DNA of 64,000 bases, taken from Fluviicola sp. (lineage in GTDB: Bacteria; Bacteroidota; Bacteroidia; Flavobacteriales_D; Crocinitomicaceae). The notes beneath the pieces are model-generated. The model was given only the letters and a program-made list of their open reading frames with translations, did no database searches and was not told the origin of the DNA. Below, piece after piece: positions 1 to 64,000 of the stretch. The DNA lies in the NCBI GenBank assembly GCA_002734065.2, contig NVXU02000025.1:124001-188000 (forward strand), given 5' to 3'. The number at the start of each line of letters is the position of its first letter. Position 1 is the stretch's first letter. The position numbers and the translations under genes are program-made.

Positions 1-3000
1 GATTTAGACACAAATGTGATCAGTTATGGTGATGTAACCTTCTACCCAAGCTTATTAGTTACTAGAGGAGTGTTAAACCACAACTTTAGCTTTAGACAAC
101 AAGCAGTTCTTGATCCTGATTCAAGTTACATTGATTGTAGTATTGGTGTGAATATGACAAGCGTGACAGACTCGTTATTATTGATTGACTATTTAGAGAT
201 GAGTGATTCTTCTGGAATCGTGCTTAGAAGTGGTGAATTCTACTCACAAAACAATAATATTATTACAGGAGATATCTATGTTCTTAACGACCCTGCTAGT
301 GGAAGTGATGCGAGAAAACTAGATTTAGGAAGTTCAACGGTTGACCTCTTTTCAAGTTTCAATTCAGAGACTGACACCACGTTTACATTCTTTGCTGGTA
401 CGTCAGTTATTAATATTGGTGACACTTTAGGCAAGCAAAACAGTCTTAAAACGCAAGGCTTATCCTTTAATGAGGTTAATCTCGATTTTTCAGAATTAAC
501 AACGAACTTTCCTACTGCTGGCACACCAGTAATTCAAGAAGTAAAAGGAAACAATGCCTTCAATAAATTACGTGTAGCAAAAGCATCTCACGTTTACTTT
601 ATGAGTGGATCTACACAAACCATCAATGACAGTTTAATCATGGTTGGTAATTGTAGAGACTCTATCTTCATCTTCTCTTCTGATACAGCAGCTTTTACTG
701 CGGCCAACTTCAATAGTGTTGCGGCTTCTCAATTAGAATGTGTTAATTATTCTGGTATGACAAATACAGGTGTTACATTAACAACCTATTTTTCTACCGA
801 TGTTACCAGTAATACAAACTGGACTTTTGACACAACCGCTCCAGTAGTTGCAGGTTTCACTGCTGATGGTCCTTTCTGTTTTGGAGATACAACATTGTTT
901 ACCAATACATCTGTTGCATTTTCTGGAAATTCTGCAGATTTTACCTCTCAATGGTATTACAACGACACAACGACGGGTTACTTCTTGAATCCTCCCACTG
1001 ATTCTACATGGATCAACTACGAAGTAGATACACTTCAACATGTTTTTGCCGTTGCAGGAGATATTTATGTTGACTTAGTGACTATTTATGCGAATTTCTG
1101 TACGGATACAATTACAGATACTGTTCACATTAACAACCCTCAAATGGCACTGATTTCTTCTGAAGCACCTGCTATAATTTGCCTTGGAGATTCCGTCGCT
1201 TTTAGTGCTATAAGTTTAAGTTCGGGGTTGGATTTTCAATTTTTCTTAAATGGCACTGCAATTAATGCAATCCCTTCTCCGAATGACACATTATACACAA
1301 CAGATACACTCGCAAATGGAGATGTTGTGGGCCTACTTGCTTACGAAAACGGATGTGTGGCAGACTCAATGGACACAATACAATACACCGTTAATGTTCT
1401 TCCTGTAATTACTTGGTTTTCCAGTGATGTGGACACAAGTATTTGTGCTACGGATAGTGTTTACTTTAGCGCTTTTGGAGGAGATACGTACCAATACAAC
1501 ATCAATGGCACACCTATATCGGGGTTCTTAACTGACAGCTCTTATTCTACCAATAGTTTTATTGATAATGATAGTGTTTCCGTGACGGTTAGAATAGATT
1601 CTACCCAATGTCTCAATGAGACACCACCCATGGTTTTTGAAGTGCTGCCCCTACCAACAACCTCTCTTGCAAGTTCAATTGTAACCACTAACATCTGTGA
1701 TGGAACATCTGTGACCTTTACTGGTTCGGGAGCAAATACTTATGAGTTCTTTATCAATGGTGTTTCTCAAGGAGCAGCAAGTGCAATAACAACTTTGACA
1801 ACAACAACCTTGGTCTCAACCGATACGGTTAGAGTAATGGGCTACAATACGCTGGGCGGGTGTAGCTTTATGGCTCCACAGTCTTATACATTCATCGTAG
1901 ATGGCTTGCCCAATACTATTTTAAACTTTACCGATGCTGATACTTCAATTTGTTCGAATACTTCTACTGTTTTTACAGCATCTGGAGCCTCTTTGTATGA
2001 ATTCTTTGTGAATGGTGTTTCTGTTCAAGGTCCTATTCCCACCACGACATATACAACGACAGCTCTTGCAAATAATGACAGTGTCTATGTCATTGGAGGC
2101 TTTAGTGGTTGCTCAGGTTATTCTGACACCGCAATATTTGAAGTTCTGACAGCACCAACGACCACTTTGATTAGTGATGATGCTGATTCTGTTATTTGTG
2201 CCGGTACAAATGTGACATTCACATCAACTGGTGCCACAACTTACGAATTCTACATTGATGGAGCTTCTCAAGGAGCAGCATCTGCAACTAATACTTTCTC
2301 TACTACAAACCTCACCAATGGACAGGTGGTTTCTGTTATTGGAGAATCAAATACATGTACTGTTTCTCAAGCAATACCATTTACAGTCTTGGCTTTACCT
2401 TCCGTTTCTTTGTTCTCGGATGATCCTGACAATACAATCTGTCAAGGCGATGTGATTACATTCACAGGGGCCAATGCAGCGTTATATGAGTTGTTTGTGA
2501 ACAGCACTTCGCAAGGAACACCACAAGTGTCTCCAACATTCACCCCGGCGTTGCCAACAGGAGTTGATACCGTTTACATTATCGGAACAGCAGCAAATGG
2601 TTGTTCGGATACCAGTGCAACTGTTTTAAACATCACTGTAAATGCAATTCCAACAATTACTTTAACGAGTTCGGATGCTGATGATATTATCTGTGAGGGA
2701 GAATCTGTAACTTTCACTGGAACTGGCAGTGCACAGTATCAATTCTTAATCAATGGTATTACCCAAGGAAGTATGTCTGCAACGAATACGTTGACAACAA
2801 CCAACCTGTTAAATACTGACATTGTCACAATCAATGGGTCCACTTTTGGTTGTTTAGGAAGTTCTAACGCGATTGCAATGACTGTATTTGCTGTGCCAGC
2901 GGTTACCTTAACAAGTACAGATGTCGATAACGTGTTTTGCGTTGGAGATCCCGTTACTTTTACGGGTGCGGGTGCAACAAATTATGAATTTTTCGTAGAT

Positions 3001-6000
3001 GGCGTTTCTCAAGGAGCACCTTCACCTACAAATACAATCAACAGTGCTGGTTTTATCGCTGGAAATTACCCTGTGTTAGTTATTGGAGAATCGAATAACT
3101 GCTTCGGAACAAATAGTTCTAATGTTACAGTCAATGACGTACCAACAGTTGTCTTTACTTCTTCAGATATCGATAATATTATTTGTGAAGGAGAGAGTGT
3201 GAGTTATACGGCTACTGGAGGTGTTAGTTATGAATTTTTCATCAACGGAGTTTCTCAAGGAGCGGCTTCTCCAGTAAATGTATTTACAAGTTCAACGCTG
3301 ATTAACAATGATGTTATCAGTGTTACTGTTAATTCTGCTTCATTCTGTTCAAGCAATGCAGCGATGCTTCCTATTTCTGTGATACCAACACCGATTGTAA
3401 CGTTAGCAAATTCTGATGCTGACACGACTATTTGCTCTGGAACAAGTGTCACTTTCACAGGAGCTGGAGCAACTGATTATGAATTCTTCGTGAATGGAGT
3501 TTCTCAAGGACCTTCCTCACCAACCAATACTTTCGCAACAACAACGATTGCCAATACAGATAGCGTTGGTGTCATCGGAACAATGAACGGATGCGTTGCT
3601 ACTTCTAACGGATTTACTTTTACTGTTAACAATGCACCGCTGGTTTTATTTGCCAATAATGGTGCAAGTACAATTTGTACGGCAGAAAATACAAACATGG
3701 TGGCAACAGGAGCAAATAACTATGAATTCTTTGTGAATGGTGTTTCTACCGGGGCATCTTCTCCTGTGAATACGTTTACGAACCCGGTTAACAATGGAGA
3801 TGTTGTGAGTGTGATAGGAGAATCTAACGGGTGTACTTCTCCTGGAGATTTCACTTATGCATTTACAGTGAATACATTCCCAACATTGGTGACAACCTCA
3901 TCTGATGCGAACAACGAGATTTGCTTGGACGAGCAAGTTGATTTTACAGCGTCTGGAGCAACTACTTATTTGTACACGCTCAACGGAGATACATTGCAAA
4001 ATGGTACAACTTCTATTTATGGTCTAAATACTTTGGCAAATGGAGATGTGATTGCAATTACTGGATTTAACGGCCCTTGTGCATCGGCAATTGATTCTTA
4101 TACTTTTGTTGTCAATTCAATGACCTTGAACATGACGATTGCTCCTTCAAGCATGATTTGCTCTGGCGATGCGGTTACATTTACAGCAACAGGTGCCGAT
4201 GAGTATGAATTCTTCCTAAATGGAACTTCAACGGGGGCGCAAAGTCCAACGAATACTTACACTTCATCTACCTTAAACAACCTTGATCAAGTGACCTTTA
4301 CAGGCTATTCTAACACCACACTTTGTTTGCAAGACAATGCAGATTTCATAACAATGAATGTGATTGCAACTCCTTTGATTACTCCATTGAGCTCAACAAC
4401 ATTCTGCGACGGTGATTCTGTGCAATTAACAAGCAATGCACCTTACGGAAACCAATGGGTACTTGACGGAGCGCCAATTGCAGGTGCGACAGACACCATT
4501 TATACGGCTCTTGTAGGAGGTTCTTATACATTGGAAAAAATGTCTGGTGGTCTTGGTACATTGTGGTCTTTTGGTCAGAATGCAACCGGTACTTTTGCCA
4601 ACGGAAACAACTTTAATAATTCAGAGCCAACGCCTGCGAACAATGCAGTGATGTTTGATGAAATTTCATCGGGTGCTGATTTCATTCTTGCCGTGTCAAC
4701 AACGGGCGATGCTTATTCTTGGGGAGAGAACAGTTCAGGTCAATTAGGCGATGGAACTTATACGAATACCAACCTTCCTAACCTTGTGCCGACATTAACG
4801 GGAGTTAAAACGGTTGCAACGACAGAATCAAGTAGCATGGCAGTTCTTACAACTGGCGATGTTTACGTTTGGGGGAATAACACGCAAGGTCAATTGGCAA
4901 CAGGTAACACGGCAGTAGTCAATTTCCCAATGCTGAATGCGGCGGTTGCGAACACTGATTCTATCGCTGGTGGAAAAAGTCACTTTGTTATTCTTAGAAA
5001 TGACGGAACAGTTTGGGCAGTTGGTAACAATGATTTTGGTCAATTAGGTCAAGGGAATTTAACCAGCTCTATGAATCCTGTTCAAGTTGCAGGTCTAGCT
5101 AATATTGTATCGGTTGGTGCTGGAGAATATCACAGTTTCGCCATTGATAATTTAGGCGACCTCTACGTTTGGGGGAACAACGGTTCTGGTCAATTAGGTC
5201 TGAGTGATTTAGGAAATCGCCTTGCTCCTACTCTTTCTCCAGTTGCCAATGTAATTAATGCGCAAGGTGGAGCAACACACAGTGTGTTCTTGACATCAGA
5301 CAATAAAGTCTTTACTTCTGGTGATAATTCTTACGGACAACTAGGAACAGGAAACTTCACGGCAACAACAGAAGCTGTTCAAGTTCCAATTTCTGGTGCT
5401 GACATGATTTCTGCTGGTCAATACACGACACTTGTTAAAAAGACAGACCGTTCAGTGTTTGGTTTTGGTAACAATACCGAAGATCAACTTTCTTCAACGA
5501 CGGGCAACCTTGTCAATTCTCCAGAACACATCAGCGACTTAAACGGCGTTGGGTTTATTGAAGCTGGAAAGTCTGCATCACACGTTCTTTATCAAGAAGA
5601 TCAACAATGTGTTTCTGCGGCGGTGAACGTTACAGTGAATGCTGTTCCTGCGGTGACTGTGACCTTAAACATTGACACATTGACAACAGTTGCAGGAGTT
5701 AGTTACCAATGGTTTTTTAACGGAGCTTTAATTCCTGGAGCAACCAACCAGACATACATTGCTAACGAAACGGGCAACTTCACAGTTCAAGTAACCTTTG
5801 CAAACGGTTGTGTTGGAACATCGGCAGACACCTTTGTTAGTTTTGTTGGCTTGGAAGATATAACGCTTGGCACTGTCAAAGTATATCCTAACCCAACAAG
5901 CAACATTCTTTACATCACTTTTGAGAAAGAGATGTCTGGTTTAACTTCCATCTACGTTCTTGACCAAACAGGGAGAATTGTTTTGGAGAATACAATGAAT

Positions 6001-6114
6001 GCACAACTGAATTACAGTGTTGATGTTAATTCATTAGTCGATGGCGTTTACTTTGTAAAGGTTGAAAACGAAGGAAGAGAGTTGATTATGAAATTTATCA
6101 AGGCGAAGAATTAG
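1..6114 (+). CDS. Giant T9SS-secreted protein with Ig-like repeats and an RCC1 propeller (5' partial)
   Basis: The frame is open to the first base, so the true start lies upstream; the GTG at 16 is internal. 2037 residues are visible. Residues 1-280 are beta-rich with an Asn/Thr/Ser bias. A PKD-like segment follows (about 280-380). Then come about 13 tandem repeats of roughly 85 residues (about 380-1500), each with two Cys and the pattern ICxGxxVTFTxxGAxxYEFFxNGxSQG. Residues 1515-1865 hold RCC1 blades (SWGENSSGQLGDG, VWGNNTQGQLATG, VWGNNGSGQLGLS). The last 75 residues are a T9SS type A sorting domain (VYPNPTSN ... GVYFVKVENEG). It is probably exported by T9SS and surface-attached or released. 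Ligand or role is unknown; adhesion is an inference from the domain types. The stop is followed by a good terminator. Confidence 0.9.
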   Translation, partial: DLDTNVISYGDVTFYPSLLVTRGVLNHNFSFRQQAVLDPDSSYIDCSIGVNMTSVTDSLLLIDYLEMSDSSGIVLRSGEFYSQNNNIITGDIYVLNDPASGSDARKLDLGSSTVDLFSSFNSETDTTFTFFAGTSVINIGDTLGKQNSLKTQGLSFNEVNLDFSELTTNFPTAGTPVIQEVKGNNAFNKLRVAKASHVYFMSGSTQTINDSLIMVGNCRDSIFIFSSDTAAFTAANFNSVAASQLECVNYSGMTNTGVTLTTYFSTDVTSNTNWTFDTTAPVVAGFTADGPFCFGDTTLFTNTSVAFSGNSADFTSQWYYNDTTTGYFLNPPTDSTWINYEVDTLQHVFAVAGDIYVDLVTIYANFCTDTITDTVHINNPQMALISSEAPAIICLGDSVAFSAISLSSGLDFQFFLNGTAINAIPSPNDTLYTTDTLANGDVVGLLAYENGCVADSMDTIQYTVNVLPVITWFSSDVDTSICATDSVYFSAFGGDTYQYNINGTPISGFLTDSSYSTNSFIDNDSVSVTVRIDSTQCLNETPPMVFEVLPLPTTSLASSIVTTNICDGTSVTFTGSGANTYEFFINGVSQGAASAITTLTTTTLVSTDTVRVMGYNTLGGCSFMAPQSYTFIVDGLPNTILNFTDADTSICSNTSTVFTASGASLYEFFVNGVSVQGPIPTTTYTTTALANNDSVYVIGGFSGCSGYSDTAIFEVLTAPTTTLISDDADSVICAGTNVTFTSTGATTYEFYIDGASQGAASATNTFSTTNLTNGQVVSVIGESNTCTVSQAIPFTVLALPSVSLFSDDPDNTICQGDVITFTGANAALYELFVNSTSQGTPQVSPTFTPALPTGVDTVYIIGTAANGCSDTSATVLNITVNAIPTITLTSSDADDIICEGESVTFTGTGSAQYQFLINGITQGSMSATNTLTTTNLLNTDIVTINGSTFGCLGSSNAIAMTVFAVPAVTLTSTDVDNVFCVGDPVTFTGAGATNYEFFVDGVSQGAPSPTNTINSAGFIAGNYPVLVIGESNNCFGTNSSNVTVNDVPTVVFTSSDIDNIICEGESVSYTATGGVSYEFFINGVSQGAASPVNVFTSSTLINNDVISVTVNSASFCSSNAAMLPISVIPTPIVTLANSDADTTICSGTSVTFTGAGATDYEFFVNGVSQGPSSPTNTFATTTIANTDSVGVIGTMNGCVATSNGFTFTVNNAPLVLFANNGASTICTAENTNMVATGANNYEFFVNGVSTGASSPVNTFTNPVNNGDVVSVIGESNGCTSPGDFTYAFTVNTFPTLVTTSSDANNEICLDEQVDFTASGATTYLYTLNGDTLQNGTTSIYGLNTLANGDVIAITGFNGPCASAIDSYTFVVNSMTLNMTIAPSSMICSGDAVTFTATGADEYEFFLNGTSTGAQSPTNTYTSSTLNNLDQVTFTGYSNTTLCLQDNADFITMNVIATPLITPLSSTTFCDGDSVQLTSNAPYGNQWVLDGAPIAGATDTIYTALVGGSYTLEKMSGGLGTLWSFGQNATGTFANGNNFNNSEPTPANNAVMFDEISSGADFILAVSTTGDAYSWGENSSGQLGDGTYTNTNLPNLVPTLTGVKTVATTESSSMAVLTTGDVYVWGNNTQGQLATGNTAVVNFPMLNAAVANTDSIAGGKSHFVILRNDGTVWAVGNNDFGQLGQGNLTSSMNPVQVAGLANIVSVGAGEYHSFAIDNLGDLYVWGNNGSGQLGLSDLGNRLAPTLSPVANVINAQGGATHSVFLTSDNKVFTSGDNSYGQLGTGNFTATTEAVQVPISGADMISAGQYTTLVKKTDRSVFGFGNNTEDQLSSTTGNLVNSPEHISDLNGVGFIEAGKSASHVLYQEDQQCVSAAVNVTVNAVPAVTVTLNIDTLTTVAGVSYQWFFNGALIPGATNQTYIANETGNFTVQVTFANGCVGTSADTFVSFVGLEDITLGTVKVYPNPTSNILYITFEKEMSGLTSIYVLDQTGRIVLENTMNAQLNYSVDVNSLVDGVYFVKVENEGRELIMKFIKAKN

Positions 6115-6155
6115 TGCTTTTTTAGAGTAATTCGCATTAATTCTGCAAGAAATTT

Positions 6156-6188
6156 AGCCTTCTTTGAGCAATCAAAGGAGGCTTTTTT
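6156..6188 (+). terminator. Intrinsic terminator of the giant T9SS gene
   Basis: A 12-bp stem (AGCCTTCTTTGA against TCAAAGGAGGCT, with one G-T pair) and a GCAA loop are followed by a run of T. It lies 42 bases after the stop codon. Confidence 0.85.
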
Positions 6189-6284
6189 GTATATTGGGGT
6201 GGTGGATGAAATGAATGAACGCGATGAACCACAAAGTAGCACCGAAGGTAATCGCGCACGAGCTTGGATTATTTAGTAGACTAT

Positions 6285-6890
6285 ATGAGTTTTAAAGCAC
6301 TTTCCTTAATATGTTTATTTGCGATTCTATTTTTGGGTTGTTTAAATAAACATAAAGAGAGAAAAAATCAGGAACCTGATGAAGAGATATTAACGGTGGT
6401 AATTAAAAGAAATCATTTACCTAGTGAGGGCGATATAAGGTTCTATTATAGTTTAACAAAAAATAAAGGAGAAGAAGGTATTCATTTTATTTATAGTATT
6501 GACTCAGTCTTTATTTCAGCAGACTCAAGTTGGCAAACAATAGAAAATCATAAGTTGGACGAACGAACATTAAATTTTTTCTATTCAACTTCAGACACGC
6601 TGTATTTGACAGAAATGGGAGAGAAATTATCCACGTTAAAATTAAAGTATTTACTTGCGGATTCTTTAGATTTCAAAACTGAAAATAAGCTCCATCGAAT
6701 ATATTGTTTCACTAGCCTCAATAAAAATCCCCACTGGGACGAAAGTGTTTTCTTTTCTAAAGATATAGGATATGTTTACATTGATTATAAATATTTAAAT
6801 GATAATGAGGAGATAATATCACACTACGGAATCGAAAAAACAAACCTTGTAAAATTAATTAACCAAATCAAATCTTCCGTTGCTGGATAG
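6285..6890 (+). CDS. Putative lipoprotein, unknown function
   Basis: 201 residues from the ATG at 6285. An in-frame TTG at 6264 would put seven charged or polar residues before the signal peptide, so the ATG is preferred. The N-terminus is a lipoprotein signal (hydrophobic stretch, lipobox LFLGC, acylated Cys19), followed by a charged linker. The rest is a mixed alpha/beta domain rich in Lys, Glu, Ser and aromatics with no motif I recognise. It should be anchored in the inner or outer membrane facing the periplasm. The gene stands alone between repeat-rich flanks: GCACGAGC at 6256-6263 and its complement at 6941-6948 bracket it, which may mean it arrived with or between mobile repeats. Both the call of a real gene and the lipid anchor are well supported; the function is not. 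Confidence 0.7.
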   Translation: MSFKALSLICLFAILFLGCLNKHKERKNQEPDEEILTVVIKRNHLPSEGDIRFYYSLTKNKGEEGIHFIYSIDSVFISADSSWQTIENHKLDERTLNFFYSTSDTLYLTEMGEKLSTLKLKYLLADSLDFKTENKLHRIYCFTSLNKNPHWDESVFFSKDIGYVYIDYKYLNDNEEIISHYGIEKTNLVKLINQIKSSVAG

Positions 6891-6900
6891 ATAGTGTACC

Positions 6901-7034
6901 ACCGCTAGCCCACCGCTACCGAGCGAAGAATAAATTAAATGCTCGTGCAAACTAACGCACCGATGCATTTGACCCCCGCTAACGCACGAATAGACTAATT
7001 TGCTCGTGCACGATTGCATCGTGTTCGGGTTTGG
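6901..7034 (+). repeat. Decayed REP-like palindromic repeats in a 575-base gene-free stretch
   Basis: The 6891-7465 gap has no convincing gene. Its first part holds repeated words: CTAACGCAC at 6952-6960 and 6979-6987, GCTCGTGCA at 6941-6949 and 7002-7010, and related CCGATGCA/GATTGCATCG pieces. These resemble fragments of the CCCCGCTAACGCACG-type intergenic repeats of Bacteroidota, from general familiarity. A short hairpin, CCGCA-TATTT-TGCGG, lies at 7066-7080. The 6210-6260 stretch before the lipoprotein gene looks like the same class of debris. Confidence 0.5.
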
Positions 7035-7112
7035 TCTAAAAGACTCAAGTATCACCCTCTAATCTCCGCATATTTTGCGGTGAATAGGCTCCTCTTTTCA
7101 CCAAAAACACCC

Positions 7113-7148
7113 ATTTTTCGCAAAATTCAATTGAATTTTGCGAAAAAT
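7113..7148. repeat. Perfect 36-bp loopless palindrome
   Basis: Two 18-base arms (ATTTTTCGCAAAATTCAA and its exact complement) meet at 7130/7131 with no spacer. No T-run follows on either side and the nearest gene ends 220 bases away, so it does not look like a terminator. It could extrude as a cruciform or bind a dimeric protein. Confidence 0.8.
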
Positions 7149-7268
7149 CAAGCTAAATTTGGCTCTCTGTTGATTTATGTGGGTAGTTAAATTTAGAACT
7201 CTTAGCAGACCGATGTAAGAAACTAAGAATAACATTCGACACACAATGAGACACAGCCCTGCCTACGT

Positions 7269-7286
7269 TAATCTGCGTAATCTGCG
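7269..7286 (+). repeat. Tandem 9-mer TAATCTGCG x2
   Basis: Two adjacent copies of TAATCTGCG lead into CGAGAAACTAAG. This looks like a remnant of a common Bacteroidota intergenic repeat. No gene can be supported over it. Confidence 0.5.
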
Positions 7287-7412
7287 CGAGAAACTAAGCG
7301 CCCATCTAAATCAACATAGAACCCTAAATCTATACTACGGAGAGAACTCCCCTCTTAATATTTTGATTTTCAGTCTTTGTGTAAAAGTCAAAATAACTTT
7401 TCTGTTTTCACC

Positions 7413-7443
7413 TTTGAAACGGGTTTTTGATTGCATACATTTG
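7413..7443 (+). promoter_or_regulatory. Bacteroidota-type promoter for the saccharopine dehydrogenase family gene
   Basis: TTTG at 7413-7416 and TACATTTG at 7436-7443 are separated by 19 bases, an exact match to the -33/-7 consensus TTTG-N19-TAnnTTTG. Transcription should start near 7449, giving a leader of about 17 bases before the ATG at 7466. Confidence 0.7.
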
Positions 7444-7465
7444 GTGTCAAACCAGATAATAAACT

Positions 7466-8818
7466 ATGAAAACTATACTCGTTTTAGGTGCAGGACTTTC
7501 GGCATCTTCACTCATCAGATACTTTCTTGAGAATTCTTCCAAAAACAATTGGCAAGTCAGAATTTGCGACAGAGACATTGATTTAGTCAAGAGTAAAATC
7601 AATGGACATGAAAATGGAACGGCTTTGTCTTTTAATGCGCTCGACCCAGAACAACGAAGACCGGAAATTGAAAAAGCTGACATCGTTATCTCCATGTTGC
7701 CGGCAAGATTTCACCTAGAAGTTGCCAAAGATTGCATCGCTTTAAAAACGAACCTCATCACTCCTTCTTATATTTCTCCAGAAATGAGAGAACTAGATCA
7801 GGAGGCAAAAGATGCCGGAATTGTAATCATGAATGAGATTGGAGTTGACCCAGGACTGGACCACATGAGCGCCATGAAAGTCATTGATGAAATTCAAAAT
7901 AAAGGAGGAAAATTGATCGGTTTTGAGTCCTTTACAGGCGGTTTAATTGCTCCAGATTCTGACAACAATCCTTGGAATTACAAACTCACATGGAATCCTA
8001 GAAACGTCGTTCTCGCTGGACAAGGGGGCGCCGCAAAGTTCATCCAAGAAGGAAAATACAAGTACATTCCTTACAATAGACTGTTTAGAAGAACGGAAAT
8101 CATTGAAATTGAAGGTTACGGAAAATTTGAGGGCTATGCCAATAGAAATTCGCTTTCTTACAGAGAAACTTACGGATTAGAAGGTATTCCAACCATCTAT
8201 CGGGGGACACTTCGTCGCAAAGGGTTTTCTAAGGCGTGGAATGTATTTGTTCAAATGGGAGCAACAGATGATACTTACACTTTGGAGGATAGTAAAAACA
8301 TGACCAAGCGTGAATTTATCAATTCATTCTTGCCATATCACCCAACAGATTCTGTAGAACTGAAACTTCGCTACAAAATGAAAATTGACCAAGACGATGC
8401 GATATGGGACAAGCTCGTTTGGCTCGGTATTTTTGAAGACGAAAGCTTTGAATTGGATGGCGATGTTACACCTGCGCAATACCTGCAAAAAATCATTGAA
8501 GAAAAATGGGTCCTCGATCCAGAAGACAAAGATATGCTCGTTATGTGGCATAAATTCAACTATTTACTCAACGGAAAAGAGCACGAAATCACTTCTCACA
8601 TGATTAACATTGGAGAAGATCAAGTTTATACTTCGATGTCAAATACCGTAGGTTTACCCGCTGCAATTTGCGGAAAAATGATTCTCAACGATGTCATCAA
8701 AGCAAAAGGCGTGACTCTTCCAACCAACGAAAATATTTACTTGCCTATTCTGAAAGAATTAGATGAATATGGAATTAGTTTTATTGAGAAGGAAGAAGTT
8801 AAGGAGGAAAGAAGTTAA
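7466..8818 (+). CDS. Saccharopine dehydrogenase family protein
   Basis: 450 residues, the usual length for this family in Bacteroidota. An N-terminal Rossmann fold opens with ILVLGAGLSASSL (residues about 4-16) for NAD(P) binding, followed by the acidic residue pair of the second strand (RICDRD). The mid region carries the family hallmark NEIGVDPGLDHM (about 125-136), then a long C-terminal catalytic/dimer domain. The family interconverts saccharopine with lysine or glutamate and aminoadipate semialdehyde; which reaction is used here cannot be read from sequence, and lysine degradation is an inference. It is cytoplasmic. It appears monocistronic, with a consensus promoter just upstream. The last codons (KEEVKEERS) are purine-rich and complementary to the pyrimidine-rich tandem repeats downstream, suggesting that the 3' end was altered by repeat insertion. 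Confidence 0.88.
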   Translation: MKTILVLGAGLSASSLIRYFLENSSKNNWQVRICDRDIDLVKSKINGHENGTALSFNALDPEQRRPEIEKADIVISMLPARFHLEVAKDCIALKTNLITPSYISPEMRELDQEAKDAGIVIMNEIGVDPGLDHMSAMKVIDEIQNKGGKLIGFESFTGGLIAPDSDNNPWNYKLTWNPRNVVLAGQGGAAKFIQEGKYKYIPYNRLFRRTEIIEIEGYGKFEGYANRNSLSYRETYGLEGIPTIYRGTLRRKGFSKAWNVFVQMGATDDTYTLEDSKNMTKREFINSFLPYHPTDSVELKLRYKMKIDQDDAIWDKLVWLGIFEDESFELDGDVTPAQYLQKIIEEKWVLDPEDKDMLVMWHKFNYLLNGKEHEITSHMINIGEDQVYTSMSNTVGLPAAICGKMILNDVIKAKGVTLPTNENIYLPILKELDEYGISFIEKEEVKEERS

Positions 8819-8857
8819 AGTAGTTAAGAAGGAAGCAGACTCGTGCCATACCCTTTA

Positions 8858-8989
8858 ACTTCCTAACAAGAATCAACTTCCTTCTTAACTCCTGTCTTCT
8901 GACTTCCTAACAAGAATCAACTTCCTTCTTAACTCCTGTCTTCTGACTTCCTAACAAGAATAACCTTCCTTCTTAACTCCTGGCTTCTT
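8858..8989 (+). repeat. Three tandem copies of a 44-bp repeat
   Basis: Units lie at 8858-8901, 8902-8945 and 8946-8989; the first two are identical and the third has a few changes. Each contains CTTCCTTCTTAACTCC. The complement GTTAAGAAGGAAG occurs at 8823-8835, just after the preceding gene, so the transcript could fold into several alternative hairpins. It may act as a terminator of sorts, although no T-run is obvious. Confidence 0.85.
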
Positions 8990-9042
8990 AACTTCTTAAC
9001 TCCTAATTTACACATCTACTTCTCATTGAAACATTAATTAAC

Positions 9043-9050
9043 TAACTTTG
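9043..9050 (+). promoter_or_regulatory. -7 promoter element for metG
   Basis: TAACTTTG matches TAnnTTTG exactly, 23 bases before the metG start. No TTTG lies at the ideal distance upstream; a TTG at 9026-9028 is closer than usual. Confidence 0.5.
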
Positions 9051-9073
9051 CAATCAAATTCTATCATTTCAGA

Positions 9074-11128
9074 ATGACCAAAGACAAATACACAGTAACG
9101 GCCGCACTACCCTACGCTAACGGCCCCCTTCATTTAGGACACGTAGCAGGAGTTTACCTTCCATCGGATATTTTTGTTCGCTTTTTGCGCATGAACCATC
9201 ACGATGTCGCATTTATTTGCGGAAGCGATGAACATGGAGCAGCAATTACTTTGCGTGCTAAAAAAGAAGGAACAACACCTCAAGAAATCGTCGATAAATA
9301 CAACGGAATCATTGGAAAAGCATTCAACGATTTTGATATTTCTTTCGATATTTTTCACAGAACTTCTTCGCCAATTCATCATGAAACAGCGCAAGATTTC
9401 TTCAAGGTTTTGGAAGAAAAAGGTCATTTTACCAAAGAAACAAGTGAACAATATTACGACGAAGAATACAATCAGTTCTTAGCCGATAGATACATTACCG
9501 GAACTTGCCCAAAATGCCAAAGCGAGAATGCTTATGGCGACCAATGTGAGAAATGTGGGTCTGTATTGAGTCCGAATGACTTAATTAATCCAAAATCAAC
9601 ACTCACCGGGAACGTTCCAGTCTTAAAAACGACTTCTCACTGGTATTTGCCGATGCAAAATCACGAAGAATGGTTGACAAAATGGATCAAAGAAGGAAAA
9701 CTGGATGGAATTCAGCAACACGACCCGAAAAAATGGCGAAATCAAGTCACAGGACAGTGCATGTCATGGATAGATGGTGGTTTACGTCCTCGGGCAATGA
9801 CCAGAGATTTGGATTGGGGCGTAAAAGTTCCTGTTGAAGGTGGTGACGGAAAAGTGCTTTATGTTTGGTTAGATGCTCCGATAGGATACATTTCTGCCAC
9901 CAAACAATGGGCAAATGACAACAATAAAGATTGGAAAGATTACTGGACAGGCGATAGAAAATTGGTGCATTTCATTGGGAAAGACAACATCGTTTTTCAT
10001 GCGATTATCTTCCCTATTCTTTTAAAAGCACACGAAGGCTTAATTCTGCCAGACAATGTTCCGGCGTATGAGTTTTTGAACCTCGAAGGAGATAAATTCT
10101 CAACCTCCAGAAATTGGGCGGTTTGGTTGCACGAATACATCGAAGCGTATCCTGAGAAGATAGACGAACTGAAATATGTGCTCACTTCCATCGCTCCCGA
10201 GACAAAAGACAGTGAGTTTACCTGGAAAGAATACCAAACGCGAATTAATTCTGAATTGGCTGATATTTTAGGCAATTTTGTGAACAGAGCATTGGTTCTC
10301 ACGCAAAAATATTACGAAGGAGTTGTTCCAGAAAGAGGAGAATTAACGGATTTCGACAAGGATGTTTTGGCACAAATGGAAGCAATTCCAACAAAGATTT
10401 CAAAGCTCGTTTACAGTTATAAATTGAGAGAAGCGCAAGCAGAAGCAATGAATTTGGCTCGCTTAGGAAATAAATATTTAGCAGATACCGAACCTTGGAA
10501 GTTGATTAAAACCGATACCAAACGTGTTGAAACAATCATGAATATTGCCTTGCAAATCACAGCAAATTTAAGCGTTGTTTTGCAACCTTTCTTGCCAAAT
10601 ACCGCAGAGAAAATATCTGAATTCTTAGATTTCAAAAACACGGACTGGGAAGTTGCAGGTTCTGCCGATTTAATTTTAGGAGGTCATAAAACCAACAAAC
10701 CATCCATTCTTTTTCCTAAAATAGAGGATGAATTGGTCGAAAAAGAAGTCGCAAAATTAGAAGCATCAAAAATTGTTGAAATGGAGTGTAATGAACAAAA
10801 AGAAACCGTTGAATTCGACGATTTCATGAAGATGGACATCCGAACAGGGGTTATTTTGGAAGCAGAAAAGGTTAAAAAGGCAAATAAATTGTTGCAATTG
10901 CTAGTTGATACAGGTTTGGACAAAAGAACGATTATTTCAGGCATTGCAGAGCATTATTCTCCCGAAGAAATCATTGGGAAAAAAGTAAGCGTCCTCATGA
11001 ATCTTGCTCCACGGAAAATCAGAGGAGTAGAATCTCAAGGAATGATTTTAATGGCAGAAAACGAAAAGGGAGAATTGAGTTTTGTTGTGCCAGAGAAAGA
11101 ATTTGAAGCAGGTTGCGAGGTGAGGTAA
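9074..11128 (+). CDS. metG: Methionyl-tRNA synthetase
   Basis: 684 residues, full length for the long form. It activates methionine with ATP and loads it on tRNA-Met in the cytoplasm. The class I HIGH signature appears as HLGH (residues 20-23, within [14 protein letters not shown]). A zinc-binding knuckle with two CxxC pairs (CPKC ... CEKC) lies near residue 145. The KMSKS loop is present as KFSTS near residue 340, the form usual for MetRS. Residues from about 576 to the end form the C-terminal OB-fold tRNA-binding domain ([17 protein letters not shown]), which also dimerises the enzyme. The TAA stop overlaps the next ATG by one base. Confidence 0.97.
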
Positions 11129-11478
11129 TGAATTATTCTCTAACTAAACAGCAAGTTTTATCCGAATTTGAATCCTCTTCATTCATTCTAAAAACGCAAC
11201 AACAAATTGCGAAAGATTTAGCTCCGTTTTCCATTGAATTTAACACTGATTTCGTGACAAATTCTCTTTTTTACGACGATATTCTCATCGAATTAGGGAA
11301 TAAACTTGCAGAATTAATGAAATTTGGAGAAACACAGTTCATGCAGTACCTCTACCAAGTTGATTTACCCGAAAAAGAATTTCTCAATCTTCTCAACGAC
11401 CCAAAATTTCTCCCGAAAATCAGCGAACTAATTCTGAGAAGGGAAGCATACAAAGTTTATCTGAGAGCAAAATTTTAG
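11128..11478 (+). CDS. Small conserved-looking protein of unknown function, coupled to metG
   Basis: 116 residues from the ATG at 11128, which overlaps the metG stop (TAATG). A TTG start at 11113 inside metG is possible but less likely. The sequence is soluble, with several predicted helices, many Leu/Phe and alternating charge; no signal peptide, membrane segment or catalytic motif is visible. The one-base overlap predicts translation by ribosomes finishing metG, so it should be made with the synthetase. A role in tRNA charging or in binding MetG is only an inference from position. I do not recognise the family. Confidence 0.75.
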   Translation: MNYSLTKQQVLSEFESSSFILKTQQQIAKDLAPFSIEFNTDFVTNSLFYDDILIELGNKLAELMKFGETQFMQYLYQVDLPEKEFLNLLNDPKFLPKISELILRREAYKVYLRAKF

Positions 11479-11638
11479 CTATTTTCATTAAACTCAAGTA
11501 TGTAATCTGCAAGTTGAACTTTCAATTTACATCCTTTATTTGTGTTGAATTTACTTTCTAAAGCATGTAAAAATTCATCTTTTATTTTTAATTTTTAATT
11601 TTTTTTAAGTTATTCTATCGCTAACCGTCCAAATTGTA

Positions 11639-11646
11639 TAAATTTG
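11639..11646 (+). promoter_or_regulatory. -7 promoter element for sucA
   Basis: TAAATTTG matches TAnnTTTG exactly, 24 bases before the sucA ATG at 11671. It overlaps the upstream in-frame TTG at 11644, arguing against that codon as start. The 11479-11638 gap is AT-rich with no other feature that I can support. Confidence 0.5.
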
Positions 11647-11670
11647 TTTAACACAATTGTGCACACTATA

Positions 11671-14397
11671 ATGGATAAAGTAACATACGTTGGCAATGCA
11701 GACGTAAATGCAGTTGACAACCTGTACGAAATGTACTTGAAAGACCCCGAAAGCGTTGATATCGGATGGCAAAAGTTTTTTGAAGGGTTCGACTTTGCGC
11801 GAACCAACTTCGAAGACGGCGGAGGAGTTCCAGAAAATTTCCAGAAAGAATTTAAGGTAATCAACCTAATTAATGGCTATCGAAATCGTGGGCATCTTTT
11901 TACACACACGAACCCTGTTCGAGACAGAAGAATATATACCCCATCTTTAGCAATCGAGAATTTTGGACTTTCTGAAGCTGATTTAGACACCGTTTTTCAA
12001 GTTGGAGAGGACATAGGAATGGGACCTGCTACTTTGCGTGCAATTGTGCAAGATTTAGAAGAAACCTACTGCCAATCAATCGGAATCGAGTACATGTACA
12101 TGCGTGAACCTGATCACATTGCTTGGTTTAAAAATTCAATAGAGTTAAGCAATAGACCACAATACGATAAGAAAAGAAAGTTGGAGATTTATGAGAAATT
12201 AAATCATGCAACTGGATTCGAATCATTCTTAGGTCGCAAATTTGTTGGGCAGAAAAGATTCTCCATAGAAGGATTGGAAGCATTGATTCCTGCAATGGAT
12301 GCACTGGTTCAAAAAGGAGCAGATTCTGGTGTTGAACATTTCATTGTTGGAATGGCGCACAGAGGAAGGTTGAATACATTGACCAATATCTTCGAAAAAA
12401 GACCCAAAGATATTCTGGCAGAATTTGAAGGAAAAGAATTTGACAAAGACGAACGTTTTGACGGCGATGTGAAATACCACCAAGGATTTACGTCTCGTGT
12501 GAAATCAAAAAAAGGAAAAGACATTGTTTTGACACTTGCGCCAAACCCTTCTCATTTAGAGGCTGTAAATCCTGTTGTGGAAGGTCTTGCAAGAGCAAAA
12601 GTTGACCATAAATTAGGCGGTGACCTGAAAAAAGTTTGCCCAATCTTAATTCATGGTGATGCTGCAATTGCAGGTCAAGGTGTCGTTTATGAAGTGGTGC
12701 AAATGGCACAGTTAGACGGCTACAAAACAGGTGGAACAATTCACATTGTCACCAACAATCAGGTTGGATTTACAACCAATTATTTAGACGGTCGCTCTTC
12801 TACTTACTGTACAGATGTTGCAAAAACAACACTTTGCCCCGTTTTTCATGTCAATGGAGACGATATTGAGGCAATTGTGCAAGTCATGGAAATGGCGATG
12901 GAATACCGCCAACATTTTAGCAGCGATATTTTCATTGATATTCTCGGCTATAGAAAATACGGACACAACGAAGGTGATGAACCTAAGTTTACTCAACCGA
13001 ATTTGTACAGTTTGATCGCCAAGCATCCAAATCCTCGTGATATTTACTTCAAGCAATTGGAGAAAGAAGGAATCATGACCAAAGACGATGCGAAGAAGAT
13101 GACGGACTCTTTCAATGAATATTTGGAAGCAGAATTGACCGAATCTCGCACGCAACAAATGGCAATGGTCCACGATTTCTTGAGCAACACTTGGAACGAT
13201 TTTCGCCATGGAACTGACAAAGATTTTGAAAAATCACCTACAACGGGTGTTTCTAAAAAGAAATTGCTTGCATTGGGAGAAAAATTATCAACCTTGCCTG
13301 AAGGAAAGAAATATTTCCGGAAAATTTCGAAGATTTTTAAAGACAGAGCCAATCAAATTAAAGAAGACCGATTGGATTGGGGTTCTGCTGAAATGTTGGC
13401 TTATGCAACCTTGCTAGACGAAGGTCATCCTGTTCGTATTTCTGGACAAGATGTAGAAAGAGGGACATTCTCTCACCGTCACGCAGTGGTAAAAACAGAA
13501 GACACAGAAGAAGAAATTATTACCTTGAATAACCTTTCTGCAAAACAAGCACCCTTCACAATTTACAACTCATTCTTATCAGAATACGGTGTTTTAGGTT
13601 ATGAATACGGCTATTCTTTGGCAAGTCCAAACGGATTAACAATTTGGGAAGCGCAATTCGGTGATTTTTACAACGGCGCTCAAATTGTGGTCGATCAATT
13701 CATCACGGCAGGTGAAGATAAATGGTCAACGCAAAGTGGTTTGGTGATGTTGCTGCCTCACGGTTACGAAGGCCAAGGTGCAGAACATTCTTCAGGGAGA
13801 ATGGAGCGCTTTTTACAGCAATGTGCCGATTTGAACATACAAATTTGTAATACATCAACTCCTGCCAATCATTTTCACTTGTTAAGAAGACAAATGAAGC
13901 GTGATTTCAGAAAACCATTGGTGGTATTCTCTCCAAAGATGTTATTGCGCTATCCTAAAGCGGTTTCTTCTCTTGATGAAATGGCAAAAGGCGGATTCCA
14001 AGAGGTCATTGACGATGCAACAGCAAAGGTGGCGAATATTGATACGGTTGTTTTTGTTTCGGGTAAATTCTACTACGAAGCAAAAGAAAAAGCGGAAGAG
14101 TTAGGTGCAGATAACATGGCATTTGTCCGTGTAGAGCAGTTATATCCTCTTCCAAAAATACAAATCGATGCCATTCTGAAGAAATATAAGAATGCAAAGA
14201 ATGTCATCTGGGCACAAGAAGAACCTGAAAACATGGGAGCTTGGAGATACATGGCAATGGCATTGAGAGAGAAAAACCTCATCGGAATTTCTCGTTACGC
14301 ATCGGCTGCATCCGCGGAAGGTTCGCATGATTTGCACAAAAGAAGATTAGAACGTTTGTTCAACGAATTATTTGCATACGCAAAAGTTAAAGCTTAA
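11671..14397 (+). CDS. sucA: 2-oxoglutarate dehydrogenase E1 component
   Basis: 908 residues from the ATG at 11671. It decarboxylates 2-oxoglutarate with thiamine diphosphate and passes the succinyl group to the lipoyl arm of SucB in the TCA cycle. Visible family features are the N-terminal segment that contacts E2, the thiamine-diphosphate region with GMAHRGRLN near residue 226 and GDAAIAGQG near 328, the HNEGDEPKF loop near 431, and the C-terminal transketolase-like pyrimidine and C domains (AEHSSGRMERFLQ, WAQEEPENMGAW). The length is normal for the family. sucB follows after 24 bases, so the two are almost certainly one operon; a separate E3 (lpd) gene is not in the window. Confidence 0.97.
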   Translation: MDKVTYVGNADVNAVDNLYEMYLKDPESVDIGWQKFFEGFDFARTNFEDGGGVPENFQKEFKVINLINGYRNRGHLFTHTNPVRDRRIYTPSLAIENFGLSEADLDTVFQVGEDIGMGPATLRAIVQDLEETYCQSIGIEYMYMREPDHIAWFKNSIELSNRPQYDKKRKLEIYEKLNHATGFESFLGRKFVGQKRFSIEGLEALIPAMDALVQKGADSGVEHFIVGMAHRGRLNTLTNIFEKRPKDILAEFEGKEFDKDERFDGDVKYHQGFTSRVKSKKGKDIVLTLAPNPSHLEAVNPVVEGLARAKVDHKLGGDLKKVCPILIHGDAAIAGQGVVYEVVQMAQLDGYKTGGTIHIVTNNQVGFTTNYLDGRSSTYCTDVAKTTLCPVFHVNGDDIEAIVQVMEMAMEYRQHFSSDIFIDILGYRKYGHNEGDEPKFTQPNLYSLIAKHPNPRDIYFKQLEKEGIMTKDDAKKMTDSFNEYLEAELTESRTQQMAMVHDFLSNTWNDFRHGTDKDFEKSPTTGVSKKKLLALGEKLSTLPEGKKYFRKISKIFKDRANQIKEDRLDWGSAEMLAYATLLDEGHPVRISGQDVERGTFSHRHAVVKTEDTEEEIITLNNLSAKQAPFTIYNSFLSEYGVLGYEYGYSLASPNGLTIWEAQFGDFYNGAQIVVDQFITAGEDKWSTQSGLVMLLPHGYEGQGAEHSSGRMERFLQQCADLNIQICNTSTPANHFHLLRRQMKRDFRKPLVVFSPKMLLRYPKAVSSLDEMAKGGFQEVIDDATAKVANIDTVVFVSGKFYYEAKEKAEELGADNMAFVRVEQLYPLPKIQIDAILKKYKNAKNVIWAQEEPENMGAWRYMAMALREKNLIGISRYASAASAEGSHDLHKRRLERLFNELFAYAKVKA

Positions 14398-14421
14398 TAA
14401 AAGAATTAATACAGTAAGATT

Positions 14422-15696
14422 ATGGCAGTATTAGAAATGAAAGTACCAAGTCCTGGAGAATCAATCTCAGAAGTTGAAATTGCGCAATGGCTAGTAGAAG
14501 ATGGTGATTATGTAGAGAAAGACCAAGCAATCGCAGAGGTTGATTCTGACAAGGCAACTTTAGAATTGCCCGCAGAAGAAAGTGGAACCATCACGTTTAA
14601 AGCAGAAGATGGCGACACGGTTGCTGTTGGTGCAGTGGTGTGTTTGATTGATACTTCTGCTGAGAAACCAGCAGACTTTGTTTCGGCAGAGGTAGCAGAA
14701 GAACCAGCGGTTGTCGATACTGCGGTCACTGAGCCTGTCGAAGTGAAAGCAGTTGAGAAAAAAGCGCCGAGTCCTGATCCAGTTGCAAAGAAATCGTATG
14801 CATCTGGCACGCCTTCTGTTGCAGCAGCTAAAATAATGTCTGAGAACGGTATTTCTTCCAACCAATTAAACGGCACTGGCAAAGACGGTCGTATTACCAA
14901 GCAAGATGTTGTGGCGGCAATGGCTGGAGGATTCTCCGCTTCTGATGCAGTTGGCTGGGGAGGTACTCGAAATACAGAACCTAAGAAAATGTCATTGATG
15001 CGTCGCAAGATTGCAGAACGTTTGGTGGCCGTGAAGAATGAAACAGCGATGTTAACGACTTTCAACGAGGTCGATATGAAACCAATCATGGATCTTCGCG
15101 CGAAATACAAAAAAGCATTCATCGAGCACCACGAAGTGAATTTAGGATTCATGTCCTTCTTCACAAAGGCAGTTACTGAAGCATTGAACCTCTTCCCTAC
15201 TGTTAATTCTCAGATTGAAGGCAAAGAAATGATTTTGCACGACTACGCAGATATAGGAATTGCCGTTTCATCTCCAAAAGGGTTAATGGTTCCTGTTGTG
15301 CGCAATGCAGAACAAATGACCTTGGCAGAAATAGAAAGAGAAATCAAACGATTGGCAATCAAAGCGAGAGATGGAAAAATCACTCCCGACGAAATGACGG
15401 GTGGAACATTTACAATCACCAATGGTGGTGTATTTGGTTCTATGTTGTCAACGCCAATTATCAATCCTCCACAATCTGCCATTTTAGGAATGCACAACAT
15501 CGTTCAGCGACCAGTTGCAATTAATGGAAAGGTAGAAATTAGACCAATTATGTTTGTGGCATTGTCTTATGACCATCGAGTGATTGACGGCAAAGAATCG
15601 GTTAGTTTCTTAGTGAAGGTAAAAGAGATGTTGGAGAATCCAGAAAGAATGATATTTGGCTCTAAAGATCCGGTGGAGGTGCTTTTGGGGTTGTAG
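14422..15696 (+). CDS. sucB: Dihydrolipoyllysine succinyltransferase, E2 of 2-oxoglutarate dehydrogenase
   Basis: 424 residues. It transfers succinyl groups from E1 to CoA and forms the core of the complex. Residues 1-75 are the lipoyl domain with the modified Lys44 in DSDKATL. A flexible Ala/Pro/Val linker (about 80-125) leads to the E3-binding domain (about 128-165, with [11 protein letters not shown]). The C-terminal catalytic domain ends with the active-site DHRVIDG, with His385 and Asp389. Part of the linker (TEPVEV, residues 102-107) is encoded by a widespread intergenic-type palindromic repeat that has entered in frame. It is co-transcribed with sucA. Confidence 0.97.
14724..14745 (+). 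repeat. REP-type repeat in frame in the sucB linker
   Basis: The core CACTGAGCCTGTCGAAGTG (14727-14745) matches the CTTCGACAGGCTCAGTG element that I know from general familiarity as dispersed in many bacterial genomes, usually between genes. Here it adds TEPVEV to a flexible linker, where an insertion would be tolerated. Confidence 0.65.
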
Positions 15697-15782
15697 AATC
15701 TAAGTTTAAGAAAATTGAAGCGTTGTTGAGGAATTGATGACGCTTTTTTTGGATATTTGGGCGATATAATCCTTCACTTTTG

Positions 15783-15895
15783 CCCCCCTCCGAAGGAGGA
15801 AGCACATACCTGTTAAAAAAATACTTGAAATTTAATTTGAGTTTATAAAATCATTATTTCTTGAACGCATACAACTATCAACATCTTCAGCTATC
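15783..15895 (+). repeat. C-rich REP-like repeat, copy A
   Basis: This is one of two direct copies of a unit of about 112 bp. It begins with a C-rich hairpin (CCTCC-GAA-GGAGG at 15787-15799), then CATACCTGTTAAAAAA, TTGAAATTTAATTTGAG, TTATTTCTTGA and TATCAACA-CTTCA-CTATC. The hairpin bases differ from copy B, but pairing is kept by matching changes on both arms. The 15697-16016 gap holds only copies A and B. Confidence 0.85.
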
Positions 15896-16017
15896 CTCCC
15901 CCTAGCCCCCTCCAAAGGGGGAAGCCCATACCTGTTAAAAAATCGTTTGAAATTTAATTTGAGTTTATAAACCTGTTATTTCTTGACTCCTTTCACTTAT
16001 CAACAACTTCACCTATC
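15893..16017 (+). repeat. C-rich REP-like repeat, copy B
   Basis: The direct repeat of copy A, with 10 extra C-rich bases in front. The hairpin is CCCCCT-CCAA-AGGGGG at 15906-15921. Bases 15893-15924 are an exact inverted copy of 16023-16054 (copy C), giving a 32-bp perfect inverted repeat with a 98-base spacer. It ends at the DUF559 stop codon. Confidence 0.9.
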
Positions 16018-16442
16018 TACTTCTTCCCCCTTTGGAGGGGGCTAGGGGGAGGATTTGATAAAGAAACATCGCTTTTCTCTCCTTTCAAACAGTAAATCGC
16101 ATGTGCAATCGCAGAATACACTTCTGCTATATTATTAATTACTTCTCCTTCTCCAAACCGAAGAAAGCTAAATCCTAATTCTTCCAATTTTCTTTGCCGT
16201 TTTGCATCATATTCTCCCTTATTAAAATGGGAGTTTCCATCAATCTCAATAATTAAGTTTATTTCTTGAGAAAGAAAATCAACGATGTAATTGTGAATAG
16301 GACGTTGCCTTTTGAACTTTACACCCATTTTATTTCTACATAGCAAAGCTCTCCAAAGATACTTTTCAGCTTTAGAAATAGAAGTTGTTCTTAGTTCTGT
16401 AGCGAAGCTTTTTAGGTGTTTGTTGTAGTGGTGGTTTTTCAT
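16017..16442 (-). CDS. DUF559-family (Vsr-like, PD-(D/E)XK) endonuclease-domain protein
   Basis: 141 residues. The fold resembles the very-short-patch-repair endonuclease group: the segments RQRPIHNYIVDF (about 64-75) and LIIEIDGNSHF (about 84-94) carry the usual acidic Asp and Glu/Asp positions, with a helix KRQRKLEELGF and strand FLRFGEGEV after them. The expected activity is DNA nicking or cleavage; nobody can read the target from sequence. The last 13 residues, NPPPSPLQRGKK and neighbours, are encoded by repeat copy C, so the natural C-terminus has been replaced or extended by the repeat. Copy D lies inverted 55 bases before its start, so the gene sits between inverted repeats. The sequence TTCTTATTTAAGTT just upstream also occurs twice before fic. 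Confidence 0.8.
   Translation of the reverse strand: MKNHHYNKHLKSFATELRTTSISKAEKYLWRALLCRNKMGVKFKRQRPIHNYIVDFLSQEINLIIEIDGNSHFNKGEYDAKRQRKLEELGFSFLRFGEGEVINNIAEVYSAIAHAIYCLKGEKSDVSLSNPPPSPLQRGKK
16023..16054 (-). repeat. C-rich repeat copy C, forming the 3' end of the DUF559 gene
   Basis: This is the exact inverse of 15893-15924, read on the minus strand as AATCCTCCCCCTAGCCCCC and onward, and translated as NPPPSPLQRGK. The stop codon follows directly, in the flanking sequence. Confidence 0.9.
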
Positions 16443-16444
16443 CT

Positions 16445-16458
16445 TTCTTATTTAAGTT
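16445..16458 (-). promoter_or_regulatory. Operator-like 14-mer before the DUF559 gene
   Basis: TTCTTATTTAAGTT (plus-strand reading) ends two bases before the DUF559 start codon and is identical to 17436-17449 and 17477-17490 in front of fic. It contains the small dyad CTTA-TT-TAAG, so it could bind a regulator dimer. Confidence 0.45.
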
Positions 16459-16496
16459 AAGAAAAAATGTACGATAAAAATTGATTGTGTAAATAA

Positions 16497-16567
16497 ATCC
16501 TCCCCCTCTGTCCCCCTCCAAAGGGGGAAGCCCATACCTGTTAAAAAAAATCGTTTGAAAATTTAAA
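16497..16567 (+). repeat. C-rich REP-like repeat, copy D
   Basis: It shares the C-rich hairpin and CCCATACCTGTTAAAAAA-TCGTTTGAAA with copy B, then diverges after TTTAAAA. It lies between the divergent DUF559 and lipoprotein genes. An antisense open frame across it is not a gene. Confidence 0.88.
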
Positions 16568-16639
16568 ACCCGAGCGTTTTGGCTATATTTACAGTGCAGA
16601 TGTGTGATAATAGCATGTCGAACTTCAAACAAAAAATAG

Positions 16640-17425
16640 ATGGTCAAATTTTTATCCATTTTCAATCTGATTTTCCTTATTTCGTGTCAGTCTAATCACT
16701 CGATAATAAAGGAGCACGTCAAGATACAAGTCTATACATACGAACACGAAGGAGAAACAAAGGCATCTGCCATGCCAGAGCTTAAAAAAGCAAGTAATTT
16801 GATAGACTACGAACGAAGGTTTGAGTATCTTCTTATAAATGTGTCTGAAATTCACCTTTCTCAAAAATCAGAAAAAAGAAAAGAAATTTGGAGTTTATAC
16901 CCAGATACTATAAAGCTCAAGCGAAGCTATCTAAAGGAGTATGCCAAGGATGAAAAGTTGGTCAACTATTTTGAAAAATCAAGTGCCGCTATCATTAATC
17001 CTGCTATTGAAGCAACTGAGACCTACAGCGTGGATGAACTAATGGAAGTTGCTTCAAAATTCTTCTATTGCGACAAAGTTTTCCCTGATACGACTATCCA
17101 AACACATGTCTGTATCGGCTTAAATGGAGTCAGTGAAGCAAATTGGAGCAAGGATTATACATTGCTCGAAGCATTCTGCTACGAAGGCATTTTTTATGAC
17201 TTTGACAACGATACATCCCAAATTTATGAATCCTACAGTTCTGAGAGGATAGAAGCGTGTCAAAAACACAAAACATCGATTACAACCTTAGAAAAATATC
17301 TGGAAGATGTAAGAAAAGAACTATTCTATCGAATGAAGTCTGACCCTGTTTTAAAAAGAAAACTTTTGGAATATTACGAAAAAAACAAACCGAATCTTGC
17401 GTTTAAAGTCATCGAATCAACTTAA
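16640..17425 (+). CDS. Putative lipoprotein, unknown function
   Basis: 261 residues. The N-terminus MVKFLSIFNLIFLISC is a lipoprotein signal with acylated Cys16. The body is largely helical, rich in Glu, Lys and Tyr, with a few Cys (FFYCDKVF, HVCIGLNG, EAFCYEG) and a C-terminal coiled-looking helix that ends KVIEST. I recognise no family. It should sit in the envelope. It lies between the DUF559 element and fic, with no visible operon partner, and belongs to the accessory patch. Transcription may continue toward fic, since no terminator is visible, but the AT-rich dyads between them suggest independent control of fic. Confidence 0.7.
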   Translation: MVKFLSIFNLIFLISCQSNHSIIKEHVKIQVYTYEHEGETKASAMPELKKASNLIDYERRFEYLLINVSEIHLSQKSEKRKEIWSLYPDTIKLKRSYLKEYAKDEKLVNYFEKSSAAIINPAIEATETYSVDELMEVASKFFYCDKVFPDTTIQTHVCIGLNGVSEANWSKDYTLLEAFCYEGIFYDFDNDTSQIYESYSSERIEACQKHKTSITTLEKYLEDVRKELFYRMKSDPVLKRKLLEYYEKNKPNLAFKVIEST

Positions 17426-17435
17426 TTAGAAGGTT

Positions 17436-17536
17436 TTCTTATTTAAGTTTTTTTCATTTTTCTTAAATAGCAGCTATTCTTATTTAAGTTTTTTGTGTTT
17501 TTATTAAATAAGGGCTACCTTTACTTAAACGTTAAG
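17436..17536 (+). promoter_or_regulatory. Tandem AT-rich dyads before fic (candidate operator)
   Basis: Two tandem units of about 41 bp each contain TTCTTATTTAAG, a T-rich spacer and a partly complementary CTTAAATAG or ATTAAATAAG. A third dyad, CTTAA-ACG-TTAAG, lies at 17524-17536, seven bases before the fic ATG. The Fic protein has a C-terminal winged-helix-like region, so binding of its own product here is plausible but unproven. Confidence 0.5.
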
Positions 17537-17543
17537 AACAATT

Positions 17544-18668
17544 ATGAGAAATTTCCAGTCAGGAAGATACGTTAATCAAGGTAGGTATAAAAGTTTTCAG
17601 CCCGAAAAAATTAACCGCCAATGGTTCATTGATGATATGGAATTGTTAAGTCTGCTAGGTCAAGCTGACCGACAAATTGGACGTTTAGACATGTATTCTG
17701 AACACATCCCAAACATAGACTTGTTCATTAGTCTGCACGTTCTAAAAGAAGCAACTCAATCAAGCAAAATTGAAGGAACAAAAACAAACATAGAAGAAGC
17801 ATTGCTCAATAAAGAGGATGTAAAAGAGGAGAAAAGAGATGATTGGGAAGAAGTCCAAAACTACATTTCAGCGTTAAATAGTGCTGTTGAAAGTTTAAAA
17901 AAACTTCCTTTTTCTTCACGATTAATAAAAAAAGCGCATCAAATATTAATGCAAGGAGTCCGTGGTCAACAGAAATTACCTGGCGAATTTAGAATTAGTC
18001 AAAATTGGATTGGGGGAGCGTCAATTAACGACTCAATTTTTGTTCCTCCAAATCATGTTGAAATAGATGACCTTATGGGGGATATAGAAAACTTTGCGCA
18101 TAACCAAGATTTTTACTTTCCGGATATTTTGAAAATTGCGTTAATACATTATCAATTTGAAACGATTCATCCTTTTTTAGACGGAAATGGACGTGTCGGT
18201 CGTTTAATGATTACTTTATACCTTGTTGAAAAAGGCATACTCAAAAAACCTATTTTGTACCTTTCTGATTTCTTTGAACGCAATAGAACGCTATATTATG
18301 ATAACTTAATGAGAGTCCGTGAAAAAAATGACATAAAGCAATGGTTTAAATTTTTTCTTGTTGGCATTGTTGAAACAGCAAAAAGCGGAATTGAAACATT
18401 TGAAAGTATTCTTAAACTTCAAAAAACCGTTGAGAACAAAGCTAAAACTTTAGGTAGTCGAACAAAGAATGCATTAATAGTAACAAACTATCTCTTTGAA
18501 AGACCAATGGTAGATTCACAAAAAGTTAAAGAATTAACTGGATTGTCCTTCCCTTCTGTTTACAAACTTATTGATGAGCTAGAAACCTTAAAAATAATTA
18601 AAGAAATAACAGGAGCCAAAAGAGGTAAACTTTATGTCTTTGAAGATTATATTAATTTGTTCAATTAA
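17544..18668 (+). CDS. Fic family protein (predicted AMP-transferase) with C-terminal HTH
   Basis: 374 residues. The Fic core motif HPFLDGNGRVGR is complete at residues 209-220, including the catalytic His209 and the nucleotide-binding GNGR. The N-terminal part carries SSKIEGT near residue 73, matching the inhibitory (S/T)xxxE(G/N) helix, so the enzyme should be self-inhibited with the inhibitor on the same chain (class II). The C-terminal 80 residues (KVKELTGLSFPSVYKLIDEL) look like a winged helix for DNA binding. Fic enzymes attach AMP to Tyr/Thr/Ser of target proteins; the target here is unknown. Such proteins occur both alone and in toxin-antitoxin-like pairs, and no partner gene is adjacent. 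The next gene starts nine bases after the stop. Confidence 0.92.
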   Translation: MRNFQSGRYVNQGRYKSFQPEKINRQWFIDDMELLSLLGQADRQIGRLDMYSEHIPNIDLFISLHVLKEATQSSKIEGTKTNIEEALLNKEDVKEEKRDDWEEVQNYISALNSAVESLKKLPFSSRLIKKAHQILMQGVRGQQKLPGEFRISQNWIGGASINDSIFVPPNHVEIDDLMGDIENFAHNQDFYFPDILKIALIHYQFETIHPFLDGNGRVGRLMITLYLVEKGILKKPILYLSDFFERNRTLYYDNLMRVREKNDIKQWFKFFLVGIVETAKSGIETFESILKLQKTVENKAKTLGSRTKNALIVTNYLFERPMVDSQKVKELTGLSFPSVYKLIDELETLKIIKEITGAKRGKLYVFEDYINLFN

Positions 18669-18677
18669 CTTCGCCCC

Positions 18678-20444
18678 ATGCAAGCACCCCATTTCTATAC
18701 CGCCAACATCCAAAAAGGGAAAATTGAACTTTCTCGACTGAAAAAAGTCATCTTTCAATTTGCAATGTTACGCCTCACTATTTTCTTTGCAATCATCGGA
18801 TTTGCTTATCTGTTCTGGGGTTCAGCGAGTGCTGTGATTCTCGTTGTTGCTATTGGAATCACGCTTTTCTTACTTTTTGTCTCTAAATTTACCGATGCTA
18901 AAAATGAGCGAGAATACTTTAAAAAGTACGTGAAAATCAACGAAATGGAGTTGCAAGTTCTCAATGGAGACCTCAAAGGATTCAAAACGGGTGCGCAATA
19001 CGTCTATGAAAATCACTACTACAACCAAGATATTGATTTGTTTGGAGAGGGATCTCTTTTCCAGCATATTTGCAGATCAGAAACCATTAACGGAGAAAAA
19101 AAATTGGCGGATTGGTTAAATTCTAACGATATCAACAACATCGAAGAGAAGCAAACCATTGTTAAAGAATTGTCACAAAAAGCGGACTGGAGACAAGATT
19201 ATCAAATCACTGCGTCCATTGTTGAGAAAGACACAAGCACCGAAAAAATTCTCGCTTGGATAAAAAACTACCAAGCTTATGTTCCTGCCGTTTTTAGAAT
19301 TCTCCCATCTATTTTCTCTGCCTTATCAGCCCTTTTATTAACCCTTTATTTCCTCGATATTCTTCCTGGAATGTATTTGCTGTTCTGGTTTTTATTAGGG
19401 TTAGCTATTACGGGAAAGTTTGTCAAAAAAACAACTGAATTGTACAATAACGCCAGTCAAATGCAGGCTACTTTTGCCCAATATTCAAAATTATTGGCTA
19501 GCATTGAGGCTGAAAAATTTGAGTGCAATTTTCTCAAAAAACAGCAAGAAAAAATTAAAACGGAAGGAGAGAATGCTTCTAAATTATTGCGAAATTATAC
19601 CAAAGCAATCGACCTCCTTGGACAGCGCAACAACCTTCTTTTGGCAATGCCTTTTAACGGTTTTTTATTGTGGGATTTAATGTCGGCTTATCGTGTAGAA
19701 AAATGGTTGCTCAACTTCAAAGAAACAGTCGCGCATTGGTTTGAAGTCATTGAGTATTTTGATGCTGTTAATTCTTTCGGAAATTATGCATTTAACAATC
19801 AAGAATCCATTTACCCAACTCTTGCAAACGACGGAATCAGCCTGTCAGCAAAAGACTTGGGACACCCATTGCTACAAAAAGAAAAGTTAGTTGCGAATGA
19901 TATTTCTATGAAGAATGAAGACTTTTTCATCATTACAGGTGCCAACATGGCGGGGAAAAGTACCTTTTTAAGAACGGTTGCTTTGAACATCGTCATGGCG
20001 AATTGTGGGTTACCTGTTGCTGCGAAATCATTCTCTTACCAGCCCATCAAATTAATTTCCAGTATGAGAACCTCAGATTCATTGCAGAATGATGAGTCCT
20101 ATTTCTTCTCCGAATTAAAACGCTTAAAATTCATCGTTGACGAGATGAAAACCGACAAATACTTCATTATTCTCGACGAAATTCTCAAAGGAACCAACTC
20201 CAAAGACAAGGCAGAAGGGTCGAAGAAATTCATCGAAAAATTAGTGCGTTCTCATTCTACAGGAATCGTTGCAACGCATGACCTCAGTCTTTGCACACTC
20301 TCGGAAAGCTTGCCACAAGTAAAAAATCACTACTTCGATGCGGAAATAATTGACGATGAGTTATTCTTCGATTACACTTTTAAAGAAGGGGTTTGTCAGA
20401 ACATGAACGCGTCTTTTCTGCTGAAAAAAATGGGGATTGTGTAA
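18678..20444 (+). CDS. MutS-like ATPase with membrane segments (MutS domain V family)
   Basis: 588 residues. The N-terminal part has two pairs of hydrophobic helices (about 32-72 and 205-255), then a helical lever-like region, and a C-terminal MutS ATPase: Walker A GANMAGKS near 421, the TSDSLQNDESYF loop, Walker B YFIILDEILKGTNS near 494 and ATHDLSLC. The mismatch-recognition domain of true MutS is absent, so mismatch repair is unlikely. This group is common in Bacteroidota and of unknown role; anchoring to the inner membrane is inferred from the helices. It follows fic by nine bases. TAACTTCG at 18666-18673, overlapping the fic stop, resembles a -7 element and could drive it separately. Confidence 0.85.
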   Translation: MQAPHFYTANIQKGKIELSRLKKVIFQFAMLRLTIFFAIIGFAYLFWGSASAVILVVAIGITLFLLFVSKFTDAKNEREYFKKYVKINEMELQVLNGDLKGFKTGAQYVYENHYYNQDIDLFGEGSLFQHICRSETINGEKKLADWLNSNDINNIEEKQTIVKELSQKADWRQDYQITASIVEKDTSTEKILAWIKNYQAYVPAVFRILPSIFSALSALLLTLYFLDILPGMYLLFWFLLGLAITGKFVKKTTELYNNASQMQATFAQYSKLLASIEAEKFECNFLKKQQEKIKTEGENASKLLRNYTKAIDLLGQRNNLLLAMPFNGFLLWDLMSAYRVEKWLLNFKETVAHWFEVIEYFDAVNSFGNYAFNNQESIYPTLANDGISLSAKDLGHPLLQKEKLVANDISMKNEDFFIITGANMAGKSTFLRTVALNIVMANCGLPVAAKSFSYQPIKLISSMRTSDSLQNDESYFFSELKRLKFIVDEMKTDKYFIILDEILKGTNSKDKAEGSKKFIEKLVRSHSTGIVATHDLSLCTLSESLPQVKNHYFDAEIIDDELFFDYTFKEGVCQNMNASFLLKKMGIV

Positions 20445-20585
20445 ATTCTAATCTTTTTCTGTAAGAAAACGAAATCATTCACGACTAAATGATGTCTGCT
20501 AGGTATCATTTAATTGATGGATTGCTGTGGTTAGTGACAGTCCTGATATTTCTTTTTAGTTTCTTTAGTGATATTTAGATAGGCA

Positions 20586-20620
20586 ATAATAGCAGGGATA
20601 CTTCCCTGCTATTATCTTTT
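20586..20620 (+). terminator. Intrinsic terminator after the MutS-like gene
   Basis: A perfect 13-bp stem (arms 20586-20598 and 20603-20615, around AGCAGGGA/TCCCTGCT) with a four-base loop is followed by CTTTT. It lies between convergent genes and may also slow transcription from the minus strand, where no T-run follows. Confidence 0.8.
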
Positions 20621-20624
20621 CCTA

Positions 20625-21653
20625 TTACTTTAATTCTTTTATCATCGTCTCTAATTCTCCTGAAGAAGGGCGTGGTGCATCAGAATCAATTACTTTAAAA
20701 TCTTTTCCAATAACGAAATAACGAGGAATGAAATTTACTTGCCAATCAGCAAACTGATCTTGCGTTGCTTTGCTCACATAGATGTTGTTTTCAAAACCAT
20801 AGTCAGCTGCCATTTTTTTCCAAGCATCTTCTTTGCAATAAACAGCCATACTAACAAAATTCACTTCTTTGCCGTATTTCTCCTCCAATTCTATAAATGC
20901 CGGCATCTCTGCTTTACAAGGTGCGCACCAAGTTGCCCAGAAATCAACAATCGTTAACTTTCCTTTGTAATCTACAAGGCTTACTTCCTTGTCGCTTAAA
21001 TCAATTCCTTTAATATCAATCGCCTCTGTACCAATCATTTTAGCAAACACTTTTTTCATTTCTAAATTCTGTTTGTATTGTGCTTTAAGTCCAGCTGCTG
21101 TCCCGGCATACTCTTTAATTAATTTCTCTCCATAAACCTTAAAATCCTCTAGTGATTGATAATCTTTTACCATTTCCGTCAACTTCTCCATTGCATTGTC
21201 AATGTAAGAGAACACTTCCGTTGTATCTGTTTCTGGGTCAAACTCAAACACAGGGTTGATGCTTTGCTCCATCATCAATGCCATGTTTTTTATCGCATTG
21301 TTTTTTTCTGCTCCTTTTCCGTAGTAAGAAATAGTCTCATCAAACATTTTTGTGTTCAAGGTCATGTATATTTCATCTCCGGGTTGCAAAAGAACGGTCG
21401 TTCTCTCGTTTCCATCACTAAAAATGGCTTCAACCTGTTCTGTCAACGAAAAATGAAGATCAAATGTACCGTCTTTCTTAACTTCAGATACTGCCAAGTC
21501 TTTTTTGGTGGCGTGTCCATCTTCCATCACAACTTGAGAAAGAGTTACTTTATCATGAGTGTAATTCGTGATTTTTCCTTTTAAAAACACTTCTGACTGA
21601 GAAAATGTAAAAAATGTCATACTCAATATGACAAGAGAATAAAAATACTTCAT
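20625..21653 (-). CDS. TlpA-like thioredoxin-fold protein, exported
   Basis: 342 residues from the ATG at 21653, chosen because it opens a clear signal peptide (MKYFYSLVILSMTFFTFSQ); the upstream in-frame ATG would add 37 residues with another hydrophobic stretch. The N-terminal domain (about 20-110) is beta-rich and resembles the DUF4369 type often attached to such proteins. The C-terminal thioredoxin domain has the redox site ATWCAPCKAEMP and the later cis-Pro segment FIPRYFVI. It probably reduces disulfides in periplasmic proteins or in cytochrome c maturation. It is a single gene on its strand. Upstream, TACATTCG (minus, 21679-21686) is a seven-of-eight match to a -7 element. Confidence 0.88.
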   Translation of the reverse strand: MKYFYSLVILSMTFFTFSQSEVFLKGKITNYTHDKVTLSQVVMEDGHATKKDLAVSEVKKDGTFDLHFSLTEQVEAIFSDGNERTTVLLQPGDEIYMTLNTKMFDETISYYGKGAEKNNAIKNMALMMEQSINPVFEFDPETDTTEVFSYIDNAMEKLTEMVKDYQSLEDFKVYGEKLIKEYAGTAAGLKAQYKQNLEMKKVFAKMIGTEAIDIKGIDLSDKEVSLVDYKGKLTIVDFWATWCAPCKAEMPAFIELEEKYGKEVNFVSMAVYCKEDAWKKMAADYGFENNIYVSKATQDQFADWQVNFIPRYFVIGKDFKVIDSDAPRPSSGELETMIKELK

Positions 21654-21995
21654 TGTTCTTTTTGGTTTTTGGTTGCAACGAATGTACACAAATTGCACTA
21701 AATAAAATAATAATAACTGCGAACACAATTGGAATCCAAAGAGTTGTTTTTGCATCTTAACCACTTGATTGACAGGGTTGTTTAGTGTTTACAGCAGGCG
21801 TTTAGTTAGTTCTATACTAAATCTAATTTTCAAAAAAAATGTTAAAAAACAATGCTTGCATAATAAATCAGTAAAGTATGCGTTTACTATAATAACAATA
21901 CAAGTTGAGAAAACATGAAAAGTTGGCACACAATTTGAATGTACATAATCAACTAAGTAGAAGTTAGTTTTCATAAGTAGTAGTAGTTTAGGTAT

Positions 21996-22027
21996 TAAGC
22001 GGGATGGACGCCAGTCTATCCCGCTTA
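21996..22027 (+). terminator. Orphan terminator-like hairpin between divergent tlpA-like gene and lepA
   Basis: A 14-bp stem (TAAGCGGGATGGAC / GTCTATCCCGCTTA) with a GCCA loop is followed by TGTTTTG. No annotated plus-strand gene precedes it, so it may end a small RNA from the 493-base gap 21654-22146 or act in a leader. AGTAGTAGTAG precedes the hairpin. Apart from this, the gap holds only AT-rich DNA, tiny frames such as MKSWHTI (from 21915) and the lepA promoter region. Confidence 0.5.
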
Positions 22028-22095
22028 TGTTTTGTATAAACGCTTGTTTCTAATCAAATACCAAAACTTTCTCCATCATTCTTACAAAATCGAGC

Positions 22096-22148
22096 ATATT
22101 TCACGTATTTTTGTCTGCTATCTCAATTTGGTAGAATATTTCACGTAT
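22096..22148 (+). repeat. Direct repeat ATATTTCACGTAT ending at the lepA start codon
   Basis: Exact 13-mers lie at 22096-22108 and 22136-22148, 40 bases apart. The second covers the first two bases of the lepA ATG. It could be a regulator site, or a chance relic of a short duplication. Confidence 0.5.
22106..22113 (+). promoter_or_regulatory. -7 promoter element for lepA
   Basis: TATTTTTG matches TAnnTTTG exactly, 33 bases before the lepA start. No clear TTTG lies about 19 bases upstream. Confidence 0.4.
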
Positions 22149-23943
22149 GAAGAACATTCGAAATTTTTGCATCATTGCGCACATCGACCATGGTAAAAGC
22201 ACCTTGGCTGATCGTTTATTACAAAAGACTGGGACCATTTCTGACAGAGAAATGCAGAATCAGGCATTGGATGATATGGACATTGAGAGAGAACGTGGTA
22301 TCACTATCAAAAGTCACGCGATTCAGATGGAATTTAACAAAGATGGTCAAGATTATATTCTCAATCTAATCGACACCCCTGGACATGTTGATTTCTCTTA
22401 CGAAGTTTCTCGTTCAATCGCCGCTTGCGAGGGAGCACTATTAATTGTTGATGCATCACAAGGAATTGAGGCGCAAACAATTTCCAATCTTTATTTAGCG
22501 TTGGAACATGACTTAGAAATTATTCCCATCTTAAATAAAATGGACCTTCCAGGTGCACAACCTGAGGAAGTTACTGACCAAATTGTCGATTTAATTGGTT
22601 GCGACCCCAGCGATGTAATTCCTGCGTCTGGTAAAACAGGTTTGGGAGTAGATGAAATTCTTACGGCAATTCTTGAGCGAATTCCTTCTCCATCAGGAGA
22701 CGAATCTGCTCCTTTGCAAGCCATGATTTTCGATTCTGTATTCAACCCTTTTAGAGGTATTATTGCTTACTATAGAATTAGAAATGGCACCATTAAGAAA
22801 GGAGAAAAAATTAAATTCTTAAACACTGGGAAAACTTATAACGCAGAAGAAGTCGGAATTCTGAAGATGGATTTACAACCTCGTTCTGAAGTCAGAGCAG
22901 GAGATGTTGGATACATAATTTCAGGCATCAAGAAAGCGGCTGAAGTAAAGGTTGGAGATACAATTACTTCGCTTGAAAACCCAACTGACCAGGTAATTAA
23001 AGGCTTTGAGGATGTAAAACCAATGGTTTTTGCCGGAATTTACCCTGTTGACACGGATGATTACGAAGAATTGCGTTATTCTATGGAGAAATTGCAACTG
23101 AATGATTCTTCCTTGGTTTTTGAACCAGAATCTTCGGCTGCATTAGGTTTTGGCTTCCGTTGTGGATTCTTAGGAATGCTCCACATGGAAATTATCCAAG
23201 AACGCTTGGAGCGAGAGTTTAACATGACGGTTATTACAACGGTTCCTAACGTTTCCTACAAGGCGTTTATGCGAAAAACACCTGATACGGCAAAAATCGT
23301 AAACAATCCTTCTGAGTTGCCAGACCCATCTGGAATGGAAAGAATAGAAGAGCCATATATCAAGGCGCAAGTGATTACGAAATCAGAATATATTGGCCAA
23401 ATAATGAATTTGTGCATCGAAAAACGAGGAGATTTAACCAATCAAGTGTATTTAACGCAAGACAGGGTTGAACTTTCTTTCGAAATGCCGATGGGAGAAA
23501 TCGTTTTTGACTTTTACGATCGACTAAAAACAGTTTCCAGAGGTTATGCGTCTTTTGATTATCACCCAATCGGTTATAAAACATCGGATTTGATTCGTAT
23601 GGATTTACTGCTGAACGGAGAAATGGTCGATGCTCTTTCTGCGCTTGTTCACAGAAGCAATGCGTATGAGTTAGGTAAGAAAATTTGCATTAAACTGAAA
23701 GAATTGATACCTAGACAGCAATTTGAAATTCCTATTCAGGCGGCGATTGGCGCGAAAGTTATTGCCAGAGAAACCATCAAAGCATTGCGTAAAGATGTGA
23801 CGGCAAAGTGTTATGGAGGTGATATTTCAAGGAAAAGAAAGCTCCTAGAGAAGCAAAAAGCAGGTAAGAAAAGAATGCGACAAGTTGGTCGAGTGGAAAT
23901 TCCACAAGAGGCTTTCTTGGCAGTGTTGAAGTTGAATGATTAG
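22147..23943 (+). CDS. lepA: Elongation factor 4 (LepA), ribosomal back-translocase GTPase
   Basis: 598 residues, the standard length. The G1 loop AHIDHGKS lies at residues 10-17; the switch region has [12 protein letters not shown]3 is DTPGHVDF and G4 is NKMD. The EF-Tu-like domain II, EF-G-like domains III and V, and the LepA-specific C-terminal domain with a lysine-rich tail ([19 protein letters not shown], residues about 562-580) are all present. It acts on the ribosome, remodelling stalled or misplaced complexes and aiding assembly. It appears monocistronic and converges on the next minus-strand gene with 12 bases between the stops. Confidence 0.98.
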
Positions 23944-23955
23944 AAGTCGTTTTCT

Positions 23956-24765
23956 TTAAAATTTAGCCCCAATACTCAGCGAGATAATATCCCAATTAGA
24001 CCTCTCAATAGAAGATAGAGACTGAATTCTACTGTAATTCAATCCAATTGCAAGATTTTTCATTCTGTACTTAATTTCAGGATTGAACGCCAATCCACCT
24101 CCAAAATAATCATAGTCAAAATCAACTTCAACGTTGACTCCCATGGTAAAGTTAAGCTCTAGACCAGTATTCTCAGAAAATTTAAAGATATTGCACATTC
24201 CAAAATTAACAATGCTCAGGTTCTTAGGTCCTGAAAAAATTGTCTGCAAATCCTGGGGCTCAATACTAATATTATATCGCACCCAAGTAACTTGAAGTCC
24301 TGGCCTCCACTTCTCTCGCTGACCGAAATACCATTTATTCCCAAACTGTAGGCTTAAATTTAGATAATTTAACTGTATTGTACTATACGTAAAAGTGCCT
24401 TGTTGAAAATCATAAAAATCTACGGTAAGGTTTCTGCTGCCGTATCCAATTAAAAAATCAAGAAATATGCCGGACTCTGTTAAAACATCTTTTTTCTTAC
24501 GTTTATCCTTTTCCAATTTAGTTTCGTTCTCGCTTGCAAATTTTTCAATTTCACCATCCTCATATTTTATGCTTACTATGTCAGAAATTTTAATGCTCCT
24601 GAGCGGCCCGTCCTCTTGGTCGTACTTCTTGTACTTAATTAATGTGGGGGTAATTTCAAGAACTTCCGCCTCTATTGTAGTTCCATCTTTCTTGGTGATA
24701 ATGTCTTGCGAGAATGATACTGTTGCAGAAAACGCAATCAGCAAAATTAAAATGATCTTTTCCAT
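23956..24765 (-). CDS. Predicted outer-membrane protein, unknown function
   Basis: 269 residues from the ATG at 24765, which opens a signal peptide (MEKIILILLIAFSATVSFSQ). Residues about 20-75 form a small beta domain (ITKKDGTTIEAEVLEITPTLIKYKKYD) of the type frequent in Bacteroidota exported proteins, a charged linker follows (KLEKDKRKKKD), and the rest has alternating aromatic strands ending in IGAKF, typical of an outer-membrane beta-barrel. No family name can be given. It lies just downstream of the DUF3108 gene on the same strand, but a terminator separates them. Confidence 0.75.
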   Translation of the reverse strand: MEKIILILLIAFSATVSFSQDIITKKDGTTIEAEVLEITPTLIKYKKYDQEDGPLRSIKISDIVSIKYEDGEIEKFASENETKLEKDKRKKKDVLTESGIFLDFLIGYGSRNLTVDFYDFQQGTFTYSTIQLNYLNLSLQFGNKWYFGQREKWRPGLQVTWVRYNISIEPQDLQTIFSGPKNLSIVNFGMCNIFKFSENTGLELNFTMGVNVEVDFDYDYFGGGLAFNPEIKYRMKNLAIGLNYSRIQSLSSIERSNWDIISLSIGAKF

Positions 24766-24782
24766 TCTATAAAAATACAAAA

Positions 24783-24810
24783 AAAAAGGAACCTTCTCAG
24801 ATTCCTTTTT
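24783..24810 (-). terminator. Terminator of the DUF3108 gene
   Basis: On the minus strand, a 9-bp stem AAAAAGGAA/TTCCTTTTT with a 10-base loop is followed by more T. It starts 18 bases after the stop codon. Confidence 0.75.
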
Positions 24811-24828
24811 AACAGTGAGGCAGTTCTT

Positions 24829-25611
24829 CTACAACTTGGAACTCAACTCATTCTTCAAACCACTCCATTCTACAAGGTGCATTTTCACCGTACCCACTGG
24901 TATCTTCGCTTTGATTAACACAGGGATTTTATTCTTATCCGCCGTAATCCAAAACTGAACGTCTTCTTCTGACTCAAAGTACCTACCTGTTTGCACTACG
25001 GGTACAAACTTGTGAACTTTAAACTTCCCTTTTCTAATTTTTATTGTTTCGTCGCCTACGTATTTAATGACTAAATCAAAAACCTCATCGTCCATAAAAC
25101 ATTTGAACTTAAATTCCTTGCCTGGTTTCATGTTCTTCATGTTCAATGTTCTTGCTTTATAGAAAGAAGAAACCATGTCCTGAATTCCCATCGGTGTTTT
25201 AAAATATTTCTTGCCATTATACACCTTATTTTGATGTTGCTTAAAAGAATACGTTTGATTGATTTTATATCCTCCTTCATTTACATCTCTGACAAATTTC
25301 CACGGCATGATTGATTTCTGATCAATATAGCTCTCGTAGGTATCTCTGACTTTATAAAATGCGTTGAATCCTCCTAAAGTTCTACCTGTACCCACAACAT
25401 GATAAAGAGGACGGTTGTTTCCTTTTACAGATGTTGCTTTTACTTCTAGTTTTGCTTCCCCAGCATCCAAAAAGCCATAAGTTACCCGATATCTTAGTTT
25501 TTCTCCAATTTTAAAGGCAGAATTGGTAACAGATGGGTAGTTAACCATCGTAGAACTTGTCATTCCGAAGAAGACTCCTATCAGTGCGATTGCGTAAATA
25601 TATTTTTTCAT
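24829..25611 (-). CDS. DUF3108 family exported protein
   Basis: 260 residues from the ATG at 25611, which gives a signal peptide (MKKYIYAIALIGVFFGMTSS); an in-frame ATG 17 codons earlier has no such property. The mature part begins FKIGEKLRYRVTYGFLDAGEAKLEV, cut here to its key residues: GEKLRYRV and AGEAKLEV, the signature of DUF3108. Later strands include the FWITADKNKIPVLI pattern. This is a beta-sandwich of the lipocalin-like type, periplasmic or outer-membrane associated, whose function is unknown. It is probably transcribed alone. Confidence 0.85.
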   Translation of the reverse strand: MKKYIYAIALIGVFFGMTSSTMVNYPSVTNSAFKIGEKLRYRVTYGFLDAGEAKLEVKATSVKGNNRPLYHVVGTGRTLGGFNAFYKVRDTYESYIDQKSIMPWKFVRDVNEGGYKINQTYSFKQHQNKVYNGKKYFKTPMGIQDMVSSFYKARTLNMKNMKPGKEFKFKCFMDDEVFDLVIKYVGDETIKIRKGKFKVHKFVPVVQTGRYFESEEDVQFWITADKNKIPVLIKAKIPVGTVKMHLVEWSGLKNELSSKL

Positions 25612-25732
25612 AATCTTGAGTTTTAATGCCGTTTGAAGACGGTGTTGGTAGTGAGAATGCAAACGCTATGCCAGTTTTTGGAGCATTGGAGTTTTCGAGC
25701 GTTGGATTGTTGGATAAGTTGACGGTTTGACC

Positions 25733-25788
25733 TGTAGTTTATTTTAGTAGTGACAGGTCGCGACCTGTCACTACTAAAATAAACTACA
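25733..25788. repeat. Perfect 56-bp loopless palindrome covering the leuS stop codon
   Basis: Two exact 28-base arms meet at 25760/25761 (centre GACAGGTCGCGACCTGTC). The leuS TAG lies inside the right arm. It could terminate leuS through hairpin formation, but no T-run follows. It looks like a REP-type element. The 25612-25732 stretch before it contains TTGGAGCATTGGAG and CGAGCGTTGGATTGTT, similar to 63056-63089. Confidence 0.9.
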
Positions 25789-28735
25789 AAACCACATTCA
25801 CTATCCTACCCGGAACAACAATCACCTTTTTCGGTGCGTTGCCATCCAACCATTTAATTGCGACTTCGTGAGCAAGAACTGCCGCCTCTACGTCTTTTGG
25901 GTTCATTTCTGTCGGTAATTCTATCTTAAAACGCATTTTACCATTGATAGAAACAGGATAATTGATATTTGCCTCTACCAAATGCTTCTCATCGAAAGTT
26001 GGGAAAGTTGCATAACTTAAAGTACCTGCTTCGTTTCCTAATTTCACCCATAATTCTTCTGAAATATGTGGCGCATAAGGAGAAAGCATAATCACTAACT
26101 CTTGCAAAATTGCTTTGTTATTGCATTTTTGCTCGTTGAGTTCGTTGACACAAATCATAAAGGCAGAGACGCCTGTATTGAAAGAATAACGTTCTAAATC
26201 GTCAGTGATTTTCTTGATGGTCTTGTGCAAGGTTTTCAACGCGTCTTTTGATGGTGTATTCTCGTCCAAAGCAACATTTCCTTGCTCGTTGTGGAACAAT
26301 CGCCACAGTTTTCTTAAGAAATTATGCACGCCATTGATTCCTTTGGTGTCCCAAGGTTTGCTTTGCTCCAAAGGACCGAGAAACATTTCGTACATGCGCA
26401 AAGTGTCTGCTCCGAATTGCTCTACTAGCTCGTCTGGCGTCTGCACATTGAATTTAGATTTAGACATTTTCTCAACCTCGTGACCGCAGATGTAAGTTCC
26501 ATCGTCTTCGAGGATGAATTCAGCATCTTTGTATTCTTCACGCCAGTTTTTGAACGCTTCGATGTCGAGAATATCGTTATCGACCATTGAAATGTCGGCG
26601 TGGATAGATAAAATGTGATTATTGAACCATTTATATTCTACACCAAATTTCATTTTTAAGGTTTCAACAATTTCATTTTTTACAGCTCTAAAACTGGAGT
26701 TTAATTCCAACGATACTTTATTATTTCTTTTTGCCTCGTTATATTTCTCTATAATAGCTGCTTTCGAGTTCGAAATAAATACTAAGGGGAATTCACCTTC
26801 GTTTTCTTGTGAGTTTTCATGTATTATTCTACTTAAAAAAAGTTTTTTAACAAAACTACTTCTTCCCAAAATCATTCCTTGGTTAATCATCTTCTGAAAA
26901 GGCTCATCGAAAGGAATGAATCCCATATCGTGTAAGAATTTTGTCCAAAAGCGAGAATAAAGTAGATGTCCCGTTGCGTGTTCAGAACCACCGATGTATA
27001 AATCGACGTTCTTCCAATAATCAACCTTCTCTTTGCTTACAAAAGCATCCTCATTATTCGGATCCATGTAGCGCAAGAAATACCAAGAACTTCCTGCCCA
27101 ACCTGGCATGGTGTTAAATTCCATTCTGTCGCCTTCAAAATGATTCCAAGCTTCTTTTTTTGCTCGTGCTAAAGGCGGCTCGCCATCTTCCGTTGGTAAA
27201 TATTTATCCACCTCTGGCAAAGTGATTGGCAAGTCTTTATCGTCCACCAAATAAGGTGTTTCGCCTTTGTAATAAACAGGAAACGGTTCTCCCCAATATC
27301 TTTGTCGTGAGAAAACAGCATCTCTCAGTCGGTAATTCGTTTCGCCTTTGCCTAAATCGCGTTGTTGGATCTCGTAAATCGCCAATTTCATCGCTTTTTT
27401 GACTTTTAAATCGTTCAAAAAGTCAGAATTGGTAATTATACCTTCTTTTTCAGTATAAGCACCTTCGGAGATGTCAATGTCTTTAAAAATGTTCTTTATT
27501 TCGATGTTAAAATGCTTGGCAAAATCCCAATCACGTTGGTCGCCACAAGGAACTGCCATTACTGCACCTGTTCCGTAGGATGCAAGGACGTAATCACCAA
27601 TCCACACTGGAATTTTTTCTCCAGAGAATGGGTGAACAGCATAAGCACCTGTAAATTGACCCGAGATGTTTTTCACATCTGCCTGTCGGTCTCTTTCTGA
27701 TTTTAATGATGCTTCCTTTTTGTAATTCTCAACGGCATCTTTGTATTCTGTGGTTGTAATTTCATCAACAAAAGGATGTTCTGGAGCCAAAACCATGAAA
27801 GAAACGCCGAAAATGGTGTCTGGGCGAGTGGTGAATACTTCGACCACACTATTATGATTCTCAAGTTCAAATTTCACAGATGCGCCGACTGATTTTCCAA
27901 TCCAATTGCGTTGTTGGTCTTTGATAGAATCTGTCCAATCGATGGTGTCTAATCCTGTCAATAAACGTTCTGCATAAGCTTTGATTCTCATCGACCACTG
28001 ACGCATTAACTTCTGTTGCACAGGATGCCCACCTCTTTCTGAGACTCCGTTTACAATTTCATCGTTGGCCAAAACGGTACCCAATGCAGGACACCAGTTT
28101 ACCCACGAGTCAGCGAGGTAAGCCAGTCTATATTCTTGTAAAATGTGTTCTCTTTTCTCTTCAGAATAGGATTTCCATTCTTTTGCAGAAAAAACATCTT
28201 CTTTATCTGTGCAAGCATTGACTTTCTCGTTGCCATTGCTTTCAAATTCTGCAATTAACTTGTCAATTGACTCTGCTTTATCGTTATTATTGTCGTAATA
28301 AGCATTAAATAATTGCTTAAAAATCCATTGTGTCCATTTGTAGTATTCTGGAGAAGAAGTTCTCACTTCTCTGTCCCAATCGAATGAGAAACCAATCTGA
28401 TCCATTTGCCCACGATAACGAGCGATGTTTTCTTTGGTTGTAATACTTGGGTGCTGACCTGTTTGAATAGCGTATTGTTCTGCGGGTAAACCAAAAGAAT
28501 CGTAACCCATTGGATGCAGAACGTTGAATCCTTTTAAACGTTTGTAACGTGCATAAATATCTGACGCAATGTAGCCAAGAGGATGCCCAACATGCAAGCC
28601 TGCGCCAGAAGGATAAGGAAACATGTCCAATACATAAAACTTTGGTTTGCTTGAAAAGTCTTCCGCACGAAAAGTCTTATTATCCGCCCAAAATTTTCTC
28701 CAATTCTCCTCGATTTCTCTAAAATTATACTCCAT
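25784..28735 (-). CDS. leuS: Leucyl-tRNA synthetase
   Basis: 983 residues from the ATG at 28735; the ATG at 28741 (MTMEYNF) is also possible, whereas the first ATG at 28759 overlaps the predicted -7 element and is rejected. The class I HIGH motif is HVGH (residues 48-51). The CP1 editing domain includes TTRPDTIFG and the GTGAVMAVPCGDQRD segment. The KMSKS motif lies near residue 755. The protein is longer than the E. coli enzyme because of insertions near residues 160-200 and 640-740, the latter next to the leucine-specific region; such insertions are usual in Bacteroidota. It loads leucine on tRNA-Leu. It is divergent from the sensor kinase gene. Confidence 0.97.
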   Translation of the reverse strand: MEYNFREIEENWRKFWADNKTFRAEDFSSKPKFYVLDMFPYPSGAGLHVGHPLGYIASDIYARYKRLKGFNVLHPMGYDSFGLPAEQYAIQTGQHPSITTKENIARYRGQMDQIGFSFDWDREVRTSSPEYYKWTQWIFKQLFNAYYDNNNDKAESIDKLIAEFESNGNEKVNACTDKEDVFSAKEWKSYSEEKREHILQEYRLAYLADSWVNWCPALGTVLANDEIVNGVSERGGHPVQQKLMRQWSMRIKAYAERLLTGLDTIDWTDSIKDQQRNWIGKSVGASVKFELENHNSVVEVFTTRPDTIFGVSFMVLAPEHPFVDEITTTEYKDAVENYKKEASLKSERDRQADVKNISGQFTGAYAVHPFSGEKIPVWIGDYVLASYGTGAVMAVPCGDQRDWDFAKHFNIEIKNIFKDIDISEGAYTEKEGIITNSDFLNDLKVKKAMKLAIYEIQQRDLGKGETNYRLRDAVFSRQRYWGEPFPVYYKGETPYLVDDKDLPITLPEVDKYLPTEDGEPPLARAKKEAWNHFEGDRMEFNTMPGWAGSSWYFLRYMDPNNEDAFVSKEKVDYWKNVDLYIGGSEHATGHLLYSRFWTKFLHDMGFIPFDEPFQKMINQGMILGRSSFVKKLFLSRIIHENSQENEGEFPLVFISNSKAAIIEKYNEAKRNNKVSLELNSSFRAVKNEIVETLKMKFGVEYKWFNNHILSIHADISMVDNDILDIEAFKNWREEYKDAEFILEDDGTYICGHEVEKMSKSKFNVQTPDELVEQFGADTLRMYEMFLGPLEQSKPWDTKGINGVHNFLRKLWRLFHNEQGNVALDENTPSKDALKTLHKTIKKITDDLERYSFNTGVSAFMICVNELNEQKCNNKAILQELVIMLSPYAPHISEELWVKLGNEAGTLSYATFPTFDEKHLVEANINYPVSINGKMRFKIELPTEMNPKDVEAAVLAHEVAIKWLDGNAPKKVIVVPGRIVNVVL

Positions 28736-28756
28736 TGTCATTCCATTTGTAAGGCG

Positions 28757-28764
28757 CAAAGGTA
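28757..28764 (-). promoter_or_regulatory. -7 promoter element for leuS
   Basis: TACCTTTG on the minus strand matches TAnnTTTG exactly. Transcription would start near 28750, which decides the leuS start in favour of 28741 or 28735. Confidence 0.5.
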
Positions 28765-28780
28765 ACTTATTTTAAATGTA

Positions 28781-28801
28781 GAATGAAGAATGAAGAATGA
28801 A
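28781..28801 (+). repeat. Tandem GAATGAA x3
   Basis: Three perfect heptamers followed by GAATTA lie between the divergent leuS and sensor kinase genes. It is a simple-sequence tract that could vary in length. Confidence 0.8.
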
Positions 28802-28875
28802 GAATTACACCTTTCTATTTTTAATTCTTAATTTTCGTATCTAAATACAAATGGAAATCCCTATTTTTACTCTCA

Positions 28876-31107
28876 ATGTTGAATAAAACGTGCGTTAAAG
28901 TCTTGTTTTTGTTCCTATTCATTCTGAGTAGTGAATTCGTCGTGTCACAACAATCCAAAGAGAGTCAGCTTATTCAATCGATAAAGTCAGAAAAGAACCC
29001 GAAAAAACGGTTCAATCGTATCTTATCTTTGGGTGAGTTTTACAAAATACACAACATTGAACGTGCAGATTCTATCAAGAACATCATCGTAAAAAATAGC
29101 CGAACTTTTGATGATACCACACGGTTTAACGCTCTTTTTTACAAAGCAGAAATTGCTTATTTGCGAGGAAATCAAGATGAGTATTTTAAGACTATTTTAG
29201 AGTGTCAACCTTTTTTAAATCGACTAAATACAGATGAAATTCGCTTTAAACTTTTTCGACATTTAGGAGCCTATCATACGAGTATGCAAGAGCATGAAAC
29301 GGCGCAATTTTATTTCAGAAACTGCATCAAGATGGCAAAGCGCGACCGTGACAATAAAAGGTTGTCTGAGTCTTTTTCCTTCCTTGCTTTGGACTTTATG
29401 TGGGACAATCAGAAGGATTCGGCACTATTCCATGCCAATCTCGCTATTAAAACCGCCAGAAAAGCGAAAAACAAGACGGAATTGGCGAAAGCATTCAATA
29501 CACAAGCAAGAATTTATGCGTTTTTTGGGCAAATTGAATTGAGTGTGGCAAAAAACCTAATCAGTTTGCAACTCGTTGAAGAAACACACAATGTGTATTT
29601 GCTTTCACAATATTCAAGAGAGACAGGGCATGCCCAGGAGTTAATTCTCAACCTCAATGAGGCTGAATATTATTACAATCAATCGTTAAGGTATGCTCAA
29701 CAAATAAGTGATCAAAGGCAGATTGCATTGGCGCTTACCAGTCTTGCTTCGGTGCAACTAAGCCGTGGAAATTATGACGCAGCAACCGAGAATGCAACCA
29801 AATCTATCGCATACTTAGACAAACTTAACGACTACAATGGTCTTGGTGAAACACACAACATTCTTGGTGAAATTTACAAAGCCCAAAAAAGTTATGAAAA
29901 AGCGTCGAGTCATTTGAATCAGGCACTTGTTTATTATGAATCTGCTGGAAACAGAGAGCAAATTGCCGCTGTTTATCACAACGTGGGGACTGTATTTAAG
30001 GCACAAAAAAAATACACGAATGCCTTGAATTATTTGAACCGCTCCATTGAAATTAGAGAGCAATTTGGAGCTAAAAATCAAATTTATCACACCTATCGTG
30101 TGATTGCTGATGTATATAAGGACATTAATAACAAAGCGAAGTCACTCGAATATTTAGAATTATACCTCAATTATGTTGACAGTAATACAATATTGCAATC
30201 GGCAACAAAAATTGCAGAATTGAATGAGTCTTACCGGTCAGAAAAAAGAGAACGCTTAATCAATGCACAAGCGGACTCATTGCAACGACAACAACAAGAA
30301 AAAGTGTTGTCTTCGACCAAATTAGAGAATAGTCAACTGCGAAACAATTTCCAGATGTATATTATTGTTGCATTTCTTATTATTATCGTTCTTGCCTTCA
30401 TTATTCTTTTTTACCGCTGGAATCAAACCAAAATAAAACAGCAACAAAAAGAAGCAGAAATGTCGCAAACATTATTGAGAACGCAAATGAATCCTCATTT
30501 TGTTTTTAATGCAATGTCGGTGATTCAAAGTTATATTTTTGAGAACGATACCGTTAATTCTTCCAAATTTTTGGTAAATTTTTCTCGCTTGATGCGTTTA
30601 ATCCTTGAAAATTCTCCTAAAAAGCACATTCCCATCGAAACTGAAATGGAAATTTTAGAAAAGTATTTAGGGATGCAGAAACTACGATTCCAAGACCGTT
30701 TTGAATTTGAAATTTATGCCGACGACAACCTGTTCGACGAGCACGCCATTCTGCCCCCAATGATTACGCAACCTTTCATTGAGAATGCCATTGAACACGG
30801 TCAACTACACACAATAGAAGGTGGTTTTATTCACGTTACTTTCAAGAAGGTAGAAGACATGCTATTGATCTCCATTATTGACAACGGAGTAGGCAGAAAA
30901 GGTTCTGCAGCAACAAAAAAATCTTCCGCTCACAAAAGTATGGCGATAGACATTACGAAAGAAAGAATTGAGAATTTGAATAAAAAACACAACACCGATG
31001 GCAGTTTAAGTGTAGAAGATTACAACAAAGACTTGCAAACTGGAACAAAAGTGTTAATTTCGTTACCGTACACTGTTGACTCAAACCCTTCAAACGACAC
31101 AACATGA
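28876..31107 (+). CDS. LytS-type sensor histidine kinase with TPR sensor region
   Basis: 743 residues. A signal peptide/anchor (about 1-25, ending FVVSQ) is followed by 7-8 tetratricopeptide repeats (about 60-430; for example GLGETHNILGEIYKAQKSY). A coiled linker and one transmembrane helix (about 492-513) precede the kinase. The His_kinase domain has the phospho-acceptor in QMNPHFVFNA near residue 541, and the ATPase N box PFIENAIEHG and G box IDNGVGRKG. The TPR region is thus periplasmic and the kinase cytoplasmic. It overlaps the response regulator by ATGA, so the two are a translationally coupled pair. The signal that it detects is unknown. Confidence 0.93.
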   Translation: MLNKTCVKVLFLFLFILSSEFVVSQQSKESQLIQSIKSEKNPKKRFNRILSLGEFYKIHNIERADSIKNIIVKNSRTFDDTTRFNALFYKAEIAYLRGNQDEYFKTILECQPFLNRLNTDEIRFKLFRHLGAYHTSMQEHETAQFYFRNCIKMAKRDRDNKRLSESFSFLALDFMWDNQKDSALFHANLAIKTARKAKNKTELAKAFNTQARIYAFFGQIELSVAKNLISLQLVEETHNVYLLSQYSRETGHAQELILNLNEAEYYYNQSLRYAQQISDQRQIALALTSLASVQLSRGNYDAATENATKSIAYLDKLNDYNGLGETHNILGEIYKAQKSYEKASSHLNQALVYYESAGNREQIAAVYHNVGTVFKAQKKYTNALNYLNRSIEIREQFGAKNQIYHTYRVIADVYKDINNKAKSLEYLELYLNYVDSNTILQSATKIAELNESYRSEKRERLINAQADSLQRQQQEKVLSSTKLENSQLRNNFQMYIIVAFLIIIVLAFIILFYRWNQTKIKQQQKEAEMSQTLLRTQMNPHFVFNAMSVIQSYIFENDTVNSSKFLVNFSRLMRLILENSPKKHIPIETEMEILEKYLGMQKLRFQDRFEFEIYADDNLFDEHAILPPMITQPFIENAIEHGQLHTIEGGFIHVTFKKVEDMLLISIIDNGVGRKGSAATKKSSAHKSMAIDITKERIENLNKKHNTDGSLSVEDYNKDLQTGTKVLISLPYTVDSNPSNDTT

Positions 31108-31847
31108 CCAAAATATTAATCATAGACGACGAAAATAGAACAAGAGAATTAATTGCAAAGATGATTGATTCTTTCGGACTTGACGTGGAAACTATACCTG
31201 ATGGAGAGAATGTTGAATCTGGAATTTCAGCCATTAAGAACCACAATCCAGACATCGTTTTCTTGGATATTCAGATGCCAGATGGAACTGGTTTTGATGT
31301 TCTTGCATCAATACCCAATAAAGAATTTGAAGTGATTTTTATCACTGCGCATGAAGAGTTCGCAATTAAAGCAATCAAATTTAGTGCTTTGGACTACCTT
31401 CTTAAGCCTGTAGATTTGAGCGAGCTTCGATCTTCGTTGGAAAAAGCAATTGAAGCGGTAAAAGAAAAAAGTGACTCGTCCAGTTTTGAAGCTTTACAAT
31501 CAAACATTCAACCAAATGAAAAAAGAAGACTTGTATTAAAAACATCTGACAGTGTTCATGTAGTTGAGTTGGATCAAATCATTCGTTGTGAAGCAGACAG
31601 AAATTATACATCCTTCTTTTTGGTGGATAACAAGAAAATTCTTGTTTCAAAAACGTTAAAAGATTATGAGACCCTGCTTTCAGGGCATAATTTTTTGAGA
31701 ATCCAGCAATCACACTTAATCAACCTCAATTTTATTGATCGCTATGACAAAAAGAATGGTGGTGCAGTTGTTATGAAAGATGGTTCTGAAGTTCCTTTGT
31801 CTCCAGCAAAACGCGACGTATTCTTCAAGCGTTTGGAGAATTTATAA
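31104..31847 (+). CDS. LytTR-family response regulator
   Basis: 247 residues. The receiver domain (1-120) has the acidic pair IIDDE (residues 6-10), the phosphorylation site Asp55 in FLDIQMPDG, Thr in FITAHEE and Lys in YLLKPVD. The LytTR DNA-binding domain fills residues about 145-247 (IIRCEADRNYTSFFL, FLRIQQSHLINL). It should be phosphorylated by the kinase whose stop codon it overlaps and bind direct-repeat promoter sites. Its targets are unknown; no obvious site was found in the neighbourhood. Confidence 0.95.
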   Translation: MTKILIIDDENRTRELIAKMIDSFGLDVETIPDGENVESGISAIKNHNPDIVFLDIQMPDGTGFDVLASIPNKEFEVIFITAHEEFAIKAIKFSALDYLLKPVDLSELRSSLEKAIEAVKEKSDSSSFEALQSNIQPNEKRRLVLKTSDSVHVVELDQIIRCEADRNYTSFFLVDNKKILVSKTLKDYETLLSGHNFLRIQQSHLINLNFIDRYDKKNGGAVVMKDGSEVPLSPAKRDVFFKRLENL

Positions 31848-32159
31848 AAGCTAGAATAATTCAAACTTTGGAAATATTCATCCAAAGTACCTCGATATTC
31901 ATTTAGTGCCTGATAATCATTTTTAATTTCGTATCATTGAATAAGAAATAAGGAGAAATATCAGGAATCTTTCTTTTAGTTTCGCTTTGAGATATTGAAG
32001 AAATAATAACACTGCTTGGAGAGGCAGTTTCATTTTCTAGTTTGATTAAAGAGTATAACAGTTCTTAATTACTTCAATCTTAAAGTTGTGTTTATTCACA
32101 GACTTTAGAAAGTTCCTGATCTTTTTTAATTATTTCTAAAAGGTTTAATTCTACCTTAT

Positions 32160-32240
32160 TACTAAATAGAGTTTGTTGTATTACTACTATAATGAAAATT
32201 ACTACTACGTAGAAAGAGCTAAGAAATTAGCTCTTTTTTT
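32160..32240 (+). ncRNA. Candidate small RNA or long 3' UTR ending in a terminator
   Basis: The 371-base gap 31848-32218 has no gene. It ends in ATTACTACTATAATGAAAATTACTACTACGTAG, read here as two TTACTACTA motifs, then a 10-bp stem AAAGAGCTAA/TTAGCTCTTT with a GAAA loop and TTTT (32213-32240). The hairpin lies within the end of the opposite-strand cyclase gene. It may be the 3' end of an independent small RNA, possibly of the Flavo-1 kind by vague resemblance, or a long UTR of the response regulator. Confidence 0.4.
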
Positions 32241-32980
32241 ATTTGATACAATACCGGCCTGCTTGGTGCAGCATCGTTCTCGAAAGGTGCTGTTTGTAAA
32301 TTAAGCATGTAAACTCCATCCTTTATTTCAGTTTTTACAAAAATGAGCTCTGTTATTGTTCTTTCAAAATTTGGCGTTTCAGGCACCTCCCAAAATGCAT
32401 GATGAAAGGCCAATTCTCCATTATCATTCTCTCGATCAACAGAAGGTAAATCAACCAGCAAGTGTTTAACGCCTGCTGCTAGAATAACTTCAACACATTC
32501 TTTTTGAAAATATGGGGGATTTGTAGAAGAATAATCCTTCGATAGCTTTCCGTTCTCGTTAGGCAATGTCCTTATTATGAGTGCTTCTGTTTCTTTACTG
32601 AGAGTTGATAATTGATCCTTTGTAATGATGAAATCAACAACACCATCCTCTCTAGTAACTCTTTTGGGAAGAATGGACAGTACTTGGGCATTAAAAAAAT
32701 AATTGTTAAGCACCTTATTAACCGAATGAACTTTCTCGGTAATGTGACCTAAACATTCTGTATGCGTTCCATGCCCGTGCGGATTAAAAAATACATCCCG
32801 GAAATTCACAGCGCCCCCATCCTTTACAGAGCCAACATAATTATCAGTAACAACAGGCGTAAATCGAGGTTGCTTCACGTACCAAGCTTTTGGGTTTCGG
32901 TTGGAGTCACTCAGTGGGATGGAAATATCTATGGGGGAATTCGTGTCAATATAGTGCGACTTGTCGATGTGTAATTTCAT
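32219..32980 (-). CDS. Cyclase-family (kynurenine formamidase-like) metal hydrolase
   Basis: 253 residues. The family metal-binding motif appears as HGHGTHTECLGH (His68, His70, His73, Glu75, His79), a variant of HxGTHxDxPxH. The C-terminal half has LLVDLPSVDREN and ELIFVK typical of the fold. Members hydrolyse N-formylkynurenine or related amides, or metallate cyclic substrates. No tryptophan-catabolism genes are nearby, so the substrate is uncertain. Glu in place of Asp and CLG in place of a Pro motif make it an atypical member. It is transcribed away from the HAD gene; TATATTCG (minus, 32986-32993) is a seven-of-eight -7 match that would make its mRNA nearly leaderless. Confidence 0.82.
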   Translation of the reverse strand: MKLHIDKSHYIDTNSPIDISIPLSDSNRNPKAWYVKQPRFTPVVTDNYVGSVKDGGAVNFRDVFFNPHGHGTHTECLGHITEKVHSVNKVLNNYFFNAQVLSILPKRVTREDGVVDFIITKDQLSTLSKETEALIIRTLPNENGKLSKDYSSTNPPYFQKECVEVILAAGVKHLLVDLPSVDRENDNGELAFHHAFWEVPETPNFERTITELIFVKTEIKDGVYMLNLQTAPFENDAAPSRPVLYQIKKELIS

Positions 32981-33039
32981 ATAGACGAATATAGGCGTAA
33001 ATTAATTTCAGAACAAGCTTTTTTTCTTTTCTTTGAGAC

Positions 33040-33660
33040 ATGATAGACAAAAGTATTGATACCATCATTTTTGATTATGGCGGAGTTCTAATTAATTTAG
33101 ATTATCAGGCAACAATTAATGCGTTTGGGGAATTGGGAATTGATGATTTTGAAAGTTTATACTCACAGGCGGAGCAGTCCAACCTTTTCAATGACCTTGA
33201 AACAGGACAAATTTCGCCTGCCTATTTTATCAATCAGTTGCTGGAACTTCTTCCTGCTAATATTACTCCCAATCAGGTTGTTCACGCTTGGAATTCAATA
33301 ATAAAAGATGTCCCGAAAGAGTCCGTTGAATTACTACTAAAACTGAAGCGTCAAGGATACAGATTATTTTTGCTAAGCAACACAAACCAGTTGCACATTG
33401 ACGTTGCGGATTCGGAGTGGTTGAAGGTTAGTGAGTTTCCTTTGGTAAAATTCTTTGATGCTGTTTATTATTCTCACGAAGTAAAAATGAGAAAACCGAA
33501 CGCCGAAATTTTTGAGTTTGTTTGCACTGAGAATGTTCTAGATCCGAAAAAAACGCTATTCATTGACGATTCTATTCAACATATTGAAGGTGCAAAAAAA
33601 ATGGGCTTGCAGACCGTTCATTTAGAGAAAGGAATGCTTCTTCAGGAGCTTTTTTCTTGA
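33040..33660 (+). CDS. HAD-superfamily phosphatase (YihX-like)
   Basis: 206 residues. Motif I is TIIFDYGGVL (nucleophile Asp near residue 11; the general acid of DxD is replaced by Gly as in YihX-like members), motif II is LLSNTN near 111, motif III Lys is in MRKPNAEIF near 150, and motif IV is FIDDS near 177. The cap is of the alpha-helical subclass I. It should be a cytoplasmic phosphatase for a small phosphorylated metabolite such as a sugar phosphate; the substrate cannot be read. The 3' end overlaps the convergent epimerase gene by 19 bases. Confidence 0.88.
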   Translation: MIDKSIDTIIFDYGGVLINLDYQATINAFGELGIDDFESLYSQAEQSNLFNDLETGQISPAYFINQLLELLPANITPNQVVHAWNSIIKDVPKESVELLLKLKRQGYRLFLLSNTNQLHIDVADSEWLKVSEFPLVKFFDAVYYSHEVKMRKPNAEIFEFVCTENVLDPKKTLFIDDSIQHIEGAKKMGLQTVHLEKGMLLQELFS

Positions 33661-34049
33661 CAAAGTTCTACCAAGATCCCTTCAGTAGATTTAGGATGCA
33701 AAAAAGCAATTCGTTTATTATCTGCTCCATCTTTAGGGGATTCGTGAATTAAGATAAATCCATTTTTTTTCAGTCGAGCAAGTTCTTCTTCAAGGTCGTC
33801 CACTTCAAAGGCGACGTGGTGAAAGCCTTTCTTTCCCTTGTCTAAAAATTTCGCTATAGCTGAGTCTGAATTTGTGGCTTCCAGAAGTTCAATTTTAGAA
33901 TCTCCAACCTGAATGAATGCGGTTTTAACTCCTTCTGAAATAACTTGTTCTTCTTTGTAGCTTTCCTTGCCAAGAAGCACTTCGAAAACCTTAAGAGAAT
34001 CTTCTATGCTCTCAACTGCAATGCCAAGATGCTCAATTTTCCTAATCAT
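33642..34049 (-). CDS. mce: Methylmalonyl-CoA epimerase
   Basis: 135 residues, the usual length. It is a vicinal-oxygen-chelate fold with two paired halves. Metal ligands are His7 (KIEHLGIAV), a Glu in KIELLE near 72, His in GFHHVAFEV near 92 and Glu in GILVELCQ near 129. It converts (S)- to (R)-methylmalonyl-CoA in the propionyl-CoA to succinyl-CoA route, feeding the TCA cycle. It is convergent with the HAD gene, and shares its strand with the T9SS protein upstream (34 bases), so they may be co-transcribed. Confidence 0.92.
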   Translation of the reverse strand: MIRKIEHLGIAVESIEDSLKVFEVLLGKESYKEEQVISEGVKTAFIQVGDSKIELLEATNSDSAIAKFLDKGKKGFHHVAFEVDDLEEELARLKKNGFILIHESPKDGADNKRIAFLHPKSTEGILVELCQEKSS

Positions 34050-34083
34050 AGAAAAAGCAAAAAATGTGAGAACTTATTTTGAT

Positions 34084-34881
34084 TTAATTCTTAATGAACT
34101 TCTCGTTCACATTATCAAAGTTGATGTAGTAAACACCCCTCAATAAATTGGAACAATTAACCGAAGAGCCAACGCCCTTTTTCACGATGTTTCCATAAGC
34201 ATCGTAAATCTCATACCTTGTTTCTGCAGGTTTTCCGTTGGCTATAAACTTAATTTCGTTTTTCACTTTGGTCGGCGTCTTCGTCACTACAGGGGCAGAA
34301 GATTCAAACTTAACCTCTTTAGAAGGTCGCTTTGTGCCAGAATGATCAATTTGAGCAATTCTGATTGTGTTTTCTCCAGAATGAGGTGTAACTGTAAACT
34401 CATATGAGTTACTTGCACCACTTCCTTTTCCTTGAACTTCACCAATTGTTACCCATTTGTTCCAACGGTATTGCTCAATAATAAATGGTAATTTCCCTTG
34501 CTCTCCGCTTGTTTTCCACGTTAATTTACCATCATCTGATATGCTCATGCTTTCAACATTGTAGGTTGAACGTGGCAATAAAACTTCTGGGTTTAATATT
34601 TTAGGCTTGCAACCATCATTGTGTTCAATAACAATAAATACAGGTTCTCCAATAGCGATATTAAACAGAGAAAAGTCAATTTCAAATGCGCCCATGCTGG
34701 TTCCGCCAGGCATGATGTCACCATTAACAGTAACCTTTGTTGCACAATAACCAAAACCTTCATCATCCATTGGGTTTTGAACGTATAAATTTTTCCCTTG
34801 GTAAGTTCCTTCTACAGAAAGAGCTCCAAATGCAACAGCATTAATGGAGAAAAACATAATCAATAAAATAAAATTCTTCAT
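34084..34881 (-). CDS. Small exported protein with T9SS-like sorting domain
   Basis: 265 residues. A signal peptide (about 1-20) precedes a beta-rich region with motifs resembling fibronectin III (SISDDGKLTWKTSGEQGKLPF, about 150-160 onward; residues 113-215 overall) and a Lys/Thr/Pro linker. The C-terminus YEIYDAYGNIVKKG ... LLRGVYYINFDN is a T9SS type A-like sorting tail, so the protein should cross the outer membrane. No function can be given. A -7 element lies 89 bases upstream, leaving a long leader with an imperfect hairpin (AAAAGC/GCTTTT). Confidence 0.78.
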   Translation of the reverse strand: MKNFILLIMFFSINAVAFGALSVEGTYQGKNLYVQNPMDDEGFGYCATKVTVNGDIMPGGTSMGAFEIDFSLFNIAIGEPVFIVIEHNDGCKPKILNPEVLLPRSTYNVESMSISDDGKLTWKTSGEQGKLPFIIEQYRWNKWVTIGEVQGKGSGASNSYEFTVTPHSGENTIRIAQIDHSGTKRPSKEVKFESSAPVVTKTPTKVKNEIKFIANGKPAETRYEIYDAYGNIVKKGVGSSVNCSNLLRGVYYINFDNVNEKFIKN

Positions 34882-34969
34882 CTGATATCAGTGTAAACGG
34901 AAAGGATATTCTTTATAAAAGCCACCATCTCATACGGCGCTTTTAAAACTAGCCCTTTTCATTAACAGA

Positions 34970-34977
34970 CAAATATA
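34970..34977 (-). promoter_or_regulatory. -7 promoter element for the small T9SS protein gene
   Basis: TATATTTG on the minus strand is an exact match to TAnnTTTG. Its leader would be about 85 bases, long for this window. Confidence 0.4.
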
Positions 34978-35065
34978 ATACGTTTTTGAATGAAATCAGC
35001 TATTAAATGATTTTTTTTTGAAAAAAAATAAAATATTTCCAGTTTGTTCCTTTATAAGTTAATGT

Positions 35066-35094
35066 TTTGCACTATATTAGACTTTTAATATTTG
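35066..35094 (+). promoter_or_regulatory. Probable promoter for the peptide-binding lipoprotein operon
   Basis: TTTG at 35066-35069 and AATATTTG at 35087-35094, 17 bases apart, match the -33/-7 pattern with one mismatch. Transcription would start near 35100, about 70 bases before the ATG. Confidence 0.4.
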
Positions 35095-35170
35095 CCCCTT
35101 ATCACAACACTGAATTTTATAGTTGTTTTTTGGAGCTAATTATTTAATCCTTGTTAAGACTAAAAAACAG

Positions 35171-36922
35171 ATGAAGTTATATCTACTATTATTCTCCTTC
35201 TTTTTCCTATTTTCCTGTTCTAAAGAGCAACAACAACAGCACGAGTCAAGCGGTGGGTCTTTGACGATGGCTCTTGACAACCAACCATCTACCTATCTTC
35301 CTAGAAAAGTGTTGGATTACTATTCCGCCACTGTTCTCTACCAAACGACAGAAGGTCTAGTTGGTTTGGATGCTAAAACATTAAAAATCAGTCCCAGAAT
35401 AGCTTCGGAATGGGTTATTTCTGACAGTGGTAAAAAATATGAATTTACGATTCGTGAAGATGTTCTTTTCCATCCAAACAGTGCATTCAAAAAAGAAGAA
35501 GACCGAAAAATGACCACTGATGACATTGTTCATTCTTTTGAACTTGCCTGCTCGGCAAATGAAGATAATTCTGCTCCCCCATCTTATTTTATGATTTTCA
35601 AATCTTTGCTAAAAGGTGCGGATGATTTTTATGAAAAGAAAAGTAAATCCATTAGCGGTCTAACCGTAGAAGGAAATAAATTGACTATTGAACTGATTCA
35701 TGAGGACAAGAATTTTCTAAATAAGTTGGCCAACGTTTGTGCTTTTGTAAGCTCAAAAAAACTTTATGACGCGGGCTATGAAACTGAAAAAGTCGGAACA
35801 GGTCCGTTTATGTATTCAGAATTTAAGGATGGAGAGGAAGCTTCTCTAATTCTTACAAAGAATAATGCCTACTACTTAAAAGATGATGAAGGTAATGCTA
35901 TCCCTTATCTCGATAGTGTGGTTTTTGTCTTTCAAAGTAGAAAAATGGAACAATTGGAACATTTTGAAAGCGGAAAAATTGACTTTATTGTTGGTTTGCC
36001 TACAAGCAGAATTACGGCTATGATAGAAGGCCGAATTCAAGATTTTAATGCAACAGAAACGGATGCTCCTAAGCTTCTTCTAAAAAACAACCCTTTGCTT
36101 GAGTCTCATTTTTACTATTTCAACATGACTGATGAGCGCTTTAAAAACCCACTTGTACGCCAAGCTTTCAACTACGCTGTTGACCGTGAAACTATTGGGC
36201 GTGACATTTTGAGAAATCAATATTATGAATTGGGTTACTATGGTGTAATTCCGCCTATATCAAAAGCCCTTAGAGGTTATGACTTTACCAGCGTGAAGGA
36301 TGTTGGTTACACGTTTGACCCTGAGATGGCTAAAAAACTATTGGCGCAGGCAGGTTACCCTGACGGAAAGGGCTTTGGTTCTGTGAGCTTAAGGTACAGC
36401 ATTAACGATGTGCATTCTGCTGTTGCGGATGAGTTTTCACGACAAATGTTTAAAGTTTTAGGCATCAACGTAAATATTGACGGTTCTAATTTTGAGCAGT
36501 TGAACGATGATGGAGAAAATGGTAGAGGAGAAATTTTTAGAATGGGTTGGGCTGCTGATTATCCGAGTCCTGAATCATTTTTGATGAATTTCTACGGAGA
36601 TAATGTTCCTGAAAATCCAAATGAAGCGTCTCAAATCAACAAGGCGCGTTACAAAAACTACTTGTTTGATGAGTTTTTTGATCAAGCAAGAAACGCAGAG
36701 AAGATGTCTGACCAGATGGAGCTGTTTTCAAAAGCGGAAGTTGAATTGATGAAAGATCCTCCAATTATACCTCTTTGGTACACTGGAGATATTCAAATTT
36801 CGCAATCTTATGTGAGAAAGTTAGATTTCAATGCAATCAATTATTTTAATTTCAGAACTGTTTACATCAAAGAATGGACGCTTGAAGAGTATAAAAAAAG
36901 TTTTAAATTAGCGACAAAATAA
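35171..36922 (+). CDS. Oligopeptide-binding-type ABC substrate-binding lipoprotein
   Basis: 583 residues from the ATG at 35171, which opens a lipoprotein signal with acylated Cys16 (FLFSCSKE); the earlier ATG at 35123 is not needed. The body is the SBP family 5 fold: the N-terminal YQTTEGLVGLD, the mid-domain GTGPFMYSEF, FNMTDERFKNPLVRQAFNYAVDRE and the C-terminal MGWAADYPSPESFL segments are typical. It should bind peptides or a similar ligand at a membrane surface. No ABC permease or ATPase gene follows; instead a TonB-dependent receptor starts 13 bases later, so the two probably handle the same ligand. Confidence 0.93.
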   Translation: MKLYLLLFSFFFLFSCSKEQQQQHESSGGSLTMALDNQPSTYLPRKVLDYYSATVLYQTTEGLVGLDAKTLKISPRIASEWVISDSGKKYEFTIREDVLFHPNSAFKKEEDRKMTTDDIVHSFELACSANEDNSAPPSYFMIFKSLLKGADDFYEKKSKSISGLTVEGNKLTIELIHEDKNFLNKLANVCAFVSSKKLYDAGYETEKVGTGPFMYSEFKDGEEASLILTKNNAYYLKDDEGNAIPYLDSVVFVFQSRKMEQLEHFESGKIDFIVGLPTSRITAMIEGRIQDFNATETDAPKLLLKNNPLLESHFYYFNMTDERFKNPLVRQAFNYAVDRETIGRDILRNQYYELGYYGVIPPISKALRGYDFTSVKDVGYTFDPEMAKKLLAQAGYPDGKGFGSVSLRYSINDVHSAVADEFSRQMFKVLGINVNIDGSNFEQLNDDGENGRGEIFRMGWAADYPSPESFLMNFYGDNVPENPNEASQINKARYKNYLFDEFFDQARNAEKMSDQMELFSKAEVELMKDPPIIPLWYTGDIQISQSYVRKLDFNAINYFNFRTVYIKEWTLEEYKKSFKLATK

Positions 36923-36935
36923 AAGCTGCTTTCTT

Positions 36936-39383
36936 ATGAATAAATTCTTACTGACCCTCTTGGGTTGTTTGCTGTCTCTGACATACGCGCTGGCGCAACC
37001 CAATCAAAATGTCAGAGGACAAGTGTTTGATTCTGAAACACAATTCCCAATTATAGGAGCAAAAGTTGAAATTTTCACTGCCGATTCTACTCAAAAATAC
37101 AGAGCTCTGACATCCATTGACGGTGATTTTTCTATTAAAAATGTTCCCGTTGGAAAACATGAACTAGTGGTTACGTTCTTAACATATAACACTAAGAGCA
37201 CAACCATAGAGGTTACGTCAGGGAAAGAATTAATACTTTCTGTGCCACTTCAAGAAAGTTTTTTAGAAAAGGCAGAAGTAACTGTTACAGCGAGAAAAAA
37301 AGGACAGGTAATTAATGAATTAGCGCTCGTTTCGGCACAACAATTTAGTGTAGCCGAAACGGACAGGTATCCTGGTTCTCGGTCAGACCCTGCTAGAATG
37401 GCATCCAATTTTGCAGGTGTTGGCGGTGCCGATGATTCTAGAAATGACATCGTTATACGTGGAAATTCTCCCCTCGGCGTTGTTTGGCGAGTAGAAGGTA
37501 TTGACATTCCGAATCCTTCGCATTTTGCCATTGCAGGGAGTACTGGAGGACCTGTTTCTATTCTAAACAATAAAATTCTTGGTAATTCTGACTTTTTTAT
37601 GAGTGCTTTCCCTGCGGAATACGGAAATTCTACATCGGGTGTCTTTGACTTGAAATTGCGTAACGGGAATAATCAAAATCATGAATTAACGGGGCAGTTT
37701 GGCTTTCTAGGAACAGAATTAATGGCAGAAGGACCATTGAGTAAAAAAGGAAACTCAAGTTATCTAGTGATGGGACGATATTCGACACTTAGTCTTTTTA
37801 GTGCGATGGGAATTAACTTAGGAACCGATGCCGTTCCTGTATATGGTGATGGTGCATTTAAGTTTGATTGGCGACTGAAAAAAGGAGGCTCTCTTTCTTT
37901 ATGGGCCATTGGTGGAGCAAGTACAATTGGCATTGTTATTTCTGACCAGACAGAATATTCTGAAGAATTATACGGAGAAGGAGACAGGGACCAGTATTTC
38001 AATACAGCAATGGCTGTTGGGGGCTTAACACTCAAAAAACCAATCAACGAAAAAACTTTTGTTACTACAACAGTCGCTTTCTCTAAAGAAAAGCAAAGTG
38101 CTCAACATGATTTTTTAGTGAGAAGTATTGATTCTAATAATCAAATCACACTTTTGGACAAATACAAGTTGCTCGACTACACATTCTCAACCTCGAAAGC
38201 TTCTGGTTATTTTAGTGTGAACCATAAAATAAATAAGCGTCATCTTATAAAAGCCGGAATCAATGTCGATTACATGATGTACAATATGATTGATTCTGTG
38301 TTGCAACCTGGGCATTCTTCTGCAAACAAAGATTCTTTTGACATTCGTTGGGATTACAAAGGAGGGGCAGCACTCATTCAGGCTTTTGTGCAATGGAAAT
38401 GGAGAATGACCGAGAATATGGCATTTACAGCTGGGCTTCACAACCAATATTACAGTTTGAGCAATAGTTTTAGTTTTGTAGAACCAAGAATAGGCTGGAA
38501 ACTGAACCTTAAAAAAGGGCAAGCAATTAGTGCGGGAGCAGGTATGCACAGTCAAACGCAACCTCAATACACCTATTTGTACCACCAGAATGATCCTGTT
38601 TCTGGAGAAAAAATTTACAATAACAAAGGAATGGATTTCACCCGAAGTCTTCATTCTGTTATCGGTTATGAAAAAGCTTTTAAGAAGAGCCTGACCCTAA
38701 AAACGGAGGCATATTATCAATATTTATACAACGTTCCCGTGACCATTGCTCCCTCTTCTTTCTCTTTGATAAATATGGGCAGTGGTTTTTCACGGTTCTT
38801 CCCAGAGCCTTTGGAGAATACTGGAACAGGTTACAATTATGGTTTGGAATTGACTTTGCAAAAATTCTTTGATAAATCATTCTTCTTTTTGATTTCTGCT
38901 ACCATTTATGATTCAAAATACTACGGAAGTGATGGTGTTTTGAGAAATACCTCGTACAACGGTACTTATATTGCGAACTTTTTAGCTGGTAAAGAATTCA
39001 AAATTAGTAACAAACAATACATCTCTTTGGGTGTCAAAATCACTGGTGCTGGCGGCAGGCGCTACGGTTATGTGGATGCCGCTGCGTCCTCTGCTGTGAA
39101 TGACCTCATCTTCTTAGACGAAGGGTTTAACGATAGACAGTTTTATGACTATTTCAGAGCTGATTTTAAAATCAATTGGAAATTCAATGCGAAACGAACC
39201 ACCCACGAAATTGGCTTGGATTTAGTGAATGTTTTTAATTCTAAAAATCTACTGAGTTTAGCTTACGCACCAAATATTGCTGATCCGACCATAGAGCCAA
39301 TAACAGAAAAACAACAACTGGGGTTTTTGCCTATTTTCTATTATAAGATAGATTTGAGGATTGGTGGGAAGAAAGGAAAATAA
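36936..39383 (+). CDS. TonB-dependent receptor
   Basis: 815 residues. A signal peptide (1-20, ending YALAQ) leads to a carboxypeptidase-regulatory-like domain (about 25-110, VRGQVFDSETQFPIIGAKVEIF in outline), then the plug (about 120-240, with NDIVIRGNSPLGVVWRVEG) and a 22-strand barrel ending IDLRIGGKKGK. It imports a ligand through the outer membrane with TonB energy. The ligand is not a recognised siderophore or glycan: no SusD gene is present. Its operon partner is the binding lipoprotein 13 bases upstream, and the DUF3179 gene starts 11 bases downstream. Confidence 0.93.
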   Translation: MNKFLLTLLGCLLSLTYALAQPNQNVRGQVFDSETQFPIIGAKVEIFTADSTQKYRALTSIDGDFSIKNVPVGKHELVVTFLTYNTKSTTIEVTSGKELILSVPLQESFLEKAEVTVTARKKGQVINELALVSAQQFSVAETDRYPGSRSDPARMASNFAGVGGADDSRNDIVIRGNSPLGVVWRVEGIDIPNPSHFAIAGSTGGPVSILNNKILGNSDFFMSAFPAEYGNSTSGVFDLKLRNGNNQNHELTGQFGFLGTELMAEGPLSKKGNSSYLVMGRYSTLSLFSAMGINLGTDAVPVYGDGAFKFDWRLKKGGSLSLWAIGGASTIGIVISDQTEYSEELYGEGDRDQYFNTAMAVGGLTLKKPINEKTFVTTTVAFSKEKQSAQHDFLVRSIDSNNQITLLDKYKLLDYTFSTSKASGYFSVNHKINKRHLIKAGINVDYMMYNMIDSVLQPGHSSANKDSFDIRWDYKGGAALIQAFVQWKWRMTENMAFTAGLHNQYYSLSNSFSFVEPRIGWKLNLKKGQAISAGAGMHSQTQPQYTYLYHQNDPVSGEKIYNNKGMDFTRSLHSVIGYEKAFKKSLTLKTEAYYQYLYNVPVTIAPSSFSLINMGSGFSRFFPEPLENTGTGYNYGLELTLQKFFDKSFFFLISATIYDSKYYGSDGVLRNTSYNGTYIANFLAGKEFKISNKQYISLGVKITGAGGRRYGYVDAAASSAVNDLIFLDEGFNDRQFYDYFRADFKINWKFNAKRTTHEIGLDLVNVFNSKNLLSLAYAPNIADPTIEPITEKQQLGFLPIFYYKIDLRIGGKKGK

Positions 39384-39394
39384 CTATCTAAACC

Positions 39395-40534
39395 ATGACT
39401 ATACTCTACATAACAGCATTAATCTCTTTAATCATCGGAATGGGTGCGATTTTCACCTTGGTAGAAAAATTTCCGGTTAAAATTCTATATTATCACTATC
39501 GCTATAGAAAGCCACTTATTTGGAGCATCTTTATTGCAACACTCGGATATCAAATTTCCATCTCAATCGATGAATTTCATGTTAGCGCCTTGCCTCCATT
39601 ATTAATCATTGGTTTATCGGTGATTTTAACCTATAAAGTGCATCAATCAAATTGGTTCAAGGCGGTTTCCTTCCCTAAAATGACGAATGATTTTGATTCA
39701 CTCCCTTTAACTGGCGATCAAGAAATCGCGCTTATTGAATATAATGGGGTCTCAAAAGCCTATCCTTTGGATTATGTTATTCATCATCATGTCGTCAATG
39801 ATAAATTCGCAGACAAAACAGTTGCCCTTACCTATTGCGCAATGTGCAGGAGCATTATTCCTTTTGATGTTACAGAAATTGGACCTTTATTCGTTGCTTC
39901 TTTTAAAAATGCAAACATGATTGTGGCTGATAAAAAGACAGGAACGTTTTTCCAGCAAGCAACCTTTGATTCAATCATTGGTAAATTGCATCCCCATTCT
40001 CTAAAAATGATTCCGTTTCAAATTTTGCCATGGAAAACAATTAAGAATTTGAAAAATCGTCCTCAAGTAGCTGTCGTAAATAAAAACGACCTTCGGGCTT
40101 TTAAACTTCCCATGCCAGGAGTTTGGCAAAAAGTAATGTCTTCAGAACTCACTCCGGGATTGTCTAATAAAAATAAAGCATTCCCATCTAAAACTCATGT
40201 TATTGGTATCACAGATACATCGATTAACGAAGCGGTGTTTTATTTAAAATCAGAAGTAATCCAACAGAAAATTGTGCGAAATGAAGCGTTAAACTTCACA
40301 CTTATCTTGGTGGGTTCTTCTGTTGTTGGGTTCAAAACAAACAAGCGCAATTTAGCCCTTAAAAACGATCAGACAATTGAAGACACACTAAGCAAGTCAA
40401 TCTGGGACCTTACGGGCAAACTCCTTAACGACGATGCTGACAATGATTTAGAAAAAATTTCTACCTCTGATGAATATTGGTTCTCTTGGAAGAAATTTCA
40501 TCCAAAGAGTCAGTTAATAAGGATAAATAAGTAA
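39395..40534 (+). CDS. DUF3179 family membrane protein
   Basis: 379 residues. Three hydrophobic helices fill residues 1-85. The remainder is the DUF3179 domain with KAYPLDYVIHHHVVNDKF, VALTYCAMCRS (Cys148 and Cys151 or close), FQQATFDSIIG and the LPWKTIKN segment. The CxxC and His residues suggest metal or heme binding, an inference. The function of DUF3179 is not known. It is the third gene of the SBP/TonB-receptor operon by spacing (11 bases). Confidence 0.85.
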   Translation: MTILYITALISLIIGMGAIFTLVEKFPVKILYYHYRYRKPLIWSIFIATLGYQISISIDEFHVSALPPLLIIGLSVILTYKVHQSNWFKAVSFPKMTNDFDSLPLTGDQEIALIEYNGVSKAYPLDYVIHHHVVNDKFADKTVALTYCAMCRSIIPFDVTEIGPLFVASFKNANMIVADKKTGTFFQQATFDSIIGKLHPHSLKMIPFQILPWKTIKNLKNRPQVAVVNKNDLRAFKLPMPGVWQKVMSSELTPGLSNKNKAFPSKTHVIGITDTSINEAVFYLKSEVIQQKIVRNEALNFTLILVGSSVVGFKTNKRNLALKNDQTIEDTLSKSIWDLTGKLLNDDADNDLEKISTSDEYWFSWKKFHPKSQLIRINK

Positions 40535-40547
40535 AAAAGGACGACAA

Positions 40548-40566
40548 TTGTTATATTGCATAACAA
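40548..40566. repeat. Inverted repeat TTGTTAT-ATTGC-ATAACAA
   Basis: Perfect 7-bp arms with a five-base spacer lie 42 bases before the next start codon. It could be a regulator site. It is not followed by a T-run. Confidence 0.5.
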
Positions 40567-40607
40567 GCGGTCATCACAAAGAGAATTATCATTAAAATCA
40601 AAACACG

Positions 40608-41534
40608 ATGAAAAATCTACTCTATTTTCTTATTGTCTTTTTCCTTTTTTCTTGTGCTTCCGAGCAAAAAGAACCTACCCAACAAGATAAAGTGACAACT
40701 CTCGAGGAACATCAACCTACTCTGGATGATTCTACAGAAACGGCTATTGAAAATAATCAAGACAGCATCACTTATATATCTGAATTGCGTTTAGGTAAAG
40801 AAAAATGGAATCTTGAAGAAATTTTTGTAGACACCTTGGAATTTGTAGAATTTAATTACGATTACGATTATTACTTTTCTCTCTTCAAAAACAAGGATGG
40901 AAAAGAAATCACGCTCTATTTTGACGAAATAATTAAAGATTTCAATCAAAACAGCAATTTTATTGTAAAATGGCATTTGGGGCAGTTTTCTGAAGCAGGA
41001 ACAGGAGAAACTATCTATTACAACGAAGAACTACTGTCCTATACAGTGCTTAATTCGTCGTTTACTTTTGAGAAATTTATCAGGTCGTTTATTACAGACT
41101 ATTCTAGTGGTAATCGAGGGGACATTCAAAAGTACATGCACCCATCACAAGAATTATTTTCTACTTTTAAGAATGGTTTGTATTGCGTAGAGGCAAAGGA
41201 AGGCAATTTACCGACCTCAGAATTACTGATAAACGATTTTGTGACAACGAGCGAGCAACCTAAAGGCAGTTGCCTCGAAGGTTACACGGGGACAAAAAAC
41301 CAACTCTACTATCAATTTTTTGATGAAAGGCGAGCTGATTTGTTCCCCGCTGTGAGTGATATGGGCAATGATGGTATTGAATGGACTATAGAAATCGACG
41401 AAGCAATAGCCTATGAGCGGCTCGCAAAGGTGTTGGTTATTGTAGAAGGAGAGTTCAATAGAATTTTGTACTTTTTCAGGGTCCAAGATAACTGGTATTT
41501 TTGGGTAGAAGATTTTTGCGATTGTTCTGCGTAA
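40608..41534 (+). CDS. Putative lipoprotein, unknown function
   Basis: 308 residues. Signal MKNLLYFLIVFFLFSC with acylated Cys16, then a Glu/Gln/Thr-rich linker to about residue 60. The rest is one domain rich in Asp, Tyr and Phe (FNYDYDYYFSLF) that ends in VEDFCDCSA. I recognise no family. Expected in the envelope. It lies 73 bases after the DUF3179 gene with an inverted repeat between, so it may be separately controlled. Confidence 0.72.
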   Translation: MKNLLYFLIVFFLFSCASEQKEPTQQDKVTTLEEHQPTLDDSTETAIENNQDSITYISELRLGKEKWNLEEIFVDTLEFVEFNYDYDYYFSLFKNKDGKEITLYFDEIIKDFNQNSNFIVKWHLGQFSEAGTGETIYYNEELLSYTVLNSSFTFEKFIRSFITDYSSGNRGDIQKYMHPSQELFSTFKNGLYCVEAKEGNLPTSELLINDFVTTSEQPKGSCLEGYTGTKNQLYYQFFDERRADLFPAVSDMGNDGIEWTIEIDEAIAYERLAKVLVIVEGEFNRILYFFRVQDNWYFWVEDFCDCSA

Positions 41535-41578
41535 ACAATACTCTTGGTTGACAAATAGAGGTTAAAGAGCCTATCAAT

Positions 41579-41610
41579 TTTGCCTGCTTCAATGAAATTC
41601 GCTATATTCG
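41579..41610 (+). promoter_or_regulatory. Probable promoter for the small membrane protein gene
   Basis: TTTG at 41579-41582 and TATATTCG at 41603-41610 are 20 bases apart; the second matches the -7 consensus at seven of eight positions. Confidence 0.45.
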
Positions 41611-41658
41611 ACTGATATTAAAACATCATTTTTAACCAAACAACTTAAAAATTCACTT

Positions 41659-42096
41659 ATGAATAACTTAAAAACAAAAGTTCCGATATGGTTTTGGATT
41701 GTTGCTGTCATTTTTTTTCTTTGGAATATAATGGGGGTTCTTTCCTTTTTTATGCACACTTTTATGCCTGAAGACGCCTTGGCCTTATTACCCGAAAAAG
41801 AACGACAACTTTATGACAGTTACCCAATGTGGGGCACTGTTTTGTTCGCTGTTGGTGTTTTTTGTGGGCTATTAGGCTCTTTGGGATTACTTCTGAAGAA
41901 AAAATGGTCTAAACAGGTGTTCATTATTTCTCTGTTTGCTGTGATTATACAAATGATTCACAATGTCTTTTTTACAGGTGCCATTGAGATTTATGGACTG
42001 GCACAAGCAGCAACAATGCCTGCAGTAGTTATTCTTCTAGGATTACTTGCCGTTTGGTTTTCAAATTCTGCTGTTAAGAAGAATTGGCTGAAATAA
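41659..42096 (+). CDS. Small integral membrane protein
   Basis: 145 residues with four hydrophobic helices: about 10-32, 55-78, 85-105 and 110-132. It has short charged loops and a Lys-rich C-terminus. There are no catalytic motifs. The pattern resembles small four-helix proteins annotated only as conserved membrane proteins. It has its own probable promoter. No partner gene is evident. Confidence 0.75.
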   Translation: MNNLKTKVPIWFWIVAVIFFLWNIMGVLSFFMHTFMPEDALALLPEKERQLYDSYPMWGTVLFAVGVFCGLLGSLGLLLKKKWSKQVFIISLFAVIIQMIHNVFFTGAIEIYGLAQAATMPAVVILLGLLAVWFSNSAVKKNWLK

Positions 42097-42142
42097 TCTA
42101 TTTTTATTTCTCAATGTATAATAGAATATAGAAACTGCCAAT

Positions 42143-43006
42143 TTACCACGTCGGGCAGCTATCACACCCATTTTTTGACCTAATATATAGAAAGAAACCT
42201 ACGACTGTTTCAAAAGAGCCATAACCATAGGCCTGTCGCGTGTATGCGCTTGGGTCATTTTGTCTATTTCTCACTTTTAATTGGTGATTTAAACCTCCCG
42301 CAAGCTTTGGTTCGATAAAAAAGTGTCTGAAAAACTCAAATCTTGCTCCTAAATGGACAGATAGACCATAACCTGACATAGAGATTGTTCGTACGCTCTT
42401 TTGCTGGGCAAACGTGAAATCATTGAAGGACAACAATCCTCCTGCCGAGACGCCTACGTTTGTTGAAATTGCAAGCCAGTCTTTGTTTCCAAATTTTAGC
42501 CACTGGTCTGTTCTCGTTAATTCCAATCGCAAATAATTAAGCCCGTCAGAATTTTCATAGTGAAGGAGATCTCTATCAGTAACAACAGGTTCGGCGTTGT
42601 AAGTCCCTGACCAATTATTGTCAATTCCCGGGTCAATTTTACCGCTTAAAGTGACTTCGTTTTTATCTGCAAAAATGTATTTCATGTGGTCGTAACCAAA
42701 AGAAATGGCCCAGTGATCTTTAAAATAATAACCTACTCTCGCATTGAATTGCGGTATTGAAATTCGACTTGGGTCAAAATAAACGGCACCAAATTTCTCT
42801 GGATTGTCATGCGCAACTGCTCCAGCCAAGGTGAAATCATAGCCAGGACCTACAAAACGCAAGTTACTTTTGGTGTAAGCACTTCGATTATAGCCCCAAT
42901 AACCAAAAACCGTCCCTTTTGCGTAAGAATCTTTCTTTTTCATGCGTTTTTGTCCATCCGAGAAAAACGGCGCAAAAATCAACAAAATCACTACTAAATT
43001 TCTCAT
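42143..43006 (-). CDS. Predicted outer-membrane beta-barrel protein
   Basis: 287 residues. Signal peptide about 1-18 (ending FFSDGQ), then alternating strands with many Tyr/Phe/Trp/Gly (GTVFGYWGYNRSAYTKSNL, FKDHWAISFGYDHMKY). Its end, GCDSCPTW, is unusual because barrels normally close with an aromatic residue; here the final residue is Trp, after a CxxC-like pair. The function is unknown. It starts one base after the pseudouridine synthase stop, so it is co-transcribed with it. Confidence 0.78.
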   Translation of the reverse strand: MRNLVVILLIFAPFFSDGQKRMKKKDSYAKGTVFGYWGYNRSAYTKSNLRFVGPGYDFTLAGAVAHDNPEKFGAVYFDPSRISIPQFNARVGYYFKDHWAISFGYDHMKYIFADKNEVTLSGKIDPGIDNNWSGTYNAEPVVTDRDLLHYENSDGLNYLRLELTRTDQWLKFGNKDWLAISTNVGVSAGGLLSFNDFTFAQQKSVRTISMSGYGLSVHLGARFEFFRHFFIEPKLAGGLNHQLKVRNRQNDPSAYTRQAYGYGSFETVVGFFLYIRSKNGCDSCPTW

Positions 43007-43007
43007 G

Positions 43008-43910
43008 CTATTTCATTTTTAAGAAGGCGACCTCTTTTTCTGACAGTTTTCTATACATACCTCTTGGCAAATCTTTCTTGCTTAATCCGGAGAAAGTTAC
43101 TCTATCCAATTTTACAACTTTGTAGCCCATAGCTTCAAAAGAACGACGGACAATTCTATTCTTGCCAGAATGCAACTCTACTCCAACTTCTTTAGAAGAC
43201 TCGTCATTTACATATTCTGCATTGTCAAAAATGGTCGTGCCGTCTTCTAATTTGATGCCTGCCATTAATTTTTGCAAATCTTCTTTCACAACGCGCTTGT
43301 TTAAGGTTACGTGATAGATTTTGCTTGCTTTGTGACGGGGATGCGTCAATTTTTTTGCTAAATCACCATCATTGGTGAATAATAAAAGACCTGTTGTCTC
43401 TCTGTCCAGCCTACCGACTGGGTAAACACGTTCTTTACACGCTTTTTTCACCAAGCTCATTACTGTTTTTCGTCCTTGAGGATCATCCATTGTTGTAATG
43501 AATCCTTTAGGTTTGTTTAGTAAAACGTATCTTTTTTTCTCCGACTTGATGGACGCACCGTCATATTTTACCACGTCCGTTGGTGATACTTTGTACCCCA
43601 TTTCAATAATAATTTTCCCGTTGACAGAAACGACACCCGTTTTTATAAGCACATCTGCATCTCTTCGTGAGCAAACACCAGCATTAGATAAATATTTATT
43701 CAAGCGTACTTCATCACTAAAAGTAGGAAGAGGGTCGCCTTTTTTTAAGCGGTCTTTGTAATCTATGTACTTGCTTTTGTCTTTTGCTTTAACCGTTTTG
43801 TTGTCAATCGGTTTTCCTTTTCGCGTAGTCCGAGCTTCTGATTTGCTTCGGTTTTTATTTAACTTCTTCTTTGCATCGCCGCCGCGTGTGCCTTTTTTTC
43901 TTGTGTTCAT
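43008..43910 (-). CDS. rRNA pseudouridine synthase (RluB/RsuA family)
   Basis: 300 residues from the ATG at 43910 (an ATG at 43919 adds three residues). An N-terminal Lys/Arg-rich tail (about 1-55) leads to an S4 RNA-binding domain (about 65-120, RLNKYLSNAGVCSRRDAD) and the catalytic domain with PVGRLDRETTGLLLFTNDG, where the Asp of RLD is the nucleophile. It isomerises a uridine in rRNA; RluB-like specificity for 23S rRNA is likely but not certain. It heads a pair with the barrel gene, and follows yraN on the same strand. Confidence 0.93.
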   Translation of the reverse strand: MNTRKKGTRGGDAKKKLNKNRSKSEARTTRKGKPIDNKTVKAKDKSKYIDYKDRLKKGDPLPTFSDEVRLNKYLSNAGVCSRRDADVLIKTGVVSVNGKIIIEMGYKVSPTDVVKYDGASIKSEKKRYVLLNKPKGFITTMDDPQGRKTVMSLVKKACKERVYPVGRLDRETTGLLLFTNDGDLAKKLTHPRHKASKIYHVTLNKRVVKEDLQKLMAGIKLEDGTTIFDNAEYVNDESSKEVGVELHSGKNRIVRRSFEAMGYKVVKLDRVTFSGLSKKDLPRGMYRKLSEKEVAFLKMK

Positions 43911-43963
43911 CTCGAGCATAATTTCTACAAAGATAGTTTAGTTAATTAAGAATGAAACAATTG

Positions 43964-44317
43964 TCAAGGATAAAAAGCATCTTCGATATGCTCTAGCCGC
44001 ATGCCGTATTGGTTGAGAACGATAGAAACAACATCCAAACGGACATCTAAATCAATTTTCTTTTCTTCGATGTACTTGTTGGCAACCTTGATAATCTGCC
44101 GTTGCTTACTTCGTGTTACGGCAAGATACGGTTCTCCTATAACGGCGGTATGTCGCGTTTTTACCTCAACAATTATAAGTTGCTCATTTTTTTGACAAAC
44201 AATGTCGATTTCTGCCTTTTTAAACTTAAAATTACGATCTAAGATAGAATATCCCGTTTTTTGAAGGTGTTCAACGGCAATTTCTTCCCCCTTTTGACCG
44301 AGTTCAATGTGATTCAT
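43964..44317 (-). CDS. YraN family (UPF0102) protein
   Basis: 117 residues, full length. The family pattern is clear: GQKGEEIAVEHLQKTGYSILDRNF near the start, EIDIVCQ and IIVEVKTR in the middle. The Asp and Glu-x-Lys of these segments form a PD-(D/E)XK nuclease-like core. The cellular role is not established. It precedes the pseudouridine synthase with a 53-base gap. Confidence 0.93.
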   Translation of the reverse strand: MNHIELGQKGEEIAVEHLQKTGYSILDRNFKFKKAEIDIVCQKNEQLIIVEVKTRHTAVIGEPYLAVTRSKQRQIIKVANKYIEEKKIDLDVRLDVVSIVLNQYGMRLEHIEDAFYP

Positions 44318-44401
44318 AGTGGTTAATTTCCATTAAGTTAAGAAAAAAGAAGCAATCTTCCGATAATTGAACGAAAAATCATTCCGCGTGTATTTAATGG
44401 T

Positions 44402-44998
44402 ATGCGGTTGTTTGTTTTTCTTCTTTTTTATTCTTCTTTGTTTGCACAAGATGATAAACTTGTCTTAGGCAACTGCAAAAATCTGTGTCTCTTTGAGGAT
44501 AGTACATTCGTCATAAAAGATTCTTTACCTGCAGAATTAGACTCCTATAAAAGCATTTACATTTTCTCTAATTCATTTTCTATTCTATCTACTAATCAAA
44601 CAAATACGATACATCAGTTCGTTCTAGATGGCGGAGGACTATACCTCGGGGCAGAAAATTGGCCCTTGCAAGCGGAATCCAATCAACTCACCAAATTGAT
44701 TTATAATAAAGAGGCTTATGGAGAATATCAAGCTGATTCTGTTGAGTCAAAATCGAAGAACGTGAATCTAAAGTTAAACGAATTAGAAGATGTACCTCCA
44801 GGAAATTCAACCATAGCATTTCCTTTGGACTATCGTTTAAAAGTGGAGGCTTGGATAGAAGATCAGCCTTTAATTCTTTCTGGAAAGGTGGGGAAAGGGA
44901 GAATCATTATTGATGGAGGTTATTCTCGCTTTTATTGTGATAATTGGAGCAATGACGTTCTCGAAGTGCTCAAGAAGTTTGGGCAGTATTTAGAGTAA
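44402..44998 (+). CDS. Exported protein of unknown function, glutamine-amidotransferase-like fold suspected
   Basis: 198 residues with a signal peptide (MRLFVFLLFYSSLFAQ). The middle HQFVLDGGGLYLGAENWP and the later GKVGKGRIIIDGGYSRFY resemble the strand-turn pattern of class I glutamine amidotransferase-like (DUF4350-like) domains, but no Cys-His pair is placed for catalysis. A structural role is more likely. It stands between divergent yraN and a convergent barrel gene. Confidence 0.65.
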   Translation: MRLFVFLLFYSSLFAQDDKLVLGNCKNLCLFEDSTFVIKDSLPAELDSYKSIYIFSNSFSILSTNQTNTIHQFVLDGGGLYLGAENWPLQAESNQLTKLIYNKEAYGEYQADSVESKSKNVNLKLNELEDVPPGNSTIAFPLDYRLKVEAWIEDQPLILSGKVGKGRIIIDGGYSRFYCDNWSNDVLEVLKKFGQYLE

Positions 44999-45015
44999 TA
45001 GACAAGTTTTCAGAG

Positions 45016-45831
45016 TTAAAATTCAAAAACAAACCCTGTTTTCAGGGAAGTTAGATTCAAAAAATTGTCTCCAAACAAACCAATAAACATATCTGCCTTA
45101 GACCAGTAAGAGTTATTGGACGGGCCCGTTAATACACCATCCACAGGAAATACAATTCCAGAATGAAATCGTATTCCCGTTTCTAAAAAAATAGATTTTG
45201 TCAATGGAAGTCTATACGAAAGTTGGTAGAAGAAATTAATTGCCACCAAGTTAGATTCAGTGAGAGAGTAAGGATTAATCATTTCATCATTTTCGGAAAA
45301 TCGATAATTTTGATCGTAGTCAAACGAATAAAATTTTGGTCCTAATCCAAAGCCAATAGAAAATCCGGCTCCAGAAATGGATGTTGGCTTGTAAATTTCG
45401 CCTGTAATCATAAAGGAATAGGTTCTGAAAATTGGATCCGAAATGCTTTCGGGATACTCGACGTAGTAGCCTAGATTATCATAGTAGCCATAATTTCCAC
45501 CGTACATTCTTGCCGTTGTCTTACCATAAGCAAACTCTGCACCTAGGGCAAACCTTTGAGATAGAATTCTTTGATAGGACAACCGATAGTCAACTCTGAA
45601 GAAATCTCTTTTTCTTTTATAATTGTCTTGCGCATCATACGTGTCGGTTCGGTATCTGAAATTATCGAACATATCATCAGCCATAAAACCAACTAAAGCT
45701 GGTGTAACTCGTAAATTTGAGGTTGTAAAAACAGAAATAATGTTTTTCTTACCGTTGAATCCAAAGTCTTGTGCCCAACTTGCGTTTGAAAGTCCAAATA
45801 CCGCAATAGTAATAATTAAAAATAATTTCAT
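45016..45831 (-). CDS. Predicted outer-membrane beta-barrel protein
   Basis: 271 residues. Signal peptide about 1-20 (ending SNASWAQ), then long amphipathic strands with an RxDYRLSYQRIL pattern and a C-terminal TGFVFEF, where the final Phe is the usual barrel-assembly signal. It starts two bases after the stop of the M48 peptidase gene, so the two are one operon and may act together in the envelope. The function is unknown. Confidence 0.8.
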   Translation of the reverse strand: MKLFLIITIAVFGLSNASWAQDFGFNGKKNIISVFTTSNLRVTPALVGFMADDMFDNFRYRTDTYDAQDNYKRKRDFFRVDYRLSYQRILSQRFALGAEFAYGKTTARMYGGNYGYYDNLGYYVEYPESISDPIFRTYSFMITGEIYKPTSISGAGFSIGFGLGPKFYSFDYDQNYRFSENDEMINPYSLTESNLVAINFFYQLSYRLPLTKSIFLETGIRFHSGIVFPVDGVLTGPSNNSYWSKADMFIGLFGDNFLNLTSLKTGFVFEF

Positions 45832-45833
45832 GC

Positions 45834-48047
45834 TTATTTTCTTTTTGCTTTAGATCCTGAAAGTTCAGTCATTACTTTGTAATTGACGGCATCCAGCACA
45901 GATTCTTTTGGTTTCATGTTAAAATCATAATCTACAAAGTTTTCCACATCTCCACTTTTCAAATCAAGAACCGAATAGCTTATATTAATTTGATTTCCCG
46001 TCACTAATTTTGCGATAAAATAAGGTATCCCAAAAGGCGGAAAAAGAATTCCGACAACTGCAGCTGCTGGTTTTATTGGATTGCGATAGTGTTCTCCATA
46101 AATAAACATCATTTTAGCGTCTCCAAACTCTTTCTGTAACTTCTCTAACTCGATGTAATCAACAGGAAACATTGTTCCATCCCCATAATCCGCACGTTGT
46201 CTTAAAAAGTCTAATAAGATTGCTTTAGAGTTGTATTGCTCTGTGTTTTGATTTTCAATATCAGAATTACTCTGATCGTAAATGGTTACATCAAAGCGAC
46301 TCGCCGTTTTTTTCAAAGACGCTATTAGTCGTGATTCAAGTTCTTCTGATTTTTTTACTTTAACGTTTCCTCGTTCGATAGATATAAATACAGGCTCTAA
46401 CAAAACCATTTCTTTCAAATTTGATATTTTAGCAACCTCTTCTACTATCTCCTCATCTGCATCTTTGTACTTTCTGTACTTGCGTTTAAATTCTTCATCA
46501 CCTATTAGGTCAGACAGCGCAAATAAATGAAACTTCTTTTGATCAAATTCTTCATCTTCTGTTACGGCTGTTTTAACGTCTTGTTTTCTTTTTATTTTGT
46601 CGTACTTACTTAACTCCACAGTTGCGGTAGTGTCTCCTTGCTCAGTATCAATTGATGTTGTGTCCGACAATTTAGCTTTACTTTTTTCAAAGGATGTCAA
46701 TGCGTCTTGGTAAGTTGTTTCAGAATACTCTGCTATTTTAAAACGACTGTACTCTCCCAAATGTTGAATCATTTGTTCTCTAATTTGAGCAATGATATCA
46801 TCGTTTGGAAAAATCTTCTGAGCATCTTCTATCATTCTCATTGAAATAGTCAGGAGTTGAATCTTTGAAATCTTCTTAAGCATGTAATAAACGGCGTGAC
46901 TTTCTCCCTCAATTTTTGAAGGATTTGAGACTGCTTTAGAATATCTCCCATTAATTTTAAAACGAGTCAAACCTAACCACGCTTGTGCTTTCATCCTTGT
47001 CAAATAAAGATTATTTGGAAAATCTCTTTCGAGCAAGAATAGCTTGTAGACAATGTCTGCAAACTCATGATTGAGCATGTCAACGCGAATGCTTTCAAAT
47101 CTTGCAAGATTTCGGACTTCCATGAACTCTTCCTTACCTACAATGAATTTCTTGTCTCCCCAACCAGAATAGTTGGCCAATTCATCAACAACAGCATCCT
47201 TTCTTTTACGAATGTTTGGATGACTACTTTTAGAATCATCATAATCTTCGTCTACCTTAATTTCATTGACTTTCTCCGGGTAATACCTTTTTGGGATGAA
47301 CAATAGATCTCCATTAATGTAATCTTGAGAGAGGGGCTCTTCATCAAAAGGTAAATATGAGTAGGTCATCACATCAAAAGCACTCAACAATTCACTTTCT
47401 GCGTAACCCGCCTTGTGAAATAAATCAATTCCTATTTTATCCGCATCTAATTCATTGTCTTTAGAGTGGTTAGACATTCGTGTAATTCTATCATCATAGG
47501 ACGTTCCTGAATCTGTGTCCAATCTGTCTTTGTATGATTCTTCGATGTGTTCTTCTGTAAAGTGAGCAATTTCGTGCGATAATACGTAAGCCAGTTGTGC
47601 TTCGTTCTCTAACTGAGAAAGTAAACCCAGAGTCACAAAAATTAAGCCTTGATCAGTAGATAATGCATTGGTAACATTTGACTTAATAACAAAAAATTCT
47701 AACTGCCTTTTAACTTTTCTCTTGTCTTTTAATAAGTTGTTAGCGACCTTTCTAACGTACTCTGTTGTTTTATCTCCATAAAGAACAAGTCCTGAGTGTA
47801 ATAACTCATCTATACTAAAATGTATTCTTTCTAAGAATATTAATTCTTCATCTTCTGACATAGAACCTCTGTCCTTCGATAAATCATTTTCTATTTTCGT
47901 GTATGTTTTCTGTGTAAACACGTCCGAAATTTTTCCTGCTGAGACTAATGGTTTGTAATCCGTAAACAGATCTGTTTGCCCGAGTCCTTGATTTACAGAT
48001 AGTAATAAGAGAGCTACACCAATTATTTTTAAAGAGATTTTAACCAT
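45834..48047 (-). CDS. M48 family metalloprotease, exported
   Basis: 737 residues. Signal peptide about 1-23 (ending LGQ). The zinc motif HEIAHF lies near residue 158, with the third ligand Glu expected in ELDADKIGIDLF. The peptidase region (about 60-300) resembles BepA/LoiP-type periplasmic M48 enzymes; the long C-terminal part is helical and TPR-like (about 330-480), then a beta region with PAAAVVGILFPPFGIPYFI, a hydrophobic segment. Periplasmic quality control of outer-membrane proteins is the likely role, by family. It is upstream of a barrel gene by two bases. Confidence 0.88.
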   Translation of the reverse strand: MVKISLKIIGVALLLLSVNQGLGQTDLFTDYKPLVSAGKISDVFTQKTYTKIENDLSKDRGSMSEDEELIFLERIHFSIDELLHSGLVLYGDKTTEYVRKVANNLLKDKRKVKRQLEFFVIKSNVTNALSTDQGLIFVTLGLLSQLENEAQLAYVLSHEIAHFTEEHIEESYKDRLDTDSGTSYDDRITRMSNHSKDNELDADKIGIDLFHKAGYAESELLSAFDVMTYSYLPFDEEPLSQDYINGDLLFIPKRYYPEKVNEIKVDEDYDDSKSSHPNIRKRKDAVVDELANYSGWGDKKFIVGKEEFMEVRNLARFESIRVDMLNHEFADIVYKLFLLERDFPNNLYLTRMKAQAWLGLTRFKINGRYSKAVSNPSKIEGESHAVYYMLKKISKIQLLTISMRMIEDAQKIFPNDDIIAQIREQMIQHLGEYSRFKIAEYSETTYQDALTSFEKSKAKLSDTTSIDTEQGDTTATVELSKYDKIKRKQDVKTAVTEDEEFDQKKFHLFALSDLIGDEEFKRKYRKYKDADEEIVEEVAKISNLKEMVLLEPVFISIERGNVKVKKSEELESRLIASLKKTASRFDVTIYDQSNSDIENQNTEQYNSKAILLDFLRQRADYGDGTMFPVDYIELEKLQKEFGDAKMMFIYGEHYRNPIKPAAAVVGILFPPFGIPYFIAKLVTGNQINISYSVLDLKSGDVENFVDYDFNMKPKESVLDAVNYKVMTELSGSKAKRK

Positions 48048-48116
48048 TTTTTATTGCTATTATTAATAACGAAGGTCAATATAGTACATTAAATCGAAAT
48101 ACTTACACCTGATTAC

Positions 48117-48157
48117 AAACAAAAAACGCCCATGAATATCATGAGCGTTTTTTGTTT
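48117..48157 (-). terminator. Terminator of the giant SprB-repeat gene
   Basis: A stem AAAAAACGC/GCGTTTTTT with an inner CAT/ATG extension and outer AAAC/GTTT pairing lies 14 bases after the stop codon. The arms are A- and T-rich, so it can work in both directions. Confidence 0.82.
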
Positions 48158-48170
48158 TCCTTTTTTTCTA

Positions 48171-51100
48171 CTAATTCTTTATAACTCGAATAGATGCTTT
48201 TTTCTCATCGTTTTCAATTCTTAAGAAGTAAACGCCACTCTCAACATCTCTAATATCAAGATTAACAGGTTGTCCCGCATCTACGTATTTAACATCTTGG
48301 TAAACGAGCTTTCCAGCAACATCAATTATTTCAAACTTAACGTCTCCTGAAAGTTCTGCAAATTCAACCATGAAGCTACCGCTTGTTGGATTAGGATAAA
48401 CACTCACTCCCATTTCGTTTGCCACTTCATTGATGCCAACTACGCTTCCAACGAAGACAGTTAAAGTACTAATACAACCATTTCCATCTATTACGGTAAC
48501 GGTATAAGATGTGTTTCCTGCCAATCCTGAAATATCCTCTGGATCATCATTGTCACCAACACCGTCATTGTCCCAATCATATGTGAAAGGCCCTGAACCT
48601 CCGTTTACCGTTAAGTTAATAGACCCATTACCTGCAATAGTTGCATCATTTGCATTTGCAGTTAAAATTAATCCTGGAGGTCCACTTATTACTCCAGTCA
48701 TGAAGTCAGTACAACCGTTTGCATCAACAACAGTTACAGAGAATACACCCGCAACACCATTCGTTAAATCTTGAGGGTCATCCAAATCCCCTGTTCCATC
48801 AATGCTCCAATCGTATTGGTAGGGCGCTTGACCTCCTGTGATAGAAATATCAACCTGTCCATTCGCGTCTCCAAAACAAGCTAAGTTACTTATGCTGTTG
48901 ATTGTAATCACTGGAACTGTTCCTCCCGTCAATGTAACGGTCGAAGTTGCAGAACAACCACTAGCGTCTTGAACAACGATGTTGTACGTTCCAGGTATAA
49001 GACCTGTAAATCCGCTACTTCCTTGGAAGGTTGCACCGCCATCATTACTATAGGTCAATGCTCCTGTTCCTCCAGAGGCAACTACTGATATCGATCCGTT
49101 TGTGTTACCACAAGAAGGGTCTGTAAAGTTAACTGCTGTGATTATTGGCGAACCATTGTCAATTAAGATTGCTGTTGAAGTTGTTTGACAACCACTTGCA
49201 TCTTGAATAACAACATTGTAAACCGCAGCTGTCAGACCAGAGAAACTTCCACTCGCTTGGAATGTTGCTCCACCATCAATGCTGTATTGGATTGTTCCCG
49301 TTCCTCCTGTTGCGGTAATTATAATATTACCGTTTGAAAGCCCACATGTTGGGTCAGATGTAACAATATTACTAATTGTTGGTGAACCTGGATCTGTCAA
49401 TGTAATTGTAGAATTATCTTGGCACCCATTCGCATCCTCTACAATAATTAGATATACTCCCGCACCAACCGCAGCAAATGTGCTTAATGCTTGGAAGGTC
49501 GTTCCGTTGTTTATGCTATAAATTAGCGTACCTGAACCTCCTGCTGCTGTAATTGTAATGTCACCATTAAGCAATCCACATGTTGGGTCGGTAGAACCTA
49601 CATTTGAAATCACTGGAGAAGTAGTTGTTGCCAATGTTGCCGTTGATGTCGCTTGACATCCATTTGCATCTTGAACAACAACTGTATAAGTCGCTCCTGG
49701 TAATCCAGTAAAGATGTTCGATGCAACGAACGATGTTCCATTGTCAATACTGTATGAAAGAGAACCTGTTCCCCCTGCTGCAGTAATATTAATTGCTCCA
49801 TTTGACAGACCACATGTTGGGTCAGTTACAATTACATTGGTAATACTTGGAACATTTCCACTTACTAAGGTAGATGTTGATGTTACTTGACATCCGTTTG
49901 CATCTTCTACAACAATGTTGTATGTGTTTGCAGCAAGTCCTGTAAATGAACTTGATGCTTGGAAGGTTATTCCACCATCAACACTGTATTGCAAAGTTCC
50001 TGTTCCTCCAGTTGCCGTAATCGTAATATCTCCATTTGGCAATCCACATGAAGGGTTATTACTAACAACATTAGAAATTACTGGGGCACCTAAATCAGTC
50101 AACGTAGCTGATGCTGTTGCTTGACAACCATTTGCATCCTGAACAATGATAGGGAATACCGCTGGCAATAACCCCATGAAGTTGTTTCCTCCTTGGAAAG
50201 TCGCGCCGTTGTCAATACTATACTGTAAGGCTCCTGTTCCTCCTGTTGCTGCAATTGTAATATCACCATTTGCTGTGCCACATGTTGGATCAATTGGAGT
50301 AACTGAACTAATCGTCATAACAGCTGGATCAGTTAAAGTAACTGAAGAAGTTGCTTGACAATTGTTTGCATCCTGAACAACAACCGCATAAGTATTTGCA
50401 CCAAGACCTGTAAAAGCACCCGTTGTTTGGAAAGTTGCTCCGCCATCCATACTATAAGTTAAAGCACCTACGCCCCCTGTTGCTGTGATAGTAATAGTGC
50501 CATCTGTAATACTGTTACATGAAGGGTCTGCACCTGTTGCGCTTGAAATTATAACTGCAGCTGGGTCAACCAAAGTAGAAGTTGCTGTTACCTGACAACC
50601 GTTTGCATCTTCCACAACTATTGAGTAGGTATTTGCACCAAGACCTGTGAATGAATTGGAAGCAACTAAAGTCGTTCCTCCATCAACGCTATAGGTTAAT
50701 GCCCCTGTGCCTCCTGTTGCTGTAATTAAAATGCTTCCTGTAAGGTCTCCACTACATAGAGGGTTCACATCTGTTGTTGAAGAAATCGTTGGAACACCTA
50801 AATCCGTTAACGTTGACGTTGACGTTGCTTGACAACCATTTGCATCTTGAACAACGATATTGAAAACAGTCGCAGAAAGACCTGTGAAGTTATTTCCTGC
50901 TTGGAACGTTGTTCCACCATCAATGCTATATGTCAACGCACCAGTTCCTCCTGTTGCCGTGATTGTAATATCGCCATTTGCTATACCACAAGTAGGATCA
51001 TTACTTACTAAAGTTGTAATAGTTGGTGCTCCTAAATCAGAAAGCGTAATCGTTGAAATTGCCTGGCAGTTATTAGCGTCTTGGACAACGATATTGAAAA

Positions 51101-54100
51101 CATTTGCAGAAAGACCAGTAAAGTTATTTCCTGCTTGAAACGTTGTTCCACCATCAATGCTATATGTCAACGCACCAGTTCCTCCTGTTGCCGTGATTGT
51201 AATGTCACCGTTCGTTCCTCCACATGTTGGATCATTACTAACAGCTGAAGAAATTGCAACGACAGGTGGGTCAACCAAAGTTGAAGTTGCTGTTGCTTGA
51301 CAACCGTTTACGTCTTCCACAACTATTGAGTAAACATTGCCTGCAAGACCTGTAAAAGAGTTGGAAGCAACCAAAGTTGTTCCGCCATCAATACTATAAG
51401 TCAATACTCCTGTTCCTCCTGTTGCTGTAATTGTAATACTACCATTAATATCTCCATTACATAAAGGACTTACATCCGTCGTAGATGAAATGACTGGTAA
51501 TCCTAAATCAAACAGAGTTGGCGTTGAAGTTGTTTGACAGTTATTCGCGTCTTGGACAACGACGCTATACGTTGTCGCAATAAGACCTGTAAAGTTATTC
51601 CCTGCTTGGAAAGTTGTTCCGCCATCAATACTATAAGTCAACGCTCCTGTTCCTCCTGTTGCTGCAACTGTGATGTCACCATTTGCAAGTCCACAAGTTG
51701 GGTCAGTTACTGCCACAGAACCTATACTTGGTCCTACAATGCTATTCACTGTAACAGTGTTCGTTGTCTGGCAACCACTTGCATCTTGAACAACTACATT
51801 GTATATCGCTGCAGCTAATCCTGTGAACGTTGCTGTTCCTAAGAATGTTGTTCCATTGTCTATACTATAAGTATAAGGACCTCCATCTCCGCCTGCTGCA
51901 CCGCTAAATGTAATTGTTCCATCTAACAATCCACACGCTTCATCTGTTGATGCCACAGTAAACGTTACCGCTGTTGGTTCTACTAAAGTATATGTCATCA
52001 CTGATGTACATCCTGTACCGTTGTTATCTACAACTGTAAGTGTATATGAATCTGCGCACAAAGCGTTAATCGTTGCTGAATTTCCTCCAACAGGGTTTCC
52101 TAAACCGTCTGTCCAAGAATAAACATAAGGAAGAATTCCTCCTATAACAGTTGCTGTCAATTGACCATTGCAATCTGCGTTACAAACTAATGAAACATCT
52201 TCTACGATTCCTGTTATGGTTGCTCCTCCAGTTCCTCCAACTGTTTCTATTGCCACAAGTTGACAAGAACTTCCGTCTTGTACAACAATATTATATGGCC
52301 CAACAGCCAGTCCTGGGAATGTTCCCGAAGCTTGGAAAGTTGTTCCTCCATCAATACTATAAGTATATGGTCCTCCATCGCCACCAGCTCCAACTAAATC
52401 AATTTGACCGTCAAATGCTCCACAATTTTCAGGTATAATGGTTGCTGTATATGTAATTGCTGTTGGGTCCACTAACGTCGATGTCGAAGTTGTCTGACAT
52501 CCATTTGCATCTTGTACAACGATGTTATATACCCCTGCGATTAACCCTGTAAATGAACTTCCCGCTTGGAAAGTTGTTCCAGCATCAATACTGTAGGTTA
52601 ACGCACCTGTTCCGCCTGTGGCTGTAATTACAATTGAACCATCTGCATTTCCGTTACATGTTGGATCAGTTGGTACAACCGTTGTAATAGAAATTACAGC
52701 TGGATCAACTACTGTATAGGTTGAATTAGCCTGACACGCAATTGCGTCCTCTACCACGATATTATAAACCCCTGAAGTAAGACCAGTAAAATTATTGCCC
52801 GCTTGGAAAGTTGCTCCTCCATCAATACTATAAGTCAACGAACCAGTTCCGCCAGCTGCTGTTATGGTTATATCACCATCATTTCCACCAAAACAAGATG
52901 GGTCATTACCAATAACAGAAGTTATTGTTGCCCCGCCCGCGTCTGTCAATGTAACCGTTGATGTTACTTGACATAAATTGGCGTCTTCGACAACTATATT
53001 GTAAACCCCAGCAATTAATCCTGTAAAAATATTTGATGCTTGGAAAGTTGTTCCGCCATCAATACTGTATTGGAGTGCTCCAGTTCCTCCAGTTGCGACA
53101 ATCGTAATGTCACCGTTTGCAGAACCACATGTTGGATCTGTTGGTGTCACTGAAGTAATCGTTGGAGAACCTAAATCTGCCAAAGTAACCGTTGAAGTTA
53201 CTTGGCATAAGTTAGCATCTTGAACAACTATATTATAAAGGGCAGCTCCTAAGCCGGCAAATACATTACTTGCTTGGAAGGTCGTTCCTCCATCAATACT
53301 AAATTGTAATGCACCTGTCCCTCCTGTTGCCACTATAGTAATTGTACCATTTGTCAATCCACAAGTTGGATCAACAGGTGTAGTAGAAGTAATTGCAACA
53401 GCCGCAGGGTCAACCAGCGTAACAGTTGAAACTGTCTGACATAAATTTGCGTCCTCTACAACAATATTATATATCCCTGCGATAAGACCTGTAAAGTTAT
53501 TTCCTGCTTGGAAAGTTGCTCCACCATCAATACTGTATTGAAGTGCTCCAACTCCACCCGTAGCAACTATTGTAATGTCACCGTCATTCCCCCCGAAACA
53601 TGTTGGATCATTACCAGTAGCTGAAGTGATTGTTGCTCCACCAGCATCCGTTAAAGTTATGGTTGATGTTACTTGACATAAATTAGCGTCTTCTACAACG
53701 ATGTTATAAACACCAGCTATAAGTCCAGTAAAAATGTTTGATGCTTGGAATGTTGTTCCTCCATCAATACTGTATTGAAGCGTTCCTGTTCCTCCAGTAG
53801 CGACAATAGTAATGTCACCATTTGCAGAACCACATGTTGGATCTGTTGGTGTTACTGAAGTTATTGTTGGAGAACCTAAATCTACCAAAGTTACCGTAGA
53901 AGTTGCTTGACATAAATTGGCATCTTCAACGACTATATTATAAAGGGCTGCTCCTAAGCCAGTAAAAATATTACTTGCTTGGAAGGTTGCTCCACCATCT
54001 ATACTGTATTGTAATGTTCCTGTTCCTCCTGTAGCATTAATCGTAATACTTCCGTTGGATGCTCCACAAGTTGGGTCAACTGGAGTAGTAGAAGTAATAA

Positions 54101-57100
54101 CAAGGGCTGTTGGATCAACCAATGTAACTGTTGAAGTTACTTGGCATAGATTTGCATCCTGCACAACAATGTTATAGATTCCAGCAATTAGTCCTGTAAA
54201 GTTATTTCCGGCTTGAAATGTTGTTCCACCATCAATACTAAACTGAAGTGCCCCTGTACCACCTGTTGCAGTGATAGTAATTGTACCATCAGCTGAACCG
54301 TTACAACTTGGGGCCGTTGAAGCAACACCTGTAATAGAAACTACTGTTGGATCAACCAAGGTAACTGTAGAAGTTGCTTGGCATAAGTTCGCATCTTCAA
54401 CAACGATGTTATATACACCTGCGATTAGTCCTGTAAAAGCATTCGATGCTTGGAAAGTTGTTCCACCATCTATACTGTATTGCAATGTTCCTGTCCCACC
54501 AGTTGCGGTAATAGTAATTGTACCATCAGCCGAACCATTACAACTTGGGTCAGTTGAAGCAACACCCGTTATTGTTGCTCCTGGGATGTCTGTTAATGTT
54601 ATTGTTGATGTCACTTGACATGAGCTTGCATCTTGCACTACAATGTTATAGGTTGCCGCAGCAAGTCCTACAAAAGAATTCGACGCTTGGAAAGTTGTTC
54701 CGCCATCAATACTATACGTTAAACCTCCAGTTCCTCCAGTTGCAGTAATTACAATACTTCCGTTTGAATTCCCGCATGTTGGATCTGTTGGAGTAACTAA
54801 TGTTATAACAACTTGCGGAGGGTCTGTTAATGTTTGTGATGCTGTCGCTTGACATAAACTTGCATCTTGAACAACGATATTGTAAATTCCGGAAGTTAAA
54901 CCCATAAAGTTATTCCCTGCTTGGAAAGTTGCACCACCATCAATACTGTATTGAAGTATCCCTGTGCCGCCAGTTGCAGTAATTGTGATATCTCCATCAT
55001 TCCCTCCAAAGCAAGTTGGGTCATTGAAGGTAACTCCAGTTATTGTTGGAGCCGCAGGCGCTGTCAATGTCGCTGAACCTAACACCTGACATCCAATTGC
55101 ATCTTGAACAACAATTGGGTAAGTTGCTCCTCCAAGTGTTCCAAAGAAACCACCTGCTTGGAAAGTAGTTCCTCCATCTATACTGTACTGAAGAGTTCCT
55201 GTTCCGCCAGTTGCTGTAATTGTAATGTCACCATCATTCCCTGCACAAGTAGGGTCTGTAGTTGCAATATTTATAATTGTCGCTGGGTCTCCCACAAAAA
55301 TTGTTATTGTATCTTGAGTACAACCCCCTAAGTTACAAGCTTCAAAAGTTACAAAGTACGAACCCGCAGTTGTATAAAGATGTGGAGGAGGGTTTTGAGC
55401 TGTAGAAACACTTCCGTCACCAAAATTCCACAACCATGTAGTTGCTGGGTCTCCAAGAACTGTGTTGTCAGTAAAAGTAACCGTTAAGGGATTACAACCC
55501 GAACTTACATCTGTTCCAAGAACTGCCGTTGGGGGAATAACTGAACAATCAATTACCTCAACAAAGTCAGTATAAAGTACCGTAGCTGAACAACCTGGAG
55601 CCGTTGTTCCAATTTTAATGTTGTCAATTAACAACAAATACATGTCATCAGAAGTGTTTCTAAATGCAATATATACCGTTTGTCCTGCGTAAGCCGATAA
55701 ATCAACACTTCTTGTTGTTGAAAAAGCGTTCTCTGCTGTTGTTGAAAACAACAATGCACTATAATTCGTTACGTTTGCCGGCAATTGCGTCGTTGAGATT
55801 CTCACCTCATAACCATCAGGAAAGTTTACACTTGCTGATTGAGCATCCCAAAATAAACGCTGGTTTGCAGGAAGGATTCCAATTCCTGTAGTTAACATCC
55901 AATCATCCGCTGGTTGTCCAGCAGTTGTGTTCCATGAAGTGGCTGTTGCTTCAACACTTCCGTCTCCATCGACATCCATGGGCAACCAAGCTGTCGCGTT
56001 TGTTCCTGTAAATGGAGGGTTCACACCCGCATTTGGTATCCAAGGATCATTGTTATATCGGTCATAACCTGCGGGCCAACCTCCTTCAAATGTTTCAATA
56101 TAGAAAGTATCGAGTGGTAAAACTCCTGGACTTTGAACCGTTAATTCAACATAATAAAGACCTGGAGTTGGGTAAACATAATTAATATTATCTACATTTC
56201 CTGAAGAAGTTACTGGGCTTCCATCTCCGAAATCCCACGAATAATCAACATATCCACTTACATTTGCAGTGAAGGAAACTCCAGGAGGTCCCGCGCAAAC
56301 CGGATTGGCAGAAGCCATTGTAAATTCTGCAGAAGGAGTTGGCATGAAGTTATAAGGTATAATATAGGTGTTTGTGTCACCTCTTCCACATGCATTAATT
56401 GTTGCTATTGTTACAGTATCAGGTCCTGGAACGGTGTAAACTCTATCAATTGTTTGTGGGTCTGTAGTTGTATTAATAACCGTTCCGTCTGAGAAGGTAA
56501 TTGACCAACTTACGGGAGTACTATACAATGCTGTATCAAACAATGTAACATAAGTCGTGTCACAAACAACGTTCTCCGTATAACCCGTAATTAATGGTCG
56601 AGGCGCATATCCACCAAGCATTGGATACAAGTCTAAATCAACATCAAGTCCTATACCTGCGAGAGCATTGACATATCCTGTTGTTTCAGACCACAGATGG
56701 TTCAATCCATTTCCTTGACCTTGCAAAGTAGCGTTACTTGAAGAAATTACCAACAGTGTATCCGTTGCATCTCCAGGGAATATTTCTATTCCAACATGGA
56801 AAGTTGCCGTTGTAGGAACTACCGGTGTAAAAGGCACCCAAAACTCCACAAAGGAATTCCCTCCAGGGACGCCGATTGCAGTTGGAGAAATTGCTCCTGA
56901 ACCTCCAAGTAAAGCTCCTGGAGCACCAAAACCATCATCATCATAAACCAACATTTGAAATACCATATTGTCGTTAGGGTCAAACAACGACGCTAAACCA
57001 ACACGTATAGCTCCAACCTCAGTAACTCCCGGGTTTGGAGAAAAGAATCTTTCGTAAGAACCTTTAACACCATTGGTTGGTGAGTTGGTCCAATCTGGAA

Positions 57101-58688
57101 CACCAAAAATAGCTTCACCACCACCGAAACTGTAAATAGTTGGCGTTGAAACTGGCGTTACCCAGTATAAATCAAGCGTGTCGCAATCTCCTGCAGGGGC
57201 TAGGACTTCAATGTAATCAATTTTCGTTTCTGTGTCAGGTCCATTTGGACTTGTAACTGTTAAAGAAACAGTATAAAGACCTGGGTTTGGATAGTTTACT
57301 TGAGGTGGGACTTGACCTATAAATTGAGCATTTGCTCCTGTACATCCTACACAAGTAACTGTACCACTTGCTCCGGTGTCAAAAATCCAAGTCCAGCTTG
57401 TTATTATTGCTTGAGGCTGTGATAAATCAGTAAATGTAACGTTTGAAGGAGCTTGCCAAGTTGTAGGTGTTCCAACAAAATCAGCAACTGGAGGTTGTGC
57501 ACCACAAACACCACCACCATATGCTATCCAAGACCCCAGATAGGTTCCTGTCATACAGTGCATTCTTCGGGTTTGTTGGGCTGTAAATTGCGTTGAACAG
57601 AATGAATAAGACATGTGATTGTTTACCGGGGCATTGGCCCAAGGATTAGTGTCACATCCGTTATTTGGATTTGGGCTTGTTGAGCAATTATATGAATATG
57701 TGTCATGAGGATTAGTATCAGAACACCAATCTCCTTCTTGATCTCCTTCTCCAAGATACGGCCCTCCGATTGGAGTTGGCGCACCCGAAACGTTACTTGA
57801 TCCATTAACGTTTCTAACTTGCTCGTAGCAAGATGAACAATTCGTCCTTTCGTCAACTCCTGCAAAAGTATGCTCTAAACCAAAGACATGGCCCATTTCG
57901 TGAGCTAGAGTGCTTCCACCGAGTCCTAAATTCCCTCTATTCAAAACGATTCCTCCTGTGTTACTCGTGCCGCCCATTGGGTCATAAGGGAACCTTGCAT
58001 ATCCACCCGCAGTCATAGAACCTACAACATAAATATTAATAAACTGTGAAGGAGTAACAACGTAAGTAGTTTTTAATGAGACTTCTTCTGTGTTAGAATC
58101 ATGAGTGTAGTTAACATCATCCACATAGAATGTTGCAGGGTCAGCACAAAATATCATGTTAGATGAAGCAAACTGTGTATTTAACTCAGCCATTAAACCA
58201 TCTATTCTTGTTTGATCAATATTTGAAGATGCTCCACCTGCTGTCGACTGCATAACGTGCCATACTAATTGAAAATATTTGATCGTTGTGTTGGCGACAT
58301 CTCTATTAGCAGGATCATCACAAGGAACTGTAAACGGGCAACCTAAACTCTTAATAGGTCCATTTGGGTTGTCTATGTAAGGTCTTTTTGTTCCACAAAC
58401 ATTCGATATTTGCGGATCCAAAGGAAGTCTAAAGTCAACCTCAAAACCATCCACAGATAATAACTTTCCATTTGGAGAAAGTTCGACCGGAGAACCATTA
58501 GAAGACGATTGGTCAACGCTAGATTGATGGACTTTAAGTCCTTCTGGTAATGATTTGGCTGGTCCTTTTGATAGTAATTCTTTTTTAGAAATTTCAGAAG
58601 GATTTACAATTTCTTTTGTTTGGGTTACTTGAGCAAAATTCAAGAAAGTCATTCCGAGGAACGAGCAAATTAGAAGTAATTTATTCAT
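48171..58688 (-). CDS. Giant T9SS metalloprotease/adhesin with SprB repeats
   Basis: 3505 residues, apparently complete. A signal peptide (1-20) and propeptide-like region are followed by an M43 (pappalysin/cytophagalysin-type) peptidase with the zinc motif HEMGHVFGLEH near residue 264 and the Met-turn region MSYSFC. PKD domains (about 410-510 and 790-860) and two beta-jelly domains, one like cleaved-adhesin (WYPAGYDRYN region, about 870-1030), come next, then another PKD. About 29 SprB-type repeats of about 80 residues fill residues 1135-3395 (ITITATGGTGALTYSIDGG pattern). The last 80 residues are a T9SS type A sorting domain (VSVYPNPTSGSF). It should act on the cell surface or outside; SprB repeats are known from gliding adhesins. 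Its mRNA may begin with a hairpin (58713-58750). Confidence 0.92.
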   Translation of the reverse strand: MNKLLLICSFLGMTFLNFAQVTQTKEIVNPSEISKKELLSKGPAKSLPEGLKVHQSSVDQSSSNGSPVELSPNGKLLSVDGFEVDFRLPLDPQISNVCGTKRPYIDNPNGPIKSLGCPFTVPCDDPANRDVANTTIKYFQLVWHVMQSTAGGASSNIDQTRIDGLMAELNTQFASSNMIFCADPATFYVDDVNYTHDSNTEEVSLKTTYVVTPSQFINIYVVGSMTAGGYARFPYDPMGGTSNTGGIVLNRGNLGLGGSTLAHEMGHVFGLEHTFAGVDERTNCSSCYEQVRNVNGSSNVSGAPTPIGGPYLGEGDQEGDWCSDTNPHDTYSYNCSTSPNPNNGCDTNPWANAPVNNHMSYSFCSTQFTAQQTRRMHCMTGTYLGSWIAYGGGVCGAQPPVADFVGTPTTWQAPSNVTFTDLSQPQAIITSWTWIFDTGASGTVTCVGCTGANAQFIGQVPPQVNYPNPGLYTVSLTVTSPNGPDTETKIDYIEVLAPAGDCDTLDLYWVTPVSTPTIYSFGGGEAIFGVPDWTNSPTNGVKGSYERFFSPNPGVTEVGAIRVGLASLFDPNDNMVFQMLVYDDDGFGAPGALLGGSGAISPTAIGVPGGNSFVEFWVPFTPVVPTTATFHVGIEIFPGDATDTLLVISSSNATLQGQGNGLNHLWSETTGYVNALAGIGLDVDLDLYPMLGGYAPRPLITGYTENVVCDTTYVTLFDTALYSTPVSWSITFSDGTVINTTTDPQTIDRVYTVPGPDTVTIATINACGRGDTNTYIIPYNFMPTPSAEFTMASANPVCAGPPGVSFTANVSGYVDYSWDFGDGSPVTSSGNVDNINYVYPTPGLYYVELTVQSPGVLPLDTFYIETFEGGWPAGYDRYNNDPWIPNAGVNPPFTGTNATAWLPMDVDGDGSVEATATSWNTTAGQPADDWMLTTGIGILPANQRLFWDAQSASVNFPDGYEVRISTTQLPANVTNYSALLFSTTAENAFSTTRSVDLSAYAGQTVYIAFRNTSDDMYLLLIDNIKIGTTAPGCSATVLYTDFVEVIDCSVIPPTAVLGTDVSSGCNPLTVTFTDNTVLGDPATTWLWNFGDGSVSTAQNPPPHLYTTAGSYFVTFEACNLGGCTQDTITIFVGDPATIINIATTDPTCAGNDGDITITATGGTGTLQYSIDGGTTFQAGGFFGTLGGATYPIVVQDAIGCQVLGSATLTAPAAPTITGVTFNDPTCFGGNDGDITITATGGTGILQYSIDGGATFQAGNNFMGLTSGIYNIVVQDASLCQATASQTLTDPPQVVITLVTPTDPTCGNSNGSIVITATGGTGGLTYSIDGGTTFQASNSFVGLAAATYNIVVQDASSCQVTSTITLTDIPGATITGVASTDPSCNGSADGTITITATGGTGTLQYSIDGGTTFQASNAFTGLIAGVYNIVVEDANLCQATSTVTLVDPTVVSITGVASTAPSCNGSADGTITITATGGTGALQFSIDGGTTFQAGNNFTGLIAGIYNIVVQDANLCQVTSTVTLVDPTALVITSTTPVDPTCGASNGSITINATGGTGTLQYSIDGGATFQASNIFTGLGAALYNIVVEDANLCQATSTVTLVDLGSPTITSVTPTDPTCGSANGDITIVATGGTGTLQYSIDGGTTFQASNIFTGLIAGVYNIVVEDANLCQVTSTITLTDAGGATITSATGNDPTCFGGNDGDITIVATGGVGALQYSIDGGATFQAGNNFTGLIAGIYNIVVEDANLCQTVSTVTLVDPAAVAITSTTPVDPTCGLTNGTITIVATGGTGALQFSIDGGTTFQASNVFAGLGAALYNIVVQDANLCQVTSTVTLADLGSPTITSVTPTDPTCGSANGDITIVATGGTGALQYSIDGGTTFQASNIFTGLIAGVYNIVVEDANLCQVTSTVTLTDAGGATITSVIGNDPSCFGGNDGDITITAAGGTGSLTYSIDGGATFQAGNNFTGLTSGVYNIVVEDAIACQANSTYTVVDPAVISITTVVPTDPTCNGNADGSIVITATGGTGALTYSIDAGTTFQAGSSFTGLIAGVYNIVVQDANGCQTTSTSTLVDPTAITYTATIIPENCGAFDGQIDLVGAGGDGGPYTYSIDGGTTFQASGTFPGLAVGPYNIVVQDGSSCQLVAIETVGGTGGATITGIVEDVSLVCNADCNGQLTATVIGGILPYVYSWTDGLGNPVGGNSATINALCADSYTLTVVDNNGTGCTSVMTYTLVEPTAVTFTVASTDEACGLLDGTITFSGAAGGDGGPYTYSIDNGTTFLGTATFTGLAAAIYNVVVQDASGCQTTNTVTVNSIVGPSIGSVAVTDPTCGLANGDITVAATGGTGALTYSIDGGTTFQAGNNFTGLIATTYSVVVQDANNCQTTSTPTLFDLGLPVISSTTDVSPLCNGDINGSITITATGGTGVLTYSIDGGTTLVASNSFTGLAGNVYSIVVEDVNGCQATATSTLVDPPVVAISSAVSNDPTCGGTNGDITITATGGTGALTYSIDGGTTFQAGNNFTGLSANVFNIVVQDANNCQAISTITLSDLGAPTITTLVSNDPTCGIANGDITITATGGTGALTYSIDGGTTFQAGNNFTGLSATVFNIVVQDANGCQATSTSTLTDLGVPTISSTTDVNPLCSGDLTGSILITATGGTGALTYSVDGGTTLVASNSFTGLGANTYSIVVEDANGCQVTATSTLVDPAAVIISSATGADPSCNSITDGTITITATGGVGALTYSMDGGATFQTTGAFTGLGANTYAVVVQDANNCQATSSVTLTDPAVMTISSVTPIDPTCGTANGDITIAATGGTGALQYSIDNGATFQGGNNFMGLLPAVFPIIVQDANGCQATASATLTDLGAPVISNVVSNNPSCGLPNGDITITATGGTGTLQYSVDGGITFQASSSFTGLAANTYNIVVEDANGCQVTSTSTLVSGNVPSITNVIVTDPTCGLSNGAINITAAGGTGSLSYSIDNGTSFVASNIFTGLPGATYTVVVQDANGCQATSTATLATTTSPVISNVGSTDPTCGLLNGDITITAAGGSGTLIYSINNGTTFQALSTFAAVGAGVYLIIVEDANGCQDNSTITLTDPGSPTISNIVTSDPTCGLSNGNIIITATGGTGTIQYSIDGGATFQASGSFSGLTAAVYNVVIQDASGCQTTSTAILIDNGSPIITAVNFTDPSCGNTNGSISVVASGGTGALTYSNDGGATFQGSSGFTGLIPGTYNIVVQDASGCSATSTVTLTGGTVPVITINSISNLACFGDANGQVDISITGGQAPYQYDWSIDGTGDLDDPQDLTNGVAGVFSVTVVDANGCTDFMTGVISGPPGLILTANANDATIAGNGSINLTVNGGSGPFTYDWDNDGVGDNDDPEDISGLAGNTSYTVTVIDGNGCISTLTVFVGSVVGINEVANEMGVSVYPNPTSGSFMVEFAELSGDVKFEIIDVAGKLVYQDVKYVDAGQPVNLDIRDVESGVYFLRIENDEKKASIRVIKN
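48510..55290 (-). repeat. About 29 coding SprB repeats with higher-order duplications
   Basis: Each unit is about 240 bases. Repeats 6-8 (53400-54090) and 9-11 (52690-53400) form a duplicated block of three: the order CG-xx-NG, CGSANGD, CFGGNDGD with linkers DLGSPTITS and DAGGATITS recurs. Two adjacent units near 50860-51210 are nearly identical at base level (more than 80 bases with very few changes). Four units (13-15 and 28) diverge more. Confidence 0.88.
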
Positions 58689-58712
58689 GAGTACTGTTTA
58701 GTTTTAGCATTA

Positions 58713-58750
58713 TTCTTACAAAAAAAATTACGCACACGTACTTGTAAGAA
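58713..58750 (-). promoter_or_regulatory. Nested hairpin in the leader of the giant gene
   Basis: TTCTTACA (58713-58720) and TGTAAGAA (58743-58750) are perfect 8-bp arms, enclosing TACG-CACA-CGTA (58729-58740). A -7-like TATATTTA (minus, 58754-58761) lies directly upstream, so the hairpin would be at the very 5' end of the mRNA, 25 bases before the ATG. mRNA protection or regulator binding is possible. Confidence 0.5.
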
Positions 58751-58809
58751 CCGTAAATATATGACTAAAAAATGAAAATAAAAAATTAAATCAATTGACT
58801 TTGTGACAA

Positions 58810-59523
58810 TTAGCCGATAAGTTCTATTGTTTCTTTTGCAGCAGCCTGCTCGGCTCTTTTCTTTGATGAACCAATGCCTTGGCCGTATTCTTTTTCATTA
58901 ATCAGCACCACAACAGTATAAGACCATGAAGCGCCTTCGTTTTTTTCATTTACGACTTCAAATCGAAGGGCTAATTTATTTTTCTGACTCCAAATAAAAA
59001 GTTTTGATTTAAAGTCAATTTCCTCCTCCAAAACTTGATTAAAGTTTACATACTTTCTAAAAACATGATTATTAATGCTCTTCTTTGTTTTTTCATAACC
59101 GCCGTCCAAATAAATAGCTCCAACCAATGCCTCAAATGCATTTCCTCCTATTGTTTCTAAATTAATCGACCTTGTTTTATTGAACAACATGACTGAACTC
59201 AAATTCATTTCACCTGCAATTTTCCCAAGTGTTCTTCGACTTACAATTTTAGATTTAATTTTTGTTAGGTACCCTTCATCTTCTTCTGGAAACTTTATAA
59301 ACAGAAATTCTGCTATAATTGAATCGAGAATTGCATCACCCAAAAACTCCAAACGTTCGTTGGACAATTCTCCTGTGTTATTTGCAAAAGATTTGTGTCT
59401 AAGTGCCTTTTTGAAATAAAAAATGTTCTTAATGGAATAACCAAACTTTAAAGAAACGAAACGGATGATTTCAAGATCTTCTTTTGGTTTCTTTTTGGAT
59501 AAAAACGGGAGTAAAGCAAACAC
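58810..59523 (-). CDS. rnc: Ribonuclease III
   Basis: 237 residues. The start is GTG at 59523, immediately after the fabF TAG with no spacer. The catalytic signature ERLEFLGDAILDSI lies near residue 58, with the second acidic cluster EALVGAIYLDGGY near 128. The double-stranded RNA-binding domain occupies about 165-235 (GIGSSKKRAEQAAAKETI). It cuts double-stranded RNA in rRNA and mRNA processing. The N-terminal 15 residues (LPFLSKKKPKED) are usual for Bacteroidota. It is co-transcribed with acpP and fabF. Confidence 0.96.
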   Translation of the reverse strand: MFALLPFLSKKKPKEDLEIIRFVSLKFGYSIKNIFYFKKALRHKSFANNTGELSNERLEFLGDAILDSIIAEFLFIKFPEEDEGYLTKIKSKIVSRRTLGKIAGEMNLSSVMLFNKTRSINLETIGGNAFEALVGAIYLDGGYEKTKKSINNHVFRKYVNFNQVLEEEIDFKSKLFIWSQKNKLALRFEVVNEKNEGASWSYTVVVLINEKEYGQGIGSSKKRAEQAAAKETIELIG

Positions 59524-60777
59524 CTAGCCTTTGAATTTTTTGAATATCACCGTTGTATTGTGACCTCCAAAACCAAATGTATTTGACATTGCAACGTTTA
59601 CCGTTCTTTTTTGTGCTTTATTGAATGTGAAATTCAATTTACTATCAAGTTCCTCGTCATCTGTGAAATGATTAATCGTTGGAGGGACGATGTCTTCTTG
59701 AACTGCTTTTACACAGGCAATTGCTTCAATAGCTCCTGCCGCTCCAAGCAAATGTCCAGTCATGGATTTTGTAGAACTGATATTAATATCATAGGCATGG
59801 TCTCCAAATACTGCTTGAATTGCTTTGACTTCGGCAACATCACCCAGTGGCGTTGAAGTTCCATGTACATTTACATAATCAATTTCTGAAGGATCAATTT
59901 CTGCATCCTCTAAAGCTGCTAGCATTGTATTTCTTGCTCCCAAACCTTCTGGATGTGGAGCAGTCATGTGATAAGCATCCCCCGACATACCACCTCCTAT
60001 AACTTCTGCGTAAACTTTTGCTCCGCGTTTCATTGCGTGCTCGTATTCTTCAAAAATCAATGCGCCAGAACCTTCTCCGAGAACGAATCCATTTCTATCC
60101 TTGTCGAACGGTCGAGATGCTGTTTCGGGTGAATCGTTACTTGTTGACAAAGCTCTTAAAGCATTGAAACCACCAACACCAGCTTCATTAACGGCCGCTT
60201 CTGAACCTCCAGTAACAATGGCAACCGCTTTTCCAAGACGAATGTAGTTAAAAGCATCAATCATTGCGTTAGTTGAAGAAGCGCAGGCTGAAACTGTTAC
60301 GTAATTTGGTCCGCGAAGACCGTATTTAATCGAAATATGACCTGCAGCAATATCTGCAATCATTTTTGGAATAAAGAAAGGATTGAAACGAGGTGTTCCG
60401 TCTCCTTTTGCAAAATTGATGCATTCATCTTGGAATGTTTTCAATCCGCCAATGCCAGAACCCCAAATTACTCCTATTTTGTCAAGGTTGGGGTTTGCAT
60501 CCATCAACCCAGAGTCTGCCATAGCTTCACTTGATGAAACCATGGCATACTGTGAGAATTGATCTAATTTTCTTGCTTCTTTTCTGTCAAGGTGGTCTTT
60601 GATATCAAAGTTCTTGACTTCACAAGCAAACTGTGTTTTGAATTTTGATGCATCGAATTGTGTTATTGGAGCAGCACCACTTTTACCATTTTTTAAGCTT
60701 TCCCAGTATTCGTCAACAGTGTTTCCGATTGGTGTTAAGGCCCCTAGTCCAGTGATAACTACTCTTTTTAATTCCAT
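59524..60777 (-). CDS. fabF: 3-oxoacyl-ACP synthase II
   Basis: 417 residues. Condenses malonyl-ACP with acyl-ACP in fatty-acid elongation. The active-site Cys165 is in VSACASSTNA; the two histidines are in NVHGTSTPLGD (near 305) and TGHLLGAAG (near 341), and the closing GFGGHN loop is near 406. It lies 30 bases after acpP and touches rnc, the usual order in this phylum. Confidence 0.98.
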   Translation of the reverse strand: MELKRVVITGLGALTPIGNTVDEYWESLKNGKSGAAPITQFDASKFKTQFACEVKNFDIKDHLDRKEARKLDQFSQYAMVSSSEAMADSGLMDANPNLDKIGVIWGSGIGGLKTFQDECINFAKGDGTPRFNPFFIPKMIADIAAGHISIKYGLRGPNYVTVSACASSTNAMIDAFNYIRLGKAVAIVTGGSEAAVNEAGVGGFNALRALSTSNDSPETASRPFDKDRNGFVLGEGSGALIFEEYEHAMKRGAKVYAEVIGGGMSGDAYHMTAPHPEGLGARNTMLAALEDAEIDPSEIDYVNVHGTSTPLGDVAEVKAIQAVFGDHAYDINISSTKSMTGHLLGAAGAIEAIACVKAVQEDIVPPTINHFTDDEELDSKLNFTFNKAQKRTVNVAMSNTFGFGGHNTTVIFKKFKG

Positions 60778-60807
60778 GCGAACGTTAATTCAGTTTATCG
60801 TTAGTTA

Positions 60808-61044
60808 TTAACTTGCGTTTTCTTCGATGTAAGTAATTGCATCACCTACTGTTTGGATGTTCTCCGCTTGATCATCTGGAATAGCAATATTGAATTCTTT
60901 TTCAAATTCCATTATCAATTCTACTGTGTCAAGTGAATCTGCTCCTAAGTCGTTTGTAAAACTTGCGTCATTTGTAACTTCGTTTTCTTCAACTCCTAAC
61001 TTATCTACTATAATAGATACTACTTTTGATTTAACGTCAGACAT
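60808..61044 (-). CDS. acpP: Acyl carrier protein
   Basis: 78 residues, acidic. The phosphopantetheine site is Ser37 in [10 protein letters not shown]. It carries growing acyl chains for FabF and other enzymes. It is the first gene of acpP-fabF-rnc; the 65-base gap to the nitroreductase gene should hold its promoter. Confidence 0.98.
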
Positions 61045-61109
61045 TTCTTTGTTTTTTTAAGGGTTAATCTGCGGCAAATAACGCTACAAATATTGAAATA
61101 TACAAGATT

Positions 61110-61784
61110 TTAAGGATAATATTCAATTATTTCACTCTTTGATTTTCGGGTTAAATCAGGAACCATCGCATTCTCTGCTGGGTAACCAACAGGAATCAAA
61201 AGGTAAGGACGCTCATTTTCGGGTCGCTCTAGTGCCTTTGAGATAAAATTCATCGGGCTGGGAGTGTGTGTTAACGCAACCAAACCAGCATTGTGAATTG
61301 CCATGAGCAAAAAACCTGAGGCAATCCCAACCGATTCTGAAACATAATAATTATTCATCTTATTGCCTTCTTCTCCAAGTTCATAGGCTCTTTTCATAAC
61401 GACAATTATCCATGGAGCAATGTCTATGAATTCTTTTTCCCAATTCGTTCCCAAAGGTTCTAAATCTTCTATCCATTCGTCACTCATTCTGCCAGAATAG
61501 GACTTTTTCTCTTCTTCTTCTGCTAATTCTCTCAGTTTTGCCTTCAAAGTAGCGTTAGAAATCAAACAGAAAGTCCACGGTTGTTTGTGCGCTCCAGAAG
61601 GCGCGGTTGATGCTGTGAGAATAATGTTCTCCATGATCTCTAAAGGAACTTCTTTTGGAGAAAAATCCCGGACTGACCTTCTTTTATCTGCCCAAGCATA
61701 AAATTCTTTCGAATTTGCAAGCATTTGCTCTTCTGATAATTTTTCAGGAGAGAATTCGATATAAGGGTGCTCTTTTTTTGTCAT
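61110..61784 (-). CDS. Nitroreductase-fold flavoprotein, iodotyrosine-deiodinase-like
   Basis: 224 residues. FMN-binding features are KRRSVRDFS (residues 34-42) and TAPSGAHKQPWTF (about 60-72). The C-terminal VPVGYPAENAMVPDLTRK resembles the end of iodotyrosine deiodinase, as far as I remember it (VPDLKRK). The lid residues of the human enzyme, Glu157, Tyr161 and Lys182, are matched in kind and spacing by Glu92, Tyr96 and Lys117 (EEEEKKSYSGRM ... NWEKEF). It could remove halogens from halotyrosines or a related phenol; marine halogenated substrates are a guess. It lies between acpP and divergent purN. Confidence 0.87.
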   Translation of the reverse strand: MTKKEHPYIEFSPEKLSEEQMLANSKEFYAWADKRRSVRDFSPKEVPLEIMENIILTASTAPSGAHKQPWTFCLISNATLKAKLRELAEEEEKKSYSGRMSDEWIEDLEPLGTNWEKEFIDIAPWIIVVMKRAYELGEEGNKMNNYYVSESVGIASGFLLMAIHNAGLVALTHTPSPMNFISKALERPENERPYLLIPVGYPAENAMVPDLTRKSKSEIIEYYP

Positions 61785-61861
61785 TTCTTAGCTTTAATAG
61801 AATATGGATAAATATAACGACATTTTTACGTTCTCATAAGAGTGCTCGGAATAAATATTCA

Positions 61862-61869
61862 TAACTTTG
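61862..61869 (+). promoter_or_regulatory. -7 promoter element directly before purN (possible leaderless mRNA)
   Basis: TAACTTTG matches TAnnTTTG exactly and ends four bases before the purN ATG, so transcription should start at or next to the start codon. No TTTG lies at the ideal upstream distance. Confidence 0.45.
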
Positions 61870-61873
61870 CAGC

Positions 61874-62449
61874 ATGTCAAAAAAGAGAATTGCCATATTT
61901 GCTTCTGGAACGGGCAGCAACGCTGTAAATTTGATTCGCTATTTCGAAAATAATTCGGCGATTGAAGTTGCTTTTGTGCTCAGTAATAAAAGTGATGCTA
62001 AAGTATTAACTTCTGCTAAAAGCCTAGACGTTGAAACGGTTTTTCTATCCAACGAAGAGGTTGCAAAAGGCGATGTGCTCATTTCTCTTTGCGAAGAATT
62101 TGAGGTTGACTGGATTGTTCTTGCCGGCTATTTACGATTGATTCCTAAAGAATTAATAGCTGTTTTTGAGAACAAAATCATTAATCTGCATCCTGCATTG
62201 TTGCCAAATTACGGAGGCAAAGGAATGTTTGGTAGAAATGTGCATTTGGCTGTTTTGGAGAATAAAGAAGCTGAAACTGGAATTACAATTCACTTTGTGA
62301 ACCAAGAATTTGACAAAGGAGAAATAATTGCCCAATTTCGATGTGCGGTTGCAGATGAAGATACAGCAGAGGACGTAGAAACGAAGATTCATTCTTTGGA
62401 ACAAGAAAATTTACCCCTTGTTATCGAAAAAACGATATTAAAAACATAA
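61874..62449 (+). CDS. purN: Phosphoribosylglycinamide formyltransferase
   Basis: 191 residues. Transfers a formyl group from 10-formyl-THF to GAR in purine synthesis. The phosphate loop is ASGTGSNA (residues 10-17); catalytic residues are Asn104 and His106 (INLHPALLP) and Asp147 (EFDKGEI). It is close to acpP-fabF-rnc as in other Bacteroidota, with the nitroreductase gene inserted between. marC follows four bases after its stop. Confidence 0.96.
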   Translation: MSKKRIAIFASGTGSNAVNLIRYFENNSAIEVAFVLSNKSDAKVLTSAKSLDVETVFLSNEEVAKGDVLISLCEEFEVDWIVLAGYLRLIPKELIAVFENKIINLHPALLPNYGGKGMFGRNVHLAVLENKEAETGITIHFVNQEFDKGEIIAQFRCAVADEDTAEDVETKIHSLEQENLPLVIEKTILKT

Positions 62450-62453
62450 AATT

Positions 62454-63050
62454 ATGACAGCCTTTTTTGGAGAATTTGATTGGATAGAACTTTTTCAGGC
62501 ATCCATGGTTTTGTTTGCCGTAATAGACATCCTAGGTTCAATTCCATTGATTATTAAGTTGAAAGAATCTGCCGGAGAAATTCACGCATTAAGAACGACC
62601 ATCGTTTCTTTTGTGATTATGGTTACCTTTTTAATCGTCGGGAACAGTATTCTTGGGCTTTTTGGAGTGGAGGTAGAAGAATTTGCCGTTGCTGGTTCGC
62701 TGATCTTATTCGCCATGTCTTTGGAAATGATTCTAGGCATAAAACTGTTCAACAACGACAATGTTTCTGGAAAAACAGCAAGTATTGTTCCTTTGGCTTT
62801 TCCAATCATTGCGGGAGCGGGTTCTATGACTTCCATAATCTCATTGCGTGCAGAATACCATGAATTGAACATCTTTATCGCTATTTTCATCAATATTCTC
62901 CTTGTTTACATCGTTTTGAGGCTGACCAAAGTAATAGAACGTGTTTTAGGCGAAGGTGGAATTGCTATTCTTCAAAAAGTTTTCGGAATTATTTTGCTGG
63001 CAATTGCCATTAAGTTGTTTACACAGAATGCGAAGGAGTTGTTTATGTAG
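62454..63050 (+). CDS. MarC family integral membrane protein
   Basis: 198 residues with six hydrophobic helices, the size and pattern of MarC (UPF0056): FAVIDILGSIPLII near residue 22, the helix pair about 42-90, and PLAFPIIAGAGSMTS near 105. The function of the family is not established; it is no longer thought to confer multiple antibiotic resistance. It starts four bases after purN and is co-transcribed. Confidence 0.9.
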   Translation: MTAFFGEFDWIELFQASMVLFAVIDILGSIPLIIKLKESAGEIHALRTTIVSFVIMVTFLIVGNSILGLFGVEVEEFAVAGSLILFAMSLEMILGIKLFNNDNVSGKTASIVPLAFPIIAGAGSMTSIISLRAEYHELNIFIAIFINILLVYIVLRLTKVIERVLGEGGIAILQKVFGIILLAIAIKLFTQNAKELFM

Positions 63051-63055
63051 AAGTG

Positions 63056-63089
63056 GAGCTTTGGATTGTTCGAGCTTTGGAGCTTTGGA
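63056..63089 (+). repeat. Three copies of GAGCTTTGGA between convergent genes
   Basis: Copies lie at 63056-63065, 63072-63081 and 63080-63089 (the last two overlap by two bases). The words resemble CGAGCGTTGGATTGTT near 25697, another intergenic stretch of this window. Confidence 0.7.
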
Positions 63090-63112
63090 AGGTTAACGCT
63101 TCGTTATCTTCA

Positions 63113-64000
63113 CTACCTCCCCGGTGTAAAGCTTCCTTGTCCATTTTTCTGTCCCTCGATGATTTGCATGCCGTGCTCAAATTTTTTCTCGCTCAGTACT
63201 TTGCCTCGTTTGTCGTAGATTTTAAAACTGCCGTGTTTTAAGCCGTTTTTGTAGTCTATTTCTGACAGTAATTTTCCTCTGCGACTATATTGTTTCATAG
63301 AACCGTGCAGCTTTCCATTCTTGTAATGAGAAACAACAGCTGGTATTCTGCCTCCAGGGTAATAGGCAATCCATTCGCCGTCTTTTACGCCGTCTTTGTA
63401 ATTTCCTTCCTCCGTTTTTTTGAAATCTTTTGCAGAATAAGATATCGACGGTCCGTGTTGAATGCTCTCCAATACCACACGATCTTTCATGAAACTGTAG
63501 TCCATTTTCGACTTCTTTTTGAAAAGTTTATAGCTCGTAACATCTTTTGGTTTTCCATTGTCGAAAAAATCTTGCCATTCTCCCACTTTCATGTCGCCTT
63601 TGTATTCTCCAATCAATTTTTGCTTGCCGTTTGGATAAAAAGACAGCCATTCTCCTTCTAATTTCCCCGTTTTAAACGTCGCTTTGTTTTTTAACTTCGC
63701 GTTGTTCCAGTAATTATTCCATTCTCCTTGCTCCTTTCCATCGACGTAACTTCCTTGCATGAGCAATGTCTCGTCTTCGTACCACGTTTTCCATTCTCCG
63801 TTTTTCAAATCCTTTGCATAGGTTCCTTCCTTGAATTTTGTTCCTTCTTTGTAGAAATAAGTCCATTCTCCGGAACGAAGACCTTCTTTGTATTCTGCAT
63901 GGTAAGAAAGTTCTCCCGTTGGATGCCAATAGTCCCATTTCCCATGTTGCTCATCATTCTTGAAATTCCCTTGCATATCGAGCGTGCCAGAATTGGTGTA
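63113..64000 (-). CDS. MORN/YwqK-like repeat protein (5' partial)
   Basis: The frame stays open to the window edge, so at least 295 residues are present and the start lies outside. It consists of about ten MORN-type repeats of about 23 residues with the pattern KxGEWxxYYxxGxxKxxGxYKxG (for example GEWTYFYKEGTKFKEGTYAK in part). No signal peptide can be judged. Such proteins are often annotated as YwqK-family antitoxins, but no toxin partner is visible and the annotation is by repeat type only. A linking or scaffolding role is as likely. It converges on marC. Confidence 0.85.
   Translation of the reverse strand, partial: YTNSGTLDMQGNFKNDEQHGKWDYWHPTGELSYHAEYKEGLRSGEWTYFYKEGTKFKEGTYAKDLKNGEWKTWYEDETLLMQGSYVDGKEQGEWNNYWNNAKLKNKATFKTGKLEGEWLSFYPNGKQKLIGEYKGDMKVGEWQDFFDNGKPKDVTSYKLFKKKSKMDYSFMKDRVVLESIQHGPSISYSAKDFKKTEEGNYKDGVKDGEWIAYYPGGRIPAVVSHYKNGKLHGSMKQYSRRGKLLSEIDYKNGLKHGSFKIYDKRGKVLSEKKFEHGMQIIEGQKNGQGSFTPGR

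What the first reader, a model, noticed from the sequence alone, without database searches (positions are those of the whole stretch)
15783..16567. DUF559 nuclease gene embedded in a family of C-rich REP-like hairpin repeats (REPtron-like unit)
Four copies of a repeat lie in 800 bases. Two (C and D) are inverted and bracket a Vsr-like nuclease gene, and copy C forms its last codons and so its C-terminus (NPPPSPLQRGK). The repeat core is a small hairpin (CCCCCT-CCAA-AGGGGG); copy A keeps pairing by compensatory changes (CCTCC-GAA-GGAGG), so the structure matters. This parallels REP sequences spread by a resident Y1 transposase (RAYT), with a different nuclease. I know that such repeats commonly accompany DUF559 genes in this phylum, but I know of no described mechanism.
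Basis: partly seen in the sequence, partly recalled or inferred. Interest (0 to 1): 0.8.

Follow-up and report, generated by a model that had tools for sequence, protein, structure and literature searches.

The report
Nuclease gene riding triplex DNA repeats
A small bacterial nuclease gene and a family of short, triple-helix-capable DNA repeats travel together in several bacterial phyla, even landing inside essential genes, which points to an undescribed kind of mobile DNA and gives a known class of mystery repeats a likely enzyme partner.

Summary
Four repeat copies lie around a PF04480 (DUF559, Vsr-like) gene; the genome holds 43 copies (control pattern 0), 32 of them in inverted doublets, and one DUF559 gene. 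The association generalises. C-rich hairpins lie within 350 bp of 82 of 88 DUF559 genes from several phyla (both sides 52), against 19 and 0 of 307 control windows. In 296 Bacteroidota and 199 Acidobacteriota genomes, those rich in the hairpin nearly always carry DUF559 (22 of 23; 9 of 9). Y1 (RAYT-type) genes show no link in the genus and a weaker one in wider sets. Repeat type follows the DUF559 tree across phyla. DUF559 with such repeats sits in frame inside leuS, metH, hsdR and methylase genes of relatives; one leuS site is empty here, holds a solo repeat in a congener and cassettes elsewhere.

The unit is more than a hairpin: an upstream arm mirrors the stem under the purine-motif triplex code, as in published intrastrand-triplex (PIT/TM) repeats, whose authors found no mobility gene. 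E. coli ycjD (DUF559) also lies beside such a repeat. I infer a nuclease-driven, homing-like mobile element; cutting was not tested.

The parts
16017..16442 (-). DUF559 (PF04480) Vsr-like endonuclease gene, 141 aa; its last codons are read from repeat copy C
   Evidence: ORF; PF04480 E 1.7e-29; profile of the family matches PDB 3hrl (E 6.9e-32) and 3r3p (E 0.0011)
15784..15799 (+). Repeat copy A, decayed: shifted hairpin CCTCC-GAA-GGAGG, C-rich head lost
15894..15921 (+). Repeat copy B: head TCCTCCCCC (15894-15902), linker TAG (15903-15905), Y arm CCCCCT, loop CCAA, R arm AGGGGG (15906-15921)
   Evidence: head is the mirror of the arm (rule tested)
16026..16053 (-). Repeat copy C; on the + strand CCCCC-TTTGGAGGGGG-CTA-GGGGGAGGA, i.e. 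hairpin plus third strand 16045-16053; overlaps the 3' end of the gene
16498..16527 (+). Repeat copy D: head TCCTCCCCC (16498-16506), linker TCTGT, hairpin 16512-16527; upstream of the gene, head towards the gene
15893..16056 (.). B-C doublet with heads outward, the genome's commonest form of the repeat (16 such convergent pairs)
15784..16017 (+). Longer direct repeat (15784-15895 and 15906-16017, 112 nt, 82%) of which A and B are the left ends
27509..28132 (-). Part of leuS: the insertion site that holds repeats or DUF559 cassettes in relatives is empty here
   Evidence: (G000:C6:151509-152132; the window starts at C6:124001)

Best explanation
The DUF559 gene and the repeats are two parts of one mobile genetic element. 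The repeats are short, non-autonomous units able to fold, on their purine-rich strand, into a hairpin plus a third strand (an intrastrand purine-motif triplex). The DUF559 protein is the cognate nuclease. Shown by comparison: the physical linkage, co-occurrence between genomes, co-inheritance of nuclease clade and repeat type, DUF559 with repeats inserted in frame in host genes, and empty, solo and full states of one leuS site. Inferred: the protein recognises the folded unit, or the site to be invaded, when the DNA is single-stranded or supercoiled, and nicks or cuts it. A Vsr-like nuclease is not known to make a covalent protein-DNA joint (recalled), so it probably does not join strands itself; host recombination and repair, guided by the repeated units, then copies a unit or a whole cassette into the break. 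This would be homing or gene conversion rather than cut-and-paste transposition. It would explain why the gene sits between units with the heads mostly inward, why no clear target duplication was found, and why repeat copies outnumber DUF559 genes.
For: Linkage: C-rich hairpin within 350 bp in 25 of 30 DUF559 loci of the order (2 of 20 Y1 loci); 82 of 88 in a second set against 19 of 307 control windows, both sides 52 of 88 against 0 of 307; 27 of 30 and 16 of 19 in two more sets (4 loci recur between sets). Co-occurrence: genus, 6 or more copies in 7 of 10 DUF559+ against 2 of 24 DUF559- genomes, p 0.0007; Y1 p 0.70. Bacteroidota, 5 or more copies: 22 of 23 have strong DUF559 against 104 of 273, p 3e-8. 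Acidobacteriota: 9 of 9 against 10 of 190, and 7 of 7 without the two genomes reached because of DUF559. Repeat type on the DUF559 tree: 13 changes against 31.9 shuffled, 0 of 200 as low, with clades that cross phyla. In-frame insertion in leuS, metH, hsdR, hsdM, type ISP and methylase genes; of 16 such loci, 15 have a hairpin on at least one side and 9 on both. leuS: empty in own genome, solo unit in congener G030, cassette in 6 of 28 loci read and a decayed one in G250. Triplex rule: heads of 58 all-pyrimidine arms fit the mirror of their own arm at 0.883 against 0.754 permuted, 0 of 1000. A DUF559 protein of Caulobacter is responsible for an SOS response in cells without a methyltransferase (PMC12907096, passages). 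S. meliloti DUF559 lies between a full doublet and a truncated inverted copy of it.
Against: No cutting, binding or movement was measured. Two DUF559-negative congeners are rich in repeats (G020, 25 copies; G025, 9), as is G104 (7) and, less so, G336 (3) in the phylum, so repeats persist without the gene or spread by other means. Three DUF559+ congeners have 0-2 copies (G016, G019, G021). Y1 presence also correlates with copy number over all 99 relatives by rank test (p 0.0085; DUF559 3e-7), though not by the 6-copy table (p 0.30). Clean target-site boundaries were not obtained: S. meliloti and E. coli comparisons showed internal deletions or gene replacement. The leuS-borne DUF559 are mostly one clade, so old vertical inheritance with losses can explain part of that pattern. 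One of six repeat types (E) is not clustered on the tree. Holder et al. report no support for stable triplex in vivo by DMS footprinting (PMC4666352, section 20). Genomes in the Fisher tests are not independent by descent.
Confidence: 0.6

Rival explanations
1. DUF559 is a passenger: the repeats are moved by another enzyme (a Y1/RAYT transposase or a DDE element in trans) and the DUF559 gene was merely captured between two repeats, which then carry it.
For: DUF559-free genomes with many copies exist. The own genome has one weak Y1 match, about 960 bp from a repeat copy. Y1 presence correlates with copy number by rank test in other genera of the family (p 0.015) and over all 99 relatives (p 0.0085).
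Against: Y1 presence is not linked to copy number in the genus (p 0.70) nor by the 6-copy table over all 99 (p 0.30), where DUF559 is (p 0.00014), and 18 of 20 Y1 loci have no such hairpin. A captured passenger would not be expected to be the same family in several phyla with repeat type tracking its tree.
Confidence: 0.17
2. DUF559 is a host maintenance nuclease that resolves or trims triplex/hairpin obstacles; the gene sits among repeats because repeats attract it or regulate it.
For: Such repeats are reported to be unstable, with small deletions (PMC4666352, section 20), and S. meliloti strains show internal deletions of a doublet.
Against: Presence is patchy within a genus, the gene lies in frame inside unrelated host genes, and clades cross phyla: this is the pattern of a mobile gene, not a housekeeping one.
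Confidence: 0.12
3. The repeats act only in RNA or transcription (terminators, structured RNA such as Rfam whalefall-1) and the linkage to DUF559 is a by-product of mobile-gene neighbourhoods.
For: Three window copies and several others match Rfam RF01762 below its cut-off.
Against: Units occur inside coding genes in frame, and the mirror rule is a DNA-triplex rule. Control windows in the same neighbourhoods rarely have them.
Confidence: 0.06
4. The mirror-symmetric arm reflects G-quadruplex folding or direct protein reading of two half-sites, not a triplex (compatible with the mobile-element reading).
For: The purine strand of copy C (GGAGGGGG-CTA-GGGGGAGG) has four G runs.
Against: In accepted placements arm T meets head A or T in 356 of 375 cases and not C or G, the triplex code (G.G-C; A.A-T or T.A-T); a quadruplex would not need it. 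The placement score treats A and T as equal, so this table leans towards the rule. A related E. coli unit forms a purine-motif triplex in vitro by CD and NMR (PMC4666352).
Confidence: 0.25

Closest known systems
Intrastrand triplex motifs (PIT elements; TM_ECO of Holder et al. 2015, PMC4666352)
   Same: Same architecture: Y arm, loop, R arm, short second loop (TTA or CCG there; CTA, TTA and others here), second R-rich arm; sometimes in inverted pairs; many copies, uneven between close relatives. The full TM_ECO pattern starts 168 bp after the ycjD stop in MG1655; its hairpin part alone is in 6 of 233 loci fetched by then, all of them DUF559 loci.
   Different: The window unit has a shorter stem (6 bp) and different letters. 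A word search of the paper finds no mention of DUF559 or endonuclease, and it reports no mobility gene near TM_ECO; the nuclease partner and cassette are the new part.
REP/REPIN elements with RAYT (Y1 HUH transposase) genes, REPtrons
   Same: Short palindromic units, mostly inverted doublets, dispersed in one genome, with a nuclease gene flanked by two inverse copies.
   Different: Partner is a DUF559 nuclease and not a Y1 protein; no GTAG tag; a third mirror arm is present.
CGTC-tagged REPs (Di Nocera et al. 2013, PMC3733652), described as lacking a dedicated transposase
   Same: REP-like doublets without a RAYT partner; found in alpha-Proteobacteria and Bacteroidetes among others.
   Different: Window units carry neither the CGTC/TGTC/CCTC tag nor the AT-starting 8-9 bp stem described there.
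Vsr-like homing endonucleases (PDB 3r3p, 'mobile intron protein')
   Same: Sequence relationship at E 0.0011; genes that occupy fixed sites in conserved host genes.
   Different: No intron or intein seen: the cassette stays in the protein, and it carries repeats that are dispersed on their own.
E. coli YcjD (NF007294 / PRK09767), DUF559
   Same: Same family, though the window protein (58.5 bits, E 6.4e-16) is far below that model's cut-off of 218; YcjD's last codons (SPSP) are also the Y arm of a degenerate repeat unit.
   Different: Lone gene at sapF-fabI, in 3361 of 5426 genomes by 80% cover of its 1-kb locus; no complete doublet around it in L197 or L234.

Membership tests
RAYT-REP (REPtron) | Partner gene is a Y1 HUH transposase | tested here: not met
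   Partner is PF04480; Y1 presence not linked to repeats in the genus (weaker rank correlation in wider sets) and Y1 loci rarely have the hairpins (2 of 20)
RAYT-REP (REPtron) | GTAG tag at one end of the palindrome | tested here: not met
   Units begin (A/G)TCCTCCCCC and mostly end in AAG or AAA
RAYT-REP (REPtron) | Dispersed palindromes in inverted pairs, partner gene between inverse copies | tested here: met
   32 of 43 copies in 16 convergent pairs; gene between C and D
CGTC REP | CGTC/TGTC/CCTC tag followed by a stem that starts with AT, CCA tail | tested here: not met
   Sequences against the description in PMC3733652
Intrastrand triplex motif (PIT/TM) | Three consecutive blocks obeying the purine-motif code | tested here: met
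   Own unit 9 of 9 by the A/T rule (reading); family-wide permutation tests
Intrastrand triplex motif (PIT/TM) | Triplex actually forms | not testable with these tools
   Published in vitro for TM_ECO (PMC4666352)
DUF559 / Vsr-like endonuclease | PF04480 above cut-off and conserved acidic residues | tested here: met
   102.3 bits against 20.6; invariant E26, D55, E66, D68, D79 in 44 sequences, H72 nearly; which of them are catalytic was not tested
Homing endonuclease element | Filled and empty alleles at a fixed conserved site | tested here: met
   leuS site, between species, not within one
Homing endonuclease element | Carried by a self-splicing intron or intein | tested here: not met
   Cassettes are read through in frame between the two host-gene halves; no splicing domain among the matches for the 20 host-gene parts scanned
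DDE transposon / MITE | Target-site duplication | tested here: inconclusive
   No clean empty site at DNA level

The most novel reading that the evidence does not exclude
DUF559 nucleases are the missing partner of intrastrand-triplex (PIT/TM) repeats across bacteria, including E. coli, and together they form a class of mobile element that uses a triplex-forming unit as its recognition end and a Vsr-like nuclease with host repair instead of a transposase, able to lodge in frame in essential genes.
Probability: 0.5. Interest if true: 0.93.

Novelty: categorically new. Interest (0 to 1): 0.86.

Why it matters
Abundant intrastrand-triplex repeats have been described without a mobility gene or function; the 2015 paper says its authors never found transposase or integrase remnants near TM_ECO sites. 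Tying such repeats to one nuclease family makes their origin testable, including in E. coli K-12. It would add a non-HUH counterpart to RAYT-REP systems, offer a natural system in which DNA triplexes may be recognised by a protein, and explain many 'DUF559' genes and odd in-frame insertions (PSPQPSPSGRG-type stretches) in annotated proteins.

Tried and rejected
Plain RAYT-REP reading: not supported (rank correlations for Y1 in wider sets are told above). Compensatory evolution of copy A: rejected, one-sided change. CGTC-REP identity: rejected on tag and stem. Clean empty sites for target duplications: sought in S. meliloti/S. medicae pSymB and at E. coli sapF-fabI; only internal deletions, divergence or gene replacement were seen. 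Rfam RNA reading: matches below cut-off only. Defence-system reading: PADLOC and NCBIfam give only weak matches to defence models for the proteins scanned. In print: ten searches combining DUF559, ycjD, REP, palindromic, inverted repeat, triplex, REPIN and related words listed nothing on the association; several lists were capped (for example 15 of 2,077), I opened five papers, and the library is open-access only. Hoyne et al. 2000 (PIT elements) is known to me only as cited in PMC4666352.

Choices that could bias: the C-rich hairpin rule was set after seeing the first loci, used with no G in the arm and slightly wider (one G, loop to 8); the control was held to the same rule as its set, searches had no control of their own. 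The search for related loci kept the best 80 of 561 relatives, itself a capped list. One search used 88 of 89 loci (one had too little flank). Four loci recur between sets (L037=L128, L165=L230, L138=L292, L144=L296). The unit's orientation was set by C content, and the permutation control shares that choice. One search labelled 63 of 95 rows; 32 rows were left out of the count. Loci are the top-scoring ones, so the 12 of 49 in-frame share is not an unbiased rate. One search read 29 of the 36 genomes, one of them without success.

Full report
1. What is there. The four copies, their orientations and the DUF559 gene are as reported. The unit reads, on its pyrimidine strand, head TCCTCCCCC, linker (TAG or TCTGT), CCCCCT-CCAA-AGGGGG, then AAG. 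The genome (3.49 Mb, 62 contigs) has 43 copies against 0 for the reversed pattern; 32 lie in 16 convergent pairs with heads outward. One PF04480 match was found in it. At the gene the copies are the other way round: C and D have their heads towards the gene. Over the wider set the nearest unit has its head towards the DUF559 gene in 103 of 156 cases, p 7.7e-5. Copy A is degenerate, and its hairpin comes from a one-sided change.

2. Is it more than a local accident? In the order, 25 of 30 DUF559 loci have a C-rich hairpin within 350 bp, 17 on both sides; Y1 loci give 2 and 1 of 20. In 88 further loci, mostly Bacteroidota but also Acidobacteria, Marinimicrobia, Verrucomicrobia, Ignavibacteria, Proteobacteria, Cyanobacteria and Deinococcus, 82 have one and 52 have both sides, against 19 and 0 of 307 windows taken 1.4 and 2.6 kb away in the same loci. 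Two later sets give 27 of 30 (23 both) and 16 of 19 (13 both); four loci recur between sets. The hairpin letters differ from group to group. The CCCCTCCT hairpin was counted in the genomes of 22 of the loci: 19 have a match, 16 two or more, 8 five or more, control 0; two copies can be the gene's own flanks.

3. Between-genome test. Genus, 34 genomes: 6 or more copies in 7 of 10 with DUF559 and 2 of 24 without (p 0.0007); for Y1, 4 of 13 and 5 of 21 (p 0.70). In other genera of the family both DUF559 (p 0.03) and Y1 (p 0.015) correlate with copy number by rank test; over all 99 genomes DUF559 p 3e-7 and Y1 p 0.0085 by rank, 0.00014 and 0.30 by the 6-copy table. Bacteroidota, 296 genomes: CCCCTCCTT hairpins in 41, of which 39 have any PF04480 match and 36 a strong one (E at most 1e-15); with 5 or more copies, 22 of 23 strong against 104 of 273 (p 3e-8). 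Acidobacteriota, 199 genomes: 5 or more copies in 9, all 9 with strong DUF559, against 10 of 190; without the two genomes reached because of DUF559, 7 of 7 (p 9e-9). Eight DUF559 genes there that I picked from the capped listing are bracketed by hairpins at 53-246 bp; the gene of G451 has its listed hairpin 535 bp away on one side, and the rest could not be seen in the listing. Exceptions: G020 and G025 in the genus; G104 and G336 in the phylum, and G356, G366, G380 if only strong matches count; low-copy Acidobacteriota G415, G463, G537, G558, G593.

4. Mobility. Several of the best DUF559 matches lie inside long host frames: metH (L033, L214), leuS (L034, L035, L206, L209, L271, L273), hsdR (L211, L213, L217, L226, L286), hsdM (L225), type ISP (L204), DNA methylases (L205, L207), a TPR/SpoIIE-like gene (L043; this last name and some leuS/metH names are my reading of the sequence, the rest). 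Of 16 such loci checked, 15 have a C-rich hairpin by the rule on at least one side of DUF559 and 9 on both; L206 has none by the rule. Of 49 top-scoring loci, 12 have DUF559 with more than 110 aa on both sides. The leuS loop was read in 28 loci: six hold a full DUF559 cassette (G298, G149, G199, G127, G087, G052), G250 a decayed one, G030 of the window's genus one solo unit (CTTCCCCCTTTGGAGGGGG-ACT-GAGGGGGAGGAC) in frame, and 20, the window's own genome among them, neither; some of the 20 have loops lengthened by other sequence (for example G119, G266). The leuS-borne nucleases are mostly one clade (6 of 7 rows, 95/94), so this site may be held by a lineage specialised for it. In S. meliloti pSymB the DUF559 gene lies between a complete doublet and a truncated inverted copy of it (114-nt arms at 96%; an IS lies beyond the truncation). 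The closest congener, G014, has its DUF559 at the same sucB locus; sucB is 89% identical in DNA, DUF559 79% in protein, and the repeats around it differ in their middle parts.

5. Nuclease and repeat evolve together. Of 95 DUF559 domains, 63 could be given one of six repeat types from their flanks. The types need 13 changes on the tree; shuffles average 31.9, none of 200 as low; five types are clustered, type E (4 rows) is not. Several clades join Bacteroidota with Acidobacteria, Verrucomicrobia, Marinimicrobia or UBP6 rows, so type follows the nuclease more than the host. Short alignments leave many forks open.

6. The unit's structure. Writing out the flanks shows that the C-rich head is the mirror image of the hairpin's 5' arm, with arm C matched by C and arm T by A or T: CCCCTCCTT/AACCACCCC, CCTCTCCTT/AACCACTCC, CCCTCTCCTT/AACCTCACCC, CCCTCTCCCCG/GCCCCTCACCC, and here CCCCCTCC/CCTCCCCC. 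In many units a small extra hairpin replaces the short linker. Heads match the mirror of their own arm at 0.826 of positions, the direct arm at 0.729, mirrors of other arms at 0.715 and shuffled arms at 0.717; 111 of 218 units reach 8 of 9, against 31 for the direct arm; 33 units fit the direct arm better. With one unit per arm (97), 0.801 against 0.716 permuted; for 58 all-pyrimidine arms 0.883 against 0.754, 0 of 1000 permutations. In the accepted placements arm T meets A or T in 356 of 375 cases and arm C meets C in 797 of 852. Read on the purine strand this is the code of the antiparallel purine-motif triplex (code recalled; the class is described in PMC4666352). The placement score itself treats A and T as equal, so that table leans towards the rule; the permutation tests do not.

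7. What is known. Such intrastrand triplex repeats are published: TM_ECO, CCCTCNCCC-N3-6-GGGNGAGGG-N3-GGGNGAGGG, 3610 copies in 262 proteobacterial genomes, triplex in vitro by CD and NMR, no support for stable triplex in vivo, five inverted pairs among 23 copies in MG1655, and no mobility gene found nearby (PMC4666352: abstract, sections 15, 16, 18 and part 1 of 20, and passages). The E. coli unit next to ycjD is an exact TM_ECO; the S. meliloti units have this layout with a longer stem and do not match the exact pattern. In MG1655 the TM_ECO starts 168 bp after the ycjD stop, and the last codons of ycjD form a degenerate unit's Y arm, as in the window. ycjD's 1-kb locus is in 3361 of 5426 E. 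coli genomes at 80% cover; TM counts were not compared between ycjD+ and ycjD- strains. GTAG REPs have RAYTs, CGTC REPs apparently lack a transposase (PMC3733652: abstract and passages). Rfam's Whalefall-1 candidate RNA matches several units below its cut-off; its paper lists it as found only in whale-fall sequence (PMC2864571, passages). A DUF559 protein of Caulobacter is responsible for an SOS response in methyltransferase-less cells (PMC12907096, abstract start and passages). PMC4692102 (a word search only) mentions neither DUF559 nor endonuclease.

8. Verdict. The association of DUF559 with triplex-type repeats as a joint mobile cassette I hold at about 0.9; that the nuclease drives the movement at about 0.6; that the triplex itself is what it recognises at about 0.5. 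The last two are inferences. Of the known kinds tested, none fits: the RAYT test, the tag tests and the intron/intein test are not met. I file it as categorically new in kind while noting that it works like a REPtron.

Noticed in passing
L226 (hsdR of G359): A GIY-YIG domain (PF01541, E 2.1e-14) also lies inside the hsdR frame, upstream of the inserted DUF559; a second nuclease family may use the same kind of in-frame lodging.
   Followed up: no
window 15893-15925, 16022-16054, 16497-16531: Three repeat copies match Rfam RF01762 Whalefall-1 at 20-32 bits (cut-off 37); that candidate RNA has the same hairpin-linker-G-rich-arm layout and may be a DNA element.
   Followed up: partly
G000:C59:30028-30282 (L032): The genome's only Y1 match is a weak, short RAYT-like gene (1.2e-4) about 960 bp from a single repeat copy at C59:29055.
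   Followed up: partly
G020 and G025 (same genus): 25 and 9 repeat copies but no DUF559 and no Y1 match, at 99% completeness: candidates for recent loss of the partner gene or for spread in trans.
   Followed up: no
L242, L245, L247, L249 (leuS loops of G180, G153, G385, G270): Some DUF559-free leuS loops are lengthened by another palindrome-like stretch (GAGCG..GTCGAG / GAGCGAAGTTGAAG), so this loop may receive other repeat families too.
   Followed up: no
window 17421-17494: Two 33-nt direct repeats 41 bp apart (start to start) at the end of the 261-aa gene, sharing TTTCTTATTTAAGTT with the DUF559 upstream region (16444-16458).
   Followed up: no
window 17544-18668: Fic/DOC family gene (PF13784, PF02661) two genes away from the DUF559 unit.
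   Followed up: no
E. coli sapF-fabI: In the four ycjD-negative E. coli records read, ycjD's place after sapF is taken by efflux genes: two alternative gene contents at one site.
   Followed up: partly
L280 against L275 (S. meliloti pSymB): A doublet has lost one unit by deletion between its repeats in Rm41, a strain-level example of the instability reported for TM repeats.
   Followed up: partly
G059:C1:251394-252433: Four repeat cores in the same orientation about 340 bp apart, a possible larger tandem array.
   Followed up: no
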